From the NCBI GenBank assembly GCA_903830655.1, contig CAIKUQ010000044.1, positions 1-64,000 of the forward strand: DNA of 64,000 bases, given 5' to 3'. Shown in pieces: positions 1-64,000 of this stretch (its first letter is position 1; each line of letters opens with the position of its first letter). The DNA comes from an uncultured Actinomycetes bacterium (lineage in GTDB: Bacteria; Actinomycetota; Acidimicrobiia; Acidimicrobiales; RAAP-2). The translations under genes and the position numbers were made by a program. The notes beneath the pieces are model-generated. The model was not told the DNA's origin. It made no database searches and worked only from the letters and a program-made list of their open reading frames with translations.

Positions 1-458
<458 letters not shown>

Positions 459-541
459 TTTGATGTTCGTGCTCGTTCTAAGACGCTCAAGGAGCCGGTA
501 ACGCCGGCCCTGAGTCCCCAAAGGGGCTCACAGCGCACAAT

Positions 542-658
542 TTCCGGTGGTTATGGCGGTGGAGATATACCTGTTCCCATTCCGAACACAGCAGTCAAGC
601 CCACCAGCGCCGATGGTACTTGGGGGTCCCCCTCTGGGAGAGTAGGTCGCCGCCGGAT
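542..658 (+). rRNA. rrf: 5S ribosomal RNA
   Basis: This is a typical bacterial 5S rRNA. The terminal stem pairs TCCGG at 543-547 with CCGGA at 653-657. The conserved CCCATTCCGAACACAG and GGGAGAGTAGGTCGCCGCC segments are present. It follows 23S after a spacer of about 83 bases in the usual 23S-5S order. No tRNA gene lies in the spacer or directly downstream. Ends are accurate to a few bases. Confidence 0.95.
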
Positions 659-664
659 TTCTTG

Positions 665-692
665 AAAAACCCCGCCGAAAGGCGGGGTTTTT
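665..692 (+). terminator. Rho-independent terminator of the rRNA operon
   Basis: AAAAACCCCGCC and GGCGGGGTTTTT form a perfect 12-bp stem around a GAAA tetraloop, ending in a T run just after 5S rRNA. It marks the end of the rRNA operon. Confidence 0.93.
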
Positions 693-806
693 CGCATTCA
701 CGACCTGAATCAGAATTTGGGATGTAGGGTATCAATGGGCGTGACAGGGGAGCAATTCTGCTGTGCACTGCAAACGACCCGAATCTCGGGCAGAAAAGAG
801 AAGACT

Positions 807-2444
807 ATGAAAAAGGCACTTATGTTGCGCAGCTTCCTAGCCGCATCAACCCTGTCCCTGGGCTCGGTCGCTTTGGCGGGATCCGCTGGAGCAACTAACT
901 TTACGCTCAGCATGTACGTCGGTACCAAAACTGACGCTGTCACCAATACGACAATTAGTACTTGGTTGTCGGATGCTCACAGCGCACCGACCTGGCAGGC
1001 CCTCACCGACGCGACGAATCCCACTTCCGGTGCACTCTACGCGGCGTATCTCGACTGCCACGCAGCCTCGAACACCGACTGCACCTTGCGTGAAACGGTT
1101 GCCACGTCGCTAGTGTCACAAACCTGGTTCTTTCAGTCGGTCGCTAAGGCCGCCATTGCGGGTGACCTTGCGGAGACCTACGGTTGCCTAATGGGTAATA
1201 CGACCGACTACACCTGCGCACTTGATGGCTATACCGTCGATTCGATGAGCGCTGCGGACGCACAATACGCGACGTACGATCTCACTAACCCGAATTCCGA
1301 GGTCGTTGCTGACCTCACCGCTGGTCCATCAGTGTGGGGTGCTTACTCTCGAGTTGTAATTAACTTCACTCAGCTGAAGGCTACCTACACCATTAGCCAA
1401 AGTTCCGGCGGCGCTATCAACACTGATTTGGACACCAACTTGAACATTGTTGGACGTGGCACTGGGAATACGGTTATTACTGGTGATGGCAACACCAACG
1501 CCTTTGTGCAGGACTACGGAACCGGCAATCCAAATTCGCTGTACCTGCAAGACATGACCTTTAAGGACTTCACGTACGCAGGGATCGGTAGCGTTATCGA
1601 GGCATCCGGAAATGCAACTACGACCTTGGTCAATGTGAGTTTCAAGGACAACGAGACCACCAATGGTTCGAATGGAACTGTCTTCTCAGGAGGAACCCTA
1701 AATGTAACGGGTGGATCGTTCATCAATAACATTACCGGTAATGGCGGTGCGATTTACATGTACAATGGAGATGCACTTAACATCACCGGGGTTGAATTTA
1801 GCGGAAACTCTGCCGATAACGGTCCCGGCGGAGCTATGTACGTGAACAATACGCCCTTTGCTATCGCTAACTCATCATTCGACCATAACTTCGCGAATGC
1901 CAATGACGATGGCGCGGCTTTCGCTCTCGGGGGCTCGACAGGCACGATCTATAACACGACCGTATTTCAAAACTCAGCAACTGCCTATGCAGCTATTTCG
2001 ATCTGGGGTTCCACGGTCACGCTTCTAAACGACACAATTGTGGGTAACCAGGCGATTCACGGTGCTGCTGGACTTCAGCTAAACAGTAGTGACACCATCA
2101 CGATGGGCTCTACTTTGTTGCTTGACAACATGACAGCTGGCGCCCAGGCGAACTGTTCGACATTTGCCAGCCCACTGGTCTTCACCTCTCTTGGGGGCAA
2201 TATAGTCTCTAAGGGTATGGCCGGCGGATGCCGTTTCGGTTCACACGACAAGTTCGTTACTAGCTACAAGTTAGGTAAGTACGGCTTCCACGGTGGAATG
2301 GCTCCAACAATCCCGCTGGTGGCTAAGAGCGTTGGAACGGCTTTTGCACCTCGTGCAACCTGCCAGACCAAGGATGCTCGAGGCGTTTCACGCGGTACTA
2401 CTGGTACGTGTGACGCTGGTGCTTACCAGGTGACTAAGAAGTAG
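807..2444 (+). CDS. Secreted right-handed beta-helix protein (choice-of-anchor Q type)
   Basis: 545 residues. ATG at 807 is chosen because a purine-rich AGAGAAG stretch precedes it and a clean signal peptide follows: KK start, hydrophobic core, cleavage near AGSAGA/TNF around residue 29. An upstream in-frame start at 717 would put 30 hydrophilic residues before this signal and is rejected. Residues about 170-440 are Asn/Thr/Gly-rich and contain beta-helix coils such as GGAIYMYNGDALNITG and GGAMYVNNTPFAIANSSF. A CTLRE motif near residue 100 and a DARGVSR...CDAGAYQ C-terminus resemble choice-of-anchor Q proteins. No LPXTG motif or C-terminal membrane anchor is seen. Probably an exported surface or adhesin-like protein; enzymatic activity cannot be inferred. 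Confidence 0.8.
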   Translation: MKKALMLRSFLAASTLSLGSVALAGSAGATNFTLSMYVGTKTDAVTNTTISTWLSDAHSAPTWQALTDATNPTSGALYAAYLDCHAASNTDCTLRETVATSLVSQTWFFQSVAKAAIAGDLAETYGCLMGNTTDYTCALDGYTVDSMSAADAQYATYDLTNPNSEVVADLTAGPSVWGAYSRVVINFTQLKATYTISQSSGGAINTDLDTNLNIVGRGTGNTVITGDGNTNAFVQDYGTGNPNSLYLQDMTFKDFTYAGIGSVIEASGNATTTLVNVSFKDNETTNGSNGTVFSGGTLNVTGGSFINNITGNGGAIYMYNGDALNITGVEFSGNSADNGPGGAMYVNNTPFAIANSSFDHNFANANDDGAAFALGGSTGTIYNTTVFQNSATAYAAISIWGSTVTLLNDTIVGNQAIHGAAGLQLNSSDTITMGSTLLLDNMTAGAQANCSTFASPLVFTSLGGNIVSKGMAGGCRFGSHDKFVTSYKLGKYGFHGGMAPTIPLVAKSVGTAFAPRATCQTKDARGVSRGTTGTCDAGAYQVTKK

Positions 2445-2465
2445 TTTCGCGCAGTTTCGTAGTAC

Positions 2466-2502
2466 CCAGGGCCCGACGAAAGTCGGGCCCTGGTTCATTT
2501 TC
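2466..2502 (+). terminator. Rho-independent terminator
   Basis: CCAGGGCCCGAC and GTCGGGCCCTGG form a perfect 12-bp stem around GAAA, followed by a T-rich tail (TTCATTTTCT). It ends the beta-helix protein transcript. The GAAA loop is shared with the rRNA terminator at 665-692. Confidence 0.9.
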
Positions 2503-2567
2503 TAGCCACGTTGCAACCGGGTGGCTTCGTGCGTGAACTCGGACAATGCTGGACGAGTCAAGTCCGT

Positions 2568-2581
2568 TAGACTGTATCCCC
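2568..2581 (+). promoter_or_regulatory. Candidate leaderless promoter of the TPR gene
   Basis: TAGACT at 2568-2573 lies 8 bases before the ATG. There is no Shine-Dalgarno sequence between them, so transcription would begin at or near the start codon. No convincing -35 element was seen. Confidence 0.5.
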
Positions 2582-3811
2582 ATGTCCCCGACCAACTCTT
2601 CGCCGCGATCTTCTGGTCGTAATGGACGCCCAGCGCGCGCAAGCTCTGGTCGCCCGGGTCAGGGAGGGCGACCCTCCACTTTAGGTCGCAGCTCGAGCGC
2701 CCGTTCGGGTGGTCGCTCATCGTCAAGCCGTGAAGGATACGCCGCGCGATCTCCAGAGGACCGCCCTCGTCGGAATGCCGATGACTGGTCACGGGACTCG
2801 AGAGGTTCTTCGGGGCGGCCGTCTAGTGGTGGCCGCAAGCCAAGCGGAAAAGGCACTCGCGGCGCGGCGCGTTTTGAGCGAACTCTCTCTCCAGAGGAAC
2901 AGAAACGCGCGAGCCGATCAGAGTCCGCTAAGTCGAAGGGGTGGGGGTCGGTTGCTCGAAAGGGCGCTATTCATATTGATGCCTCTGGCGGTGAGATGGC
3001 TCACTCGCAAAATCCCGACCTAACTCCAGATCCATTATCCAAGTGGATTGAGAACACCAAGCCCACCGGCACGCGAGCAGACGGTGAACAAGACAAGAAG
3101 CCTGCGTTTGTTCTCCCCGCTGACATCGCTGCCGATATCCGCAAAGCGTTTGTTGGTACGGTCTACATGCGCGAGAAAATGGTCACGTCGCTCACCCGCG
3201 CGACAGAAGCGTACGGCCGCCATCGCTACGAAGAGGCGTTGCGCCTAGCGCGCAGAGTAACTGAAGCTGTCCCGGGCGTTGGTGCTGCACGGGAGCTCGC
3301 TGGCTTATCGGCCTATCGCTCGGAGCAATGGAACTTGGCCAAGGCGAATTTGATGGCCCACTTTGCTATCACGCAAGACCCGCAATATTTGCCCCTAGTA
3401 ATGGATTGTGATCGAGCGCACCGTCGGTATCGTGGAGTCGTAAAGACCTTTGGGCTGCTGGAAGGCGCTGACCCTTCGGCAGAAGTAGTCGCCGAGGCTC
3501 GCATTGTGATGGCTGGCACCCTCGCGGATCAACGCAAATATGAAGAGGCCATTGAGCTCTTGACGCGTGCAGGGGCCGCCAAAGTGCTTAAAAATCCCTC
3601 CTTCCGTCACATTCGGCTTTGGTACGCATTGGCCGATATCTACGATCAGGCGGGGGACCACTCCAGCGCTCGCGAACTCTTCGCGCGTGTCGTAAAGGCC
3701 GAACCCACGGCCTATGACGCAAAGTACCGTTTGCAAGAGTTGGGTACCGGCGCCGCACAAAAGAACAGGAAACGGCGCACGATTCCCGTTTCCAAGAAAA
3801 AGGTTGACTAG
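2582..3811 (+). CDS. TPR-repeat protein with an Arg/Ser/Gly-rich N-terminal tail
   Basis: 409 residues from ATG 2582, chosen over the in-frame ATG at 2546 because a TAGACT hexamer sits 8 bases upstream and no ribosome binding site serves either start. Residues about 1-100 are low-complexity and rich in Arg, Ser, Gly and Pro, likely disordered and strongly basic. The C-terminal half (about 180-395) is helical and fits tetratricopeptide repeats, e.g. YEEALRLARRVTEAVPG and YEEAIELLTRAGAAK. The end is again basic (KNRKRRTIPVSKKK). TPRs mediate protein contacts and the basic tail could bind nucleic acid, but the function is unknown. It is followed 31 bases later by the aldolase gene. Confidence 0.75.
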   Translation: MSPTNSSPRSSGRNGRPARASSGRPGQGGRPSTLGRSSSARSGGRSSSSREGYAARSPEDRPRRNADDWSRDSRGSSGRPSSGGRKPSGKGTRGAARFERTLSPEEQKRASRSESAKSKGWGSVARKGAIHIDASGGEMAHSQNPDLTPDPLSKWIENTKPTGTRADGEQDKKPAFVLPADIAADIRKAFVGTVYMREKMVTSLTRATEAYGRHRYEEALRLARRVTEAVPGVGAARELAGLSAYRSEQWNLAKANLMAHFAITQDPQYLPLVMDCDRAHRRYRGVVKTFGLLEGADPSAEVVAEARIVMAGTLADQRKYEEAIELLTRAGAAKVLKNPSFRHIRLWYALADIYDQAGDHSSARELFARVVKAEPTAYDAKYRLQELGTGAAQKNRKRRTIPVSKKKVD

Positions 3812-3830
3812 AGCCCCATTGGCTGCCTTG

Positions 3831-3842
3831 TAGCATTGTTGC
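3831..3842 (+). promoter_or_regulatory. Candidate leaderless promoter of the aldolase gene
   Basis: TAGCAT at 3831-3836 lies exactly 6 bases before ATG 3843, with no Shine-Dalgarno sequence. A TTGACT at 3804-3809 resembles a -35 box, but its 21-base spacing is long. Confidence 0.55.
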
Positions 3843-4892
3843 ATGGATATTGCCGCACTTCTCGGAACGGAAGCGAGTTCGCTTCTTGATCACAAGGCCA
3901 CCGCATTCCCCAAGGAGATGCTCACCCTGCCTAGTCCTTCCTACGTGGGGGACACCTTTGCGATGACGGACCGTTCTCCTTCGGTGTTGCGCAATATGGG
4001 CTATTTGTTTAATCACGGTCGCCTTGGTGGCACCGGCTATCTTTCGATCCTTCCGGTCGATCAAGGAATTGAACATTCGGCGGCGGCGTCGTTCGCACCT
4101 AACCCAGAATATTTTGACCCGGCCCGACTGTGCGACTTAGCCATCGAAGCAGACTGCTCGGCGATTGCTTCCACCTATGGGACTCTCGCTAGCGTGTCGC
4201 GCAAGTATGTGCACCGCATCCCGTTCATCGTGAAAATCAACCACAACGATCTCTTTCGCTATCCCAACACCTACGACCAACGCATGTTCGTCACCGCGAA
4301 GCAAGCGGCCGACTTGGGCGCGACGGGAATCGGAGCGACTATTTACTTCGGGTCTGAGAACTCAGCCCGACAGATTGAAGAGGTGAGCGCCGCCTTCGCG
4401 CAAGCTCATGAATTGGGAATGGTGACCATTCTGTGGTGCTACACCCGCAATGACGCCTTTAAGACAGCCGAGAAGGACTACCACGTTGCCGCCGACCTTA
4501 CGGGCCAGGCCAACCACTTGGGCGTCACCATTGGTGCGGACATCATTAAGCAAAAGCAGCCCGAAAACAACGGCGGCTACAACGCGGTCAAGTTTGGCAA
4601 AACCAACCCGAAGGTCTACAGCGAACTGACAACCGACAATCCGATTGATCTCACCCGCTGGCAGGTAGTGAATTGCTACTCAGGCCGTATTGGCCTGATC
4701 AACTCTGGTGGCGAGGCCAAGGGTTCAGACGACCTCGCATCGGCCGTTCGCACGGCGGTCATCAACAAGCGAGCGGGCGGCATGGGACTTATTCTGGGCC
4801 GTAAGGCCTTCCAGCGTCCTATGAACGAAGGTGCGGCACTCGTGAACGCCGTCCAGGATGTCTTCCTCGATTCCAGTATCACCATTGCCTAA
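3843..4892 (+). CDS. fbaB: Fructose-bisphosphate aldolase, class I (DhnA/FbaB type)
   Basis: 349 residues, close to the usual length of E. coli FbaB. Expected reaction: reversible cleavage of fructose 1,6-bisphosphate to dihydroxyacetone phosphate and glyceraldehyde 3-phosphate in the cytoplasm, through a Schiff-base lysine. Family signatures include [13 protein letters not shown] near residue 60, [11 protein letters not shown] near 125, [14 protein letters not shown] near 160 and [10 protein letters not shown] near 225, where the lysines fit the catalytic strands of this barrel. The C-terminus ([15 protein letters not shown]) matches the phosphate-binding end. The start is probably leaderless. 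The 3' end overlaps pgsA by 35 bases, implying translational coupling. It is the only aldolase in the window. Confidence 0.9.
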
Positions 4893-5493
4893 CTCGGCTG
4901 TTCCGGACGCTGGATGGCGTACGTGGGCGAATGCGATCACTATGGTTCGCTTGGCGTTTATCCCAGTCTTTTGGTGGTTATTGTTCGCAACGGGGCACCG
5001 AGCGGTAGCCGCGTGGTTGCTTGGAGTGCTGGGTGCCACCGATTGGATTGACGGATACGTCGCCAGGCGCCTAAACCAAGTGTCCACTATCGGAAAAGTC
5101 CTTGACCCGTCAGCGGACCGGCTGCTCACCGTTTCTGGCTTGGTGGGCGTGGCTGTCGCGGGGGGCGTGCCGTGGTGGTTTGCGGGGATCTGTCTCGTTC
5201 GAGAGATTCTCGTGATTTCGCTCACTTTGGCGCTGGCCTCGCTCGGGGCCGCACGAATTGACGTTCTGTGGTGGGGAAAGGTGTCCACTTTCGCACTACT
5301 CGCTACCTTCCCTCTCTTTTTACTCTCCTCTCAAGCCCACCACCTCCCGCTCCAGGGTTGGCAAACAGCATTACGAGCCATCACCTGGGTCGTGGGCCTA
5401 GCTGGTTTAGGGCTTTCTTGGGGCGTATTTTTCGGATACATTCGCCCGGCCCGCGAAGCGCTCTCCGCTGGGCGCCGGGGTCGCCAGGTTTAG
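4858..5493 (+). CDS. pgsA: CDP-diacylglycerol-glycerol-3-phosphate 3-phosphatidyltransferase (PgsA family)
   Basis: 211 residues. An integral membrane CDP-alcohol phosphatidyltransferase: the signature D-G-x2-A-R-x8-G-x3-D-x3-D is intact as [23 protein letters not shown] near residues 64-86. Four to six hydrophobic segments are visible (e.g. [33 protein letters not shown]). It would make phosphatidylglycerol phosphate, although family members using inositol phosphate or other alcohols cannot be excluded by motif alone. The start overlaps the aldolase 3' end; no better downstream start exists before the first membrane segment. Its place before gcvH matches the mycobacterial pgsA2-gcvH region. 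Confidence 0.85.
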
Positions 5494-5506
5494 TAAATTG
5501 GTACCT
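5494..5506 (+). promoter_or_regulatory. Candidate leaderless promoter of gcvH
   Basis: The AT-rich TAGTAAATT at 5491-5499 contains TAAATT ending 7 bases before ATG 5507. No Shine-Dalgarno sequence precedes the ATG. The element overlaps the pgsA stop codon (TAG 5491-5493). Confidence 0.45.
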
Positions 5507-5887
5507 ATGCAAATTCCCGCCGAACTTCACTATTCTTCCGACCACGAGTGGGCGAGGGCCGTTGATCTAGTTATCCGAATTGGCATCACCGACTACGCAC
5601 AAGACGCACTCGGAGATGTTGTGTTCGTGGACCTACCCAAGATCGGATCGTCGGTGGTTGCGGGAGGACAGGTCGGTGAAGTGGAATCCACTAAGTCGGT
5701 GTCTGAGATTTACGCGCCAGTGTCGGGTACGGTCACCGCTATTAACGAAGCCCTCAACGCCGCGCCCGAACTGCTCAACACTGCTCCGTACGAGGATGGC
5801 TGGATTTGTGAACTGACGGTCTCGTCACTCGATGACTTCAACGCCCTACTTTCCGCGGACGCGTACGCTCAATTGACGAACAATTAG
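5507..5887 (+). CDS. gcvH: Glycine cleavage system H protein
   Basis: 126 residues, normal family length. It carries the lipoyl arm that shuttles the aminomethyl group between P, T and L proteins. The lipoylated lysine is K63 in GEVESTKSVSEIYAPVSG, the canonical context and position. The N-terminus (HYSSDHEWAR) and DALGDVVFVDLP are typical. ATG 5507 is preferred to the in-frame TTG at 5498 because the protein then begins as other H proteins do. It lies 3 bases before the FHA gene; the T and P subunits are about 9 kb downstream on the same strand. Confidence 0.95.
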   Translation: MQIPAELHYSSDHEWARAVDLVIRIGITDYAQDALGDVVFVDLPKIGSSVVAGGQVGEVESTKSVSEIYAPVSGTVTAINEALNAAPELLNTAPYEDGWICELTVSSLDDFNALLSADAYAQLTNN

Positions 5888-5890
5888 TCA

Positions 5891-6358
5891 ATGATGAATT
5901 GTCGACGCTGCGGGGAAATACTAAACGCCAACGCAAATTTTTGTTGGAGCTGTGGAGCTAACCAGTCTGAATCGAGCGCGCCCGACACCCAAGCCGTTCC
6001 GGTCGTGAGCTTCCCCGAGGGATCGGCGCGTGGTGTTAATACCGGACCCAAGGGAAGTCACGGGGACGAGTTGGTGCTGGTGACTGGCCTCGAAGCGGGC
6101 ACACGTTTTGAGCTCGCCGCGAGCATTTCGAGTGCGGGTCGGGACGAAAAGTGTGAAATTCTGCTCGACGACATCTCGGTGTCCCGTATTCATGCGGAAT
6201 TTGCACGGACGGCGAATGGACGTATTGCGCTGCGTGACCTAAATTCTCTGAACGGTACTTACGTCAATGGATCGCGGGTGGAGTCAGCCACTCTTGGTTC
6301 GGGTGACGAGGTCCAAATCGGGAAATACAAATTGGTCTTTTGGGAGGCGTCGAAATGA
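5891..6358 (+). CDS. Zinc-ribbon FHA-domain protein (GarA-position homologue)
   Basis: 155 residues. The N-terminus has a CxxC...CxxC zinc ribbon (CRRCGEIL...CWSCGA, residues 4-22). A linker follows, then an FHA domain at about 75-152 with the phosphothreonine-binding signatures GRDEKCEILLDDISVSRIHAEF and LNSLNGTYVNG. Gene order gcvH-FHA-MerR-DUF151 equals the mycobacterial Rv1826-Rv1829 order, where the FHA protein is GarA, a regulator of glutamate and 2-oxoglutarate metabolism. Unlike GarA, no ETTS-like phospho-switch threonines are seen at the N-terminus; the zinc ribbon takes that place. Whether it has GarA function is inference. Start is ATG 5891 or 5894. The stop overlaps the next start (ATGA). 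Confidence 0.85.
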   Translation: MMNCRRCGEILNANANFCWSCGANQSESSAPDTQAVPVVSFPEGSARGVNTGPKGSHGDELVLVTGLEAGTRFELAASISSAGRDEKCEILLDDISVSRIHAEFARTANGRIALRDLNSLNGTYVNGSRVESATLGSGDEVQIGKYKLVFWEASK

Positions 6359-7161
6359 GCCAAGCGAATCTACTTCGCATTGGAGAGGTGCATGCGGCGC
6401 TGCGTGCGGAGTTCCCCGAGATCGAGTTATCCAAGATCCGGTACTACGAAGAACAAGGCCTCGTAGAGCCCCAGCGATCACGCAAGGGTTATCGCCTCTA
6501 TTCCGATCGCAATGTTGATTGTCTGCGCGAGGCCTTTCGCCTCACGACCAAGGAAAATGTTTCACTGCGCAATGCGCGACTGCGCTTGATTGACTTGGGT
6601 CTGCTGGACCAGACCACAGTTCCGGTGGCGGCTCGGCGCGCTGCTCGAGAGGCGGTCTCGGCCTCGGTTAGTGCCGCGGTGCCTGAAACTACTGGGGAGA
6701 GCAAGCCCAGGATCTCACCACAATCCCTCGAAGGAGTGGCGACTCCGCCCGCCGATCTCTTCTCAATCGTTCCCGAAAATGCAACATCTTTTACCCACGA
6801 GCAAATCCGTTCCATGACCGGGTTGCTAGACGAAGAATTGGCTGAATTGGTCCTGAGCGGTGTTCTCCAGCCAAAAACCTCTCTAGGTGTTCCCTCCTAT
6901 TCGGCCTCAGATTTGACGATGGCGGCGCTGTCTCGCAAGCTGTTGGCCCGAGGTGTGGATGTTCGACTTCTGAGTTCGGTCCGGCGCAGCGCTGAACGTG
7001 AAGTGGGCGTGATTGAGGATATGACCTTGGCGATCCGCGAAAACGCCGGCCTGCAGTCGGTTGATACGGTTCGAGCCCAGGTTTCCGAAGTTGCCTCGGA
7101 CGTGGCTCAGCTACGAACCGCATTATTTGGCCGAGCCCTTTCTCAGTATCTAGGGAAGTAG
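6355..7161 (+). CDS. ftsR: MerR-family regulator, FtsR-like
   Basis: 268 residues from ATG 6355, preceded by a strong GGGAGG at 6341-6346 and overlapping the FHA stop as ATGA. The N-terminus is a MerR winged helix (LRIGEVHAALRAEF, then IELSKIRYYEEQGLVEP and RKGYRLYSDRNVDCLREAF). A second MerR-like helix set follows after about residue 145 (FTHEQIRSMTGLLDEELAELVLSGVLQP). Rv1828 and corynebacterial FtsR share this position and layout; FtsR activates ftsZ. The gene symbol is given on synteny and architecture and is tentative. No ftsZ lies in the window. Confidence 0.75.
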   Translation: MSQANLLRIGEVHAALRAEFPEIELSKIRYYEEQGLVEPQRSRKGYRLYSDRNVDCLREAFRLTTKENVSLRNARLRLIDLGLLDQTTVPVAARRAAREAVSASVSAAVPETTGESKPRISPQSLEGVATPPADLFSIVPENATSFTHEQIRSMTGLLDEELAELVLSGVLQPKTSLGVPSYSASDLTMAALSRKLLARGVDVRLLSSVRRSAEREVGVIEDMTLAIRENAGLQSVDTVRAQVSEVASDVAQLRTALFGRALSQYLGK

Positions 7162-7189
7162 TTCTGGTCCGAATTGACCTCCACGGGTC

Positions 7190-7201
7190 TAGGCTTTAAG
7201 C
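7190..7201 (+). promoter_or_regulatory. Candidate leaderless promoter of the DUF151 gene
   Basis: TAGGCT at 7190-7195 lies exactly 6 bases before ATG 7202, with no Shine-Dalgarno sequence. Confidence 0.55.
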
Positions 7202-7720
7202 ATGGTCCAGGTTTTAGTTAGAGCATTGCGGGTCGGGGGAGCCTCCACCGCGGCCATCGTGCTCCAAGAAGCCGGTGGCTCTCGAATCCTCCAGATTCAC
7301 ATTGGAGCGCCAGAAGCGGCTCTGATTGGTTACGCCATCCAAGAACTGAAGACCCCTCGACCGATGACCCATGATGTGATGATTTCGCTCGCGGAGTTGC
7401 AGGGCGGCGAAATTGTAGAGGTTGAAATTACGGGCTTGGTCGGAAATACCTTTATGGCCGAACTCCGACTCAAACTCAATGACAAGGTTGAAGTACTTTC
7501 AATCCGCCCCAGCGACGCAATTGCGGTGGCCATTCGCGCCCAGGTCCCTCTCGGGGTGAGCGCTGATCTGCTCGATTTCGCCGGAACTGACCTCGAAGAC
7601 GAGTTCGATGAAACCGAGGCCCAGACCCAGCTCCAAGTCGAAGATATTGATGAAGGGGCACTCATCTCCGAACTTCGGGATTTTCTTGAAAGCGTCAACC
7701 CAGAAGATTTCAAACCGTGA
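7202..7720 (+). CDS. Bifunctional nuclease family protein (DUF151)
   Basis: 172 residues. The DUF151 core spans about residues 20-130: ILQIHIGAPEAALIGYAIQ, PRPMTHDVMISLAELQGGEI and LSIRPSDAIAVAIRAQVPL are hallmark segments. An acidic C-terminal tail follows, rich in Glu and Asp. Family members have been described as DNase/RNase in plants, but bacterial roles are poorly defined. It is the counterpart of Rv1829 in the conserved block. The stop overlaps the GTG start of the next gene (GTGA), so the two are probably co-translated. Confidence 0.85.
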   Translation: MVQVLVRALRVGGASTAAIVLQEAGGSRILQIHIGAPEAALIGYAIQELKTPRPMTHDVMISLAELQGGEIVEVEITGLVGNTFMAELRLKLNDKVEVLSIRPSDAIAVAIRAQVPLGVSADLLDFAGTDLEDEFDETEAQTQLQVEDIDEGALISELRDFLESVNPEDFKP

Positions 7721-8289
7721 GTCGTGGCCTAAAGTCGTTGGCGATATTTTTCGCGGTTGTGGTGATTTTTAGCCTTAGCCATCACACTCTGGGCCCAATT
7801 GGCACGACGACCACCACAAGTCTGCCCGAGACAACGACTACGACCTATACGTCAACCTGTGTACCGGGTGACCTCACGGCGGTCGATATGGGCGGGCAGG
7901 GAGCTGCGGGGACGGTTTACGGGCAGATTGGGATTACCAAAAATTCTGGGGCGAGTTGCGTACTGTACGGATACGCCCTTGTCACCTACCAAGATGGATA
8001 CGGCACGGTACTGCCGATTCACATTAGCCATTCGCCAGTTGATCACTTAGCCTTTTTCGCCGATCCTTCCGCGAATAAGTTGCCCACTATGGTGCGCATG
8101 TCGATTGGCTCAGTGGCAAAAATTGATTATTCGTACAGCGATGTCTCGACCTCCAGTAGCGGATGCGTTACGGTGACCCAGGTGTCACTGCAATTGCGCA
8201 TGGGCGCTACAACGATTCCAGTGAAGCTGCGGACCACAGGCACTTTTGCGCCCTGCGGGGGAAAAACTTTAATCAGCCCCTATTTCTAG
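7717..8289 (+). CDS. Exported DUF4232-type protein
   Basis: 190 residues from GTG 7717, overlapping the previous stop. It has an N-terminal membrane or signal segment (SLAIFFAVVVIFSLSHH), then a Thr-rich linker of about 20 residues typical of surface proteins, then a domain with two cysteine pairs. The pattern CVPGDLTAV...QGAAGTVYGQIGITKNSGASCVLYGYALV fits DUF4232 domains of actinobacterial lipoproteins and secreted proteins. No lipobox is visible. Function unknown. It is the last gene of the block before a 136-base gap at 8290-8425. Confidence 0.65.
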   Translation: MSRGLKSLAIFFAVVVIFSLSHHTLGPIGTTTTTSLPETTTTTYTSTCVPGDLTAVDMGGQGAAGTVYGQIGITKNSGASCVLYGYALVTYQDGYGTVLPIHISHSPVDHLAFFADPSANKLPTMVRMSIGSVAKIDYSYSDVSTSSSGCVTVTQVSLQLRMGATTIPVKLRTTGTFAPCGGKTLISPYF

Positions 8290-8425
8290 GCTTAATCGAC
8301 ACTTTACCCTTGGGTAGATAAAACCTATTTTCAGCGTGTTTGGCACTAGGTTTTTGTTGGTTCTTTGATCAGTCTCCAAGGTGGAGCCGTGATGCACTGG
8401 ACTATCTCGTTTTGAGAGGAGAAAC

Positions 8426-9886
8426 ATGAGTAACGGAAACGTGGAGAACGTTCGCCTGCACCGTGGCGTCTTGGGCTTGCTGGATATTGCAGCAGCCACG
8501 ATGGCCAATATCGGTCCGGCTATGAGCTTCTATTTCGGCTTTGCGTTCATCGCAGAGACCGCTGGCGTCGCCTCACCTTTGGTGATTCTGATGGCCGGTA
8601 TTGCAATTGCCTTGCTGGGAAATACCCTTTCGGAGTTCACCAAAGTACTCCCTTCGACCGGTGGATTCATCACCTTCGTCGGAAAGACTTTCGGTGGCCG
8701 CATTGGTGTTACGACTGCACTGTTGACCGGTGCCGGGTACATCACCGCTATGGCTTCGGTTACGGCCATTGTTGGTGGCTTCTTCCAGTTCTTCCTCCAG
8801 TACTACAACTGGCCCCTTAAGAACACCCCTTGGATTATTTGGACGCTGCTCTTTCTGGCGATTGCCATTGTCTTGATGGTTCGTGGAGTTCACATATCCA
8901 CGAAGGTTGCGGGTTTCTTCTTCGCAATCGAAATGGTAATTATGTTCATCGTTGCCACGGCAGCCATGATCAAGTACTCGGGAAATATCAACTTTGCTCC
9001 CTTGAACCCAGGCAATCTTTCGCTGAGCACTCTGGCCCCTGGTTTCCCCTTGGCTATTTACTTGTTCATCGGATGGGAAAACTCGGCAGCGCTAGCTGAA
9101 GAAACTGAAAATCCACGTCGTAATGTGCCTCGTGCCGTGTACACCTCGGTGCTGATCATGACCGTGGCCTACCTGTACTTTGCGTACGCCACTGTTATTG
9201 GTTTCGGCGGAGACATCACCAAGCTCGGTGCAGCCGCTGCGTCCATCGGCTCACCATTCTTGGGTGTTGCCTTTGGCATTTCGACCGTGCTCCTGGCGTT
9301 CGCGTTCATCGCCGGATTTACTTCGACCATGGGTGCGCTAATTGCCGGTACGAACTCGCAGGCTCGCTTGCTGTTTAACGCTGGTCGTGAAGGTCTGTTG
9401 CCCGCGTGGGTTGGACGGGTTGACAGCAAGCGTCGTACGCCGATCAATGCTTTGCTGATGTTCTTGGCAGTGGGCATGGTAGTCATTGGTGGTTGGGGCT
9501 TGCTCCACATTCTCGGTGGCTCTAACTCGGGTTCGATGAGCGCTTTTGCCTTCTTCGGTTATTCCAGCACCTTCGGAACGATCTTGGTGCTTGTCGTGTA
9601 CGCACTGGCGAACATCGCATTGCCCTTCTACATGAAGAGGCACCACGCGAACAAGTTCAATGGTTTCCGACACGCTGCACTCCCAATTGTTGGTGTGGCT
9701 GTAATTGCACTCCCGCTGTACTACTTGGCCAAGCCAGGTCAGCCGCAGCCGTTTAACTGGTATCCGTACGCGGCGCTCGTTGCCATCGTGGTTTCCTTCA
9801 TCTACGCGTCAGTTCTTGTCGCGAAGGATAAGACTGTTGGAGACCGTGTAGGTTCCCTGGTCGCTGACGAGGACCTCGTTAAATAG
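8426..9886 (+). CDS. APC-superfamily amino acid or amine permease
   Basis: 486 residues with about twelve hydrophobic segments. The N-terminus is typical for the family (LGLLDIAAATMANIGPAMSFYFGFAFIA), and the conserved EETENPRRNVPRAV loop lies near residue 225. It probably imports an amino acid or amine by proton-coupled symport; the substrate cannot be read from sequence. A good ribosome binding site (GAGAGGAG) precedes the ATG. The 136-base upstream gap holds a small CTCCA/TGGAG hairpin but no riboswitch that I recognise. It has its own terminator at 9903 and so forms a single-gene unit. A second permease of the same superfamily is at 27097. Confidence 0.85.
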   Translation: MSNGNVENVRLHRGVLGLLDIAAATMANIGPAMSFYFGFAFIAETAGVASPLVILMAGIAIALLGNTLSEFTKVLPSTGGFITFVGKTFGGRIGVTTALLTGAGYITAMASVTAIVGGFFQFFLQYYNWPLKNTPWIIWTLLFLAIAIVLMVRGVHISTKVAGFFFAIEMVIMFIVATAAMIKYSGNINFAPLNPGNLSLSTLAPGFPLAIYLFIGWENSAALAEETENPRRNVPRAVYTSVLIMTVAYLYFAYATVIGFGGDITKLGAAAASIGSPFLGVAFGISTVLLAFAFIAGFTSTMGALIAGTNSQARLLFNAGREGLLPAWVGRVDSKRRTPINALLMFLAVGMVVIGGWGLLHILGGSNSGSMSAFAFFGYSSTFGTILVLVVYALANIALPFYMKRHHANKFNGFRHAALPIVGVAVIALPLYYLAKPGQPQPFNWYPYAALVAIVVSFIYASVLVAKDKTVGDRVGSLVADEDLVK

Positions 9887-9902
9887 TTCACGTAACTGCT
9901 GA

Positions 9903-9937
9903 GATGCCGGGTGCGAAAGCACCCGGCATCTTGCATT
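9903..9937 (+). terminator. Rho-independent terminator after the permease
   Basis: GATGCCGGGTGC and GCACCCGGCATC form a perfect 12-bp stem with a GAAA loop, followed by TTGCATTT. It has the same architecture as the two other strong terminators in the window. Confidence 0.9.
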
Positions 9938-9996
9938 TACAGAGTGATCAAAGTTCAAAGTATGCACAGCGCGCCCGAAACTCGAATTGCTTCATC

Positions 9997-10008
9997 TACG
10001 ATTGACCT
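9997..10008 (+). promoter_or_regulatory. Candidate leaderless promoter of the alpha/beta hydrolase
   Basis: TACGAT at 9997-10002 lies exactly 6 bases before ATG 10009, with no Shine-Dalgarno sequence. Confidence 0.55.
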
Positions 10009-10776
10009 ATGACATATATAAAGCTCAATGGTCACAAAACGTGGGTGCATCTGCCAAAGGGTAAGCGGGAGATCATCCTCTTGCTTCACGGTGGCCTGAG
10101 CTCTTCTAAGTCCATGTTGGAAAATGTGGCCCCCTCATTTGGCAAGCATTTCGCGGTGGCGGCTTTCGATCGACGTGGCCACGGTCGCACCGCAGACACT
10201 CACGTACGTTTCTCGATCACCGACATGGCTGAGGAGACCGCGGCGTTTATAGAGCACCTTGGTGAGCCGGTGCACCTCTTGGGCTTCAGTGACGGCGGAA
10301 ATACCGCACTCGGACTCGCCATGACGAGGCCGGATTTGGTCAAGCGAATAATTGTCGTCGGAGCCAACTGGCATCGCGATGGACTTGTTCCGCTCACACA
10401 ATTCACACCCACTTCGGTTGGGTTTGCCGATTGGGCGGCCCACTTTGGGTCGATGTCGCCAGATGGAATTGCGCACGCGAAAATAGCCGTTGCTAAAGCT
10501 GAAGAGCTTTTTGCGACCGAGCCAACCTGGTCAGTTGAGGATTTACAGAAGATCTCGACCCCTACTTTGGTTGTTTCCGGTGACGATGATGTTGTCCGGC
10601 TTGAACACACGGTGAGACTGTACGAGGCACTGCCACAGGGGCAACTGTGCGTCGTACCTGCGGCAACTCATTCGGTTATGAAGGAACATCCGAAGCTGAC
10701 TGCGCGAATATTTAATGACTTTCTTCGAATGAAACTTCCGCCCACAACGCTGTACCCTCAGAGGCGAAAGAGCTAA
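10009..10776 (+). CDS. Alpha/beta hydrolase
   Basis: 255 residues. The alpha/beta hydrolase fold is clear: the oxyanion motif LLLHGG near residue 27, the strand FDRRGHGRT near 53, the nucleophile elbow GFSDGG with S94, the acid segment VVSGDDDVV near 190 and the histidine in AATHSVMKEHP near 224. Expected activity is hydrolysis of an ester, lactone or amide; the substrate is unknown. The TAA stop is directly followed by the GTG of the membrane protein gene, so both are likely one transcript. Confidence 0.85.
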   Translation: MTYIKLNGHKTWVHLPKGKREIILLLHGGLSSSKSMLENVAPSFGKHFAVAAFDRRGHGRTADTHVRFSITDMAEETAAFIEHLGEPVHLLGFSDGGNTALGLAMTRPDLVKRIIVVGANWHRDGLVPLTQFTPTSVGFADWAAHFGSMSPDGIAHAKIAVAKAEELFATEPTWSVEDLQKISTPTLVVSGDDDVVRLEHTVRLYEALPQGQLCVVPAATHSVMKEHPKLTARIFNDFLRMKLPPTTLYPQRRKS

Positions 10777-12039
10777 GTGCGGTTTGCTTTCATGCCGAGG
10801 GTCAGAGGAACTGGTCTCGCCACGCAACAGTGGTGGCGTCGACAGGGTGAGTGGGGGAGCGACTCTTTGCTCTACGGGGCTTCAGCAATTGTGGCCCTGG
10901 GTATTTGGCTAGGGGCCAAGGAACACGCCCAGGTACTCTGGGGAGAGTTGAGCGCGGGTCCCTATCTGCTGGGTGCCCTCATTGCACTGACGTTGGCTCG
11001 AGGAAATAGTGTCCCGAAGAGCCTGTGGCGAGGAGCTCTCGCGATTCTGGTGGGCATCGGTTCCGTTCTGGCGCCCTTGCTAATAGAAACTTCACTTCGT
11101 GCTCAGCACGGGTCCTCGCAATACGTACAACCGGAAGTACAGGTAATTGAACGCAGTGGGGCGATTCTTTTGGGTCTCCATGATCCGTACAGGTCGTTTG
11201 TGCAAAATGGGCAGATTGTAAATGAAGTTTCTGGCGTCCCGGCCTTCGAGTCCTTTTTTCCATATCTTCCATTGATGGGGGCCTTTGGTATACCGAGCGC
11301 CTTTGTGCATCACCGTGGAGGGTTTCTTGATGCGCGATGGATAATGACATTATTTTCACTACTGGTGCTACTGATTGCCTTGTGGTTGATGAAGGCGACA
11401 AATGGTCAGCGTCTGCGTATCGCTCAGGTTCTTTTGATTCTCCCGACAGGGGCCCTGTTCGCCGTTTCTGGAGGGGATGATCTTCCGGTGCTGGCCGGGT
11501 TGTTGCTCGGAGCAGTGTTACTTAAGAGACGAAATAATGAGTTTGCGGGATTTGTCTTGGGATTAGTGGTCGCTATGAAGTTAACCGCCTGGCCCTTGGC
11601 CCTCGGTGCGCCATTGGTTGGCCGCAAGAGTGATGGTCGTAGCGCCCGGCTCATCCTGGGAACGTGGATTACCGCAACTCTCACCGTAATTGTCACGCCC
11701 TTTCTTTTGCGAGCGCCCCATACTTTTCTGGTGAATGTGCTCGAGTTCCCGCTTGGTTTGGCGGGGGTTACCTCACCCGCTGCGAGCGCCCTGCCGGGCC
11801 ATATCCTTACGACAATCTATCGACCACTCGGCCACGTGCTGGGCCCTTTGACCTTTGTGGTGGGTGGGTACTTCGCGGTCCGTTGGGGCCACCGACGCCA
11901 CCCCCTGCGTCTCGAGCAGTTGTTGCGGTTATTTGCAGTGTCTATAACCGTCATGATGCTGGCCTCTTCAGCCACGCGAATTGGTTACTTGATCTACCCA
12001 ATCAACCTGTGGCTCTGGGCGAGCGTGTTACGAGCCTAG
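10777..12039 (+). CDS. Polytopic membrane protein, GT87 (DUF2029)-like mannosyltransferase candidate
   Basis: 420 residues from GTG 10777 (ATG 10792 is an alternative). About ten hydrophobic segments are visible. A loop with GLHDPYRSFVQNGQIVNEVSG after the second or third segment, and FLDARWIMTLFSLLVL further on, resemble GT-C fold membrane glycosyltransferases that use polyprenyl-phosphate sugars. The catalytic Asp of such enzymes cannot be fixed with confidence. The stop interlocks with the convergent gene (CTAG at 12036-12039). The glycosyltransferase role is inferred from topology and a loose motif match only. Confidence 0.5.
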   Translation: MRFAFMPRVRGTGLATQQWWRRQGEWGSDSLLYGASAIVALGIWLGAKEHAQVLWGELSAGPYLLGALIALTLARGNSVPKSLWRGALAILVGIGSVLAPLLIETSLRAQHGSSQYVQPEVQVIERSGAILLGLHDPYRSFVQNGQIVNEVSGVPAFESFFPYLPLMGAFGIPSAFVHHRGGFLDARWIMTLFSLLVLLIALWLMKATNGQRLRIAQVLLILPTGALFAVSGGDDLPVLAGLLLGAVLLKRRNNEFAGFVLGLVVAMKLTAWPLALGAPLVGRKSDGRSARLILGTWITATLTVIVTPFLLRAPHTFLVNVLEFPLGLAGVTSPAASALPGHILTTIYRPLGHVLGPLTFVVGGYFAVRWGHRRHPLRLEQLLRLFAVSITVMMLASSATRIGYLIYPINLWLWASVLRA

Positions 12040-12596
12040 ATTTGTCCGGAGTTTTGATACACCCGCAAAGTCCAGGTGCAGCTCCCAGAGTCGAACGTAT
12101 TGATTGTGATTCCCAAAATCCAGTAAAAGCCGTCAGAGCCAGCTCTTTGAAAGAGTGATTGGGGATTGCCGTTACTTGCTCCTTGTGAGAAGAGATTCCA
12201 GCCCAATGGCTTCAAATTGTTTTTGAAGAAAGCGAGCAGGGCACTCGCTCCGTGAGTTGAGGAAAATTTGAGTGAGCAATCAAAATCGCCGGCTCCTTGA
12301 TTAGCAAACCTTGGCCCGGCCACTAGTCGCGTATCTAGGGGCAACATGAGTGCAGAGGCAATATTTGCTGGAGGGTTCTGTTCGCGAACGCACCGAGACC
12401 CCTGAATATTCGCCACATCACGATTAAGGCCCCCCACAACAAGGATGGTCGTGGTCGTGACATTCTTTCCAACTCCTTGATTCCCGATGAGGTTAATGAG
12501 GGTGAAGCTAGCGAGCATCACAATGCCAGTGATCAGCACAATGGCAGCGGGCCACAGGCTGGTCGTGGTCGAGAGTGGCGGGCGAGGTGTACTCAT
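12036..12596 (-). CDS. Membrane-anchored protein of unknown function
   Basis: 186 residues from the ATG at 12596, which overlaps the thiD stop as ATGA; an in-frame ATG at 12605 would overlap more. One N-terminal transmembrane or signal segment (SLWPAAIVLITGIVMLASFTLINLIG) is followed by a short Thr-rich stretch. An extracellular domain with three cysteines (GSRCVREQ, GDFDCSLKF, SGSCTWTL) follows. No family was recognised. It is coupled to thiD but nothing in it suggests a thiamine role. The stop shares CTAG with the convergent membrane protein gene. Confidence 0.6.
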   Translation of the reverse strand: MSTPRPPLSTTTSLWPAAIVLITGIVMLASFTLINLIGNQGVGKNVTTTTILVVGGLNRDVANIQGSRCVREQNPPANIASALMLPLDTRLVAGPRFANQGAGDFDCSLKFSSTHGASALLAFFKNNLKPLGWNLFSQGASNGNPQSLFQRAGSDGFYWILGITINTFDSGSCTWTLRVYQNSGQI

Positions 12597-13405
12597 CGAT
12601 TCCATCCCAGTATGTCGAGAGGCCCGCGTCCGTGACCCAGGGTCCAGTCAGCTCCGGACTCCATCGCCGTTGCCACGAGTGTCTTAGCCGTTTCAATAGC
12701 TTGTTCGAGAGTTTCGCCTAACGCGATACCGGCAGCAATCGCGGAGGCAAGGGAACACCCGGTACCGTGATCATTGTTTGATTTAATCCTCGGGCCGTCA
12801 AAGACTCGAGTGGTGGTTTTCGTTAGCAAGACATCTGGGGATCGCTCGGGCATACTCTCGTGGGTATGGCCACCTTTAACTAACACTGCTTGAGGCCCGT
12901 ACGCCAGAAGAGCCTGCCCGATCTCGATCAAGTCTTCGACAGTTTCGATGGGCAGATTCTCGCCCAACAGGGCCTGGGCCTCTTGGACGTTGGGGGTGAT
13001 CAGAGTGCAGTGGGGAAGGAGCACGTCGCGAATGATGCCCGCTCCATTTGAGTCCATCAGGGAGAACCCCGTGGTGGTAACGAGTACGGGGTCCATGACT
13101 AGATAGGGAAAGGCCCCAGTGGCGGCGTAGTTGGCGACCAGGCGCACAGTAGAGGCTTGTCCGAGCATGCCAGTCTTGACGACTCGGGGCGCGAAGTCTG
13201 AGAGCACCGCGTCAATTTGAGCGGCCACGATATGGTCGGGCATTAGCTCTATGGCGGAAACGAAGGTGGTGTTTTGCGCTGTGACTGCTGTGATAGCGGT
13301 TGCGGCAAAGACGTGACGTGCGTTCAGAGCGCGGATATCGGCCTGTATTCCAGCGCCTCCACCCGAGTCTGAGCCGGCAATGCTTAAGACAACGGGGGGC
13401 TGCAT
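12593..13405 (-). CDS. thiD: Hydroxymethylpyrimidine phosphate kinase ThiD
   Basis: 270 residues from the ATG at 13405, preferred to 13426 because a TAAAGT hexamer sits 7 bases upstream and the protein then begins [23 protein letters not shown], as ThiD usually does. It phosphorylates HMP-P to HMP-PP for thiamine synthesis. The ribokinase-fold signatures are present: [14 protein letters not shown] at the N-terminus and the anion-hole segment [16 protein letters not shown] near residue 215. It is divergent from thiG with only 46 bases between starts, so the two promoters overlap. No TPP riboswitch fits in this space. Confidence 0.92.
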
Positions 13406-13418
13406 GTCCACAACTTTA
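13406..13418 (-). promoter_or_regulatory. Candidate leaderless promoter of thiD
   Basis: TAAAGT (minus strand 13418-13413) lies 7 bases before the ATG at 13405. Its expected -35 region overlaps the -10 of thiG on the other strand (the minus strand reads TAGCCA at 13441-13436), so the two promoters are interlocked. Confidence 0.5.
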
Positions 13419-13439
13419 CCGGTCAATGGCGGCTCTGGC

Positions 13440-13451
13440 TACGCTGGTGGA
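13440..13451 (+). promoter_or_regulatory. Candidate leaderless promoter of thiG
   Basis: TACGCT at 13440-13445 lies exactly 6 bases before ATG 13452. A GGTGGA fills the spacer and could serve as a weak ribosome binding site, but it is adjacent to the ATG, too close to act as one. Confidence 0.5.
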
Positions 13452-14228
13452 ATGGAATTACTGAAGGTTGGGACCTTTGAGAGCCCCTCGAGGCTGGTGG
13501 TGGGCACCGGCGGCTTTCGCACGATGCAGGTCCTTGAGCAGTCGCTCGAAGCGAGTGGTTCGACCCTCGCGACGGTGGCGTTGCGTCGAGTCGAACCAGG
13601 ATTGCAAGGCTCGATCTACGATCTCTTAGACAAATTGAACTTTACGCTGCTGCCTAATACCGCTGGTTGCTTCACTGCGTCGGAGGCGGTAAAAACCGCT
13701 GAACTCGCTCGAGAGGCGTTCGAGACCAATCTTGTCAAACTTGAGGTGATCGGTGACGATGTCACGCTACTTCCCGATACGAGTGAAACACTTATTGCGG
13801 CGCACCAGCTGGTAGCTAAGGGCTTTGAGGTGTGGGCGTATACCAGCGACGACCTGATCAGTGCGTTGAGGCTTGAACAGGCTGGATGCGTAGCGGTGAT
13901 GCCGTTGGGGTCACCAATTGGTTCAGGTCTGGGAATTCGTAATCCGCACGCGATAGCTTCGATTGCTGAGCGCCTCGAAGTGCCGGTACTGCTCGATGCG
14001 GGAATTGGAACGGCGTCTGATGCGGCCTTGGCGATGGAGCTGGGATGCTCGGGGGTACTGGCGGCATCCGCTATCAACCGCGCGCTAGACCCGGTACTAA
14101 TGGCTGGGGCCCTTCGCGACGGTGTCAGGGCCGGACACGCGGCCCGCAGGGCCGGACGTATCCCGCCACGGCTGCAAGCTGAAGCCAGCTCAACGAATCT
14201 CGGTCGTCCAGATTTATTTGCTAATTAA
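13452..14228 (+). CDS. thiG: Thiazole synthase ThiG
   Basis: 258 residues from ATG 13452. Longer in-frame starts upstream would overlap thiD and add a non-homologous tail. It condenses deoxyxylulose 5-phosphate, dehydroglycine and ThiS-thiocarboxylate into the thiazole of thiamine. The Schiff-base lysine falls at K96 in [47 protein letters not shown] and [18 protein letters not shown] are conserved family segments. Its partners thiO and thiS are about 39 kb away at 52891-54133, so the thiazole genes are split. About 70 bases separate it from the next MerR gene. Confidence 0.95.
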
Positions 14229-14240
14229 AAGAGGTGGAAA

Positions 14241-14254
14241 CTACACTGGTGTAG
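14241..14254 (+). promoter_or_regulatory. Palindrome over a candidate -10 box before the MerR gene
   Basis: CTACAC-TG-GTGTAG has perfect 6-bp arms and contains TACACT (14242-14247), a -10 like hexamer. It sits about 47 bases before ATG 14301, whose own ribosome binding site is GGGAGG. A regulator bound here would cover the promoter. Autoregulation by the MerR protein is a plausible but untested reading. Confidence 0.45.
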
Positions 14255-14300
14255 TCCGTACCACTAGTCTTGAAATACCTCATGTCGGGAGGGTTTACTT

Positions 14301-14753
14301 ATGACTGCACTCACCACTGGATACAGCGGCCCTCAGGTCTGCCGGCTCACCGGCGTCACCTACCGTCAGCTCGATTATTGGGATCGCACCGGACTCGTCC
14401 ATCCCTCGCTCGTGGCAGCCACGGGCAGCGGCTCGAAGAGGATGTACGCCTATAAGGACATCCTCGAAGTCAAAGTAATTAAATCTCTCTTAAATTCGGG
14501 TCTTCATCTAATTCGCGCCCGCCAAGCGGTCGAATGCCTTCGCGAAAACCTGGACGCTGAGCTGGGTAGCGCATCTCTCGTACTAGGCGAAAATGGGTCA
14601 GTGCTGGCCTCGAGCGACGGGGAGCTTGTCGACCTCTTGCGTGGCGGTCAGGGTGTTTTCAATATTGTTTCGCTGTCATCGGTGGTCGCCGAACTTACGA
14701 CCTCCATTGCCAAAGAACCAGCTAAGTCGGAGAAGGCTTCTCGGACAGCGTGA
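14301..14753 (+). CDS. MerR-family transcriptional regulator (Rv1830-type)
   Basis: 150 residues, with a good ribosome binding site (GGGAGG, 14287-14292). The N-terminal MerR domain is complete: YSGPQVCRLTGVTYRQLDYWDRTGLVHP, then the wing SGSKRMYAYKDILEVKVIKSLL and helix GLHLIRARQAVECLRE. The C-terminal part (about 85-150) is a short effector or dimerisation region without cysteines that would suggest metal sensing. By order it matches Rv1830, which normally follows the DUF151 gene directly. Here about 6 kb of other genes intervene. The stop overlaps the next GTG (GTGA). Confidence 0.85.
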   Translation: MTALTTGYSGPQVCRLTGVTYRQLDYWDRTGLVHPSLVAATGSGSKRMYAYKDILEVKVIKSLLNSGLHLIRARQAVECLRENLDAELGSASLVLGENGSVLASSDGELVDLLRGGQGVFNIVSLSSVVAELTTSIAKEPAKSEKASRTA

Positions 14754-15148
14754 CCCTCTTGGAAGTGCGAGGGTCTGTTAATCAGCCTCACCCCAGTTCC
14801 TTACCTCGTCATCGCGTCGACTTCGCTCACGAAAGCGAGGGTCTCCTAGCCTCACTCTTTACTCTCTATGGCGTGGAATGGCTGTACGAGCCCCACGAGT
14901 TTGTCCTGCGCAGAAATGGGTCGGGAGCGGTTGTCAGTGCATTCCGGCCTGATTTTTACCTTCCAGCCCTTAGTCTCTATGTTGAACTTACGGTTATGCG
15001 ACAGTCCCTGGTGACTTCAAAAAATCGCAAGGTCCGTTTGTTCCGAGAACTGTACCCAGAGGTTGAACTGCGCATGATCTACAAACAAGATTTCGTCGAA
15101 CTCATGCACAGACATGGACTGAGCGCGACCGAGGCTGCCAGTGTCTGA
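14750..15148 (+). CDS. Restriction-endonuclease-fold protein of unknown role
   Basis: 132 residues from GTG 14750, overlapping the MerR stop. The central part has the layout of a PD-(D/E)xK nuclease core: a conserved glutamate in HESEGLLASLFTLYGVEW, then FRPDFYLPALSLYVELTVM (Asp and Glu of the core) and a lysine in VTSKNRKVRLFRELYPEVELRMIY. This resembles DUF559/Vsr-like domains, but the tight K(N)RK-x-R-x3-LYP stretch gives it a character of its own. It is fused into the operon: its stop overlaps gcvT by 8 bases. DNA cleavage is not established; it may be a degenerate or binding-only version. Confidence 0.6.
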   Translation: MTLLEVRGSVNQPHPSSLPRHRVDFAHESEGLLASLFTLYGVEWLYEPHEFVLRRNGSGAVVSAFRPDFYLPALSLYVELTVMRQSLVTSKNRKVRLFRELYPEVELRMIYKQDFVELMHRHGLSATEAASV

Positions 15149-16193
15149 CCGTCGGCCCTTTTTGTATGAGCAACACCTTGCGTTAGGCGCAAAGATGGTC
15201 CCATTCGGTGGATGGGAGATGCCGCTCTCGTATGGAGGCGGAACCCTCACCGAGCACATGGCCTGTCGCCAAGGTGCGGTTTTCTTTGACGTCTCTCACT
15301 TAGGAACGGTGCGGTGTGACGGGCCAGAGATATTTGATGAAATTCAATACGCTTTGACTAATGACCTTCGAAAGATTGCGCCTGGTAGAGCTCAGTACAC
15401 GCATTTGCTAAATTCTGACGGCTTCGTTGTTGATGACATCATTGTGTGGTGGGTGAGCGACAATGAGTTTGACGTTATGCCCAACGCCTCAAACACCTCG
15501 GGAGTAACGGCAGCTTTGCCCGGCCGGGACGTCACCTCGGAGCGATGCGTGTTGGCCGTTCAAGGACCAGCCGCCTTGGCGAAGGTTGCGGCGTTCAATG
15601 ACGAATTCGCGAACGTGGGGCGCTTTAGGGTGCAGCGCTTCGACTTCGAGGGCGTTGAGGTTCGAGTCGCGGGTACGGGCTACACGGGCGAGCGTGGTAT
15701 TGAAATTTCGGTCCCCAATGAAGCTGCGGAGAAGGTTTTAGATGGACTCGTTGCGGCTGGTATTTACCCAGCCGGTTTAGGCGCACGAGACACCCTGCGC
15801 CTCGAAGCCGCATTGCCTCTGTATGGTCACGAACTGTCGCTTAGTTCAACGTCGCTGGAAGCCGGCTTGGGCTGGGTGCTCGGTATGGAAAAGGAAGACT
15901 TCGTCGGCAAGGCCGCGGTTATAAACGAACTGGCGCGCGGCGTGAGCCGCACTCTGACCGGGATCGTCACCGAAGGACGCCAGCCTTTGCGTGAAGGAGC
16001 GCAAGTATTGGTGAATGGCCAGGAGGTCGGAACTCTTACCTCGGGCAATTTCTCACCGATTCGTGGCCATGGAATTGGGCTTGGATTACTCAACGAAATG
16101 CTCACTCCAGGCACCCTAGTTTCAGTAGCGTTGCGTGGTAGAGAAATCGAGGGAATGGTTAGTACCATCCCATTCGTACAGAAGGCAAAGTAA
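15141..16193 (+). CDS. gcvT: Aminomethyltransferase (glycine cleavage system T protein)
   Basis: 350 residues from GTG 15141. It transfers the methylene unit from aminomethyl-H-protein to tetrahydrofolate, releasing ammonia. Conserved parts: MVPFGGWEMPLSY near residue 20, FFDVSHLGTV near 47, YTGERGIEISVPNE near 175, GLGARDTLRLEAALPLYGHEL near 210 and the C-terminal SPIRGHGIGLG barrel. The folate-binding Asp expected after TNDL is present in the DGFVVDDIIV region. GTG start overlaps the preceding gene by 8 bases; the TAA stop shares its last A with the ATG of gcvPA. Same operon as gcvPA and gcvPB. Confidence 0.93.
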   Translation: MSDRRPFLYEQHLALGAKMVPFGGWEMPLSYGGGTLTEHMACRQGAVFFDVSHLGTVRCDGPEIFDEIQYALTNDLRKIAPGRAQYTHLLNSDGFVVDDIIVWWVSDNEFDVMPNASNTSGVTAALPGRDVTSERCVLAVQGPAALAKVAAFNDEFANVGRFRVQRFDFEGVEVRVAGTGYTGERGIEISVPNEAAEKVLDGLVAAGIYPAGLGARDTLRLEAALPLYGHELSLSSTSLEAGLGWVLGMEKEDFVGKAAVINELARGVSRTLTGIVTEGRQPLREGAQVLVNGQEVGTLTSGNFSPIRGHGIGLGLLNEMLTPGTLVSVALRGREIEGMVSTIPFVQKAK

Positions 16194-17554
16194 TGGCAGA
16201 TTACATACCGCACACCACAGCTGAGGTTGCGGACATGCTTGAGTTCCTGGGAATGAACTCGCTCGATGACCTCTTCGCTCATATACCTGATGCCTTGAAG
16301 TTAAGTCGCGGAATAGACATTCCAGCTGGGGTTTCCGAGCCAGATGCCGCAGTGCTCTTCAATGAATTTGCGGCTCGCAACGATGCCGCGAAGCTCCTCT
16401 GTTTTGCGGGAGCGGGTGCCTACGACCACGAAGTTCCCCCAGTCGTTAAAGCTCTGGGGTCGCGATCTGAATTTGTCACGGCCTACACGCCATACCAGCC
16501 TGAGGTTGCCCAGGGCGTTCTCCAGGCCGTCTTCGAGTTTCAGACCCTGGTCTCACGCATCAGTGGCTTGCCGATTCCGAATGCCTCACTGTACGACGCG
16601 GCGACGGGGTTGGTGGAGGCTCTTAATATGGCCTCGGGTGTCAAGGGTCGCAGCAAGATGATCATCTCCGCGGGAGTACATCCGCACTGGCGTCAAACCG
16701 CGCATACATTTGCCCGTGGCACGGGGCACGAAATTGTCGAAGTACCGCTTGTGAATGGCCTAACGGATTGGAGTGCGGTTGATTGCACGAATGCCGCCGC
16801 CATTGTGGTGGGTTATCCGAACTTTCTGGGGCTACTGGAAGACGTCTCAGTTGCTCGTTCGTTGGCGGACGCCAACGACGCCCTTCTGATTGTGGGAGCC
16901 GATCCAATCGCGGCGGGGTTGTTAAAGACAGCCGGACAGTGGGGCGCTGACATTTTCATCGGGGAAGGACAACCTTTCGGGACAGCACTTTCCTATGGTG
17001 GTCCGTACTTGGGGCTGTTTGCCTGCGCCGAAGAATTAATTAGAAAACTACCTGGCCGTATTGTCGGTGAGACCGTTGACACTGAAGGGCGACGGGCGTA
17101 CGTGACGACCCTTCGTGCTCGCGAGCAAGATATTCGACGCGAAAAAGCCACTTCGAACATTTGTTCCAATCAAACCCTGATGGCGGTCACCGCTGCGATT
17201 CAGTTGGGTTGGCTGGGAACGGCCGGACTGAGAGAGGTCGCGCTTTCGTGTGCACGAGGCGCCCACTATCTGTTTGAAGAGCTGAAATCAATCGAGGGCG
17301 TGGTTCGTCTATCTGATGAGGCTTTCTTCCGGGAGTTTTGTGTCGAACTACCGATAGCGGCTGAAGTCGCAATAGTCGAGATGGCTAAACGTGGATTTTT
17401 GGCGGGTGTGAGTCTCGCGCAACTCTGTGGCGACAGCGACTTGTCGACTCCCGGCGATCTATCTCGCAAGATGCTGATCGCCGTTACCGAGAAGCGTACC
17501 AAATCTGAGATTGATGCGTATGTCAGCGCTCTACGAGAGGTGGTGGCGTCGTGA
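16193..17554 (+). CDS. gcvPA: Glycine decarboxylase subunit 1 (P protein, alpha)
   Basis: 453 residues, standard length for the split P protein. Together with GcvPB it decarboxylates glycine with PLP and loads the aminomethyl group on H protein. Family parts: YIPHTTAEVADMLEFLG at the N-terminus, AGAGAYDHEVPPVVKAL near 70, FVTAYTPYQPEVAQGVLQ near 95, LPIPNASLYDAATGL near 125 and REKATSNICSNQTLMA near 320. The PLP lysine is in the other subunit, as expected. Mycobacteria have one fused gcvB; here the ancestral split form is kept. It overlaps gcvPB by 4 bases. Confidence 0.94.
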   Translation: MADYIPHTTAEVADMLEFLGMNSLDDLFAHIPDALKLSRGIDIPAGVSEPDAAVLFNEFAARNDAAKLLCFAGAGAYDHEVPPVVKALGSRSEFVTAYTPYQPEVAQGVLQAVFEFQTLVSRISGLPIPNASLYDAATGLVEALNMASGVKGRSKMIISAGVHPHWRQTAHTFARGTGHEIVEVPLVNGLTDWSAVDCTNAAAIVVGYPNFLGLLEDVSVARSLADANDALLIVGADPIAAGLLKTAGQWGADIFIGEGQPFGTALSYGGPYLGLFACAEELIRKLPGRIVGETVDTEGRRAYVTTLRAREQDIRREKATSNICSNQTLMAVTAAIQLGWLGTAGLREVALSCARGAHYLFEELKSIEGVVRLSDEAFFREFCVELPIAAEVAIVEMAKRGFLAGVSLAQLCGDSDLSTPGDLSRKMLIAVTEKRTKSEIDAYVSALREVVAS

Positions 17555-19059
17555 TTGACTTTGCCGCCCCTGGTGGCCGCGCTTCGTCTTTGCCCCTGCT
17601 CGGACGCGATGTCGAGCCGACCCTCTTTGAAATGTCGGTAGCTGGTCGACGCTGCTTCCAATTGCGGACAACGGGCCTTCCCCAGATTGCCATAGAAGAG
17701 CTCATTCCCTCCGCGCACTTGAACCCATCTACCGTTGAGATTGCCGAAGTGTCCGAGCGTGATCTCGTGGCTCACTTCACACGTCTTTCTCACCGTCAGT
17801 TCTCTGTGGATTTAGGTATGTACCCGCTTGGATCATGCACCATGAAGTACAACCCGAAATTTTGTGATGCCGTAGCCGCTCTGACCGGACTGAATGGAGT
17901 CCACCCCGCCGCGCCCGCATCATTGACCCAGGGATGGATTGAACTTCTCTGGATCCTCGAGCAGCGACTGGTAGCAATTACGGGCATGGCCGGAGCTACC
18001 CTGCAGCCGGCAGCCGGTGCGGCCGGTGAGTTAACCGGACTTCTACTTATTCGCGCCTATCACGAAGCTCGCGGTGAAATTCGCACTCGTATCCTGATTC
18101 CCGACTCGGCGCACGGAACCAATCCCGCCTCGGTGACTCTAGGCGGGTACGAAGTGACGACCATCCCCTCAAATGAACGCGGGTTAGTGGATCTGGAAGT
18201 TCTCAAGAGATCTTTAGGGCCAGACGTTGCCGGAATTATGTTGACTAATCCGAACACGGTTGGTTTGTTTGAAGAGGAGATTCAAGAAATTGCCAAGGCG
18301 GTTCACGATTCGGGCGGACTGCTGTACTACGACGGGGCCAATCTCAATGCCATCGTCGGCGTGTTGCGCCCCGGCGATATGGGCTTCGATGTAGTTCACA
18401 TGAATTTGCACAAGACCTTTGCCACCCCTCATGGAGGCGGAGGGCCTGGAGCAGGCCCCGTAGCGGTCTCTGAACGCCTCGTTCCCTACCTTCCGGGGCC
18501 ACGTCCCGCGAAAGCGGATGACGGCTCTTTTGAGTGGAAGACGACTACTACGAGCATCGGCCGTGTTCACGGCTGGCACGGTAATGCTCTCGTCCTTGCT
18601 AGAGCGCTGGCGTACATTACCGTTCACGGCGATGATGGGCTGCGACGGGTTGCGCAACACGCCGTGCTTAATGCGAATTGGCTGCGCGTGAGATTAAGTG
18701 AGTTCTTACCGGCTGCGTATGACCGAGTGTGCATGCACGAGACCACCCTCAGCGCCGCTGCACTTAAAGCAAAGTACGGAGTTCGAGGACTGGACATTGC
18801 CAAGGGCTTGCTAGAGGAGGGATTTCATTCTCCGACGGTCTATTTCCCCTTGATTGTCGACGAGGCGTTGATGTTCGAACCAACTGAAACTGAAAGTGTC
18901 CAGACTCTCGAAGCACTCGCACTCGCTCTTGAGCGAATAGTCGGTCGGGCTGAAACTGATCCGGAATCGCTGCACGCCGCACCTCGCACAACACCAGTAT
19001 CACGTGTCGATGAAGCACGAGCGGCTCGAATGTTGAAGGCTACGGCTGACGCTACTTAA
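17551..19059 (+). CDS. gcvPB: Glycine decarboxylase subunit 2 (P protein, beta)
   Basis: 502 residues from GTG 17551. The PLP-binding lysine is K288 in NLHKTFATPHGGGGPG, followed by the glycine-rich loop of the family. FSVDLGMYPLGSCTMKYNPK near residue 85 and PDSAHGTNPASVTLGGYEV near 180 are signature segments. It ends the gcv operon; the TAA stop shares TTAA (19056-19059) with the convergent marR gene, so no terminator separates them. The lipoamide dehydrogenase (L protein) is not in the window. Confidence 0.95.
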   Translation: MIDFAAPGGRASSLPLLGRDVEPTLFEMSVAGRRCFQLRTTGLPQIAIEELIPSAHLNPSTVEIAEVSERDLVAHFTRLSHRQFSVDLGMYPLGSCTMKYNPKFCDAVAALTGLNGVHPAAPASLTQGWIELLWILEQRLVAITGMAGATLQPAAGAAGELTGLLLIRAYHEARGEIRTRILIPDSAHGTNPASVTLGGYEVTTIPSNERGLVDLEVLKRSLGPDVAGIMLTNPNTVGLFEEEIQEIAKAVHDSGGLLYYDGANLNAIVGVLRPGDMGFDVVHMNLHKTFATPHGGGGPGAGPVAVSERLVPYLPGPRPAKADDGSFEWKTTTTSIGRVHGWHGNALVLARALAYITVHGDDGLRRVAQHAVLNANWLRVRLSEFLPAAYDRVCMHETTLSAAALKAKYGVRGLDIAKGLLEEGFHSPTVYFPLIVDEALMFEPTETESVQTLEALALALERIVGRAETDPESLHAAPRTTPVSRVDEARAARMLKATADAT

Positions 19060-19577
19060 AGTGTTTCTTCGTGCATATGCGCATTGACTTTACGCAATAG
19101 CCGCGCGAGTTCTCTTTGCTCAGCAGTTGTTAGACCAGCCATAACTGCATGCTCTTCTTGGTTAAAGAGCGGGAAAATCTTTGCGATGAGCTTCTCTCCG
19201 GTACTCGAGAGGCGTATATCAACTCTGCGTCGGTCACCTTTTTGGTTAGTGCGGATCAAGAGCTTGCGCCCTTGGAGGGTCCGCACAACGCCGGTCAGTG
19301 TACCTTTGGTGACGCCCGCTTCACTAGCGACATTGCCAGTTTCTTGCTCACCCCAGATCCATAAAACCCACAGAACGGTGAAGGCAATCCAAGATAGCTC
19401 GTTGTCCGCTAATACTGTGCGTTCCATGTGATTTCGCACGGAGGTTCCCGCACGGTAGATGTTTGAAACAGCGCTCATGGCGGTGAAATCAAGTTGACCA
19501 CCCTTGAGGCGACTTCGGATATCAGCTTCGGTCTGCTCGACCACCTTGATCGCGCTTGACGCAATTCGCTTACTCAT
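19056..19577 (-). CDS. MarR-family regulator of the ring-cleavage operon (HpaR-like)
   Basis: 173 residues from the ATG at 19577, which overlaps the previous stop by 8 bases; a longer in-frame start at 19634 is less likely. The MarR winged helix is clear: ELSWIAFTVLWVLWIWGEQETGNVASEAGVTKGTLTGVVRTLQ then RTNQKGDRRRVDIRLSSTGEKL. It is the last gene of a five-gene operon, and MarR regulators such as HpaR/HpcR repress homoprotocatechuate genes in enterobacteria. By that analogy it probably controls the promoter before 23591 in response to an aromatic acid. The ligand is unknown. Confidence 0.82.
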   Translation of the reverse strand: MSKRIASSAIKVVEQTEADIRSRLKGGQLDFTAMSAVSNIYRAGTSVRNHMERTVLADNELSWIAFTVLWVLWIWGEQETGNVASEAGVTKGTLTGVVRTLQGRKLLIRTNQKGDRRRVDIRLSSTGEKLIAKIFPLFNQEEHAVMAGLTTAEQRELARLLRKVNAHMHEETL

Positions 19578-20367
19578 GAGCGAGCGTTGTTCCTCCGTTG
19601 AAGGTGGTGCCCACTGTGCGGAAGTACCCTCCAATGATTTCGTGGGGCGCGATCAGATGCAATTCCTCGCTCGGACTATCGAAGAGTTCGAGCGAGGCGC
19701 TACCACCGAAAACCGGACCTAGCTCCAAGTTGATACCTGCCATCGTGACTACTTCGCTGAGTGAATCCACCCCGTCGAGCTCAATTCGAGGAAACCAGCG
19801 GTGGTGAAGCATTGCGTGACCGTTGACGAAGCCATTGCTATCGGCGGGCCCCTCGAGAGTGACCGTTGCTTGTGCCAGTCGTCGATCGGCTGCCGCGAGG
19901 GTCATGCCGAACTTGCCACCCTTTTCTAATCTCGGTCCAGCCGAGCCAACGGTGACGGGTCGTGTTTGGTGAATCGAGCCCAACTTCTTTGGGTAGCCCT
20001 GGAGGTAGCCACGCACGAGAGCGAAGTCTTTGTCTACCCAGATGAATACGCAGCGAGAATAGATCTTGCCCTGGTAGCGGCAGCGAACGACAGCGAAGGC
20101 CTCTTTGTACTGTGATCTCACGGGGTCCAACAGTTCAGCACCGTTATCCCCGCAGCTCTGCCAGTCAGCCCAGATGAAGGCCACCGCACCCGGGTCTTCA
20201 TCAGCGTTGAGGATTGTCACTCCTTCGGGCAAAAGCTTGGCGATGTTCGATGGATTCGTACGATATTCGACCGTGAGAAGATCACCTGAGTAGTGCCACG
20301 GAAGTGGGGGAAGAATAGAAGATCCTCCGTCGGCGGTGCGGGGGAAGGGCAGTCCGTGAACGCTCAT
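19570..20367 (-). CDS. Acetoacetate decarboxylase-family protein in the ring-cleavage operon
   Basis: 265 residues from the ATG at 20367 (ATGA overlap with hpaD stop); an alternative start lies 12 bases upstream. The ADC fold is indicated by YKEAFAVVRCRYQGK, WVDKDFALVRGYLQGYPKKLGS and the C-terminal EIIGGYFRTVGTTF. The paired lysines in GYPKKLG correspond to the Schiff-base lysine motif of acetoacetate decarboxylase, so a decarboxylase or related Schiff-base activity is likely. It sits between hpaD and marR, where meta-cleavage operons often hold the isomerase or decarboxylase. It could decarboxylate a 2-oxo diacid of the pathway, replacing part of HpcE. Substrate unknown. Confidence 0.75.
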   Translation of the reverse strand: MSVHGLPFPRTADGGSSILPPLPWHYSGDLLTVEYRTNPSNIAKLLPEGVTILNADEDPGAVAFIWADWQSCGDNGAELLDPVRSQYKEAFAVVRCRYQGKIYSRCVFIWVDKDFALVRGYLQGYPKKLGSIHQTRPVTVGSAGPRLEKGGKFGMTLAAADRRLAQATVTLEGPADSNGFVNGHAMLHHRWFPRIELDGVDSLSEVVTMAGINLELGPVFGGSASLELFDSPSEELHLIAPHEIIGGYFRTVGTTFNGGTTLAHE

Positions 20368-21245
20368 GATTTTGTCCATCCATTTTCTGGTCGATCGAAC
20401 ATCACGTGGACCTGACCGGTTCCAATCGAATTCTCATACTCACTGTAGAGGCGACCTTTGGCTACACAGTCACGTCCACCAAGGGCGGAAAGCATCATTT
20501 GGAAGTGCCCAAATCGCCCTTCGGGTTTGACTTTCATGAATTCAGGTAGTTCATCGATTATCGCCGCGTGATTACCAGCAAGCATGTGGTCGATAACGCG
20601 GTGGTCGGCGGCGCGCGCTTCTGGGGAGAAGATATGTTCTTCTCCGGCAGATTCATGCTGGCGAAGGGTGCGTAAAGTGTGAAATGTGTGGCTTACCGCA
20701 CCAGATGAAATTAGAAAAACTCGCTGATCGCTCTGTTGAATTGCTTTAGCGATCACCTGTCCAACTGTTTCAAAATCTATGGGTTCGCTGGTCTGACAGG
20801 TCGAGACCGTTAGCCAAGATTCATCACCTTGCAAGAAGCGAAGCAAATTGGTGGTGGCATAGGTAACGGGAAGGTGTTCATTGTCGATAGGTGTAATCCA
20901 ACAGTCAGGGGTCTCAGTAGCGATGCTGCCTACGAGTTGTGCGAATTGCGGATTTCCAGGCATGTCATAGGGAACGCTGGACATTCCCCGAGGGAGTTCG
21001 TCGCTAGTGAAAAATCCTTGGCGTCGTGGAGCAGAAGTAATGACCGTCTCAACTGTGGTGAACCAATGTGAGTCGAAGACAATAATCATGTCGGGCTTGA
21101 GAGGGTCTAGAACTTCAGTTTTGAATCGATGAAGGCCCGTGTAGAGGGTGCTCTCTTTTCCGTGGTTTAGCTCTTTGCGGATGTTTTCAGGTAACACAAT
21201 GGTTGGAACGTGGGCCAACAGGGCCGCCCCGATAATTTCACCCAT
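20364..21245 (-). CDS. hpaD: 3,4-dihydroxyphenylacetate 2,3-dioxygenase (class III extradiol)
   Basis: 293 residues, like E. coli-type HpaD. It opens the ring of homoprotocatechuate next to the hydroxyls, using Fe(II). Matching segments: AALLAHVPTIVLPE (first metal His) near residue 8, DMIIVFDSHWFTTVE near 55, FTSDELPRGMSSVPYDMPGNPQFAQLV near 80, ISSGAVSHTFHTLR near 175, and GTGQVHVMF at the C-terminus. All are hallmark positions of the LigB-superfamily enzyme. It overlaps the aldehyde dehydrogenase stop by 8 bases and the ADC-family gene by about 4. A related catechol could be the true substrate. Confidence 0.88.
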   Translation of the reverse strand: MGEIIGAALLAHVPTIVLPENIRKELNHGKESTLYTGLHRFKTEVLDPLKPDMIIVFDSHWFTTVETVITSAPRRQGFFTSDELPRGMSSVPYDMPGNPQFAQLVGSIATETPDCWITPIDNEHLPVTYATTNLLRFLQGDESWLTVSTCQTSEPIDFETVGQVIAKAIQQSDQRVFLISSGAVSHTFHTLRTLRQHESAGEEHIFSPEARAADHRVIDHMLAGNHAAIIDELPEFMKVKPEGRFGHFQMMLSALGGRDCVAKGRLYSEYENSIGTGQVHVMFDRPENGWTKS

Positions 21246-22701
21246 GAGTGGTCTCTTCTTTCACTTGGAAGGTTTTGAGGTCTGAGTAAAAATCGAGGGC
21301 GTAGTCTCCGCCCTCTCGTCCAATCCCGCTTATGCCGCAACCGCCGAAGGGGGCAGTGAGATCTCGGATTAAGAAACAGTTAACCCAAATGGTGCCCGCA
21401 CGCACTTGTTCACCGAAGCGGTCGGCCTTGGCTTGATCGGACGTCCATACCATCGAAGAAAGACCGTACTTGGTTGAGTTCGCAAGGGCAATAGCTTCGG
21501 ATTCGTCCCGGAAGGCTTGAAATGTTAGAACCGGACCGAATACTTCTGATTGCACAATTTCGGAGTTGTTGGACTTTGGTGCAATAAGTGTTGGTTTGTA
21601 CCAAAGACCCTCTCCCAATGGCTCACCACCCCAGATAACGGTGTCACCATTCACTCGCGCACGCGTGACGAAATCACTGACTCGCTCGAAGTGTGTTGGG
21701 TGGATAAGGGGGGAGAGGGTAGTTGTTGGATCTCGCGAATCTCCCATGATGTGCTCGTCGGTGTACGACCGAAACCTCGCCAGAAATTCTTCCTGGATTG
21801 ATTCTTGAACCAGAAGCCGTGTTCCCGCTAGGCAAACCTGTCCAGCGTCGTCATACATAACGGCGGCCTTCTTCGCTGCCGCATCTAGATCGGCATCCGC
21901 ATAAACGACAAATGCTCCCTTGCCCCCTAACTCGGCAGTGAAAGGCACCAGATTGCTTGCGGCCGCGGTGCCAATGTACCTGCCGGTTGTAGGAGATCCA
22001 GTGAAGGAGATGCGACGGACTCGCTCATCGTTTACTAAGGCCGCTCCAACTTCAGAACCTAGACCTTGAACTACGTTGAAGACACCGGCTGGAAATCCCG
22101 CTTCGAGAACCAAATCCATGAGCATGGAACAAGACAGGGGTGACCACTCGGCTGGTTTAAGGACGACGGTGTTGCCGGCCGCTAGGGCTGGCGCGCATTT
22201 CCAAGTGGAGAGCATGAAAGGTGCATTCCAGGGCGTTATTACGACCGTTGGACCTGCGGGCATTCGCAAGACGGTGTTGTGAGTGGTATTTGAGTCCCAC
22301 TTTCTTGGCTGATACTGCGAAGCTAAGTCCGCGTAGGCCCGAAAATTACGGGCTCCACGCCCGATTACTCTCAAGCGCAATGATTCTTCGAGCATGGCCA
22401 TGTCCAGACATTCGACCGCTGCAATTTTCTCCACGTTCGCATCAATTAGGTCGGCCAAACGGTGCAAGTATGCGCCGCGCTCAGAATGAGTTAGTGCAGC
22501 CCAAGCGGGGAAGGCGTTGAGTGCTGCGGTAATGGCGAGATCGGCTTCTACGGCTCCGCCACGTGCCACGTCGGCCAATTTCAGATTCCAATCAAGGGGG
22601 CTTCGGTCTTCGAAAGTGGTCTCTGAAGACACGCGTTCGTTGTTAATAAAGTGATCGGGAGAGACCTCAACACCTGCGACGAGGACTCGGTTCGCACTCA
22701 T
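21238..22701 (-). CDS. hpaE: Aldehyde dehydrogenase, probable 5-carboxymethyl-2-hydroxymuconate semialdehyde dehydrogenase
   Basis: 487 residues. It is an NAD-dependent aldehyde dehydrogenase: the active-site glutamate is in ELGGKGAFVVY near residue 255, the cysteine in DDAGQVCLAGTRLLV near 290, and the C-terminal PFGGCGISGIGREGG is conserved. In the operon it follows the FAH-family gene and precedes hpaD, which supports oxidation of the ring-cleavage semialdehyde. The symbol is by context. It could also oxidise the aldehyde from the nearby amine pathway. Start overlaps the previous stop (ATGA). Confidence 0.85.
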   Translation of the reverse strand: MSANRVLVAGVEVSPDHFINNERVSSETTFEDRSPLDWNLKLADVARGGAVEADLAITAALNAFPAWAALTHSERGAYLHRLADLIDANVEKIAAVECLDMAMLEESLRLRVIGRGARNFRAYADLASQYQPRKWDSNTTHNTVLRMPAGPTVVITPWNAPFMLSTWKCAPALAAGNTVVLKPAEWSPLSCSMLMDLVLEAGFPAGVFNVVQGLGSEVGAALVNDERVRRISFTGSPTTGRYIGTAAASNLVPFTAELGGKGAFVVYADADLDAAAKKAAVMYDDAGQVCLAGTRLLVQESIQEEFLARFRSYTDEHIMGDSRDPTTTLSPLIHPTHFERVSDFVTRARVNGDTVIWGGEPLGEGLWYKPTLIAPKSNNSEIVQSEVFGPVLTFQAFRDESEAIALANSTKYGLSSMVWTSDQAKADRFGEQVRAGTIWVNCFLIRDLTAPFGGCGISGIGREGGDYALDFYSDLKTFQVKEETTHG

Positions 22702-23591
22702 GATTCGTACCGTGGTCGCACCTGGGGATAGGGGAGATCATCTCGCGAAGTTGAGTTCGGCCGGCGTTCGCCACGCAACGCCCAGTCGCCACCCTGCGCG
22801 GTAGAAAGAACCTCTTCGGTGGCGGTGGGTTGAGCACCAACTTCGAGACTGGCGGGCTCGGGTGACGAGACAATGTGATTAGTCAGCATGCCGAGACCCT
22901 CTACTTCAACTGACACCACGTCGCCTGGATAGACGGTGCGTGAATTGGCGGGTGTTCCTGACAAGATGATGTCGCCAGGGACCAAAGTAATTAAACGCGC
23001 CATATCCGCCACGAGATAGTTCATATCCCAGGCCATCTCTTCGGTGCTGCCATCTTGGCGGACCTCGCCGTTTACGATAGTTTGCATTCCCTTATTTCGA
23101 AAGTCCCAGTCGGTTACCACCCCGGGTCCGATTGGACACAGAGTGTCGGCACCCTTGACGCGCAACATTGAACCCGCGTCGGTGTCTCGGAAGTCGTGCA
23201 AACCGTAATCATTGGCCACCGTGTAGCCCGCGATGTAGTGATGCGAATCCGCCATCTTGATATTTCGGGCAGTCTTGCCAATGACAATGGCAATTTCACC
23301 CTCGTAATTTAGCCATTCACAGTTAGCGGGACGAACGACCGCGCCTCCGTGAGAGTTCAATGCCGATACTGGCTTATGAAACCAGGTCGGAGCGGGTGGC
23401 AATGAGATCTGGAACTCGCGGACCCGCGAAACGTGGTTGAGGTGACAGCAGAGAATTTTGGTGGGGCTGACGGGAGGAAGATGAATGGCCGTCGCCGCCT
23501 CAACCCGTCGGCCGTCGGCAGCTATGAGGGTGTCGCCCTCTCGGACCACCTCAACTACGTTGCCGTCGAGCAGGATGCGCCGAAACTCCAC
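22698..23591 (-). CDS. hpcE: Fumarylacetoacetate hydrolase-family protein (HpcE-like isomerase/decarboxylase)
   Basis: 297 residues from GTG 23591, preceded by GGGGG on the minus strand. The FAH fold is shown by KILCCHLNHVSRVREF near residue 45, the metal-site segment YEGEIAIVIGKTARN near 95, GYTVANDYGLHDFRDTD near 125 and GDIILSGTPANSRTV near 205. In homoprotocatechuate pathways HpcE isomerises and decarboxylates the five-carbon side-chain acid. The last about 55 residues are Pro/Glu-rich and not part of the usual fold. It is the first gene of the operon, divergent from the glutamine-synthetase-like gene. Confidence 0.82.
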   Translation of the reverse strand: MEFRRILLDGNVVEVVREGDTLIAADGRRVEAATAIHLPPVSPTKILCCHLNHVSRVREFQISLPPAPTWFHKPVSALNSHGGAVVRPANCEWLNYEGEIAIVIGKTARNIKMADSHHYIAGYTVANDYGLHDFRDTDAGSMLRVKGADTLCPIGPGVVTDWDFRNKGMQTIVNGEVRQDGSTEEMAWDMNYLVADMARLITLVPGDIILSGTPANSRTVYPGDVVSVEVEGLGMLTNHIVSSPEPASLEVGAQPTATEEVLSTAQGGDWALRGERRPNSTSRDDLPYPQVRPRYES

Positions 23592-23612
23592 CTAGACCCC
23601 CAAAATCGTTTG

Positions 23613-23626
23613 TTATCAAATGATTA
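23613..23626 (+). promoter_or_regulatory. Imperfect palindrome in the hpcE/GS-like divergent promoter region
   Basis: TTATCAA-ATGATTA matches its reverse complement in 5 of 7 positions per half. It lies 22 bases before the hpcE start and 67 before the GS-like start. Size and AT content fit a MarR-family operator, but no binding site is proven. Confidence 0.3.
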
Positions 23627-23692
23627 TGCCACTTTACCCACCGTGGGGCGAACTGGTGATACTTTCGGAGGGTAAACAAGGGGAGTTTTCAT

Positions 23693-24982
23693 ATGTCCAA
23701 TCCTGTAGACCGTGTCCGGATTCTGTGGGCAGACCATCTAGGTCTGGCCCGCGGCAAATTCGTTCCTGCCTCATTGGCCGCCTCCGGAGCCCGTCACTGC
23801 ACCGGCACTTGGGCGCTTGGTTATGACCGTGATATGACCCCCTACACCCCCGGCTCGCACTGGGAAGAGGGCTTGCCCGACTTTGAGGCAACCTTCGATG
23901 AAGCTGATCTGCGTCCTGGATGGGAACCAAATACGAAAGTGGTGGTAGCTAACCTCCGTCGTCACGGGGCAGCATTTGAAGTATCACCTAAGGCCGCATT
24001 AGAGCAAGCGGTCGAAGCGTGGCGCGCAATGGGTTACGAACCATTTGTGGGCATTGAACTCGAGGCGTACTTGCTTGAACCAGACGGACAGGGCGGGTGG
24101 AAGCCGATTCACGCTCCCGGCGCCTACGTGTACGGCACCGGCCCCGCCGTCGATCCGACCGGAACTATTGACGCCATTTGGCAAGCGGCGGCCGAGTGTG
24201 CGATGCTGATTGAGTCGGTAAATTCAGAATACGACCCCGCGCAATTTGAATTTACTCTGCGATACACCAATGCCGTGAAGGCAGCTGACGATGCGTTCTT
24301 GTTTAAATTGATGGCGAAAGAAATCGCCGCAAAACGGGGATACCTTCTTACGTTCATGGGCAAGCCCTTGAGCGCTAACGGCGGCAGTGGGTTGCACTTC
24401 AACATGTCCTTTAGAGACGCTCAGGGCAATAACGTGATCAATGACTCAAGCACGCCAGACGGCATCTCGAAGTTCGCGAAGAATGCCATTGGCGGAATGC
24501 TGCGTCATCACCGAGCCCTAGCGGGAATCTGCGCGCCGACGGTGAATGCCTACAAGCGATTACGTCCAGCGTCCCTTTCGGGCTACTGGGCGAACTGGGG
24601 CTACGACCACCGCGGGGCGACGATTCGCATTCCTTCCGAGCGAGGGGCCCCCGCGCGGTTAGAGCACCGGTTAAGCGATGGTGCCGCGGTCATCTACACG
24701 TCCATGGCCGCTGTACTGCACGCCGCGCGCTTTGGTGTGCTCGATGAGGTTGACCCGGGTGCCCATGAAGGTGGAACCGGAACGGACACGATTGATGCCA
24801 AAATTGGCGTGCCGAATAACTTGAGTGAGGCGCTGGACGCGCTCGAAGCTGACGCCCGGTTGGTCGAAGCTCTAGGCCCAACGATTGTCGCTCAGCACGT
24901 AGCGGTAAAGCGAACGGAGTGGGAGCGTTTTTGCAACGCCACTACCGACTGGGAAATTAAAGAGTATCTAGATTTCCTTTAA
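23693..24982 (+). CDS. Glutamine synthetase-family gamma-glutamyl-amine ligase (PuuA/GlnA3-like)
   Basis: 429 residues with a strong ribosome binding site (AAGGGGAG). Glutamine synthetase fold: metal-site EPFVGIELEAYLL near 115, GKPLSANGGSGLHFNMSF near 225, APTVNAYKRLRP near 280 and RGATIRIPSERGAPARLEHRLSDGAAVIYT near 305. It departs from housekeeping GlnA: the usual ANPYL after the arginine loop reads AAVIYT, and no NLYDLP adenylylation loop is present. This fits enzymes that link glutamate to an amine, such as PuuA, GlnA3 or aniline-type ligases. A PuuD-like hydrolase and a permease follow nearby. The amine is unknown; TTAA stop shared with the convergent P450. Confidence 0.82.
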   Translation: MSNPVDRVRILWADHLGLARGKFVPASLAASGARHCTGTWALGYDRDMTPYTPGSHWEEGLPDFEATFDEADLRPGWEPNTKVVVANLRRHGAAFEVSPKAALEQAVEAWRAMGYEPFVGIELEAYLLEPDGQGGWKPIHAPGAYVYGTGPAVDPTGTIDAIWQAAAECAMLIESVNSEYDPAQFEFTLRYTNAVKAADDAFLFKLMAKEIAAKRGYLLTFMGKPLSANGGSGLHFNMSFRDAQGNNVINDSSTPDGISKFAKNAIGGMLRHHRALAGICAPTVNAYKRLRPASLSGYWANWGYDHRGATIRIPSERGAPARLEHRLSDGAAVIYTSMAAVLHAARFGVLDEVDPGAHEGGTGTDTIDAKIGVPNNLSEALDALEADARLVEALGPTIVAQHVAVKRTEWERFCNATTDWEIKEYLDFL

Positions 24983-26226
24983 GAAGCCCACGTTACCTTT
25001 ATTGGAAGATATTTGATTCCACTAATGAAGTTTGAACGGAATCGTTCTGGCTTGCCGTTGATCTCTACTTTGCTCCAGCGTGAGGCCATCTCTTCAAAAA
25101 TCACGCGCATTTCCAGGCGAGCGAGGTGTGCGCCAAGGCATAGGTGAGGGCTTTGGAGACCAAAGGCTACGTGCTGATTTGGCGAACGAGTTGGGTCGAA
25201 ATCGTAGGGGTTATCCCAGTGGTTCTCATCGTAATTAGCAGAGATGAACCACATCACGACCTTGTCACCCTTTTTTAGCTGCTTGCCACCAAGTTCAGTG
25301 TCTTGCATGACGGTCCGTCGAAAATGCATCGTCACGGAGCTGCTTCGGAGCATCTCGTCAACGAGACTCTTGCCCTCGGAAATCTCCATTGAAGGAATGG
25401 TTGCCCAAATGTCAGGACGTTCGATCAGTTTGGTCAGAGCATGAGTTATGGAATAGCGAGTGGTGTCATTACCGGCCGCGACCATGAGGGTAAAGAAGTT
25501 CTTGAGCGCCAGGTCATCGAGGCTGTCGCCATCGACGGTGGGCTCGAGCAGTTTGGACAAGATGTCCATTGTTGGAGTGATTCTTCGGTCCTCCAGCGCT
25601 TGGGCGGCGTACTCGAAGAGTTCTAATGAAACTGGAGAGCGGAAGGGAAGCTTTGCGTAGGCAGAGGTGTCCACCTTGTCAACGACGTAGTCAGTGAATT
25701 CTGGATCAGAATTTCCTATGAGAGCGTCACCTCGCTGAACCAGCCAGTTCAAATCTTCACCGGGCAATCCGAGTAGACCCCCCAACATTCGCATAGGAAG
25801 TTCACGAGAGATCGCCTGAACAAAGTCGAACTCGGTTTGACCACGAAGCTTTTCTAGAATCTCAACGGCAATCTCCCTAACGGCATCCTCATATTCGGCA
25901 ACTGACTTCGGAGAAAAGGGTCGAGAGACCAGTCGACGAAGACGTGTGTGCTCAGGAGCGTCCATCTCCATCATTGTCCGTCGCGACTCGGTTTCCTCAT
26001 CGTCCATGTCCTCCAAACGGATCCCCAGCCGAGAGGAAAAGACTTCTGAATTCCGAGACACCGTCAAGACGTCGTCGTATCGGGTGACGGACCAAAACCC
26101 ACGGCCACCATCAGTTTCCTCGGTCCAGTGAACAGGATCGTTGGCGCGGAGCCACTTAAAGGTTTCGTGTGGCACACCTTCGACGAAGGTGTCATGTGAT
26201 GTGATGTCGACGAGATTGGTTTCCAT
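24979..26226 (-). CDS. Cytochrome P450 (CYP124/125-like)
   Basis: 415 residues from the ATG at 26226, preceded by GGGGG; a longer in-frame start at 26253 lacks a site. I-helix motif VAAGNDTTRYSI near residue 240, ExxR in EMLRSSS near 285, SANYDENHWDNPYDFDPTR near 335. The haem segment reads FGLQSPHLCLGAHLARLE. It keeps His and Cys but has LQS where FGGxG glycines are usual, with the one-residue insertion seen in CYP125-type enzymes. The C-terminus (RSNFISGIKYLPI) also fits that group, known for hydroxylating sterol or fatty side chains. It faces the GS-like gene convergently and PuuD divergently. Substrate unknown. Confidence 0.85.
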   Translation of the reverse strand: METNLVDITSHDTFVEGVPHETFKWLRANDPVHWTEETDGGRGFWSVTRYDDVLTVSRNSEVFSSRLGIRLEDMDDEETESRRTMMEMDAPEHTRLRRLVSRPFSPKSVAEYEDAVREIAVEILEKLRGQTEFDFVQAISRELPMRMLGGLLGLPGEDLNWLVQRGDALIGNSDPEFTDYVVDKVDTSAYAKLPFRSPVSLELFEYAAQALEDRRITPTMDILSKLLEPTVDGDSLDDLALKNFFTLMVAAGNDTTRYSITHALTKLIERPDIWATIPSMEISEGKSLVDEMLRSSSVTMHFRRTVMQDTELGGKQLKKGDKVVMWFISANYDENHWDNPYDFDPTRSPNQHVAFGLQSPHLCLGAHLARLEMRVIFEEMASRWSKVEINGKPERFRSNFISGIKYLPIKVTWAS

Positions 26227-26241
26227 AATTCCCCCGATATA

Positions 26242-26255
26242 GTTTGTGTCCAAAC
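26242..26255 (+). promoter_or_regulatory. Inverted repeat between P450 and puuD-like gene
   Basis: GTTTG-TGTC-CAAAC has perfect 5-bp arms, and AAACGTTT (26252-26259) overlaps its right arm. It lies about 16 bases upstream of the P450 start and 45 before the puuD-like start. This is a plausible operator for a TetR or similar regulator controlling both; none is encoded next to it. Confidence 0.35.
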
Positions 26256-26287
26256 GTTTCTATCACTGACTTTACACATTCTTTGGC

Positions 26288-26299
26288 TACACTTTGCTT
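26288..26299 (+). promoter_or_regulatory. Candidate leaderless promoter of the puuD-like gene
   Basis: TACACT at 26288-26293 lies exactly 6 bases before ATG 26300, with no Shine-Dalgarno sequence. Confidence 0.55.
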
Positions 26300-27025
26300 A
26301 TGGCTCGACCGCTCATTGGGATAACGGGACGTCGGTGGCCCGTTTCGTACCTTGGCGAGAACGTCGTTAGGGCCATGCGAGACCTCACTTTCGACCTTCA
26401 TTTTTCTGATTACCCCCGGTCAGTTGCTCTGGCTGGAGGCTTGCCGATCGAATTGGCTCGTGACGCGGATGTCGATGAAATTGTGGGTCACCTCGATGGC
26501 TTGATACTTTCTGGGGGAGCCGATCTCAATCCCGAGCTCTATGGACATGCCGCCGATCCGAACTTGGGTGACGTCGAAGTTGAGCGCGACGAATGGGAGT
26601 TAGCGCTCTATCGAGCAGCTCGTAGCCGCGGCATTCCCGTATTAGCAATCTGTCGAGGCTTTCAGTTGGTGAATGTGGCCTCCGGCGGCACACTTCGTCA
26701 GCACGTGGAGCTCGATGAAGGTGCCGGGCACCCTCAGTGGAATGTGGATGGTCGTACCGCGACTCACCACGCCGAGGTAGTCGCCAACACAGTTACTAGT
26801 AAGTATTTGGAATCGCACCTCGAGGTGAACTCGTTGCACCATCAGACCGTTGACCAGCTTGGAGATGGACTAGTTGTAACCGCATACGCCCCAGACGGGG
26901 TTATTGAAGGCTTCGAAAGTGCCGATGGCCAAGTTCTCGGGGTGCAGTGGCACCCGGAGTTATTAACCGCTCCGGACCCAACCTTCAGATGGTTGGTTGA
27001 AGCGGCTCGAGCATCCTTGACCTAA
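26300..27025 (+). CDS. Gamma-glutamyl-amine hydrolase, class I amidotransferase-like (PuuD family)
   Basis: 241 residues from ATG 26300. A peptidase C26/PuuD enzyme that hydrolyses gamma-glutamyl amides. The nucleophile is C118 in LAICRGFQLVNVASGG; the catalytic His and Glu are H218 and E220 in GVQWHPELL. LDGLILSGGADLNPELY near residue 65 is typical. Its pairing with a GS-like ligase 1.3 kb away repeats the PuuA/PuuD logic and also the ligase/hydrolase pair of aniline pathways. The true substrate (gamma-glutamyl-GABA or another amide) is not readable. Confidence 0.88.
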   Translation: MARPLIGITGRRWPVSYLGENVVRAMRDLTFDLHFSDYPRSVALAGGLPIELARDADVDEIVGHLDGLILSGGADLNPELYGHAADPNLGDVEVERDEWELALYRAARSRGIPVLAICRGFQLVNVASGGTLRQHVELDEGAGHPQWNVDGRTATHHAEVVANTVTSKYLESHLEVNSLHHQTVDQLGDGLVVTAYAPDGVIEGFESADGQVLGVQWHPELLTAPDPTFRWLVEAARASLT

Positions 27026-27096
27026 GTCGTTTGATGCCTTACGATTAAAAAGTGCTGGGGGGCACTTCGTTTCCCAGTTTTACATTGGGGGATTAC

Positions 27097-28563
27097 ATGT
27101 CTTCAAAGCAAGTTTTAGGTGGGAAGCGGAAATTAACGCTCCTTGACGCAGTTGCACAGTCGGTGGGCTTCATGGGACCTGTGTTCTCGGTTGCCTTCCT
27201 CGTTCCACTTATTGTCGGTATTACCTCTGCGACCGGTAATGGCGCAGGTACGGGTGCCGCACTGTCAGTCGTCCTGGCCGGTATTGGAATTATTGGAGTC
27301 GGCTGGATTGTGGCAGAGTACACCCGCCGAATCCAAGCTGCAGGTTCGCTCTACACGTACGTGAGTGACGGTCTCGGTAACAAAGTCGGCGCGGCCGCAG
27401 GCTACGTGTACTACACCGGCATCATGCTGCTGTCAGCGGGAATTTTGGTAATGATCGGTGGAACCATTCACGATGGCATCGCTGGCGAGTTCGCATGGAC
27501 TGGTATCCCGTATCTGGGTTGGGATCTCATTTTGCTAGCTATCGTTGGCACGGTTCTCTACCTTGGGGTCGCCGTCTCGACCCGCGTTCAGTTGGTACTC
27601 GCTTTAGTTTCGATCATCGTAGTATTCCTTTTTTCGCTGTACGTAATCGTGAAGTCCGGTGGTTTGCACCATATTGGTTCGGGATTCTCCTCAAGTGGGT
27701 CGCCAAAGCACTGGTCGGGGATCCTCTTTGGTGTTCTCTACGGTGTGCTGTTATTCACCGGGTTTGAATCCTCAGCGAATCTCGGTGAGGAAACCCAAGC
27801 ACCTGAGCGCAACATTCCACGGGCGGTACTCACTTCAGTAGTGATAGCTGTGGTCTTTTACGTGATTGGAGTCTTTGCCCAGGTCTCTGGCTTCCATTTC
27901 AACTTGGAGGCGATTGGTAAAGCCAACGCCGCCGGTCCACTGTTCGTTTTGGCGGGCCCCAGTTCAATGGGCGGATTCGCCGGGGTAGGACTTCGTCGGT
28001 TAGTGGAACTGGTGGTTGTTTTCGACATGATTGCAGTTCTCATTGGAACTGCCGTGGCGGCTTCGAGAGGTTTCTTTTCGATGGCCCGCGATGGTCGACT
28101 GCCTAAGCAGTTGGCGGCTGTATCGCGTCGTGGAACGCCACTCGGTGGAACGAACCTGATGCTGGTCGCGTTTGTGGTGACCATCTTCCTGGCACTCAAA
28201 ACCTCAGTTTTCGCCATTCCTCAATTGCCTGAGTACATCAGTGTCTTCAGCTGGATGTCGACGTACGGTGGCTTCGCCCTTGCACTGATTTACTTTGCGC
28301 TGGCTCTCGGAGCTATTCGTGGTCTAAAGAATCATGCTTCTCAGGGCCGGTTGTGGACTGCAATCATTGTTTCGTTGTTGGTAACCGGCGGCGCAATCTT
28401 TGGTGGCCTCTACAAGGTTGTCGAACCGACTTTGAGTGCTCCACTTTCAGTACTTGCGGTCATGGTTCTCGGACTTATTGCTGGCTTTACCCTGCCATCA
28501 GTGCATGGCGAGGATGATTTCAGCTCACTCCGTGCATCAGATCGCGGCCCGCAAAAAATCTAG
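27097..28563 (+). CDS. APC-superfamily amino acid or amine permease
   Basis: 488 residues from ATG 27097, chosen over GTG-type upstream starts because GGGG precedes it at the right distance and the protein then starts just before the first helix. About twelve hydrophobic segments. SVGFMGPVFSVAFLVPLIVGI opens the first helix and ESSANLGEETQAPERNIPRAV near residue 230 is the conserved loop. Position after the GS-like ligase and PuuD-like hydrolase suggests it imports the amine they process. It shares superfamily with 8426-9886 but differs clearly in sequence. A terminator follows. Confidence 0.85.
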   Translation: MSSKQVLGGKRKLTLLDAVAQSVGFMGPVFSVAFLVPLIVGITSATGNGAGTGAALSVVLAGIGIIGVGWIVAEYTRRIQAAGSLYTYVSDGLGNKVGAAAGYVYYTGIMLLSAGILVMIGGTIHDGIAGEFAWTGIPYLGWDLILLAIVGTVLYLGVAVSTRVQLVLALVSIIVVFLFSLYVIVKSGGLHHIGSGFSSSGSPKHWSGILFGVLYGVLLFTGFESSANLGEETQAPERNIPRAVLTSVVIAVVFYVIGVFAQVSGFHFNLEAIGKANAAGPLFVLAGPSSMGGFAGVGLRRLVELVVVFDMIAVLIGTAVAASRGFFSMARDGRLPKQLAAVSRRGTPLGGTNLMLVAFVVTIFLALKTSVFAIPQLPEYISVFSWMSTYGGFALALIYFALALGAIRGLKNHASQGRLWTAIIVSLLVTGGAIFGGLYKVVEPTLSAPLSVLAVMVLGLIAGFTLPSVHGEDDFSSLRASDRGPQKI

Positions 28564-28576
28564 TTTTCTCAATACG

Positions 28577-28617
28577 CAACGGCGCACCTCAGTAAAATGC
28601 GGTGCGCCGTTGTTGTT
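28577..28617 (+). terminator. Rho-independent terminator after the permease
   Basis: CAACGGCGCACC and GGTGCGCCGTTG form a perfect 12-bp stem with a 12-base loop, followed by TTGTTT. It separates the permease from the SDR gene. Confidence 0.82.
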
Positions 28618-28647
28618 TGTGAACGGGTCTAGATCGAAAGGCTTGCC

Positions 28648-29460
28648 ATGGCTGTGAGTACACAGAGGCTCTTTGTTGTAACAGGCGGAGGCTCGGGCAT
28701 CGGGGCGGAGACTGTCCGGGCGCTGCGAGAGCGCGGCGACGCCGTAATCGCTACTGGGCGGCGCGAGGGGGTCCTGCAGGCCATAGCGGAAGATTCCGGC
28801 TGTGACTACCTGGTCAGCGACATCACAAAACCTGCGGATAATGATGCTCTCGCTGTGAAAGTCTCCGAAACGGGTCTGGAACTTGGCGGCTTAGTGCACG
28901 CCGCTGGAATTATGGAGTCCGGAGGAGTGGCGGAAACCTCTCTCGACAGTTGGCGCAAGGTACTCGAGACGAACCTAACTGGCCCTTTTGATCTCACTCG
29001 CCACCTTCTTCCCAAACTCCGAGTCGCAGGCGGATCGATTGTCATGGTCGCTTCGGTAGCCGCTGACCGAGCACCGGCAGGAGTCGCGGCATATGCGGTT
29101 TCCAAGGCGGGCCTTTCAGCTCTCAGCAATTTGCTCGCGGTTGAAGAGGGGAGAGGCGAGCGCCCGGTTCGGTGCAATACCGTGAACCCGGGTTGGACTC
29201 GTTCTGAAATGGCGGACAAAGAGTTGCGCCAGGCTGGAGAATTCCTGGGTGGACTCTCTGTTGACGAGGCCTACGCCGAAGTGACGAAACTTGTACCACT
29301 GGGTCGTCCGGCGAGAGCTCGAGAGGTCGCGAATGTGATTGCCTGGCTACTGTCTCCGGAGGCGAGTTATGTCAACGGGGCGACAGTCGCTGTTGATGGT
29401 GGCCAGCGCTGGATCGATGCGGGCGTGTTGCCGATAGAAAACATCATTACCCCTCGTTGA
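28648..29460 (+). CDS. Short-chain dehydrogenase/reductase
   Basis: 270 residues with AAAGG before the ATG. Classical SDR: nucleotide-binding TGGGSGIG near residue 12, HAAG near 85 (NAAG variant), catalytic Ser in VASVAADRAPAG near 135 and YAVSK near 150, and NPGWTRSEMADKE near 180. It oxidises or reduces a hydroxyl or carbonyl with NAD(P). It is likely monocistronic, between two terminators. The amine/aromatic neighbourhood suggests a catabolic role, but no substrate can be named. Confidence 0.88.
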   Translation: MAVSTQRLFVVTGGGSGIGAETVRALRERGDAVIATGRREGVLQAIAEDSGCDYLVSDITKPADNDALAVKVSETGLELGGLVHAAGIMESGGVAETSLDSWRKVLETNLTGPFDLTRHLLPKLRVAGGSIVMVASVAADRAPAGVAAYAVSKAGLSALSNLLAVEEGRGERPVRCNTVNPGWTRSEMADKELRQAGEFLGGLSVDEAYAEVTKLVPLGRPARAREVANVIAWLLSPEASYVNGATVAVDGGQRWIDAGVLPIENIITPR

Positions 29461-29482
29461 AAGCATTTCCACGGATAGGGAT

Positions 29483-29504
29483 TAGGGGAGTCTCCCCTAT
29501 TTAA
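29483..29504. terminator. Candidate terminator between the SDR gene and crcB
   Basis: TAGGGGA-GTC-TCCCCTA forms a 7-bp stem with a 3-base loop, then TTTAA on the plus strand. It overlaps the crcB stop codon at 29497-29499. The T run is short, so activity is uncertain. Confidence 0.45.
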
Positions 29505-29847
29505 CAATCGTGATTGCCACCAGGAAGGCACCCGCGCTCAATGCGGGCGTCAGAGCGATTAGAAGATATCCGTAGTATTTATCTCGTTTTTCGAAAAGGA
29601 GTGGCACGGCGAAGGCGCTTGCGAATGTTGTGAGGCCACCACAAAAACCAATAAGCAGATTTGTGCTGAGCTCAACTCCACTCGCAAAACTTATGGTGTG
29701 GATAGCTGCGCCAGCGAGAAAACATCCAAGAATGTTTGCGAACATGGTCGACCAGGGGCTCGAGTTCGCCTTGCCATTGACGCCCGTGAGTTCAATCAAG
29801 TACCGCGTGATTGCTCCTCCCGCACCCGCGAGGGCCAAGGTGATCAT
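29497..29847 (-). CDS. crcB: Fluoride channel CrcB/Fluc, second copy
   Basis: 116 residues from the ATG at 29847, which overlaps the stop of the upstream crcB (ATGA). Four hydrophobic segments with the family signatures GAGGAITRYLIE, TMFANILGCFLAGA and GFCGGLTTFASAF, where the Asn and the TTF-S motif line the fluoride pore. It exports fluoride from the cytoplasm. Two adjacent copies suggest a heterodimeric channel with opposed orientation, as known in other actinobacteria and Firmicutes. Longer in-frame versions run through the neighbouring gene and are not real. Confidence 0.9.
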   Translation of the reverse strand: MITLALAGAGGAITRYLIELTGVNGKANSSPWSTMFANILGCFLAGAAIHTISFASGVELSTNLLIGFCGGLTTFASAFAVPLLFEKRDKYYGYLLIALTPALSAGAFLVAITIVK

Positions 29848-30278
29848 GAGCGACGTCCAGCCAGAGCCAACGCGACACGACCGGCTATAACTCCGCTCAG
29901 AATCGCTCCTAAGCCGACTGAAATTGCCAACGATGGTCTCACCTGCCATATGGCGTAAACCGAAACAAGGAGGCCGGAATACGAGGTCAGACCGCCAAGA
30001 AAACCAGTAACTAGAAAGAGGCGAGTTGGATCGAGGAATGATTGATGCGAAAATAGGCGGCGCAAGAGGTACACCGCGAGAGCGACACCAAGGGCATTCA
30101 CGCCAAGCAGGCTCCACGGAACCATATGGAGAACAGAAGATGTCTGAAATCCAACACCGTGAGATCGGTCACCAGGTTGCGTTAGCCACACACGCAGCAA
30201 ACTCCCTAGGAAGCCACCCAAACCGACCGCTAAGACGCCTGCGAGTATCGCTCGGGGAGTCATGTACGGGTTCGACAT
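29844..30278 (-). CDS. crcB: Fluoride channel CrcB/Fluc, first copy
   Basis: 144 residues from the ATG at 30278, chosen because TACTGT lies 6 bases upstream on the minus strand. Signatures GGFLGSLLRVWLT, LLGVNALGVALAVYLL and VTGFLGGLTSYSGLLV correspond to those of the second copy, with the second Thr of the TTF motif changed to Ser (TSYS). Four hydrophobic segments. It is the first gene of a two-gene unit. No fluoride riboswitch is visible, and a leaderless start would leave no room for one. Confidence 0.88.
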   Translation of the reverse strand: MSNPYMTPRAILAGVLAVGLGGFLGSLLRVWLTQPGDRSHGVGFQTSSVLHMVPWSLLGVNALGVALAVYLLRRLFSHQSFLDPTRLFLVTGFLGGLTSYSGLLVSVYAIWQVRPSLAISVGLGAILSGVIAGRVALALAGRRS

Positions 30279-30290
30279 AGCGACACAGTA
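30279..30290 (-). promoter_or_regulatory. Candidate leaderless promoter of crcB
   Basis: TACTGT (minus strand 30290-30285) lies exactly 6 bases before the ATG at 30278, with no Shine-Dalgarno sequence. Confidence 0.5.
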
Positions 30291-30374
30291 GCAATGCAGC
30301 GGGCACATTGCTAGAGCTTGTCCCGTACTTTACATAACGTACATTATCGGCGGAACGGGCCCTGATTGAGACTT

Positions 30375-31577
30375 CTACGGTCGGCGCCCGAGGGCAACCT
30401 TGGCCGTTCGAGTGGCTCCTGCCCTGTTGTACGTCACGGTTACTTGGTCCCCGGCATGGTGGCTTGAAATCACGCTCTGCAGGTCCTGAGCGCTCTGGAT
30501 GCTGGTTCGATCAACCTTGGTGATGATGTCACCTTGCTTTAGGCCAGCCAAAGCAGCTCCTCCACCTGAGACAACGCTCATAATGACCGCTCCAGTCGAG
30601 ATGCTAAATCCATATTGCTGTTGAATCGAACTGTTGTTACTCATGATCTCGACTCCGAGATACGCGCCGTGATTGACGACACTTTCTCCTGCCTTGAGCT
30701 GTTTGAGCTGTGCCTGAATAGTCGCGACGGGAATTGCGAAACCAATGTTTTGCGCGCTGGTCCCATCGGGAAGGTTGCCGGCGACTGCAGTGTCCATGCC
30801 AATAACCGCTCCAGCGGAATCTAACAAAGGTCCACCTGAGTTACCCGGGTTAATGGCCGCGTCAGTCTGGATCAAATTGTTCAGGGTCTCGGATGAATTT
30901 GCCGTACCGGCGGTGACGGTGCGTCCGAGAGCTGAAACAATGCCAGCTGTCACTGTCGGCGTTCCGGCCGCCAGACCAAGCGCATTGCCAATAGCAACTA
31001 CGGCATCACCGACCTGTAACGCGTTCGAATTGCCAAAAGTAACGGTCGGCTCGTTTGAGACATTATTGATTTTAATTAAAGCCACATCGTCAATGGGGTT
31101 AGTTCCGATGAGAGTAGCCGGCATTGACTTCGTGGAGCCAGAGGCGGTAACGGTAATCGTTCCTGCTCCCCCGGCCGCTGCTGCGATCACGTGATTGTTG
31201 GTGACCACGTACCCGTCCTTGGTGATGATCATCCCAGTTCCTTGATCCTCAGATCCATTGGCCTTAACGTCAATAGATACGATGGACGGCAAGACGGACT
31301 TGACGAGGGCCGGTATTGACTTTCCGTTTGGAAGAATTGCGGCGGAAGGATTTCCATTCAATTGATTGATCGCGAATCCTCCAGTCGAGGAGGTGCCGGC
31401 GTAGTGACCGGCCAAACCGCCCACTAGGGCCGCTACCAACAGTGGGACCAGACGCGCCGTGAACGTGGATTTTCTTCGCGGCTCAGGATGGCGGACCTCT
31501 GCATTAATGGGTAACTCTGGGGAGTCGACTGGTTGCACGTCTAGAGCTGGGTCTGATTTCTTGGTCATGGCTCCCAT
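30375..31577 (-). CDS. HtrA/DegP-family serine protease with PDZ domain
   Basis: 400 residues; the start may instead be the ATG 9 bases downstream at 31568. One N-terminal membrane segment near residues 38-60 (FTARLVPLLVAALVGGLAGHYAG) anchors it with the protease outside. Trypsin-fold triad: H in YVVTNNHVIAA near 132, D in NPIDDVALIKI near 165, S in NPGNSGGPLLD near 245. A C-terminal PDZ domain (about 300-395) has AYLGVEI and GAALAGLKQGDIITKVD. Probably degrades or refolds damaged exported proteins. It is divergent from the basic-linker protein gene by about 75 bases. Confidence 0.92.
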   Translation of the reverse strand: MGAMTKKSDPALDVQPVDSPELPINAEVRHPEPRRKSTFTARLVPLLVAALVGGLAGHYAGTSSTGGFAINQLNGNPSAAILPNGKSIPALVKSVLPSIVSIDVKANGSEDQGTGMIITKDGYVVTNNHVIAAAAGGAGTITVTASGSTKSMPATLIGTNPIDDVALIKINNVSNEPTVTFGNSNALQVGDAVVAIGNALGLAAGTPTVTAGIVSALGRTVTAGTANSSETLNNLIQTDAAINPGNSGGPLLDSAGAVIGMDTAVAGNLPDGTSAQNIGFAIPVATIQAQLKQLKAGESVVNHGAYLGVEIMSNNSSIQQQYGFSISTGAVIMSVVSGGGAALAGLKQGDIITKVDRTSIQSAQDLQSVISSHHAGDQVTVTYNRAGATRTAKVALGRRP

Positions 31578-31638
31578 GTTATGAGCCCGAGTTAAAAACG
31601 AGATAAGAATAGCCTTTTCTCGGACTGTGAATAACGAC

Positions 31639-31652
31639 TAGATTGGAAACCT
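31639..31652 (+). promoter_or_regulatory. Candidate leaderless promoter of the basic-linker protein gene
   Basis: TAGATT at 31639-31644 lies 8 bases before ATG 31653. The spacer GGAAACCT contains GGAA, which could also act as a weak ribosome binding site, so leaderless status is less sure here. Confidence 0.4.
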
Positions 31653-32903
31653 ATGTCTCGCCGTATTGAAATCGAAATCACCAGCGTTACTGGGGAAATT
31701 GCCACCTGGCGCGCTGCGGGTGCGAAGCTGCCCAAGGGCTCCTTGAATGCCAGCATTGTTCCTGGCGGCCCACAGATCGGCCACGTATATCGCGCTGAAA
31801 TCGAACAATTCATGGACGATATCGAGGTTCTTTCTGTAACAACTCCTAAGACCGCTTCCCCACTTGATCCTCGCAATGAGCGTATTTCGATGCTGGAGAA
31901 GAAGTCTGACGGTCCAGATGTCACTGTCACCTATGCCCCAAAGGGTCGTGGTGGTTCGCGCCGTGACGGCGACGAGCGCAAGCCCCGTCGTGAAGGTGAC
32001 GACCGCAAGCCTCGCAAAGACGGCGAACGCAAACCGCGCCGTGAAGGAAGTGCGAGCGAGTCGCGTCCAGATCGCGGTCCACGTCGTGAGGGTGAAAATC
32101 GCCCCCCTCGCGGACCTCGCACCGGAAGCCTCTTGGTAGCCCCAGTTGCAACTACCCACCGTAACGCCATGCTCGCGACCTTGACTGCGGAGCAGATTCC
32201 AGTCGCTGAGCAGCTACTTCGCGGTGGTATTGCCGCTGTGCGAAGTGCAATAGCCGAACAAAACAAGACGCTGGTTGCGCAGTCTCGCCCAACAATCGAA
32301 CCAACTTTGATTGAGCGCATGGCCGAGGACTTGGTAGGCCGCACCACCCTAGCTTTCTGGAAAGATCGCGCGGCGGGAGCTGTCGGTGCGGGCAAGGAAT
32401 TGAAGTTACGAGACTTGCGTGCCGTAGTGACATCCGCCAAAACAGTTACGCACGACGATGAATCACGTGCGATGTTGAAAGAATTGCAAACTTCCCTCTC
32501 CGATCGCATCGAACACATGAGAAAGGTTTGGAACGAAAAACTAGCTAGTGCCTTGGCCGCAAATAATTTGAAGGAAGCGCTGACATTAATTTCTCGTCCT
32601 CCCGACTCAAGTACTCGGGTGAGTTCAGAAGACGCCGCGAAGATTGTTTCCGCGGTCTCTGAGGCCCTGAGCAGCGCTCAAGACCCGACTCTTTGGAATG
32701 AGTTGGTCACACTCACTGTAGAGACTTCAATTCGCCGCCAGGTTAAGCCAACCGGCATTCCCGCGAGTGAAAGTTCGAAGAACATCGCAATCAAGAATGC
32801 TGGAGCTATTCCTGAACTCGCAAAGCTTCTCGGAATGGCCGTTCCACCACCGCCACCACCATCGCGTCCAGCGCGCCCAAGACGGGCACCTAGCCGCGCA
32901 TAG
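31653..32903 (+). CDS. Protein of unknown function with a repeated Arg/Lys-rich linker
   Basis: 416 residues in three parts. Residues 1-95 form a compact N-terminal domain (IEIEITSVTGEIATWRAAG). Residues about 96-155 are a strongly basic low-complexity linker with about five imperfect copies of a DERKPRREG-type unit. Residues about 165-385 are helical, with EQIPVAEQLLRGGIAAVRSAI and coiled-coil potential near 270-310. The end is PPPPPPSRPARPRRAPSRA. No known domain was recognised. The basic linker suggests RNA or DNA binding and probable disorder. It overlaps the convergent GNAT gene by 14 bases. Confidence 0.7.
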   Translation: MSRRIEIEITSVTGEIATWRAAGAKLPKGSLNASIVPGGPQIGHVYRAEIEQFMDDIEVLSVTTPKTASPLDPRNERISMLEKKSDGPDVTVTYAPKGRGGSRRDGDERKPRREGDDRKPRKDGERKPRREGSASESRPDRGPRREGENRPPRGPRTGSLLVAPVATTHRNAMLATLTAEQIPVAEQLLRGGIAAVRSAIAEQNKTLVAQSRPTIEPTLIERMAEDLVGRTTLAFWKDRAAGAVGAGKELKLRDLRAVVTSAKTVTHDDESRAMLKELQTSLSDRIEHMRKVWNEKLASALAANNLKEALTLISRPPDSSTRVSSEDAAKIVSAVSEALSSAQDPTLWNELVTLTVETSIRRQVKPTGIPASESSKNIAIKNAGAIPELAKLLGMAVPPPPPPSRPARPRRAPSRA

Positions 32904-33303
32904 TCAGCAGTCGCGCCTTCCAGCCGATTGACTCAAATAGAGACTTCATCGCTCGATCACCTGGCAGGGCGTACGCATCGATTGGCGGAAGGTCGCTTTC
33001 GAGCAAGTGCTGAACGAAGGCTCGAGCAATACCGTTACGCCTATCTTCGGGCCTTACGTAAATTGTGATGATTACGCGGTCCTGCACGAGAGCCCAGCCA
33101 ACCACTTGATCGCCCTCAAACGCGGCCCAAAGGCCACCAGTGGCCGCTAAGCCCTGACAAAACTCCGTCAAGTCTCTCGCGCCCAACTGTTCAATAAGCG
33201 CGAGTCCTCCTCGTTCATCTTCGATAGTGTCAAACGCTAAGTCAATTGACTCCAGCAGCTCTCCGCTTTCGACGCCCACCCGATGAAAGCGGTGTTCGCT
33301 CAT
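32890..33303 (-). CDS. GNAT-family N-acetyltransferase
   Basis: 137 residues. The acetyl-CoA binding motif A is RPEDRRNGIARAFVQHLLES near residue 80 (R-x2-G-x-A/G). The strand VVGWALVQDRVIITIYV precedes it and MKSLFESIGWKARLLTM closes the fold. It acetylates an unknown amine or protein. It starts one base after the stop of the acidic DUF4193 protein and belongs to the same transcript. Confidence 0.8.
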   Translation of the reverse strand: MSEHRFHRVGVESGELLESIDLAFDTIEDERGGLALIEQLGARDLTEFCQGLAATGGLWAAFEGDQVVGWALVQDRVIITIYVRPEDRRNGIARAFVQHLLESDLPPIDAYALPGDRAMKSLFESIGWKARLLTMRG

Positions 33304-33304
33304 T

Positions 33305-33742
33305 TCAAATGCAGTCGCGACAGAGCGAATTCTTCTTATCGGCCAGCTGGGTGGTCTTCTTCAGCAGGCGACATGACTTGCATCGGAACTCATCGTCTTG
33401 TTTGGGCAAAATTGTCTCCGCACCTTCGGGGTCCGGAACTGTTTCGATGGGAGTGTCGTCTTCATCTTCCTCAGGCGTCGAGGTTCGAAGAATTGTCTCC
33501 GCTAATACCTCGTCCAACGCCAGTTCTACGTCGGCGTCATCAACTACGTCGTCCTCTTCAACCGGTAAGGGAACTATCGTGACCTCTTCGATCACTTCCT
33601 CTTCGTCGTCATCGCCAATCGCGGGTTCTTCAACCTCGGTCGAGAGAACGTCATCGCCATCGAGGTCTTCAACTGCGACCTCGTCGAAGCCGTCAGCTAA
33701 CTCTCCCTCGTCAAAGGTCTCGTCGTTTTCGTCTGTTGCCAT
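33305..33742 (-). CDS. Acidic DUF4193-type protein with a C-terminal zinc motif
   Basis: 145 residues. The first about 110 residues are extremely acidic (Asp/Glu runs, e.g. EEPAIGDDDEEEVIEEVTIV). The C-terminus is a short zinc-binding unit EFRCKSCRLLKKTTQLADK then LCRDC, which matches the end of actinobacterial DUF4193 proteins; those are usually about 100 residues, so this acidic part is longer than normal. A GAGGA-like AGGA precedes the ATG. Function unknown. It lies between the double ThyX gene and a GNAT gene. Confidence 0.72.
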   Translation of the reverse strand: MATDENDETFDEGELADGFDEVAVEDLDGDDVLSTEVEEPAIGDDDEEEVIEEVTIVPLPVEEDDVVDDADVELALDEVLAETILRTSTPEEDEDDTPIETVPDPEGAETILPKQDDEFRCKSCRLLKKTTQLADKKNSLCRDCI

Positions 33743-33831
33743 AAGGGGTCCTAATCTGTTGCCGTGGCAGTGTAGAGCCTTTTTTGGTCGTTCTGTGCTG
33801 AAAGAGGCAAAATTTTCATAAAAATCTTGAA

Positions 33832-35439
33832 TTAGTGCTGTTTTAGACGATTTCTTTCAGCGGTTCGCTCAGCTTCCAGGCGTTCCAAGTCAATATCAGA
33901 GAAATCAACGTAGTTCATGGATTTAGCTATCGCATGGTGACCTGCGACTTCGTCCACGAGCCGAGCCATCTCATGGGCGACCCGCCGATAGCTTGGGTGG
34001 CCCTGGGGGCCGGATCGAAGTTCAATGAGATGTATCGCTTCGCGAGCATTCATCTGCATAACGTACCGAATTCGAAAAGCCAACGCAACGGCGTACTGGG
34101 CCTGTTCCGGAAACTCTTCATGGAGGTCATGGAATAAGGCGGCTGACCTTTGAAGTGATTCTTCGTACCGCTCCGCTAGCCCAGCTTCTCGGATGATGTC
34201 AGGGATGTCGTAGCCAAGTTCCACGGTGAGTGGCTGCCACTCAATGGTAAGCATTCGGTGACGCTGGAGGTCGCGAAAGGCACCATAGTCAGTGACGAGT
34301 TCAAAACGATAGTCAGTTCTCTCAAACGCACGTCCGGGTCGGTGACGACGGTTTCGACGCTCCCCCACGTAACTCTTCATTAACTCCGCACGCTGCTCGG
34401 GGTTCATTTTGGATACCGTTTGAGCTGCGCCAGCATGCGAAATCGTCGAATTAGCGAACACGATTGCTTCGAGGACAGCCTCCTCGCCACGAGGGTCAAA
34501 GCTGACTAGTCGAACGTATTCTGCTTCCTCGACCGGTTCATCCACCACCATGGATGCAACAATCTGTGATGTTGCACTCTTGGTGTCGCGCAGGTAGTCG
34601 GTCCACGCAATGCCGCGTTCGGCGACATTCACTCGCTTTAGGAATGAGGGAACGACCTTCACCAATTCCTCATACATGAGCTCGGCGTAGTTCCTGACCT
34701 CAGGGAGAGGATGTGCCCGCATGCGCAGGAGTAGCGACTCGTAGGCCTGCCCCGAAGCGTATATGCCAAGATTTGATAGAGCACTAGCGGGAAGAAGTCC
34801 ACGAACAGCATCGAGGGCCTTGGCGCGGATCGCTTGACGGTACACGAAGTCAGTGTCGGCGGGAGTCTTGGGGAATTTCTTACCGATGAAATCGATAAGT
34901 TCAGGGAGTAGCTCCCCGTACGTGTCAAACATACGGTCAATGTCACCAACATAACGAAGACCAAGCTTTGAGTTTGTTAAGTCGTGATCGCGATAGTAGC
35001 GATAGCGTCCGTCCGCAAAGCGCTTGTCGTACCCTAAGTACCGAGTTGATTGTTCGAGGTAACTCATGATGCGTCCCCACTCGAGAACTTTCGTCAAGAT
35101 ATTCGACGCTTGTTCACAGGCAAGATGGACACCGCCCAGTTGCGCCACTGAGTCATCGCCATATTCGTAGAAAATCTTTTGGTACAAGTCATCGGCTCGA
35201 TCTAGGCCGATTGTCGCATCGACGCTGATGTCGCCCTCCAGGTCGAGGTCGCCCACAAATTCATCGAGGAATAGGCGTCTTAGGCTTTTAGAGGATCGCG
35301 AGTAACGGGCGAATAGCGCGCCCTTGACCACCTCGGGAAGGTTGACGAGGGCAAAAACAGGCCCTTCGAGGTTGGTGAAGTAGCGGCGGAGTATGGCAAC
35401 TTCGGCTTCGGTGAAATCTTCGGCTACGTAGGCATGCAT
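33832..35439 (-). CDS. Tandem ThyX-like (FAD-dependent thymidylate synthase) protein
   Basis: 535 residues, about twice the length of ThyX. It contains two ThyX-like halves. Half 1 (about 60-260) has EYGDDSVAQLGGVHLACEQASN and GRIMSYLEQSTRY near 120-133; half 2 (about 310-520) has ANSTISHAGAAQ, FRDLQRHRMLTIEWQP near 388-400 and RYVMQMNAREAIHLIELRSGPQGHPSYR. ThyX normally has one RHRxxSxNExSxRY motif. Here RHR survives only in half 2 and the EQSTRY end only in half 1. This suggests a fused pseudo-dimer with a composite site, or a different flavin chemistry. It follows helY after 42 bases. Confidence 0.78.
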   Translation of the reverse strand: MHAYVAEDFTEAEVAILRRYFTNLEGPVFALVNLPEVVKGALFARYSRSSKSLRRLFLDEFVGDLDLEGDISVDATIGLDRADDLYQKIFYEYGDDSVAQLGGVHLACEQASNILTKVLEWGRIMSYLEQSTRYLGYDKRFADGRYRYYRDHDLTNSKLGLRYVGDIDRMFDTYGELLPELIDFIGKKFPKTPADTDFVYRQAIRAKALDAVRGLLPASALSNLGIYASGQAYESLLLRMRAHPLPEVRNYAELMYEELVKVVPSFLKRVNVAERGIAWTDYLRDTKSATSQIVASMVVDEPVEEAEYVRLVSFDPRGEEAVLEAIVFANSTISHAGAAQTVSKMNPEQRAELMKSYVGERRNRRHRPGRAFERTDYRFELVTDYGAFRDLQRHRMLTIEWQPLTVELGYDIPDIIREAGLAERYEESLQRSAALFHDLHEEFPEQAQYAVALAFRIRYVMQMNAREAIHLIELRSGPQGHPSYRRVAHEMARLVDEVAGHHAIAKSMNYVDFSDIDLERLEAERTAERNRLKQH

Positions 35440-35481
35440 GGAATACCTAGGTTAGGGCGTTGCGCTTGAATTTTGGTGGAA

Positions 35482-37587
35482 TTAGAAGCCCGCGACTACT
35501 GAGCGTACGACCAGCTCTTTGGCCTCTTCGGCGTTAGCGGCCAGTTCTGGCACGTGTCGCATCCGGCTTAATTGTTCCAAGAGGTCACCCACCTGCTTTG
35601 CGTTACGGACGAAATCTCCTGGAGAGGTGTGTCCAATCTCCGCGTCGGCGAGATCCAGAACTACGCCTAACGTCGCCCCCCTGGCCCAGGCGGCAATGGT
35701 GGTTGCGAATCCATCATCGGGTTCCTTAGCGTGGGGAACACGGTGGCGAGCTTCGACTTCGGCGATGGTGGCGGCGGACATCGCGATCTCTAGGCTGCGT
35801 TCACGGAGATTGCCCCGACGCTCTTGCCCCAGACGGTCTTTGGAAGTAGCACGCTTTCTGGCCTGCACCTGCTTTGAAGCTAGAGGCTGCTTATTCCCCT
35901 TACGACCTTGGAAGGTGAAAACGGAGAGCAGTCCAGCCAATTGAGCAGGTTCGAGATTCTCGAGGACCCCGGCCGCAATCGTCTCGGCGATCAGTAAATC
36001 ATTTTCGTGATAAATCGAACGCAAGACTTGTCCCTGGGCATTCAATTTCCAACCCTCGGCATAACCAAGTTCGTCAAGAACCTTCCACCGAGCGGTCAGC
36101 TGCTCACTCAGGGGCCGTTTAGATCCACTTGGGCGGTGGTCTGCCTCGAACTGGGCGTAACTGCGCTGCATGACCTCGTGTGCGGTTTCCTGGTCGAAAT
36201 GATTCATCAAGTTCGCAGTGAAATTGTAGGTCGGTCGAAATGATGAGTGCAGATCTGATGGTGGCGCCAATGCGACCCGACCAACGTCAGAGAGCGACAA
36301 TTCAGGCGAGTAACAAATGACCGCGTGTCCCTCATCGTCTAGCCCCCGCCGACCAGCCCGACCGGTCATCTGCTTAAATTCCCCGGAAGTGAGAAAATTC
36401 CTCCCGGCATCGGAATATTTACTAAAGCGTTCTAGCGCGACCGAACGAGCGGGCATATTGACACCTAGGGCGAGAGTCTCGGTGGCGTAGACGACGCTAA
36501 GTAATCCGCGCTCGAAACATCTCTCCACGATCTCCCTGAAGGCTGGCACCATGCCGGCATGGTGTGCGGCGATTCCACGGCGTAGAGAGTCAAGAAATTC
36601 AGAGTATTCAAGCGCCTGCAGGTCCTCTCTCGAGAAATTGACGAGTCGATTCTCTGCGAGTTCGGAGATTTCACGGCGCTGTTCGGGTGTGGTGAAGAGC
36701 AAGCCATCTCGGCGAGCCTGACGAACAGCGTCGTCACACGCGGCTCGAGAGAAAATAAACACAATGACTGGTAAAAGGTTCTGATCCTCCATAGACATGA
36801 GTAACTCGCTACGACGAGGCGCGCGATACATTGGCGGTGGGGCGCTGCTCTTTGGACCATTCCATTTCGGTCCTGGTCGAAACTTACGAGTGTTCTTTGT
36901 GAGATTGTCAATCTTTCGGGCTTCTTCACTCAGACGCTCGCCGTCTAATAACTCGCCAATTTCAGCTGAGCCTTGTCCTCGGCGCAGAACCGCGTAGTGG
37001 TTGTGCAATTGAATCGGCCGAGTAATTTCAACCACGACGCTTGTTTCTCCCCTAATGCTTTCAAGCCACTGGCCTAGGAATTCGGCATTGCCAATGGTCG
37101 CCGAGAGAGCGACGAACTGCACGGCTCCTGGAGCGAGGATGAGGACCTCCTCCCACACTCCCCCTCTGAACGGGTCTTGCAAGTAGTGAACCTCGTCCAA
37201 GATGACGGTCCCTAGGTCGAATAATTGATCAGACTCGGTGAGGATCATGTTGCGGAGAACTTCAGTAGTCATCACCACTACCGACGCGGTGCGGTTAATG
37301 GACGTGTCGCCGGTGAGCAGGCCGACACTGCTTTCTCCATATATTGAAGCGAGTTCGTTATATTTCTGGTTGGACAGAGCCTTGAGAGGTGTCGTATAGA
37401 AAGACCGCTTCTCGCTTTCGATAGTTCGCCCAATTGCATAGTTCGCCACAAGGGTCTTGCCCGATCCTGTCGGAGCGCTCACCAGAACATTTACATCGCG
37501 GTCAATCGCCTCAATGGCCTCGAGTTGGAATCGGTCTAAGCCAAATCCCAACGAGTCAACAAACCGTTTTCGATAGTCGACGCTCAT
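35482..37587 (-). CDS. helY: Ski2-like DEAD/DEAH-box RNA helicase HelY
   Basis: 701 residues. Superfamily 2 helicase: Walker A SAPTGSGKTLVAN near 38-50, DEVH box VILDEVHYLQDP near 130, SAT motif ALSATIGNAEFL near 160, and GRAGRRGLDDEGHAV near 405. Mycobacterial HelY is about 900 residues; this one is shorter, ending in a helical C-terminal region with WKVLDELGYAEGWKLN. It probably acts in RNA turnover. It overlaps tatC by 4 bases (ATGA). The order pafA...tatA/B-tatC-helY is the mycobacterial order. Confidence 0.9.
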   Translation of the reverse strand: MSVDYRKRFVDSLGFGLDRFQLEAIEAIDRDVNVLVSAPTGSGKTLVANYAIGRTIESEKRSFYTTPLKALSNQKYNELASIYGESSVGLLTGDTSINRTASVVVMTTEVLRNMILTESDQLFDLGTVILDEVHYLQDPFRGGVWEEVLILAPGAVQFVALSATIGNAEFLGQWLESIRGETSVVVEITRPIQLHNHYAVLRRGQGSAEIGELLDGERLSEEARKIDNLTKNTRKFRPGPKWNGPKSSAPPPMYRAPRRSELLMSMEDQNLLPVIVFIFSRAACDDAVRQARRDGLLFTTPEQRREISELAENRLVNFSREDLQALEYSEFLDSLRRGIAAHHAGMVPAFREIVERCFERGLLSVVYATETLALGVNMPARSVALERFSKYSDAGRNFLTSGEFKQMTGRAGRRGLDDEGHAVICYSPELSLSDVGRVALAPPSDLHSSFRPTYNFTANLMNHFDQETAHEVMQRSYAQFEADHRPSGSKRPLSEQLTARWKVLDELGYAEGWKLNAQGQVLRSIYHENDLLIAETIAAGVLENLEPAQLAGLLSVFTFQGRKGNKQPLASKQVQARKRATSKDRLGQERRGNLRERSLEIAMSAATIAEVEARHRVPHAKEPDDGFATTIAAWARGATLGVVLDLADAEIGHTSPGDFVRNAKQVGDLLEQLSRMRHVPELAANAEEAKELVVRSVVAGF

Positions 37588-38315
37588 CTCTTGCCGAACA
37601 ATCGAGCAACGGCGATGGCTAAGAAGTAGAACAAGGCGAGGGGCAGACCGAGGGCCAACATTGAGAGTGGGTCGCCACTAGGCGTAATAAGAGCCGAAGC
37701 GATGGTGATCAAAATGATTGCGTACCGCCATTGTTTTAAGAGGGTCTTGGGGGTGACCAGTTCGGCTAGCTGCAATGCCACCAAGACGACTGGAAACTCG
37801 AATGTCAAGCCAAAAGCAACGAGCATCAAGATAAACAAGTCGATGTATTCATTGGGGCTGTAGTAAGTCGTCAGTTGACTCCCGCCGACGTTTTGTAACC
37901 AGGTGATGGCCGCGCTGAAGCTGAAGTAGGCAACCACTGCACCCAACGCGAAGAAAACGAGCGACGCGGTCACAAAGCCGAGCGAATAGGCCCGCTCCTT
38001 GGCCTTGAGACCGGGAGTGATGAAACGCCACGTGTGCCATAAAATGAATGGCAGGGAAACGAGCAGCGCAAAATACACCGATACTTTTACGCGTATTGAT
38101 AAGCCAGTCAATGGGTTAGTGACCAGGAAATTGCAATGTTTCGGTGAAACTTTGCAATACGGGTGTTGGAGGAAATTCAAGATGTGCGGGTAGAAGACAA
38201 AGCCAATCACTACGCCAACTACCAATACCAACAGCACCCGAAAAAATCTTGATCGAAGCTCTCGGAGGTGTTCAGCTAGCGGCATAGGGCCAACCCGTGA
38301 GCGGAACTTAAACAT
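37584..38315 (-). CDS. tatC: Sec-independent protein translocase TatC
   Basis: 243 residues with six membrane segments. Signatures: MPLAEHLRELRSRFFRV at the N-terminus with the conserved glutamate near 15-18, and FVTASLVFFALGAVVAYFSF, TFEFPVVLVALQLAELVTPKTL further on. It is the twin-arginine signal receptor in the membrane. It begins 2 bases after the tatB stop and overlaps helY, so the trio is translationally linked. Confidence 0.94.
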   Translation of the reverse strand: MFKFRSRVGPMPLAEHLRELRSRFFRVLLVLVVGVVIGFVFYPHILNFLQHPYCKVSPKHCNFLVTNPLTGLSIRVKVSVYFALLVSLPFILWHTWRFITPGLKAKERAYSLGFVTASLVFFALGAVVAYFSFSAAITWLQNVGGSQLTTYYSPNEYIDLFILMLVAFGLTFEFPVVLVALQLAELVTPKTLLKQWRYAIILITIASALITPSGDPLSMLALGLPLALFYFLAIAVARLFGKR

Positions 38316-38317
38316 GG

Positions 38318-38680
38318 TCAGTTAAGCCCGGGATCGAACGAAGGATCAGTGGGCTTCCTTGTCTCGGGGGTTTGCTTCATAATCGGAACTTCGTCTTTGT
38401 CCACGAACGGCGCGTCGGACTCAGCGAGCTCGGCGTTAGCCCGCTCGGCGAGGTTGTCAAGGAGCGATCGAGGTCGTCGTGCAAATTTTCCTAAGGCTTC
38501 AGTTGAAGGGAGGTTAGGAATGACCTCACGTACTTCGCCCTCGATACGTTGTTGCCACAACTTAAATGCTGCCCAGAACCGCCCGACTTTTTGAGCTGCT
38601 TCAGGCAACTTGTCAGGACCAAGAAATATCACAACCACGACGAGGATAATAAAAAGTTTGATTGCGCTTAGATTGAACAC
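38318..38680 (-). CDS. tatB: Twin-arginine translocase TatB/TatA-type subunit
   Basis: 120 residues from GTG 38680. A single N-terminal membrane helix (IKLFIILVVVVIFLGPDKLPEAAQKVGRFW) with the GPDKLPE hinge is typical of TatA/B. The longer, charged helical tail, together with a Glu in the hinge (LPEAAQ), favours TatB over TatA. It forms the Tat complex with TatC. A hexamer TAAGAT lies 6 bases upstream. No separate TatA is in the window. Confidence 0.85.
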   Translation of the reverse strand: MFNLSAIKLFIILVVVVIFLGPDKLPEAAQKVGRFWAAFKLWQQRIEGEVREVIPNLPSTEALGKFARRPRSLLDNLAERANAELAESDAPFVDKDEVPIMKQTPETRKPTDPSFDPGLN

Positions 38681-38692
38681 AGCGCCATCTTA
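38681..38692 (-). promoter_or_regulatory. Candidate leaderless promoter of tatB
   Basis: TAAGAT (minus strand 38692-38687) lies exactly 6 bases before GTG 38680, in the 25-base gap after lepB. Confidence 0.45.
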
Positions 38693-38705
38693 GAATCCGT
38701 TTTGA

Positions 38706-39299
38706 TTAAAACCAGCCGAGCCGGTTGAATGGCCATATTCGAACAAATGCCTTGCCGATTATTAGTGACTTCTGCACGGTTCCCCAATATCGTGAATCAC
38801 AACTGTTGTTGTGGTTGTCGCCCATTACGAAATAGTTGTTGGGCTTGACCGTAGTCGGATTGATTGCGGGGCCTAAAGGCTCGAGGTGGCTCCAGGCCTC
38901 AATCAAAGGTTTTCCATTGACATAAATGGTGTTTCCTTGTGACGAGAGCCGGTCCCCGGGAAGTCCAATTACACGCTTGACCAGATCGACGACGGGCTCG
39001 CCACCACAGTTCTCGGTTGCCGGCGCCTTAAAGACGACAATATCTCCACGATTAATGGACCCAAAGTCGACGGCTAACTTGTCCACGACAATGCGGTCAC
39101 CGATCAACAACGTCGGCTCCATTGAACCTGATGGGATGTAGAACGTTTGGAATATGAATGTTCGAATCACCAATGAAGCCACGAGGGCGACAAGTACGAT
39201 GACCACCCACTCACGCATGAGTCTGGATTTATGGTGCTTGGGGCCCAATAAACGCGCGGTCCAACCTGGTGTCGGCTCATGAGTTTCGTAACCGAACAT
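38706..39299 (-). CDS. lepB: Signal peptidase I
   Basis: 197 residues. One N-terminal membrane segment (WVVIVLVALVASLVIRTFIF, 31-50). The catalytic serine is S59 in YIPSGSMEPTL and the lysine is K108 in DLVKRVIGLPGD, followed by GDNHNNSCDSRYWG of box E. It removes signal peptides from exported proteins. Its -10 hexamer overlaps the pafA stop codon, so it may be transcribed separately from the Pup genes upstream. In mycobacteria the corresponding space holds pafB and pafC, which are absent here. Confidence 0.94.
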   Translation of the reverse strand: MFGYETHEPTPGWTARLLGPKHHKSRLMREWVVIVLVALVASLVIRTFIFQTFYIPSGSMEPTLLIGDRIVVDKLAVDFGSINRGDIVVFKAPATENCGGEPVVDLVKRVIGLPGDRLSSQGNTIYVNGKPLIEAWSHLEPLGPAINPTTVKPNNYFVMGDNHNNSCDSRYWGTVQKSLIIGKAFVRIWPFNRLGWF

Positions 39300-39311
39300 A
39301 CATACAGCCTA
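39300..39311 (-). promoter_or_regulatory. Candidate leaderless promoter of lepB
   Basis: TAGGCT (minus strand 39311-39306) lies exactly 6 bases before the ATG at 39299. Its first three bases are the TAG stop of pafA. Confidence 0.55.
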
Positions 39312-40688
39312 GTCGAGGCTGGGTCTGCGTTCGATGGAGGTCAGTAGCTTTTCAAAACGCTCATCAGTGGTTTTGAATGGATCTTTTAATAACACAGTTC
39401 TTTGCATTTCATCGTTCAACTTTAAATGGACCCAATCGACCGTAAAGTCACGTCGATTTTCTTTCGCCTTGCGAATGAAGGCGCCGCGCATGCGTGCGCG
39501 GGTTGTTTCCGGAGGTTCGGTAGTGGCGGTCTTGACCTGCACATCGTTCACGACTCTTCGCATGAGCCCCTTATCTGCAAGTTGGTAATAGAGCCCTCTT
39601 GAAGCGTTGGTGTCGTGATAGAGCATGTCTAATAAAGCGAGCCTTGGGGAGTCAATGGTTAGGTTGTTTCGGCTCGCTGAACGTTCAATGATTTGCAGCT
39701 TGGCTATCCAATCCACTCGATCCGCGAGCTCCAATGGGTTGCGTTGGTAGGTTTCCAGAATTTCTCTCCAAAGAACGATGGCCGCCTTTTGATCAGTAGG
39801 GAGTTCGTGAGTCGAAGCAAAGAGTTCAGCTCTCTCGAGAATGTCTGATTGAATTTCCACCGCGGTCATGGACCGTCCATTAGCGAGGGAGATCGGGGTC
39901 TCACTCCATAGGTCATAACTCATCTCTCGCAACGCGGCAATGGGCGATGTCAGCGTGAGGTCACGTAGGACCGTTGACCTATCTTCGATCATCGCCAAAA
40001 CAACAGCTGCCGTCGCGACCTTCATATATGTCGCAAACTCGCTCATATTTGAGTCACCGACAATTACGTGCAGCCGGCGGTACCGTTCCGGGTCGGCGTG
40101 TGGCTCGTCGCGCGTATTGATTATCGGTCGTGAGCGCGTCGTCGCTGACGAAATGGATTCCCAGATGTGCTCGCCTCTTTGCGTCATTGAATAGCGACTG
40201 CCTTGCGGTCCAGCGACTATTTTGCCTGCGCCAGCGAAGATTGAGCGCGTAATCAAGAACGGGATAAACACCTGTTCGAAGCGGCTGAGGTCTTCGACGC
40301 GCTCTATGCAGTAATTCTCGTGGCAGCCGTAGCTATTCCCAGAGGAGTCGGTGTTGTTCTTAAAGAGATAAATCTCGCCTTGGTGGCCTTCATCTTGCAA
40401 CTGTTCCTGGGCGTACGCCACGAGTTCTCGCAGGATAAGTTCACCCGCCTTGTCTTGAGCCACGACATCAGTGAGCAAGTCGCACTCCGCGGTGGCGTAC
40501 TCCGGGTGTGAGCCAACGTCTAGGTAGAGGCGGCTACCGTTCTCGAGGAACACGTTGGACGAACGTCCCCACGAAACGACTTTACGGAAAAGGTACCTCG
40601 AGATGTCGTCCGGGCTTAGGCGACGTTGTCCGCGGTAGTTGAAGGTAATGCCGTATTCGGTCTCGATGCCAAAGACCCGCCGTAGCAT
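39309..40688 (-). CDS. pafA: Pup-protein ligase PafA
   Basis: 459 residues, normal for PafA. It couples the C-terminal glutamate of Pup to lysines of target proteins with ATP. The glutamine-synthetase-like fold shows GIETEYGITF near residue 8, ENGSRLYLDVGSHPEYATAECD near 48, KNNTDSSGNSYGCHENY near 105 and NTRDEPHADPERYRRLHVIVGD near 190. The Dop-specific loop after GIETEYG is absent, which separates it from the paralogue at 42367. It begins 9 bases after the prcA stop. Confidence 0.95.
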   Translation of the reverse strand: MLRRVFGIETEYGITFNYRGQRRLSPDDISRYLFRKVVSWGRSSNVFLENGSRLYLDVGSHPEYATAECDLLTDVVAQDKAGELILRELVAYAQEQLQDEGHQGEIYLFKNNTDSSGNSYGCHENYCIERVEDLSRFEQVFIPFLITRSIFAGAGKIVAGPQGSRYSMTQRGEHIWESISSATTRSRPIINTRDEPHADPERYRRLHVIVGDSNMSEFATYMKVATAAVVLAMIEDRSTVLRDLTLTSPIAALREMSYDLWSETPISLANGRSMTAVEIQSDILERAELFASTHELPTDQKAAIVLWREILETYQRNPLELADRVDWIAKLQIIERSASRNNLTIDSPRLALLDMLYHDTNASRGLYYQLADKGLMRRVVNDVQVKTATTEPPETTRARMRGAFIRKAKENRRDFTVDWVHLKLNDEMQRTVLLKDPFKTTDERFEKLLTSIERRPSLD

Positions 40689-40697
40689 TGGCTAGAC

Positions 40698-41375
40698 CTA
40701 ACTGAGCAATTCGCGAACGCGGTCATCGCTGAGGCGTTGGAAGGTACGGCGCGAGCCCTTGTCTTCGAGGATTCCGACTTCTAAATCTTCTACCGCTAGG
40801 GTTCGGTCTGGCCCAGTCAGGGCCAGCACAGCACTCTTTACCGTTTCGACTAGAGAAGTCACAGAACTAGTAGTGAGAGCGAACCGCCTCTTCACCTCTT
40901 CTGCTTCACCACCCACGACCGCAAAAAGAGGTTCGTCAGAGATTGTGCCTTCGTACGCGACTCGGTAGATCTTGGTGGGACGAAGCTCGTTACCCAACTG
41001 AGAGACCAAAATTTCCACTTCGAGCGGCTTCATGCCCTCTGAGAAAACATCCCCAATGTGCTGCGCGTAAAAATTGGCTAGTGCCCGAGCATCTACGTCT
41101 TCACGCGAGTACACGTAACCGGTGTTATCCGCCCAGCGAATTCCAGCCTCGCGGAGGCGGTCGAACTCGTTGTATTTGCCTACCCCAGCAAACGCGATAC
41201 GGTCATAGATTTCCGAAATCTTATTTAGAGATGCGGACGTGTTCTCCCCGAGCATCAGCACGCCTTGGTCGTAGATGGCTGCGATGATTGACTTGCCACG
41301 TGAAATACCCTTTTGGGCGAACTGGGCTTTGTCGTTAACGAGTTGTTCTGGATTGACGTAGAAAGAATTACTCAT
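40698..41375 (-). CDS. prcA: 20S proteasome alpha subunit
   Basis: 225 residues. ISRGKSIIAAIYDQGVLMLGEN near residue 24 and the helical FYVNPEQLVNDKAQFAQKG at the N-terminus are typical of bacterial alpha subunits, whose termini gate the chamber. It lacks a catalytic threonine, as expected. The gene overlaps prcB by 4 bases (ATGA) and has GGGGGG as ribosome binding site. Confidence 0.93.
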   Translation of the reverse strand: MSNSFYVNPEQLVNDKAQFAQKGISRGKSIIAAIYDQGVLMLGENTSASLNKISEIYDRIAFAGVGKYNEFDRLREAGIRWADNTGYVYSREDVDARALANFYAQHIGDVFSEGMKPLEVEILVSQLGNELRPTKIYRVAYEGTISDEPLFAVVGGEAEEVKRRFALTTSSVTSLVETVKSAVLALTGPDRTLAVEDLEVGILEDKGSRRTFQRLSDDRVRELLS

Positions 41376-42166
41376 CGAAGTTGCCCCCCAGCGATTCCTC
41401 GCGATTCGGCGCGTCGGTCGTTAATACGACGGAAACGCTCTCCAACAGCGTCGCCCTCTATCTCCTGGAAACCATCTTTGGTCAAAGTCACCATAATTGG
41501 GTATATGTGTCGAACGAAATCTGGCCCTCCGGTACTGGGATCGTTGTCGCCCGCTTCGTAGAGAGCCAGCGCGGCGAGCTCGAGAGCTTCTTCTAAATCC
41601 AAGTCGGGCCTAAACCCTAAACGCAACGCTCCTTCGGCGAATTGAGTGCCGGAGCCAATTACGTTGAAGTCTGAGCGCTCGTAACAGCCTCCGGCGCCGT
41701 CATATTCAAAAATACGCCCAGTGTTGTGATTGGGATCGAAGCCGGCCAACATCGGCACCACGTACAGCGGTGAGTTGAAATTGTTGTTTTGGATGATTGG
41801 AGAAAGGAAATTGGCCTTTCCTTCGAGACTGAGAATGGATGAGGTCATTTTTTCGTAGTGTTCGAATGATAATTGCGCGATACGAATAAATTGGATGCCT
41901 CTCGCCGCTGAACCGGAGATGGCCATTGCGGTGAAACGATCGGCAGCTTCAATCTTACGGATGTCTCGACTGGCAACGTAGGCCGCGGTGGCCTGTCTAT
42001 CAGCAACCATCACCACACCTTGGTTGCATCGCACCGCAATAACGGTCGTCGCGTGGGCCTGCTCGTCCATGGCGCCCTGACCGAATGGCTGGTGCCCAAC
42101 CGATTGCATGTACTCAAAGAAATTTGGACCAGGGTCAGTCATCGAATTAAAGAGTGGAAGCCCCAT
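41372..42166 (-). CDS. prcB: 20S proteasome beta subunit (catalytic)
   Basis: 264 residues from the ATG at 42166, which overlaps the pup stop (TGATG); GTG 42169 is possible. The propeptide is about 39 residues and the N-terminal nucleophile of the mature chain is T40 in EQAHATTVIAV. Mature-chain Asp is D17 (MVADRQ). The catalytic lysine falls at position 32 rather than 33 because one residue is missing in the loop before RDIRK. The residue before the cut is Ala instead of the usual Gly. Proteolysis of pupylated proteins is expected. Confidence 0.94.
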   Translation of the reverse strand: MGLPLFNSMTDPGPNFFEYMQSVGHQPFGQGAMDEQAHATTVIAVRCNQGVVMVADRQATAAYVASRDIRKIEAADRFTAMAISGSAARGIQFIRIAQLSFEHYEKMTSSILSLEGKANFLSPIIQNNNFNSPLYVVPMLAGFDPNHNTGRIFEYDGAGGCYERSDFNVIGSGTQFAEGALRLGFRPDLDLEEALELAALALYEAGDNDPSTGGPDFVRHIYPIMVTLTKDGFQEIEGDAVGERFRRINDRRAESRGIAGGQLR

Positions 42167-42360
42167 CACTCCCCACCCTTTTGCACGTAACTACGGACAA
42201 ACTCCTCCGCGTTCTCTTCTAAAACACTGTCAATTTCATCCAGCAGCTCATCGAGGTCGGCTTTGAGTTTCTCGGATTTCGCCCCAGTGGAAGTCTCGGC
42301 TTCTTGAGTCGCCTCTGACCGCTCGGTGCGCTGCTTTTGGATTCGTTCTTGTTCGCTCAC
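42166..42360 (-). CDS. pup: Prokaryotic ubiquitin-like protein Pup
   Basis: 64 residues from GTG 42360. The C-terminus is Gly-Gly-Glu (VQKGGE), so it can be ligated by PafA without prior deamidation. Actinobacterial Pups often end in GGQ. The N-terminal half is Gln/Glu/Arg-rich and disordered; residues about 27-55 ([20 protein letters not shown]) form the helix that binds the ATPase coiled coil. It lies 6 bases after dop and overlaps prcB. Confidence 0.96.
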
Positions 42361-42366
42361 TAATTT

Positions 42367-43872
42367 CTACCTATTCAATCGTTCGAGGAACTCCTCGGCG
42401 GTCGCGCTCTCGTCGAAGAGCTTCTCCGTGAGGTCTTTAGTTCCCCTTGTAGGGTCCATCATAGGAACTCGATGTAGTGCCCCGTCCTCCAGGTCGAAAA
42501 CCACGGAATCCCAATTTGCTGAGGAGATATTCTCTGGGAATCGCCTGACGCACTCACCACGGAAATAGGCCCTGGTGTCAGCGGGGGGCTCGTGCATAGC
42601 GTTACGAACCTCTATAAGCTCGCACAGGCGAATGAGCCCGGCTCGTTGCGCCAGAGACTTCTCAGGGCGCAAGTCATGGTATTGCAAAGCGATGGCCCCA
42701 AGGCGTGGTGAGAGTGGCGTGAGATCATGTCGCTCTTGAAAGCCGATGATCATTCGATATTTTGCGAGCCAATCAATCCGATCTGAGACAACATCCGGGT
42801 TATTGGCGATTCCGTCGAGAAGTTCGCGCCACTGCTCCATGATGAGAGTGATCTCCTGGGCTTCAGCAACAGCTACTCCCCCGGTCTGGTCGACAAAATG
42901 TTGCGCCAGTTGCCAGAGTTGGTCTTGGTACTCCCAGCTCGAAACGCGCATGCCATTCTCATCCTCTACGAAAACGGTCGAGAGACCGGAATGCACCCAC
43001 GACAAGTCTTGGGCGTAGGCGCGCATTGCACGCACCGGGGCGGCCGGAGGAGAAGGAAACACTGTGGGTCCAAATTCTTCCAGAGCGGCTAATAACAATG
43101 CGGTCGAACCAAGTTTGACGAACGTCGCAACTTGGCTCATGTTCGCGTCCCCGTTAATCACGTGTAAACGCCTGAAGCGCTCTGCATCGGCATGAGGCTC
43201 ATCACGAGTGTTCACAATCGGACGCTTCATGGTGGTCTCGAGGCCGACAATCTCCTCAAAAAATTCTGAACGTTGGCTCAGCTGGAATTCGCCTGGTTCA
43301 CGGCCGCCCCACTCGGTCTCTGCGCCAACTTTGCCGGCCCCAAATAGCAATTGTCGCGATACGAAATGAGGAACCATTGCTCGGACAATGTCGTCGAAAG
43401 GAACCTCACGGCTCACTAGAAAATTCTCGTGAGTGCCGTACGAATTCCCTTTGCCGTCGGAGTTGTTCTTATACAAAGTGATGTGGTCGTTTTCGTCGAG
43501 AGAACTGTTTGCCGCCTTTTGCGCCTCCAGCATGATTTCCTCTCCCGCAACGTCGTACAGCGTTGCCTGGAGTGGAGTACGACACTCAGGTGCAGAGTAT
43601 TCCGGGTGCGCATGGTCGACATAGAGACGTGCTCCGTTGGTCAAAACAGTATTCGCGACCGTTTTCTCAACGATTGGGGCAAATTGGAGATGCCCACGTA
43701 CGCCTCGAGCGTCAATCTCTGGATGCTCCGCCTCGAAATCCCACTTGATCAAATATTGTTGCAGCCGGGCGTAAGCGGTGACCACCAAACTCGAAGCAAG
43801 AATTGGGTCATTCTCTGGTCCGCCCGCAATTCCGTATTCGGTTTCAATACCAAGGATTTTCTCAATGGCCAT
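42367..43872 (-). CDS. dop: Depupylase/deamidase Dop
   Basis: 501 residues. Paralogue of PafA with GIETEYGIAGGPENDPILASS; the insertion after GIETEYG is the Dop loop. NSYGTHENFLVSREV near 150 and NTRDEPHADAERFRRLHVINGD near 225 match. It removes Pup from substrates. Because Pup here already ends in Glu, its deamidase activity appears unnecessary for the encoded Pup, so depupylation is the likely role. Starts 2 bases after the Mpa stop. Confidence 0.94.
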   Translation of the reverse strand: MAIEKILGIETEYGIAGGPENDPILASSLVVTAYARLQQYLIKWDFEAEHPEIDARGVRGHLQFAPIVEKTVANTVLTNGARLYVDHAHPEYSAPECRTPLQATLYDVAGEEIMLEAQKAANSSLDENDHITLYKNNSDGKGNSYGTHENFLVSREVPFDDIVRAMVPHFVSRQLLFGAGKVGAETEWGGREPGEFQLSQRSEFFEEIVGLETTMKRPIVNTRDEPHADAERFRRLHVINGDANMSQVATFVKLGSTALLLAALEEFGPTVFPSPPAAPVRAMRAYAQDLSWVHSGLSTVFVEDENGMRVSSWEYQDQLWQLAQHFVDQTGGVAVAEAQEITLIMEQWRELLDGIANNPDVVSDRIDWLAKYRMIIGFQERHDLTPLSPRLGAIALQYHDLRPEKSLAQRAGLIRLCELIEVRNAMHEPPADTRAYFRGECVRRFPENISSANWDSVVFDLEDGALHRVPMMDPTRGTKDLTEKLFDESATAEEFLERLNR

Positions 43873-43874
43873 AG

Positions 43875-45611
43875 TTACAGGTATTGCCCAGTCCCTACTG
43901 CGTGAATCGATCTACCACCATTGGCATCGTGCTCTTCTCGATTAACGAGCGTACGTATAAAAATGATTCGCTCACCCTTCTTGCCCGAGATTCTGGCCCA
44001 ATCGTCAGGATTAGTGGTGTTGGGCAGGTCCTCGTTTTCACGATACTCCTGGCGAATTGAGTCAAGGAAGTCCTCGACACACAGACCTCGCTCACCCTGA
44101 GAAATTTCTCGCTTCACGGCACGCTTCTTCGCGCGACGTACAATATTTTCGATCATTGCACCCGACGCGAAGTCCTTAAAGTACAGCACCTCTTTGTCAC
44201 CACCTTGGTAGGTGACCTCTAAGAATCGATTCTCATCATCAATGCGGTACATGGCCTCAACGGTCTGTTCGATCATGGCCCTAACAGCCTTGTCGCGTTC
44301 GCCTCCTCCGAGGCCGGCTACTTCGGAGGCCGCGAGGGGTAGATCGGCTGTCAAGTACCGTTCGAAAATCTGCTGCGCCGCTTCGGCGTTGGGACGTTCG
44401 ATTTTGATCTTTACGTCCAGCCGTCCGGGGCGCAATATGGCCGGGTCAATCAAGTCTTCTCGATTAGTCGCGCCGATAACGATGACGTCTCGAAGCGACT
44501 CCACACCGTCAATCTCAGCGAGAAGCTGGGGCACGATTGTCGATTCCATGTCCGAGCTGATGCCAGTTCCTCGGGTCCGAAAGAGTGAGTCCATTTCGTC
44601 GAAAAACACTATTACTGGGACACCCTCTTCGGCCTTCTCGCGTGCTCGTTGGAAGACCACCCGAATCTGGCGCTCAGTCTCGCCGACGTATTTGTTCAAG
44701 AGTTCCGGCCCCTTGATGTTTAAAAAGTAAGAACGAACATTCCGGTTACCGGTCAATTCGGCGACCTTCTGAGAGAGTGAATGGGCTACCGCCTTGGCGA
44801 TGAGAGTCTTGCCGCAACCTGGAGGCCCGTAAAGGAGTATTCCCTTCGGAGCGGGCAGGCTGTAGTCCTGAAACAAAGCCCTGTGCAGGTAGGGCAACTC
44901 AACGGCGTCGGTGATTGCTTCAATTTGAGCATCCAATCCACCAACATCGGCGTACGAGATGTCTGGTACCTCTTCGAGAATTAGGTCCTCGGCCTCTTGG
45001 CGAACGAGCCGCTCGGTCAACAAATTCGAGCGCGTATCCAGCAGCAGAGCATCACCAGCGTGCAGCTTGACCAGTTGCAGGTTTTCGGCCATCTCCACCA
45101 CGCGCTCTTCGTCTGCCCTGCCGTACACCAATACGCGCCGCTCGTCTAAAACCTCTTTCACGTTGACAACTTCACCTTGGCCATCAGATCCACGATGTCC
45201 AATGACGGCGAATGATTCATTGAGAACAACTTCGTCTCCTCGAGCCATCGTGGCGACCGAGATCGTGGGCGCGAGCGCCACTCTCATCTTGCGCCCGTTA
45301 GCCAAGATGTCGACAGTTCCATCGGCATTGTCAGCAACGAATGTGCCATACACCGCTGGCGGTTGCGATAGTTTCTCAACCTCTTGGCGAAGTGAGTTGA
45401 GGTGGTCTCGAGTTTGTGCGACGGTGTACGCCAACTTTTCATTGTTGGACTTAGCTTGGGCCAAGGCTGACCGTGACTCGAGCAACTTCTCCTCTAGGCG
45501 CTCAATGCGAGCATTGGCCTGATCGATATCCCGTAGGACGAAGTCTTCGGGCCCCCCGATGGAAATAATCCCTTCCTCGGCCTCGTTCGACTTGTCGTGT
45601 TCAGCAGTCAT
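43875..45611 (-). CDS. mpa: Proteasome-associated AAA ATPase (ARC/Mpa)
   Basis: 578 residues. N-terminal coiled coil (about 25-80: [20 protein letters not shown]) binds Pup, then OB domains, then one AAA+ module with Walker [14 protein letters not shown] near 262 and Walker [14 protein letters not shown] near 330. The C-terminus ends GTGQYL, the Gln-Tyr-Leu motif that docks on the 20S alpha ring and opens its gate. It unfolds pupylated proteins. First gene of the proteasome block; a strong promoter lies at 45612-45646. Confidence 0.96.
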
Positions 45612-45646
45612 ACTAAGACCCTAGGGGGAAAATTTGGGATTGCCAA
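45612..45646 (-). promoter_or_regulatory. Promoter of the Pup-proteasome block (leaderless)
   Basis: On the minus strand TTGGCA (45646-45641), 17 bases, TAGGGT (45623-45618), 6 bases, ATG (45611). It is the clearest -35/-10 pair in the window with the ideal 17-base spacing. The start codon would be at or next to the transcription start. Confidence 0.72.
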
Positions 45647-45708
45647 GGGCACGATTTTCCAGCGGTTTGCTACGATGTCGGGGTACCAAATTCCCCTAAG
45701 GAGAGCTC

Positions 45709-45945
45709 ATGAAGGTATGGATTGACCAAGACCTATGTACTGGCGACGGACTCTGCGAAGAGATCTGCCCATCGGTCTTTACTCTCTTGGATGATGGTTT
45801 GGCCTACGTGAAGCAAGATGGCGTAGTGCAGAACAATCCCGGTGGAGCGCAAGGCACCGCTGAGATTCCAGCCGAATTTATTGACGCAGTCATCGAGGCC
45901 TCAGAAGAGTGCCCCGGCGAGTGTATTTTCGTCCAGCGCGACTAG
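45709..45945 (+). CDS. Ferredoxin with an Asp-containing cluster motif
   Basis: 78 residues, with a strong AAGGAG. The cluster motif is C10-TGDGL-C16-EEI-C20-P plus a fourth Cys in EECPGEC near 68-72. The layout C-x2-D-x2-C-x3-C-P, with D13 in place of the second Cys, is that of the Pyrococcus furiosus [4Fe-4S] ferredoxin. Small electron carriers of this type often serve P450s or oxidoreductases; no partner is adjacent. Divergent from Mpa; stop shares CTAG with trmI. Confidence 0.85.
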   Translation: MKVWIDQDLCTGDGLCEEICPSVFTLLDDGLAYVKQDGVVQNNPGGAQGTAEIPAEFIDAVIEASEECPGECIFVQRD

Positions 45946-46721
45946 CTCTGATCGCGCCCAACGAGGCGTCTCGCCGTTGTGAGAAAACCAGTGTGGGCCA
46001 CCATGCGATGATCTGGTCGAACCGACCTTCCGTCAACGTGCCAAGTACGGCGAAGAATTTCTACCGTCTCTTCCATTCCGAACGAATGCTCACGCAACTT
46101 CTCTCGAACTAATTGTGTTTGGTTAATTGTTGGCAGATACGCCAAGAAAATTCCGCCTGGCCGCAGAGCCTTTTGCGCGTGCTCCACAACCTCCCACGGC
46201 TCGGGCATGTCCAAAATGACTCGGTCGACACCCGTTTCGTCGATTCCTAAAGTCACGTCACGGATTTTGACCTCGTAGTTCAGGCCATCGCCCAACTGTT
46301 CGCGAACTGTCTTTTGAGCGAAATTGGCAAAGTCTTCGCGAATCTCGTATCCCGTTACGTGCGCACCGGCCCGCAACAGGGTCATAGAGAGCGCTCCCGA
46401 TCCAACCCCTGATTCAATCACTCGCTGGCCAGGAGCGATGTCGGCCATCATGAGAATGGTACCTAAGTCTTTGGGATAAATCACTTGAGCACCGCGCGGC
46501 ATTTTGAGAACCACTTCAGAAAGGGTGGGACGTACCACGAGGAACTTGCGATCGGTGGAGGCAACCACTAAAGAGCCCTCCAGCCTTCCAATCACTTCGT
46601 CGTGGCTGAGTATGCCCGCGTGGGTATGAAATGTCTTGCCCGCCTCGAGAGTGATGAGATATTGACGATCTTTGGCGTCGATGAGCATGACACGTTCGCC
46701 CGCACGTAACTCATTGCTCAC
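45942..46721 (-). CDS. trmI: tRNA (adenine-58-N1)-methyltransferase TrmI
   Basis: 259 residues from GTG 46721, which overlaps the stop of the small gene upstream (GTGA). An in-frame start far upstream would run through two other genes. SNELRAGERVMLIDAKDRQYLI aligns with the start of mycobacterial TrmI. Signatures: FHTHAGILSHDEVIG near 40, MPRGAQVIYPKDLG near 85, the SAM-binding GQRVIESGVGSGALSMTLL near 108 and RVILDMPEPWEVVEHAQKAL near 185. It methylates A58 of tRNAs. Actinobacterial genomes often place it near the Pup genes. Confidence 0.88.
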   Translation of the reverse strand: MSNELRAGERVMLIDAKDRQYLITLEAGKTFHTHAGILSHDEVIGRLEGSLVVASTDRKFLVVRPTLSEVVLKMPRGAQVIYPKDLGTILMMADIAPGQRVIESGVGSGALSMTLLRAGAHVTGYEIREDFANFAQKTVREQLGDGLNYEVKIRDVTLGIDETGVDRVILDMPEPWEVVEHAQKALRPGGIFLAYLPTINQTQLVREKLREHSFGMEETVEILRRTWHVDGRSVRPDHRMVAHTGFLTTARRLVGRDQS

Positions 46722-46867
46722 GATATGCGATTCCGCTTCGCTTGACGATTCTTCTGATATCGCTTCCAGATGAAACCACCCAGAGCTAACAGTCCCCATC
46801 GCAGCACGCGATAGGCGGGGTTGACACCACGTGCCGTTTTGATTGCGTGTTTTAGAAGGGGTTTCAC
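46718..46867 (-). CDS. Small basic membrane protein, 49 residues
   Basis: A 49-codon frame from GTG 46867 to TGA 46718. Its start overlaps the previous stop and its stop overlaps the trmI start, both as GTGA. The predicted protein has one hydrophobic stretch (VLRWGLLALGGFIW, residues 21-34) between basic ends (KPLLKHAIKTARG and KRYQKNRQAKRNR), consistent with a one-pass membrane protein. No homologue was recognised. The double stop/start coupling is the main support that it is translated. Confidence 0.62.
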   Translation of the reverse strand: MKPLLKHAIKTARGVNPAYRVLRWGLLALGGFIWKRYQKNRQAKRNRIS

Positions 46868-47205
46868 GAGGTCGACTTTTTCCTCTTGGAGCGTGCGCTA
46901 ATGCGCCACAGAGTGAAAAGGGCAATAATGACGGCCTCGAACCACACCACAAGGTAGGCCAGCCAAGAGGTGTTGCCCTGGAAGGCCCAGAAATGTTGGG
47001 TCAGTCGAAGCGAGCCAACCAATACGAAGGCGAGACCGGTGGCCACGAAAAGGCTGCCGATGATTCCGACTACCAGCTGACGCGGCAGGGAGACTAGCGG
47101 GGACACAATTTCATCCTTAAGTCGACCAGTAATGCGCTCTTTTGAAGCCGAGAGGTCGTTGACCAAACGCTTGCCCGTGATGAGTTGACCGAAAGAGAAT
47201 TTCAC
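46864..47205 (-). CDS. Small membrane protein with two transmembrane segments
   Basis: 113 residues from GTG 47205. Two hydrophobic segments (QLVVGIIGSLFVATGLAFVLVGSL and LVVWFEAVIIALFTLW) sit between charged ends; the first 35 residues are helical and charged and the last ten are basic. This layout recalls holin-like or phage-shock-type helper proteins, but no family is claimed. It is first in a three-gene unit with the 49-residue protein and trmI. Confidence 0.65.
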   Translation of the reverse strand: MKFSFGQLITGKRLVNDLSASKERITGRLKDEIVSPLVSLPRQLVVGIIGSLFVATGLAFVLVGSLRLTQHFWAFQGNTSWLAYLVVWFEAVIIALFTLWRISARSKRKKSTS

Positions 47206-47217
47206 CTTCTTAGATTA
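47206..47217 (-). promoter_or_regulatory. Candidate leaderless promoter of the small membrane protein-trmI unit
   Basis: TAATCT (minus strand 47217-47212) lies exactly 6 bases before GTG 47205. AAGAAG fills the spacer and is too close to the start to be a normal ribosome binding site. Confidence 0.5.
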
Positions 47218-47272
47218 CTCGCCCTTTATAGATAATCCCTCGAAACTCCATCATTTTGGTCATTTGATTCAC

Positions 47273-47285
47273 TACTCTCGTAGCC
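47273..47285 (+). promoter_or_regulatory. Candidate leaderless promoter of tkt
   Basis: TACTCT at 47273-47278 lies 7 bases before ATG 47286, with no Shine-Dalgarno sequence. Confidence 0.5.
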
Positions 47286-49280
47286 ATGACTGAGCTTTAT
47301 GTGGGTGCATCCGAACTCGAGCACCAGGCCATTGTTGAGATTGTGGCTCTGGCCATGGACGCACCGGCGAAGGCTAAATCTGGTCATAGCGGCACGGCAA
47401 TGGCTCTCGCTCCCCTGGGCGTCACTCTCTTTTCACGCATTATGCGCCATGAACCCGGTGATGCATCATGGATCGACCGAGACCGATTCATTTTGAGTTG
47501 TGGCCATGCTTCAATCTTGCAATATGGACTCGCGCACGCCTTCGGTTACGAAGTTAGCGCCGACGACCTTCGCGCCTTTCGGACACCACACTCGAAAACC
47601 CCAGGGCACCCCGAAGCTGGTGATACCCCAACCGTCGAGGTCACGACTGGTCCATTGGGCCAAGGTATTGCCAATGGCGTGGGCATGGCGTTGGCCGAAC
47701 GCATTCTTCGTGCACAGTATGGCGAGGCTCTGGTCGATCACCGCACTTGGGTGATTGCCGGAGATGGTTGTTTAGAAGAGGGAATTTCGCACGAGGCCGC
47801 ATCGTTCGCTGGCGCGCAGGGCTTAGATCGACTGACAGTCATCTATGACGACAATCACATCACGATTGATGGAGTGACCGAACTTGCCCTACGCGACGAT
47901 ACGGCTGCGCGTTTCCGGGCCTACGGCTGGAGCGTGATTGAGCTGGGTGAGAACGCCAACGATCTCGACGCCATTGAAGAGGCGCTGCAAGGGGCTATCA
48001 CCGACAGAGTAAAACCTACCCTCGTCATAGTTCGTTCACATATTGGCTACCCCAGTGCGACGATGCAAGATCGCCGAGAGGCCCACGGTTCGCCCTTCAG
48101 TGCCGATGCGATTACGCAGGTCAAAGCCTTGCTGAATGTACCGGACGAACCCTTCGTCTTTAGTTCTGAACTCCCCTCACGCTTACGCGCCAGTCTGGTT
48201 ACTCAACACGGGGACTACGAAGACTGGCAGAAGCGAGCGACGCAAGACAAAACGACCTTCGAAGTTCTTCGCACCCAGATGGCGACCAACGGCTCGCTCC
48301 TCCAGACGGTAGAGGTAACGGAGTTTCCGGGCGACTCGCCAGTTGCTACCCGTAAAGCGATGCAACGGGTCATGGACGCTGTATCTGGCCATATGCCAGG
48401 GTTAACTGCGGGCTCCGCTGACTTAACGGAGAACACCGGCGTCGTCGTGAAAAATGGCAATGCTCAGGGTGCCAGTGAGCCAGCTGGCCAACAAATTTAT
48501 TACGGGATTCGGGAATTCGCCATGGGCGCAATCATGGTTGGCCAGGCACTACACGGCGGTATTCGACCGATCGGTTCCACCTTCTTCGTGTTCGCTGACT
48601 ATGTTCGTCCTGCGATTCGTCTCGCCGCTTTGAGCAACGCTTCCACATTGTTCGTCTTTACGCACGATTCGATTGGTGTTGGCGAGGATGGCCCGACACA
48701 TCAGCCGGTTGAACATTTGATGGCTCTGCGAGCAATGCCCCGCTTGCACGTTGTGCGCCCGAGTGACGCGAACGAGACCGTACGACTGGTGCATCAAATG
48801 CTGGCCGAACCCGAGATGCCTACCACGACGCTTATTCTCTCGCGACAGGACTTGCCGGTTCTAACCGGCAGTGCCGCCGTAGCATCTCGTGCGAACGCTC
48901 ATAAGGGTGGATACGTCGCAATCGAGAGTTCTGAGGCCGTGGTATCGATCATCTCCACCGGATCAGAAGTGGGAATCAGCGTTGCCGCCGCTGAGGCACT
49001 GCGCGCACTCGGTATCGAAACACGAGTGGTCTCCCTACCCTGCTGGGCCTGCTTCGAAGAGCAGACCACTGAGTATCGCCACCAAACTCTGCGCTCAGAT
49101 TTGCCGTCTTTGGCGGTGGAGGCTGGCTCGACCCTGGGCTGGTACAAGTACGCCGATGAGGTGTTGGGAATAGATCGATTCGGCATCAGCGCACCTGCCG
49201 GTTATATTTTCGAAGAGTTCGGCATCACTGCAGACGCAATTGTCTCGAAAGTTCAACTACTGATGGAGACGTACCAGTGA
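47286..49280 (+). CDS. tkt: Transketolase
   Basis: 664 residues, standard length. It moves two-carbon units between sugar phosphates using thiamine diphosphate. Signatures: KAKSGHSGTAMALAPLG near residue 30, TTGPLGQGIANGVGMALAER near 118, the ThDP motif GDGCLEEGISHEA near 155-167 with DDNHITIDG, and THDSIGVGEDGPTHQPVEHL near 460. It heads a tight tkt-tal-pgi operon with 4-base overlaps. It links to the aldolase at 3843 through glyceraldehyde 3-phosphate. Confidence 0.96.
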   Translation: MTELYVGASELEHQAIVEIVALAMDAPAKAKSGHSGTAMALAPLGVTLFSRIMRHEPGDASWIDRDRFILSCGHASILQYGLAHAFGYEVSADDLRAFRTPHSKTPGHPEAGDTPTVEVTTGPLGQGIANGVGMALAERILRAQYGEALVDHRTWVIAGDGCLEEGISHEAASFAGAQGLDRLTVIYDDNHITIDGVTELALRDDTAARFRAYGWSVIELGENANDLDAIEEALQGAITDRVKPTLVIVRSHIGYPSATMQDRREAHGSPFSADAITQVKALLNVPDEPFVFSSELPSRLRASLVTQHGDYEDWQKRATQDKTTFEVLRTQMATNGSLLQTVEVTEFPGDSPVATRKAMQRVMDAVSGHMPGLTAGSADLTENTGVVVKNGNAQGASEPAGQQIYYGIREFAMGAIMVGQALHGGIRPIGSTFFVFADYVRPAIRLAALSNASTLFVFTHDSIGVGEDGPTHQPVEHLMALRAMPRLHVVRPSDANETVRLVHQMLAEPEMPTTTLILSRQDLPVLTGSAAVASRANAHKGGYVAIESSEAVVSIISTGSEVGISVAAAEALRALGIETRVVSLPCWACFEEQTTEYRHQTLRSDLPSLAVEAGSTLGWYKYADEVLGIDRFGISAPAGYIFEEFGITADAIVSKVQLLMETYQ

Positions 49281-50389
49281 CAAAGTTAGATGACCTGTAT
49301 GAAGAGTTTGGCCAATCCCCCTGGATTGACAACATCAGGCGCGATTGGCTTCAAGACGGAACGCTGGAGCGACTTGTGGAGTCTGGCGTTCGTGGCGTTA
49401 CGTCAAATCCTGCAATTTTCGCCAAGGCTCTGACAAGTACTTCCGCCTATGACGACGCGGTGGCCAGTCGAACAAGCGATGACCCCGAAGCCGTATTCGA
49501 AGTATTGGCCGTTGCAGACGTGACGATGGCCTGTGACATTCTGCAGCAGGTCCATGAGGAATCCTGCGAAGATTTCAGCGCCGGCGATGCTCGATACTGT
49601 GACGGGTTCGTGTCTCTAGAAGTTTCGCCCAGGTTGGCCCACGATACGGGTGCTACGGTTGCTGAGGCAAAACGTCTGCACGCTGCAGTTAACCGTGCGA
49701 ATGTGATGATCAAAGTCCCCGCCACTCTTGAGGGCCTGCCCGCGATCACTGAACTAATCGGAGCGGGTATCAGCGTCAATGTCACGCTGATTTTCTCACT
49801 AGAACGTTACGCGCAAGTGCTCGATGCTTGGCGCGACGGACTCCAACTTGCCCGCAAAAACGGAGTGAGCCTGGAGGGCATTGCCTCGGTCGCTTCCTTC
49901 TTCGTCTCTCGAGTTGACGCCGCTGTCGATGGCCTCTTGCCATCTAACAGCCCACTAGTTGGAAAGACAGCCAACGCACAGGTGTGCGCCGCCTACGAGC
50001 TGTATGCAGGGAAAATCAATGACCCCAAGGTGAGAGAATTGCTCAACCTAGGTGCCCAGGTCCAGCGACCCTTGTGGGCTTCGACATCCACGAAAAATCC
50101 AGATTTCGATCCACTCTTGTACGTTGATTTCATAGCGGGTCTCGAAACGGTTAACACCATGCCCGATGCGACCCTAGAGCTGGCGAAAAACTCTGGAAAT
50201 TTTTTACGATCATTTCTCAGAGACTCCGGAACATGCCACGAAAATGCTCGACTGCTTGATGCGTTGCCAGAATCGGTCAATCTGGCCGTCGTTACCGACG
50301 AACTCGAAAGAGTTGGTGTCGCGGCGTTCATTTCCTCATACGCCGACATTTTGGCCACCGTATCAGGAAAAATTGCTGAGTTTTCATGA
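49277..50389 (+). CDS. tal: Transaldolase
   Basis: 370 residues from GTG 49277. The Schiff-base lysine is K146 in NVMIKVPATLEGL. WIDNIRRDWL near 16, GVRGVTSNPAIFAKAL near 38 and GISVNVTLIFSLERY near 160 are typical of the long actinobacterial form. It transfers a dihydroxyacetone unit between sugar phosphates in the pentose phosphate pathway. Overlaps both neighbours by 4 bases. Confidence 0.95.
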   Translation: MTKLDDLYEEFGQSPWIDNIRRDWLQDGTLERLVESGVRGVTSNPAIFAKALTSTSAYDDAVASRTSDDPEAVFEVLAVADVTMACDILQQVHEESCEDFSAGDARYCDGFVSLEVSPRLAHDTGATVAEAKRLHAAVNRANVMIKVPATLEGLPAITELIGAGISVNVTLIFSLERYAQVLDAWRDGLQLARKNGVSLEGIASVASFFVSRVDAAVDGLLPSNSPLVGKTANAQVCAAYELYAGKINDPKVRELLNLGAQVQRPLWASTSTKNPDFDPLLYVDFIAGLETVNTMPDATLELAKNSGNFLRSFLRDSGTCHENARLLDALPESVNLAVVTDELERVGVAAFISSYADILATVSGKIAEFS

Positions 50390-51705
50390 CCTTCGACTCC
50401 GAAGAACTATTGAAAAGACTCCAGACAAAAGACGCCTCTCTTTTTACGGGTGAGACCGCCTCGAACTCTTTAGGCTGGATTGATCACCCCGAACGCTATT
50501 TAGGTTCTTGGATCGATGAAGTTGTCGCACAACTTCCCACGGATACCGGAAGAACGATTCTGCTCGGCATGGGAGGCTCCTCCTCTCCCGCTCGCTTCTA
50601 TGCCGAATCTACTCAGAATGATTCTTTGCATGTGTTGGACACTTCAAGTCCAGACTCGATTTCCGAGACGGACTTTTCGCATGCTGTTGCTATTGCCTCC
50701 TCCAAATCGGGCTCAACCATCGAGACCCAAACTCTGCTCGCTCACGCTCTGGCCAATGGCCTGACCTCGGACAACCTCATCGTGATTACCGATCCGGGCT
50801 CTGCCCTAGTTGAGCTGGGGCATTCTCTGGGAGCATTGGTCATCGAGGGTGATTCCACTACTGGTGGGCGCTTCTCCGCAATCTCGCCCTTTGGATTGAT
50901 TCCCGCACTGTATGCCGGCTGGTCGCCTACCGCACTACGTGAAGAACACGCTGTATTTCCATTTGACTCCCAACTTGTAGCGAAGGCCAACGACTTAGCG
51001 ACAGCACTAACGAGTGAGACGGGATTACTTAAGTTCGAACTCACCAGTGATCCTTTGAGTTCCGGGAGCGCCTTATGGCTTGAACAACTGATTGCGGAAA
51101 CTACCGGGAAAGACGGGCGGGGTCTGGTACCGGTTTGGAATGGGCAACGGCAGCCGCTCAAGCCTCGCGAGATGATGTATTGGCAGCTGGTGGCTTCGCT
51201 GTGCGCACGCCAGCTAGGTGTGGATCCGTTCAATCAGCCAAATGTCGAGATTGCTAAAAAGAGCGTCCTCACTCTTCTGGCTAATACAAACATCCAACCC
51301 GACCTATCGGGTAGTCGAGATGAAGTCAAAGAGAGTTTTAAATCGGCAGCCTTTCGTGAGGTTAACGTTTACTGCGCGATTGAAGACCACTCGTCGGTTG
51401 CACAGTTGCGTGCCGCAATCGCAAACTGCTTTGGCGCTACTGCCGCCAATATCGGCCCTCGTTATCTGCATTCGACTGGGCAGTTATTTAAGGGGGGGCC
51501 AAGGGAGATCACTACTTTGCAGGTGGTTGTGCGTCCGCGAAGCACTCCACAACGAATTGCGGGTCGGCAGTATTCGTTTCATGACTTGTTCTTCGCCCAA
51601 GCCAACGGCGATTTGCAGGCTATGAAAAGTTCTCAACGTTCAGTGTTTCAGGTTGCTGTTGATGACCTCTCTGAAGTTTTTGAGTTCTTGGATTTAAGCT
51701 CGTAG
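50386..51705 (+). CDS. pgi: Glucose-6-phosphate isomerase-like protein
   Basis: 439 residues. SIS folds with LLGMGGSSSPARFYAE near residue 65 and ASSKSGSTIETQTLL near 105, as in Pgi sugar-phosphate sites. It is shorter than classical Pgi (about 550) and the C-terminal region is divergent, as in the forms often fused or linked to transaldolase. Context (tkt-tal-pgi) strongly supports interconversion of glucose 6-phosphate and fructose 6-phosphate. Stop codon shares a base with the next GTG. Confidence 0.85.
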   Translation: MTFDSEELLKRLQTKDASLFTGETASNSLGWIDHPERYLGSWIDEVVAQLPTDTGRTILLGMGGSSSPARFYAESTQNDSLHVLDTSSPDSISETDFSHAVAIASSKSGSTIETQTLLAHALANGLTSDNLIVITDPGSALVELGHSLGALVIEGDSTTGGRFSAISPFGLIPALYAGWSPTALREEHAVFPFDSQLVAKANDLATALTSETGLLKFELTSDPLSSGSALWLEQLIAETTGKDGRGLVPVWNGQRQPLKPREMMYWQLVASLCARQLGVDPFNQPNVEIAKKSVLTLLANTNIQPDLSGSRDEVKESFKSAAFREVNVYCAIEDHSSVAQLRAAIANCFGATAANIGPRYLHSTGQLFKGGPREITTLQVVVRPRSTPQRIAGRQYSFHDLFFAQANGDLQAMKSSQRSVFQVAVDDLSEVFEFLDLSS

Positions 51706-52634
51706 TGTCCGAACCCCTCCCCTCCATCGATGCCGTGGTTGACGCCCTGCGAAGCACCTACCTCGAGACCGGCTTGGTTTCACCGGACGATTTTGCTGTC
51801 GCCGTAGCCGCCTTTGGGGAATTGCTCGAGGGTGCCGCAATGTTCGAGCGTCATGTCGACTTCAACAAGGTCGCTGTGTTCGGATCGGCCCGCACGAAGC
51901 CAGCTCATCCGCTCTACCAACTCGCGGTCGATTTCTCACATCAAATGGCAGAGCTTGGCTGGTTGGTCATTTCTGGTGCCGGCCCGGGAATCATGGAAGC
52001 CGCATCAAAGGGTGCCGGTATCGACTCCACGCTCGGTGTAAACATCGAACTGCCTTTTGAACAGTTTCCTAATCCCTACATTGACACCGCCACCAAGTTG
52101 GTGGAGATGGATTATTTTTTCACGCGAAAGGTTTCGATGACAAGGCCATCGAACGCCTTCGTTGTGTTGCCTGGTGGGTTTGGAACCCTGGACGAAGCTT
52201 TCGAGGTGCTCACACTTCTCCACACCGGTAAGGCCAAACCGGCACCGGTGGTACTCCTCGACCAGCCGGGTGGAACCTTCTGGAGTCGCCTGGAATCTTT
52301 TATTCAAGACGAAATTATTGATGGGCAATACATCAACAAGCCTGACCTCGCGCTAATTAAGATCTGCGATACCGCAGAAGGTGCCGTTCGAGAGATCATG
52401 CAGTTCTACAAGAACTACCGCGAAGTTCGCTTTACCAGTGGTACCGCAGCTGTTCTCGTGCATCAACTACCGACGACCGACCAACTCGCGACCATGCGAA
52501 ATAGGTTCCCGATGTTTGTGAGCGGCAGTGGATTTCGCACGAACGGAACCGACACTGTTTCGTTCGACTTTGATGGGCGCAACTACGTCAACCTTCGCTT
52601 AGTGATCGACTTCTTAAACTCGCTAGTCCCCTGA
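51705..52634 (+). CDS. LOG-family (Rossmann-fold nucleotide-binding) protein
   Basis: 309 residues from GTG 51705. The LOG fold is shown by FGSARTKPAHPLYQLA near 55, GAGPGIMEAASKGA near 90 and VLPGGFGTLDEAFEVLTLLH near 150, with the PGGxGTxxE motif. Usual LOG proteins are about 190 residues; here about 55 extra N-terminal and about 90 C-terminal residues are present, the latter with RNRFPMFVSGSGFRTNG. LOG enzymes split nucleotide 5'-monophosphates to free bases, and function is unproven in most bacteria. It closes the tkt operon; 12-base overlap with the convergent gene. Confidence 0.8.
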   Translation: MSEPLPSIDAVVDALRSTYLETGLVSPDDFAVAVAAFGELLEGAAMFERHVDFNKVAVFGSARTKPAHPLYQLAVDFSHQMAELGWLVISGAGPGIMEAASKGAGIDSTLGVNIELPFEQFPNPYIDTATKLVEMDYFFTRKVSMTRPSNAFVVLPGGFGTLDEAFEVLTLLHTGKAKPAPVVLLDQPGGTFWSRLESFIQDEIIDGQYINKPDLALIKICDTAEGAVREIMQFYKNYREVRFTSGTAAVLVHQLPTTDQLATMRNRFPMFVSGSGFRTNGTDTVSFDFDGRNYVNLRLVIDFLNSLVP

Positions 52635-52832
52635 ATCATCCGCGTCAGGTTGGCTGAGGGTGCTGATGCACTTCGCAAGTGAGCGCCTAGCTTTGGAGAG
52701 TTTTCTTTCCGTTTCCTTCGCTAGCTCATCTCCACCCTCGCTCAGTTGCAGGCGCACTGCATCAAAGATGAGGTCGTTCATGCGTTCTTCAATCGACTTG
52801 AGCTCTTCAACGATTGTTTCCAGGTTCTCCAT
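52623..52832 (-). CDS. Small coiled-coil protein of unknown function
   Basis: 69 residues, with GGGAG before the ATG at 52832. Residues 1-55 (NLETIVEELKSIEERMNDLIFDA and KETERKLSKARRSLAKCI) are helical with heptad spacing, ending in an acidic tail. No family recognised. The good ribosome binding site and coiled-coil composition support it as real. It is divergent from thiO and converges with the LOG gene. Confidence 0.6.
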   Translation of the reverse strand: MENLETIVEELKSIEERMNDLIFDAVRLQLSEGGDELAKETERKLSKARRSLAKCISTLSQPDADDSGD

Positions 52833-52878
52833 AGTGCTCCCAACGGTCTCAGTAACGATAGTGAAGCTCAGCAGCCTT

Positions 52879-52890
52879 TAGGCTGTTTTC
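52879..52890 (+). promoter_or_regulatory. Candidate leaderless promoter of thiO
   Basis: TAGGCT at 52879-52884 lies exactly 6 bases before GTG 52891. It is part of a small inverted repeat CAGCC-TTTA-GGCTG (52872-52885), which is more likely chance than a riboswitch remnant. Confidence 0.55.
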
Positions 52891-53952
52891 GTGGCGAAAG
52901 AATCCAAGGTAGCGGTTGTTGGGGGTGGGATTGTCGGTCTCGTGGCCGCACTACATCTCTGTGAGGAACCTGGAGTCGTCGTCACCCTTTACGATCCTGC
53001 ACCGGGGCTAGGCGCTACTCACGCCGCTGCTGGCATGTTGGCCCCGACTGCCGAGCTAAGACCAGCCGAGGCCGCGGGTTATCAGTTGCAATTACGAGCA
53101 ATACCCGCCTGGAGAGAAACTCTAAAACTTTTGGCGCTACCAGAATCGACCCTGCACGAGTCAGGCACTCTGTACGTGGGATGGGACGCTTCCGACCGAA
53201 GACTGCTCGAGCAATTTGAAACTGTCGCAAAGCAGCACGATGCACAAGTATCACGAGTGGACCGTGTTCACGACGAAGAACTTTTTGCTGGAATTCACCA
53301 AAATATTGTGAGCGGGCTCTTCTTGCCGGGAGATTCATGGCTCGACCCTGATTTGGTTGTGGAAACTTTGGTATCAACTCTTAAAGGTAAAGGCGTCGAT
53401 ATTCGCTATGAACTGGTGAATTCGTGCAGCGCAGAAGGCGTTCTTACCTCTGATAAATCCGCAAGTCAGTACGACGCTGTCCTCCTGGCGACCGGGTCAG
53501 CCCAGCTCACTGACAAATTCCCCGCTGTGGTCAGCGCCGTTAGGCCCGTTCGAGGAATTACGGTCCATGTCGATTCGCACCATCATGCCCCAGGTCCTAT
53601 GGTCAGAGCCTTTGTTAGAGGTCGAGATTTTTACGCCGTCAACCGTGGCGAGGGAAAGTTCGTTATTGGAGCTTCTAGCGAGGAGCGGTCCGAACTTGGG
53701 ATCGAAGTTGGTGAATTGGAGAGGTTGCTCCGCGACGCTGCTGAGGTACTGCCATTCCTTGAGACAGCGGTTATCGGTGAACTGCGACGTGGTCTGCGAC
53801 CAACTTCAGAGTCGAACGACCCGTTTCTCGAGAGAGTCAGGGATACAAAAGTCATCTACTCTTCTGGTCATTCTCGCCATGGGGTGACGCTCGCTCCCGT
53901 TACGGCAAGCGAGACTGTTGAGCTAGTCAAGGACATTATCCATGAAAATTAA
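52891..53952 (+). CDS. thiO: Glycine oxidase ThiO
   Basis: 353 residues from GTG 52891. FAD-dependent DAO fold: VAVVGGGIVGLVAALHLCEEPG near residue 7, THAAAGMLAPTAELRPAEA near 42, and the C-terminal RRGLRPTSESNDPFLERV and YSSGHSRHGVTLAPVTA. It oxidises glycine to the imine used by ThiG. Together with thiS (10-base overlap) it forms a unit 39 kb away from thiG. No TPP riboswitch is visible upstream and there is no room for one if the start is leaderless. Confidence 0.9.
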   Translation: MAKESKVAVVGGGIVGLVAALHLCEEPGVVVTLYDPAPGLGATHAAAGMLAPTAELRPAEAAGYQLQLRAIPAWRETLKLLALPESTLHESGTLYVGWDASDRRLLEQFETVAKQHDAQVSRVDRVHDEELFAGIHQNIVSGLFLPGDSWLDPDLVVETLVSTLKGKGVDIRYELVNSCSAEGVLTSDKSASQYDAVLLATGSAQLTDKFPAVVSAVRPVRGITVHVDSHHHAPGPMVRAFVRGRDFYAVNRGEGKFVIGASSEERSELGIEVGELERLLRDAAEVLPFLETAVIGELRRGLRPTSESNDPFLERVRDTKVIYSSGHSRHGVTLAPVTASETVELVKDIIHEN

Positions 53953-54133
53953 TGGACAAATTCACGATCTTGAACCATTGTCGGTAGTCGAGCTACTCGC
54001 ATTACAGCAGTTTCCCTCAAGAGGAATCGCAGTAGCCGTTAACGGTGAGATTGTCCGCCGAGACGAGTGGGATTCGCTGGTCGTTGGCGTCGAGGATGAG
54101 GTTGAAATCTTGACGGCCGCTGCCGGTGGCTAG
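53942..54133 (+). CDS. thiS: Sulfur carrier protein ThiS
   Basis: 63 residues. Ubiquitin-like beta-grasp with the essential C-terminal Gly-Gly (EILTAAAGG) that becomes a thiocarboxylate. KINGQIHDLEPLSVVELLALQ and RGIAVAVNGEIVRRDEWDS are typical. It delivers sulfur to ThiG. The start overlaps the thiO end by 11 bases. The adenylating enzyme ThiF is not in the window. Confidence 0.92.
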   Translation: MKINGQIHDLEPLSVVELLALQQFPSRGIAVAVNGEIVRRDEWDSLVVGVEDEVEILTAAAGG

Positions 54134-54146
54134 AATTGACCCTTCG

Positions 54147-54222
54147 CGGGCTGTGGCTTAGTTTGGTCTAGAGCGCTCGGCTGGGGGCCGAGAGATCGGG
54201 AGTTCAAATCTCCCCAGCCCGA
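54147..54222 (+). tRNA. tRNA-Pro (anticodon GGG)
   Basis: Cloverleaf with acceptor CGGGCTG/CAGCCCG and discriminator A, anticodon stem CTCGG/CCGAG around loop CTGGGGG (anticodon GGG at positions 34-36), and T arm GGGAG-TTCAAAT-CTCCC. The 3' CCA is not encoded. It lies 13 bases after thiS and one base before the stop of the convergent exonuclease gene. Confidence 0.95.
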
Positions 54223-54223
54223 C

Positions 54224-54928
54224 TCAACCTGGCTTATTAATTGGCCAGGCGAAACGGCCATTCTTAATGGCTGGTTTCCCGCTCTTGACGAAATATTCTG
54301 ACAGGCTCGAAAGGTACTCGTGGTGCCATTTGTCGAGAGTGGGATTGATTTCGGAAAGCTCGAGCGCTGCAACGCTCGGGTACTCAATCGCCATCGCCTC
54401 ATAGATCTTCAGAGTTGCTTGCGCGTCCCCTTCAGCGTTGTGGGCGTTGTCTAGGCTGACCCCGTAACGAGTACAGAGATCGCTCAAAGTACGCTTGCCC
54501 TTTCGCCACTTATCGAGTGTCTTGTCAATAACGTAGACGTCCAAAACAGGACCGGGTCCTGCAGTACTCAGAGCAGGTACGTCGTACGTGCCGCAAAGCA
54601 CCTCGATCATCGTGAGGTCGTAAGAAACATTCATGCCAACGATTACTCCGCCCTCTTCCCAGCAAGAACGAATTCTCTCAGAGATCAGGGCCACTGCTTC
54701 GCCCAAGGCGATACCCTCTTTGGCCATAGCGTCAGTGATGCCATGGACCGCCGTTGCTTGAGCGGGAATTGCTCTGCCAGGATTAATCACCCCGGTTTCA
54801 CGAGCTGCAATGGTCGAACCGTTAGTTTGGCGATGCTCAACAAAGGCGTACGAAACCGGAACGTCTAAGAACGAATCAATACCCGTCGTTTCGAGGTCAA
54901 ACGAGAGGTAGTTGGATGGCTTACTCAT
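54224..54928 (-). CDS. DEDDh 3'-5' exonuclease (DnaQ-like)
   Basis: 234 residues. Exonuclease motif I is SFDLETTGID near 9-18, motif II is VGMNVSYDLTMIEV near 98, and motif III is NAHNAEGDAQATLKIYEAM near 163, giving the D-E-D-D set with the histidine of NAHNAEGDA. It resembles the epsilon-like exonucleases of DNA repair or RNA processing. ATG 54928 is leaderless by hexamer TAGGGT. It is not fused to a polymerase. The stop touches the tRNA-Pro 3' end, so its transcript runs antisense across the tRNA. Confidence 0.9.
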   Translation of the reverse strand: MSKPSNYLSFDLETTGIDSFLDVPVSYAFVEHRQTNGSTIAARETGVINPGRAIPAQATAVHGITDAMAKEGIALGEAVALISERIRSCWEEGGVIVGMNVSYDLTMIEVLCGTYDVPALSTAGPGPVLDVYVIDKTLDKWRKGKRTLSDLCTRYGVSLDNAHNAEGDAQATLKIYEAMAIEYPSVAALELSEINPTLDKWHHEYLSSLSEYFVKSGKPAIKNGRFAWPINKPG

Positions 54929-54940
54929 GTTTTAACCCTA
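54929..54940 (-). promoter_or_regulatory. Candidate leaderless promoter of the exonuclease gene
   Basis: TAGGGT (minus strand 54940-54935) lies exactly 6 bases before the ATG at 54928. It is the same hexamer as in the Mpa promoter. Confidence 0.55.
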
Positions 54941-54998
54941 CTGATTCCATGTCACAAAATCGCGGACAGATTAAGATGAAATGTGATGAGGAGCCTTA

Positions 54999-56063
54999 AT
55001 GTCTAAATTGTTCAGTCCATTGACGCTTTCGGGCGTCACATTTGCGAACCGCGCATGGATCTCGCCCATGTGTCAATACTCCGCCCCCGAAGGCGTCGTC
55101 GGCGACTGGCATCGGGTGCACTTTGGCTCGTTCGCTACCGGTGGTGCGGGGCTCGTGATGGCCGAAGCGACTGCGGTTTCACCAGAGGGGCGTATCTCAA
55201 TCGTTTGCCCTGGAATTTGGAATGAGGTTCAAACTCAAGCGTGGGCGGAAATCGTTCAAATTGTTCACGGTCAGGGAGGAAAGATTGGCATCCAGCTCGC
55301 CCACGCTGGACGAAAAGCGTCCTCCTTCATTCCGTGGGGTGATCACGCCATTGCTACGCGAGAAGAAGGAGGCTGGCAACCCGTGGCCCCGAGTGCGGTC
55401 GCTTTCGATGGCTACGAAGTTCCGCACGAATTATCGCTTGACGAGATTAGCCAGATTGTCGCCGCTTTTACGGCGGCGGCCGAACGTGCGCTGGCCGCGG
55501 GTTTCGATGTTTTGGAACTTCACGCGGCACACGGGTACCTGCTCCACGAATTTCTGTCTCCCCTCTCAAACTTTAGAGGTGACCACTACGGTGGCTCCCT
55601 CGACAACCGGATGAGGCTCATTCTCGAGGTCGTCGACTGCGTCAAAGCGGTTTCGAAAGGTGTACCAATCTTTGTCCGCATTTCCGCCAGTGATTGGGTC
55701 GCGGGCGGATGGGACCTCGACCAGTCAATCATCCTCGCTCAACAACTGAAGGAGCACGGAGTCTCTTTGATTGACGTCTCCTCGGGGGGACTCGATCCCC
55801 GACAGCAAATTGACTTGAAGCCGGGGTATCAAGTTCATTTCGCCTCCGCCATTAGGAGCCGAGCAGACCTGCCGGTTTCGGCGGTGGGTTTAATCACCTC
55901 TGGTGCGCAGGCGGAGACAATTCTCGAAGCAGAGGATGCTGACGCCATCATGGTTGGTCGGGGGGCGCTACGAAATCCCCGTTGGGCACTCCAGGCTGCC
56001 GAGGAATTGAATGAGGTAATTGCCTGGCCCCTACCGTTAGAGCGCGGGCGGCTAGTCCGCTGA
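54999..56063 (+). CDS. NADH:flavin oxidoreductase/old yellow enzyme (YqjM-like)
   Basis: 354 residues with GAGGAG as ribosome binding site. FMN barrel: LFSPLTLSGVTFANRAWISPMCQYSA near residue 4, the YqjM-type Cys in MCQYSA, AEATAVSPEGRIS near 55, GIQLAHAGRKAS near 98, and HAAHGYLLHEFLSPLSN near 175. It reduces activated alkenes (enones, enals) with NAD(P)H. Isolated gene; the physiological substrate is unknown. Confidence 0.92.
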   Translation: MSKLFSPLTLSGVTFANRAWISPMCQYSAPEGVVGDWHRVHFGSFATGGAGLVMAEATAVSPEGRISIVCPGIWNEVQTQAWAEIVQIVHGQGGKIGIQLAHAGRKASSFIPWGDHAIATREEGGWQPVAPSAVAFDGYEVPHELSLDEISQIVAAFTAAAERALAAGFDVLELHAAHGYLLHEFLSPLSNFRGDHYGGSLDNRMRLILEVVDCVKAVSKGVPIFVRISASDWVAGGWDLDQSIILAQQLKEHGVSLIDVSSGGLDPRQQIDLKPGYQVHFASAIRSRADLPVSAVGLITSGAQAETILEAEDADAIMVGRGALRNPRWALQAAEELNEVIAWPLPLERGRLVR

Positions 56064-56149
56064 CTCTGGCCTTGCGCCGATAGGCTGTAGTAATAGGTCA
56101 CTAGCCATGACGTTTGAGTTCGCTCAAAAGATTTCTAGAGAGGGTGATT

Positions 56150-56163
56150 CCGGCTTAAGCCGG
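56150..56163. promoter_or_regulatory. Perfect 14-base palindrome before the PuuB-like gene
   Basis: CCGGCTTAAGCCGG is a perfect palindrome 7 bases before ATG 56171. It lies where a ribosome binding site or transcription start would be. As DNA it could be an operator; in RNA a hairpin would hide the start region. Confidence 0.5.
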
Positions 56164-56170
56164 GCACACA

Positions 56171-57583
56171 ATGGAAAAGAAGGACTCCTTCGTACTCCGC
56201 CATTTGTCCAACCTCCTGCCTGAGCAGTGGTGGCTGGATGCTGACCCTCTAGAGCCAGATTCCCACCCAGCCCTAATCGGCGAAGACGGAGCCGACCTCG
56301 TAGTCATTGGAGCCGGCTATACGGGGCTGTGGACAGCCCTGCTGGCCAAAGAGCGTGACCCCGACAGAGATGTGGTCATCCTTGAACAGTTAGAGACTGG
56401 GGCTGGGGCTTCGGGACGCAATGGGGGCTTTTGCTCTATGTCACTCACCCATGGTTTTACCAACGGGCTCAATCGCTACGCCAATGAAATGGAAACGATA
56501 CAACGCCTCGGTCAAGAAAATCTCGTGGAAATCGAAGCAACGATTCACCGGTATCAGATTGAATGTGACTGGGAGCGCACCGGGGAGCTTACTGTTGCAG
56601 TCGAGCCCTGGCAGGTGGAAGAGCTCCAAGAGGAATTCGAGTTGCGCAATAGGTTAAATGATCCAGTCGAATACTTAGACGAAAAATCCATCCAATCACG
56701 TGTGCACTCACCTACCTATCTCGCCGCGCTCTTCGACCCCGATGGCACCGCAATGGTCGATCCAGCACGTCTCGTTTGGGGATTGGAACGCGCCTGCCTC
56801 AAATTAGGAGTCCGCATCTTCGAGCACAGCCCCGCAGAACGACTGGAAGACCTCGGTGAGGCCATTCGAGTCCACACCACCTTTGGAGCTGTTACCGCTC
56901 CCCGCGTGGCGGTCGCCACAAATGTTGCACCCTCGCTGATTAAGAGTGCGCGGAAGTACGTGGTCCCGGTATATGACTACGTATTAGTGACTGAACCTCT
57001 TACTAGCGGTCAGCTCGATGCGATTGGCTGGAGTGGTCGTGAAGGGATTTCTGATGCAGGAAATCAGTTTCACTACTATCGCTTAACGGCCGACAACTCG
57101 ATTCTCTGGGGTGGCTTTGACACGGTCTATAAGTTCGGCGGCAAGCTTCGCAAGGAGTATGAATACAATGCCGACACCTACGCAAAATTAGCGGAGCATT
57201 TCTTGCAGACCTTTCCGCAGTTGACGGGAATCAAATTCACTCACGCGTGGGGCGGAGCGATTGACACCTGCTCGAGGTTCTCGCCTTTTTGGGGCATATC
57301 CTTGGGTGGAAAAGCGTCTTACGTTCTTGGATTTACCGGACTGGGCGTCGCTTCGACTCGGTTCGGTGCGAACGTAATGCTCGACCTTCTCGATGGGGTT
57401 TCTAGCGAGCGCACTTCTCTTCGAATGGTGAAGGTGAAGCCTTGGCCATTTCCACCAGAGCCACTGCGCTATTTTTTCATTCGTTTGACCCAACGATCAA
57501 TAGTCCGAGCAGACGCCAACGGTGGCAAGCGAAACCTGTGGCTCAAGCTGTTGGACCGATTGGGCATGGGGTTCGATTCTTAA
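56171..57583 (+). CDS. FAD-dependent amine oxidase, gamma-glutamylputrescine oxidase-like (PuuB family)
   Basis: 470 residues. FAD dinucleotide fold DLVVIGAGYTGLWTALLAKERDP near residue 42, then EQLETGAGASGRNGGFCSMSLTHGF, the segment that in DAO oxidases carries the flavin-contact glycines, and GLGVASTRFGANVMLDLL near the C-terminus. PuuB oxidises gamma-glutamylputrescine to an aldehyde, so this enzyme would fit between the GS-like ligase (23693) and the PuuD-like hydrolase (26300), though it is 27 kb away. A palindrome sits directly upstream. Stop shares TTAA with acs. Confidence 0.83.
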   Translation: MEKKDSFVLRHLSNLLPEQWWLDADPLEPDSHPALIGEDGADLVVIGAGYTGLWTALLAKERDPDRDVVILEQLETGAGASGRNGGFCSMSLTHGFTNGLNRYANEMETIQRLGQENLVEIEATIHRYQIECDWERTGELTVAVEPWQVEELQEEFELRNRLNDPVEYLDEKSIQSRVHSPTYLAALFDPDGTAMVDPARLVWGLERACLKLGVRIFEHSPAERLEDLGEAIRVHTTFGAVTAPRVAVATNVAPSLIKSARKYVVPVYDYVLVTEPLTSGQLDAIGWSGREGISDAGNQFHYYRLTADNSILWGGFDTVYKFGGKLRKEYEYNADTYAKLAEHFLQTFPQLTGIKFTHAWGGAIDTCSRFSPFWGISLGGKASYVLGFTGLGVASTRFGANVMLDLLDGVSSERTSLRMVKVKPWPFPPEPLRYFFIRLTQRSIVRADANGGKRNLWLKLLDRLGMGFDS

Positions 57584-59547
57584 TCCTCGGTTGAGTGCTG
57601 CTCCATCAGCCCAGAAATCATCGACACGACGGTAGGGTCGGTAAGAGTCGTCACGTCACCTAGCGCCCGCTGCTCTGCGACATCTCGCAGGAGCCTTCTC
57701 ATAATTTTACCGGAGCGTGTTTTTGGCAGCTCGGGAGTGAGGATTATTTGTCTCGGTTTAGCAATCGGACTTATGACTCGTGACACGTGTTGCCGAATTT
57801 GTTCAATTATTGCTGCATGATCTTGACTCTGATCATCGTCGGACAACTTTAAAGTCACAAATGCCACAACTGCTTGTCCGGTCGTCTCATCTGACGCACC
57901 CACCACGGCCGCTTCCGCCACGAGATGAAAGCCAACTATGGCGTGTTCAATTTCGGTTGTTGATAAGCGGTGTCCGGAAACGTTCATCACATCATCGACA
58001 CGACCGAGTAGCCAGATGTCTCCATCGTCATCGCGTTTCGCTCCGTCACCGGCAAAATATGTTCCAGGAAATCTTGACCAGTAGGTCTCGGCAAACCTAT
58101 CGGGGTCTCCCCAAATTCCCCTCGTCATCGAGGGCCATGGTCTCGTCACCACTAAAAATCCGCCATGACCGTTAGGAACCGAATGGCCCTGCTCGTCAAC
58201 CACATCGATTGTGATGCCAGGCAGTGCCCGCATGGCTGCACCGGGCTTCGTGCTGGTGACTCCAGGTAAGGGAGAAATCATTATCGAACCAGTCTCTGTC
58301 TGCCACCAGGTGTCAACAATTGGACAGTTGTTGCCCCCGATGAATTCCCGGTACCACATCCAAGCTTCGGGATTGATTGGCTCTCCTACGGTACCCAACA
58401 CTCGCAAAGATGAGAGGTTGTGCCCGATGAGATGACTAGTCCCCCACTTCATCAGTGTTCGAATTGTTGTCGGAGCTGTATAGAGAATGGTCACACCGAG
58501 ATTCTCAACAATTCGCCACCATCGATCGCGACCTCCAGAATCTGGAAGTCCTTCGTACATGACTTGAGATACTCCATTGAGTAAAGGGCCGTAGACGATA
58601 TAGGTGTGTCCAGTGATCCAGCCAATATCAGCCGCTGTCCAACAAATGTCTGTTGCCGGTTTGATGTCGAACACGTTGGAGTACGTTGTTGCAGCTCCCA
58701 CTAAATAGCCAGCAGTCGTGTGTAAAATTCCCTTGGGTTTTCCGGTCGTCCCAGAGGTGTACATCAGAAACATGTCCTGTTCAGCTGGAAAACTCTCATA
58801 CTGATGCGTTGAATTTTGGGAATCCACGAGTTCGTGCCACCAATGATCTCTCGTTTCGTTCCACACCACTTCTTGGCTGGTCCGTTTCACAACGAGAACC
58901 GATTCCACGCTCGGACAATTCAAGAGAGCTTCGTCAACGGCAGGCTTTAGAAGTGCCGCGGTTCCTCTTCTGAACTGCCCGTCAGCAGTAACGACAAATC
59001 TGCAGTCGCTGTCTTGAATGCGACTCGCGAGGGCTTCAGCTGAAAAGCCCGCAAAAACGACTGAATGCATCGCCCCGAGCCGTACTATCGCGAGCATCGC
59101 TACAACGGCCTCAGGAATCATCGGCATATAAACGGCGACTCGGTCGCCTGCACGAACGCCTAAAGCGAGCAGAGCATTCGCACACCTGGCGACCATCTGT
59201 TGTAGCTCGGAATAGGAAATCACTCGCTCTTCATTTTCCGCGTCAGCTATCCAGTGGATAGCGGTTTTGCCACCAAATCCATTGTCGACGTGGCGATCTA
59301 CGCAGTTATAGCTCGCGTTGAGCATTCCGTCGCTGAACCACTTCGCAAATGGAGGGTTCCAGTCGAGACTTCGCGTTGGCGCAACAGTCCAGGTCAATCG
59401 GGCGGACTGCTCCAACCACCATGCTTCGGGATCACTGTGGGCACGGCCGTATTCGGCCTCTGTGACATTCGACTTCTGAGCGAAGTCAGCAGAAGGCGCG
59501 AAACTGCGGTTTTCTTGAAGCCACGCCTCAATCTGATCGTTTGCCAT
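57580..59547 (-). CDS. acs: Acetyl-CoA synthetase (AMP-forming)
   Basis: 655 residues, normal. Adenylation signatures YTSGTTGKPKGILHTTAGYL near residue 258, DTWWQTETGSIM near 405, and the C-terminal catalytic lysine region LPKTRSGKIMRRLLRD near 610, whose Lys is the known acetylation site. It activates acetate to acetyl-CoA with ATP. GGGGGG serves as ribosome binding site. It is a monocistronic gene that converges with the PuuB-like oxidase. Confidence 0.96.
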   Translation of the reverse strand: MANDQIEAWLQENRSFAPSADFAQKSNVTEAEYGRAHSDPEAWWLEQSARLTWTVAPTRSLDWNPPFAKWFSDGMLNASYNCVDRHVDNGFGGKTAIHWIADAENEERVISYSELQQMVARCANALLALGVRAGDRVAVYMPMIPEAVVAMLAIVRLGAMHSVVFAGFSAEALASRIQDSDCRFVVTADGQFRRGTAALLKPAVDEALLNCPSVESVLVVKRTSQEVVWNETRDHWWHELVDSQNSTHQYESFPAEQDMFLMYTSGTTGKPKGILHTTAGYLVGAATTYSNVFDIKPATDICWTAADIGWITGHTYIVYGPLLNGVSQVMYEGLPDSGGRDRWWRIVENLGVTILYTAPTTIRTLMKWGTSHLIGHNLSSLRVLGTVGEPINPEAWMWYREFIGGNNCPIVDTWWQTETGSIMISPLPGVTSTKPGAAMRALPGITIDVVDEQGHSVPNGHGGFLVVTRPWPSMTRGIWGDPDRFAETYWSRFPGTYFAGDGAKRDDDGDIWLLGRVDDVMNVSGHRLSTTEIEHAIVGFHLVAEAAVVGASDETTGQAVVAFVTLKLSDDDQSQDHAAIIEQIRQHVSRVISPIAKPRQIILTPELPKTRSGKIMRRLLRDVAEQRALGDVTTLTDPTVVSMISGLMEQHSTED

Positions 59548-59612
59548 ACGTTCCCCCCGAGGCGAACTACGCCTAGTTCGATTTTATCCACATAGCGTGC
59601 GCTTTGAGTTAG

Positions 59613-59795
59613 CTAGTGCAATAACCAATGAGCCAATTGATACAGCCGCCAAATCAGATAAACAACCGAAGAGGCCAGAAAGAGTTTCCATTTCCAACCT
59701 AGCGGCTCTCGCTCGGGTGGTTGGACCGGCTGGGAACAGACTTCGCAGACCTCTGAAGTCGTGCGCCGATCACATCGTTCGCACCACCCGGCCAT
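59613..59795 (-). CDS. Small zinc-ribbon membrane protein, 60 residues
   Basis: 60 residues whose ATG overlaps the der stop (TAATG). CERC...CEVC (residues 5-20) forms a zinc ribbon; one membrane segment (FLASSVVYLIWRLYQLAHWLL, about 39-59) closes the protein. It is coupled to the GTPase Der and could tether something to the membrane, but no function is known. Length and stop/start coupling support it as a true gene. Confidence 0.68.
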   Translation of the reverse strand: MAGWCERCDRRTTSEVCEVCSQPVQPPEREPLGWKWKLFLASSVVYLIWRLYQLAHWLLH

Positions 59796-61090
59796 TATTG
59801 CTCGCGCACCCTGACGCGAATGGGTACGGAACCTAGTTCGAAACGCTCTCTCAAGAAACGCTCCACGTACCTCATGTAGGTAGAGGGAAGTCGACCAGAC
59901 ACAAACAGCGTAAAGGTGGGCGGTTCCGTCGCCCCTTGCACGGCGTAACGAATTTTGCCCGTAGGTGCGGGTTGGCGCATCTGCAAATCACGCACGGCTC
60001 GGTTCAAGGCACCAGTTGGCACACGCTTGGTGTAATCAGCGGCAGCGATCGAAAGCGCCGGAAGAATCTTGTGGACACCCTTGCCAGAAAGTGCGGTTAT
60101 CTTCATAACCGGTGCATCCCCGAGAAATGCGAGTTTCTCAGCCACTCCTCCTAAAACACGGTCACGCATCTCGGTATCGACGAGCTCCCATTTATTGAGC
60201 ACAATGAGAGAGGGGCATCCGGCTGCGCTTATTCGTTCGGCGAGTCGTTGGTCCTGACCGGTTGCCCCGATTGTTGAATCAATCACCATGATGGCAATAT
60301 CGGAACGGTCGAGCGCATCGAGGCTCCGTAGCGCCGAGAAAGTTTCTAAGCCAACTTCAGTTTTTGCTCGTCGTCGCAAACCAGCAGTGTCGATGAAACG
60401 TATCAGTCCCTGATCTGTTTCAATGACGGTGTCAATCGCGTCGCGAGTCGTTCCGGGCATATCGTGGACAACTGAGCGTTCCTCACCAATGAGTTGATTA
60501 AACAGGGTGGATTTCCCCACATTGGGACGCCCGACAATTGCGACCCGCAATGCCCCGTCGTCATCCTCATCCAAATCATCTTCCGGCGGAACTACCGTGG
60601 CGAGGCGATCAACAATCGCATCCAACAAATCTCCCGCTCCACGCCCGTGTAAAGCCGAGATCATGACTGGGTCCCCAGCGCCGAGTTGCAGAAACTCCCA
60701 GGCTTGGTGTTCGCGTCCTTCATCGTCGACTTTGTTGGCAATCAGCATTATTGGGCGTCCAGAACGCAGAGCCCATCGCGCGGCATGGGTGTCCTCATCA
60801 ACTAGCCCCGTAGCAACATCAACCACCAACAGGACTAGGTCGGCGTCTTTCAGAGCGGCATTGGCCTGCTGCGAGACCTTTTGCTCGAGGGTGTCACCCG
60901 CCTCGAGCCAACCGCCGGTGTCGACAACGTCAAAGGTCACGCCTCGCCAGTCAATCTCGACTTCCTTACGGTCTCGGGTTACGCCTCTTTGCTCCTCGAC
61001 GACAGCAATACGCTTTCCGGCCAGTCGGTTCACGAGCGAAGATTTACCCACGTTGGGGCGACCAACGATGACTACTTGGGGCTTACGCAT
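59795..61090 (-). CDS. der: Ribosome-assembly GTPase Der (EngA)
   Basis: 431 residues with GGAG before the ATG. Two consecutive GTPase domains: G1 GRPNVGKSSLVNRL near 9 and GRPNVGKSTLFNQL near 187, with G3 DTGGW and DTAGLRR, and G4 NKVD and NKWE. The C-terminal KH-like domain (about 345-431) has TGKIRYAVQGATEPPTFTLFVSGR. It acts in 50S subunit maturation. Divergent from ispH; 107 bases lie between the two starts. Confidence 0.96.
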   Translation of the reverse strand: MRKPQVVIVGRPNVGKSSLVNRLAGKRIAVVEEQRGVTRDRKEVEIDWRGVTFDVVDTGGWLEAGDTLEQKVSQQANAALKDADLVLLVVDVATGLVDEDTHAARWALRSGRPIMLIANKVDDEGREHQAWEFLQLGAGDPVMISALHGRGAGDLLDAIVDRLATVVPPEDDLDEDDDGALRVAIVGRPNVGKSTLFNQLIGEERSVVHDMPGTTRDAIDTVIETDQGLIRFIDTAGLRRRAKTEVGLETFSALRSLDALDRSDIAIMVIDSTIGATGQDQRLAERISAAGCPSLIVLNKWELVDTEMRDRVLGGVAEKLAFLGDAPVMKITALSGKGVHKILPALSIAAADYTKRVPTGALNRAVRDLQMRQPAPTGKIRYAVQGATEPPTFTLFVSGRLPSTYMRYVERFLRERFELGSVPIRVRVREQ

Positions 61091-61156
61091 TTTGGCTCCA
61101 TGCCGAACAGATCTGGGTACGCGAATATGCGAATCAGGACTCTTAATCGTACCCGT

Positions 61157-61175
61157 TTATCGTCAAAAGCGATAA
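61157..61175. promoter_or_regulatory. Inverted repeat between der and ispH
   Basis: TTATCG-TCAAAAG-CGATAA has perfect 6-bp arms with a 7-base spacer. It lies 22-40 bases upstream of the ispH start, in the -35 region of its putative leaderless promoter. A DNA operator for an unknown regulator is plausible. Confidence 0.38.
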
Positions 61176-61185
61176 TTCTGTTTAC

Positions 61186-61197
61186 TAGGCTGGCCGT
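61186..61197 (+). promoter_or_regulatory. Candidate leaderless promoter of ispH
   Basis: TAGGCT at 61186-61191 lies exactly 6 bases before GTG 61198, with no Shine-Dalgarno sequence. Confidence 0.55.
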
Positions 61198-62235
61198 GTG
61201 CAAGTTGAGAAGGTCATCCTGGCAGCGCCCCGCGGCTTCTGCGCTGGCGTGGAGAAGGCAATTAAGGCCCTCGATTGGATGACTCGCGTCTTTGAGGCCC
61301 CGGTCTACTGCTTCCACGAAATAGTTCACAATCAGTTTGTGGTCAATTACTTTAAGGGTTTGGGAGTCGTCTTTATCGACGATGTCCGAGATGTACCCCC
61401 TGGCGCCCCGGTGATGTTAAGCGCTCACGGGTCCCCACCCGAAGTAGTCGAACTTGCCCAAAGGTCTGGAGGGGCAGTCGTCGACGCGGTCTGCCCACTG
61501 GTAACCAAGGTGCACCACGAGCTCAAGGTCCGTGCCAAAAAGGGCTACACGGTCCTCTACGTCGGTCACGAGGGTCACGAAGAGGCTGTTGGAACGATGG
61601 CCGTGGCACCCGAAGCCGTGCACTTGATCGAATCCATTGACGACATCGAGGGTTTGAAAGATCGCGAGGGGCCCTTCGCACTCCTAAGTCAGACGACCTT
61701 AAGCCTTGATGAATGGCAGCATCTACGTGATCACGCCGAAACCGTATTCCCAGAGATCTGGATGCCGAACCGTTCTGATCTCTGCTTTGCCACTACTAAT
61801 CGACAAGCGGCACTGCGCGCCATTGCATCCCATGCGGACGCCGTCATTGTCATTGGCTCAGCGAATTCATCAAACACTGTGGCTTTGACACAAGTTGCTG
61901 AGTCCGCTGGCTGTGAGCGCGTCTACCGAATTAACTCGGCTTCGGAATTACCCGATGACCTCACTGGTACGGTTGCCGTAACGGCCGGTGCCAGTGCCCC
62001 AGAGTCACTCGTTGAAGAGGTCGTGGCATTGTTGAATCCCTCGGCTGGATTTGTTACGCAATCGGAGACAGTTGAAGACGAATATTTCCCACCGCCTCCC
62101 GAGTTACGCGAAACCCTCAAAGCACTCTCGGCCCTGCTTGACGTTGCTTTCTCGACACCGACATCGAGCACCTTCGACGGTCAAGCCGACCGCGCCTTTA
62201 CGGCAGCGCAGGTTCTGTCCAGTGCGACCCGGTGA
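61198..62235 (+). CDS. ispH: 4-hydroxy-3-methylbut-2-enyl diphosphate reductase IspH
   Basis: 345 residues from GTG 61198. [4Fe-4S] enzyme of the MEP isoprenoid pathway. Cluster cysteines: C15 in APRGFCAGVEKA, a second in VDAVCPLVTKVHHE near 99, and a third in RSDLCFATTNRQ near 197. SAHGSPPEV near 78 and VGHEGHEEAVGTMA near 122 hold catalytic His and Glu residues. It makes IPP and DMAPP. A 70-base gap separates it from the glycosyltransferase gene. Confidence 0.95.
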   Translation: MQVEKVILAAPRGFCAGVEKAIKALDWMTRVFEAPVYCFHEIVHNQFVVNYFKGLGVVFIDDVRDVPPGAPVMLSAHGSPPEVVELAQRSGGAVVDAVCPLVTKVHHELKVRAKKGYTVLYVGHEGHEEAVGTMAVAPEAVHLIESIDDIEGLKDREGPFALLSQTTLSLDEWQHLRDHAETVFPEIWMPNRSDLCFATTNRQAALRAIASHADAVIVIGSANSSNTVALTQVAESAGCERVYRINSASELPDDLTGTVAVTAGASAPESLVEEVVALLNPSAGFVTQSETVEDEYFPPPPELRETLKALSALLDVAFSTPTSSTFDGQADRAFTAAQVLSSATR

Positions 62236-62305
62236 CACCTGCCAATCCCTTTTTTGAGTAGGCTTGAGCGGTAGCAAAGTCAAAGATGACGCAATAAGGA
62301 GCTTC

Positions 62306-63106
62306 ATGGCAAAAGTAGATCTCGAAAAGCGACGACTCTCTCGCTTGCGCGGCTACGCGATTGAGCAGTCCCTCCAGCGCTTTGACTCAGACTACCCAAA
62401 CTTCCAGCCTGCCGAGATTGTCGCGTCGCTTTGCGCTTACGAGGAAGAGGGCAATATCGGAGACGTATTAGCGAAAATGCCCGCCACAATCAATGGTGCT
62501 CCATACACAACGCTGGTTGTCGTTGACGGAGGGGAAGACAAAACAGCTCAAATCGCGCGCTCTTTCCCTGGTGTAAGAGTTATTGAGTTTCCAGTCAACC
62601 TCGGTCACGGTGTAGCTCTCCAAGTGACCTACCGCTATTGCATGAATAACGGCGTGAAGTATGTTGTCACGCTTGATTCGGACGGCCAGAACGACCCCGC
62701 TGAGATCCCAATTGTGTTAGCCCCACTTCTAAGCGACACCTCTGACTTTGCAGTCGCGAGCCGGGTGCTTGGCGAAGATAAGACCTCTGACGTTGTTCGT
62801 AAAACTGGCGTGCGCTTCTTTTCTTTCATTATGAACCGTATGACCGGCGCGAGGCTGACTGACACCTCCACTGGTTACCGCGCACTTCGGGTGTCGATGC
62901 TGGCCGACGTCATTGATCGATTGACCCAAGAGCAGTATCAAACCGCCGAATTACTTATCACCTGTCTTAAACGAGGTTGGCGCGCGAGTGAAGTACCAAC
63001 CGTGTGGCACCCCCGCGCTTCAGGCGAGACTAAAAAGGGCAAGAATTGGCTGTTTGGTTTTCGTTATGCCCGCGTGGTTTTTGGAACTTGGTGGCGAGAG
63101 CGTTAA
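62306..63106 (+). CDS. Family 2 glycosyltransferase (dolichyl-phosphate-sugar synthase-like)
   Basis: 266 residues from ATG 62306, chosen because AAGGAG lies 6 bases before it; an in-frame start at 62264 lacks a site. GT-A fold: VASLCAYEEEGNIGDVLAKM near 42, VVVDGGEDKTAQIA near 72, LDSDGQNDPAEIP near 124 (DxD-like metal site) and FASRV-type AVASRVLGED near 146. The C-terminal TVWHPRASGETKKGKNW is typical of DPM1-like enzymes. It would move a sugar from a nucleotide to a lipid phosphate or glycan; no membrane segment is apparent. TTAA stop shared with plsC. Confidence 0.85.
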   Translation: MAKVDLEKRRLSRLRGYAIEQSLQRFDSDYPNFQPAEIVASLCAYEEEGNIGDVLAKMPATINGAPYTTLVVVDGGEDKTAQIARSFPGVRVIEFPVNLGHGVALQVTYRYCMNNGVKYVVTLDSDGQNDPAEIPIVLAPLLSDTSDFAVASRVLGEDKTSDVVRKTGVRFFSFIMNRMTGARLTDTSTGYRALRVSMLADVIDRLTQEQYQTAELLITCLKRGWRASEVPTVWHPRASGETKKGKNWLFGFRYARVVFGTWWRER

Positions 63107-63768
63107 GCCAGTCGGCTCAGGCTTTCGTGGTACACCGCTTCCAGTTTTCTCCGCAGCTCTTCAGTCTTCAATGCAACCGCACTCCTGGTTACGCGACCCT
63201 CTGAACTAGCGGGGTCAATCGGAGCGCCGACTACGAGATGTACATGCGCTCGATGAATCACGCGATCGCCCTCGCCCATCGCCAAGTCTGAGCCAGCGAT
63301 TCCGACCGGGACCACCTTCGCCCCCGTACGGGCCGCGATAAACATCGCGCCGTCTCGCAGAGGCGCGACGGAAAAACCGCTCATCCTGGTCCCTTCGGGA
63401 AACATCAGCAGGGCATGACCTTGTTCGAGGACCGACTCCGCCAAAGCCATTGCCTCACGATCAGCACTTCCTCGGTTAACCGGGAAGGCACCCAGTCGTA
63501 GAAGCAGCCAACCGAGCGGCTTGAATTTGAACAGCCCATCCTTGGCCATGAAAAAGATTTTCCTCTTCGAAATGAACAGGCTTAGGGCGAAATCAATGTT
63601 CGAACGATGAATTGGGGCGATGATTATTGCCCCCGTCATTGGTATGTTTTCGGCCCCCTCAACCGTCGGGCGAAACCAGAGAAACGACAAGACGCCAATG
63701 AGCCCAGCAAAAAGTCGATAAGTGAGGGTGCGCCTTGGATCTAACGAGGACTGAGCTAGTTCAGGCAT
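63103..63768 (-). CDS. plsC: 1-acyl-sn-glycerol-3-phosphate acyltransferase (PlsC family)
   Basis: 221 residues. Acyltransferase motifs: I IAPIHRSNIDFAL (HX4D) near 51-63, II LLRLGAFPVNRG near 92, III FPEGTRMSG near 122 and IV VVPVGIAGSDL near 150. An N-terminal hydrophobic stretch (FAGLIGVLSFLWF) anchors it. It makes phosphatidic acid. It overlaps the cmk end by 13 bases, the same cmk-plsC coupling found in many bacteria. Confidence 0.92.
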   Translation of the reverse strand: MPELAQSSLDPRRTLTYRLFAGLIGVLSFLWFRPTVEGAENIPMTGAIIIAPIHRSNIDFALSLFISKRKIFFMAKDGLFKFKPLGWLLLRLGAFPVNRGSADREAMALAESVLEQGHALLMFPEGTRMSGFSVAPLRDGAMFIAARTGAKVVPVGIAGSDLAMGEGDRVIHRAHVHLVVGAPIDPASSEGRVTRSAVALKTEELRRKLEAVYHESLSRLA

Positions 63769-64000
63769 GACGCAATCGCCTCCACAACCTCATCGACCGT
63801 CATCGCTGTTGTGTTGATGAACACCGCGTCCGGGTCCTGCTTGAGGGGCGAAGCAGCCCTTGTAGAGTCGGCCATGTCTCTGCTGGCAATCTCCAATTCA
63901 TTCTCGACGCCCCGTCGCTTTGCCCGCTCGCCGATATCGGCGTCAAGGTACACCTTCAATGTCGCAGTTGGAAACACCACAGTACTTATGTCACGACCCT
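63756..64000 (-). CDS. cmk: Cytidylate kinase, C-terminal part (cut by window end)
   Basis: Only the last about 80 residues are in the window; the 5' end lies beyond 64000. GRDISTVVFPTATLKVYLDAD, then IGERAKRRG, RDMADSTRAASPLKQDPDAVFINTT and TVDEVVEAI match the end of Cmk, including the R-D-x2-D-S-x-R motif. It phosphorylates CMP and dCMP. It lies upstream of plsC in one transcript. Confidence 0.93.
   Translation of the reverse strand, partial: GRDISTVVFPTATLKVYLDADIGERAKRRGVENELEIASRDMADSTRAASPLKQDPDAVFINTTAMTVDEVVEAIASCLN

Follow-up and report, generated by a model that had tools for sequence, protein, structure and literature searches.

The closest described relatives of the protein analyzed here are the canonical flavin-dependent thymidylate synthases (ThyX or FDTS; T. 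maritima TM0449). According to PMC6514825, one active site of M. tuberculosis ThyX is built by three subunits, of which subunit A gives R95-H96-R97 and R199, subunit B gives S71 and R190, and subunit C gives R87, S105, R107 and Y108. In T. maritima, R78, E86 and S88 touch one and the same reduced flavin (PMC11940539). The residue correspondence between the two enzymes used throughout is our own, established by spacing. Since each residue appears four times in the symmetric tetramer, the ThyX site is hard to dissect. The protein described below resembles canonical ThyX in having a Thy1 domain in each half and the ThyX fold in the second half, in the presence of most of the active-site residues, spread over the two halves, and in being seldom found alongside ThyA or DHFR. 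However, it differs in its length (535 residues versus about 220), in its split signature motif and in scoring below the cut-off of TIGR02170.

Two other known groups are close. Thermus thermophilus Thy1 (6j61), the first Foldseek hit of our model, also has the ThyX fold with an addition but, going by its title, it consists of one Thy1 plus an extra C-terminal domain, with chains of about 240 residues. The phage cluster PHROG 36506, annotated as “thymidylate synthase” (491 positions), was matched by the window protein (P0001), by the Parabacteroides and Tunturi_5 proteins introduced below and by two members from viral contigs. The halves of the window protein match different parts of it (59-199 and 352-475), which suggests that this cluster represents the double family in phages, although it was made by clustering and its listing is silent on two halves or a split site. 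A parallel for such an arrangement is found in the herpesvirus-type monomeric dUTPase, where an oligomeric enzyme exists as a duplicated, fused chain and the motifs of a single site are distributed over the two halves. Its fold and reaction are unrelated to ThyX, and the analogy is one of mechanism only. Within the literature searched, mostly outside the subscription journals, we found no description of a double ThyX architecture or of a split site.

Two Thy1 domains in one gene

The window, i.e., the whole stretch of 64,000 nucleotides that was analyzed, contains the following gene, made of two halves that we refer to as H1 and H2.

33832..35439, minus strand: double-length Thy1 (ThyX-like) gene, 535 aa, ATG start, stop codon included; Pfam Thy1 122.3 bits
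34555..35439, minus strand: half 1 (H1), residues 1-295; Thy1 51.7 bits; hhalign against canonical ThyX E 1.1e-10
33835..34542, minus strand: half 2 (H2), residues 300-535; Thy1 68.2 bits; hhalign against canonical ThyX E 9.9e-14

The original prediction of a double-length ThyX-like protein with two halves was borne out by the profile searches. The Thy1 domain (PF02511) was found twice in the protein, the score of the whole lying far above the Pfam gathering cut-off of 24.8 bits, and each half also passed it alone (H1 over 34645-35202 and H2 over 33943-34416). Each half aligns well with canonical ThyX, while the direct hhalign comparison of H1 with H2 was weak (E 0.0082). With the single sequence, phmmer found no ThyX in the PDB, and a profile search of the PDB gave ThyX entries at weak E-values only (best 0.019). 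The NCBI equivalog model for ThyX, TIGR02170, gave 47.5 bits versus a cut-off of 87.9. Judging by its sequence, the protein is a member of the Thy1 superfamily that is probably ThyX-like in its working, and not a canonical ThyX.

The AlphaFold2 model of the full protein (66 homologues) had a mean pLDDT of 83.5 and a pTM of 0.83, with values of pLDDT under 50 at residues 70-79 and 94-102. Residues 305-515 of H2 matched the T. maritima ThyX fold with Z 16.2 and an rmsd of 2.4 over 192 residues, at 17–18% identity. H1 predicted alone gave a poor model (pLDDT 68.6) for which no match to a ThyX chain reached Z 5; the best ThyX row of this low-confidence model (Z 4.9, rmsd 9.5) was tied with unrelated helical proteins. 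The H1 strands at 104-112, 127-131 and 220-228 are present in the full model and missing in the isolated one, a weak indication that H1 may need H2 for folding.

Active-site residues are divided between the halves

We compared the protein residue by residue with 157 close homologues (no two with the same core; 151 clusters at 95% identity) and with 17 distant ones (L203-L211, L219-L226), i.e., nine viral contigs and eight of the bacterial, plasmid and phage records described below. Four of these 17 (L203, L219-L221) are 46–50% identical to the window protein. The segments that contain counterparts of canonical active-site residues, together with one family-specific motif, are the following.

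35140..35160, minus strand: G94-DDSVAQ-100 in H1, counterpart of canonical GHxSxxE
35038..35079, minus strand: W121-GRIMSYLEQSTRY-134 in H1, degenerate RHR followed by intact ExSxRY; counterparts of E86, S88, R90 and Y91
34789..34803, minus strand: R213-GLLP in H1, counterpart of canonical R147-x-x-LP; R213 in 157/157 close and 17/17 distant members
34255..34290, minus strand: D384-YGAFRDLQRHR-395 in H2, intact RHR, after which TIEWQ replaces SxNExSxRY
34015..34050, minus strand: N464-AREAIHLIELR-475 in H2, counterparts of R165 and R174 being R466 and R475
33985..34002, minus strand: G480-HPSYR-485 in H2, family-specific motif, largely kept in close and distant members

The signature motif had been predicted to be split, with EQSTRY in the first half and RHR in the second, and this is what we found: EQSTRY occupies E129-Y134 of H1 (residues 121-134 are WGRIMSYLEQSTRY) and RHR occupies R393-R395 of H2 (residues 391-406 are LQRHRMLTIEWQPLTV). 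In the canonical proteins RHRxxSx(6)RY is contiguous and whole (13/13), whereas in the double family it is divided between the halves. The H1 region G94-Y134 aligns without gaps to GHxSxxEH...RHR...SxRY of 13/13 canonical ThyX from the same phylum, with z from 4.9 to 6.6 and, in each comparison, 0/2000 shuffles as good.

Conservation follows the same division. In H1, the four residues of the C loop (E129, S131, R133 and Y134) were present in all 157 close members. In H2, R393 and H394 were found in 174/174 and R395 in 172/174, R475 was also kept in 174/174, and R466 was kept in all the close members, with R or K in 12/17 of the distant ones. At the positions that would complete each half, other residues are found. 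The counterparts of E, S, R and Y in H2 are mostly W, P, T/S/G and P/V/T. The RHR counterpart in H1 of the 157 close members starts with W (115), R (39) or H (3), followed by G and then R, and the R174 position in H1 is M or L, with an Arg one position on (241) in 139/157. The loss of the subunit A set from H1 is therefore not total, as shown by the first Arg of RHR in 39/157 and by the possible R174-like Arg 241. In the GHxSxxE counterpart, the positions of H53, T55 and E58 are D95, S97 and Q100; D and Q are found at the first and last of these in 157/157 close members, and the distant ones have H at the H53 position in 12/17 and E at the E58 position in 10/17.

Compared with the roles named in PMC6514825, H2 holds 4/4 of the subunit A residues, and H1 holds 3/4 of the subunit C residues and one of the two subunit B residues. 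The missing subunit C residue is R87, whose counterpart in H1 is N in 146/157 close members and R in 2/17 distant ones; T. maritima ThyX, in our alignment, likewise has no Arg at this position. With the A residues in H2 and three of the four C residues in H1, one complete site, by these published roles, would need both halves. Both sets of residues were intact in 157/157 close members (and in all 151 clusters) and in 14/17 distant ones, the exceptions being L210, at one C position, and L222 and L223, with RHN for RHR. The reverse arrangement, i.e., RHR in H1 or SxRY in H2, was found in 0/174 members. This consistency, together with the absence of any reverse case, argues that the split is not due to chance.

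The same data bear on the idea that H2 alone is catalytic and H1 a structural or regulatory pseudo-domain. H2 does have the higher Thy1 score and an evident ThyX fold, but ExSxRY and the R147-type Arg are lost from H2 and are exactly the residues that are invariant in H1, and we regard this explanation as very unlikely.

A probable composite active site

We consider it likely that the protein is a flavin-dependent thymidylate synthase in which two fused ThyX copies divide the active-site work. Two copies of ThyX would have been fused, and the work at the active site shared out afterwards. H2 would supply the FAD-holding RHR triad (R393-H394-R395) and the R174-type Arg (R475), while H1 would supply the dUMP-side loop (E129, S131, R133 and the lid Y134) and the R147-type Arg (R213), to which the H1 of most distant members would add the GHxSxxE segment. 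A ThyX-like pseudo-tetramer would form from two chains and contain two complete sites and two dead ones, each live site probably consisting of one H2 and the H1 of both chains, where we infer that the separated motifs meet. The enzyme would use methylene-tetrahydrofolate and FAD to turn dUMP into dTMP. This reaction would yield tetrahydrofolate, so that DHFR would be unneeded for this step.

Going by the residues, the layout that we prefer has H2 as subunit A and two H1s as subunits B and C, so that a homodimer would have two live sites and two dead ones, but the evidence for the B role is mixed. The same enzyme could be laid out in another way, the live site being formed by the H2 of both chains, one of them in the subunit B role, and one H1, which implies H2s pairing with H2s around two flavins. 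The B-role R190 is indeed kept in H2 (R466, in 157/157 close members), and the corresponding position in H1 is Q (Q231) in 156/157. However, S71, the second B-role residue, has its counterpart in H1 and not in H2 (S97 in 173/174 members, including 157/157 close ones), and the H1 of 10/17 distant members has R at the R190 position, mostly together with GHxSVAE. We consider this second layout somewhat unlikely.

The suggestion that the fusion builds a single asymmetric composite site was supported, with one correction. A composite and asymmetric site is favored by the partition of the residues and by the genome content presented below, but under our preferred layout it would not be a single one, as the homodimer would contain two live sites besides two dead ones. 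The dead sites of the bacterial proteins may not be idle either, since their positions are strongly kept in the close members (G122 in 154, R123 in 157, W401 in 152 and Q402 in 156 of the 157). These residues are mostly absent from the distant members. A new role of the dead sites in bacteria, if there is one, may be the binding of NADPH or folate or the control of the live sites.

Thymidylate synthases and DHFR in the same genomes

The window had been said to contain no other thymidylate synthase. This holds, and could be widened to the whole assembly (1.40 Mb, 94.9% complete), in which a search for thyA or a normal thyX found neither, i.e., no second PF02511 gene and no PF00303 match. A thymidine kinase match is present in this genome. 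Among 61 genomes (the source genome included), 52 had no PF00303 match at all. A short ThyA-like gene was found in the other nine (G001, G004, G006, G008, G009, G028, G032, G033 and G034; loci L033-L038), eight of which also hold the double gene; G033 does not. The four of these genes that were checked are related to the methanogen-type TIGR03283, with 77–101 bits versus a cut-off of 174.55; one of these genes is that of G033.

We also analyzed a sample of 149 genomes of the phylum, 47 of which carry the double protein. These have two Thy1 matches each (four in G099, with two double genes; places listed in part), which leaves no room for another ThyX. A flavin-dependent thymidylate synthase is expected in genomes that have neither ThyA nor its DHFR. 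In agreement, a ThyA match of any score and a DHFR match (PF00186 type) were found in only one of the 47 genomes, G188. There the ThyA match is a fragment of 74 positions located on the same contig (C181) as the DHFR, and we read it as a stray contig. In total, DHFR was found in 15/149 genomes. These are the 13/13 whose ThyA match is strong (at least 251 bits), G188, and G081, where the DHFR match is weak. The 26 genomes with low-scoring PF00303 matches were also without PF00186. As DHFR is absent from nearly all the other genomes too, its absence fits a ThyX-type enzyme but is not a proof of it. Seven of the 47 double genomes consist of a single contig (G042, G076, G137, G139, G172, G177 and G180), and none of these had a ThyA or a DHFR match; G076, G139, G177 and G180 had no thymidine kinase match either. 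Overall, the genome content fits a ThyX-type enzyme.

The original prediction had left room for a changed function. The protein might methylate another pyrimidine or bind nucleotides and make no dTMP, thymidylate then coming from salvage or from an enzyme that we did not see. The missed TIGR02170 cut-off and the thymidine kinase match of the source genome would agree with this, as would the Streptomyces UMP/dUMP methylase PolB, which has the ThyX fold and another substrate (by the title of the structure match), and a large viral contig in which an adenylosuccinate synthetase homolog lies close to the double gene. However, the FAD- and dUMP-side residues are invariant in 157/157 close members, no strong ThyA, DHFR or canonical ThyX match accompanies the double gene, and four single-contig genomes with the double gene are without ThyA, DHFR and thymidine kinase matches altogether. 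We take a changed function to be unlikely, and the evidence favors the composite thymidylate synthase site instead.

Distribution and evolution of the double protein

The double protein was matched in 58 of the 61 genomes, being missing in G022, G033 and G036, and the Thy1 matches were found in the same 58. In the collection of named genomes there were at least 80 loci among 571 relatives, many with the titles Acidimicrobiaceae, Acidimicrobiales, Acidimicrobiia or Ilumatobacter. Over the class, 214/246 genomes (≥90% complete) had a match and 32/246 did not. Of the 57 matches in the phylum sample, 47 are whole double proteins or large portions of them, and the remaining 10 are short canonical ThyX. 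A random fusion, or a degraded and functionless gene of one lineage, would hardly be present across relatives, phylum sample and class with its active-site residues kept, and is so very unlikely as to be nearly negligible.

Other observations were made in these genomes. The double ThyX was not matched in a genus of the same class with genomes of about 1 Mb (f88/g198; G209, G213, G218 and others). Two genomes have two complete double-ThyX genes each (G029, on contigs C36 and C45, and G099, on contigs C71 and C5). A third kind of Thy1 gene was found at L214-L217 (in G110, G098, G069 and G134), with one weak Thy1 match (59/60-190) in ORFs of 302–451 aa. We considered that these might be lone halves but rejected it, as neither half's profile matched them (best E 0.24) and the canonical profile did so weakly.

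Farther away, members in Miltoncostaea (Thermoleophilia), Euzebya (Nitriliruptoria) and Parabacteroides distasonis showed 46–47% identity, those of Paenibacillus and Bacillus plasmids 24–26%, those of phages of Tunturiibacter, Microcystis and Vibrio 22–35% over the aligned part, and the nine viral contigs 26–50%. The double protein spans Actinomycetota, Parabacteroides, plasmids of Bacillota and phages. In public annotation, the plasmid-borne members appear as FAD-dependent thymidylate synthase and some of the phage ones as thymidylate synthase.

The double gene has a dCTP deaminase among its neighbors in Euzebya, and a dUTPase and a dCMP deaminase in phage Tunturi_5, which fit a role as thymidylate synthase. 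The viral neighbor proteins gave little pathway context, with any Pfam match in 3/10. In the viral contig L207 (376,674 bases) the double ThyX, at 2608-3789, lies near an adenylosuccinate synthetase homolog at 4983-6305; the PurZ-like enzymes of modified-adenine phages belong to the adenylosuccinate synthetase family. Upstream of the gene in the window, on the same strand (35482-45611), we found a DSHCT/DEAD helicase, TatC and a Pup ligase. Farther upstream are ORFs that resemble subunits of the 20S proteasome, another Pup-ligase-like protein and a proteasomal ATPase.

A tree of 65 rows (26 H1, 26 H2 and 13 canonical ThyX), unrooted, with SH-aLRT as the sole support measure and several long branches, placed all the H1s in one group (SH-aLRT 100) and all the H2s in another (95), both apart from the 13 canonical proteins. 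This is as expected from one fusion that took place before the spread of the family.

Implications for the family

ThyX is an essential enzyme that is absent from humans and has been proposed as an antimicrobial target. In the double protein the flavin-side and dUMP-side residues are naturally separated, so that each could be mutated alone and disputed steps of ThyX chemistry would become directly testable. Rather speculatively, the family could be an ancient and separate branch of flavin thymidylate synthases, shared by bacteria and phages, with a flavin-holding H2 and a dUMP-holding H1 and, in bacteria, dead sites that have perhaps acquired a new role. In most of the sampled genomes of a large class of environmental bacteria, the double protein seems to serve as the main thymidylate synthase, and some phages carry it as well.
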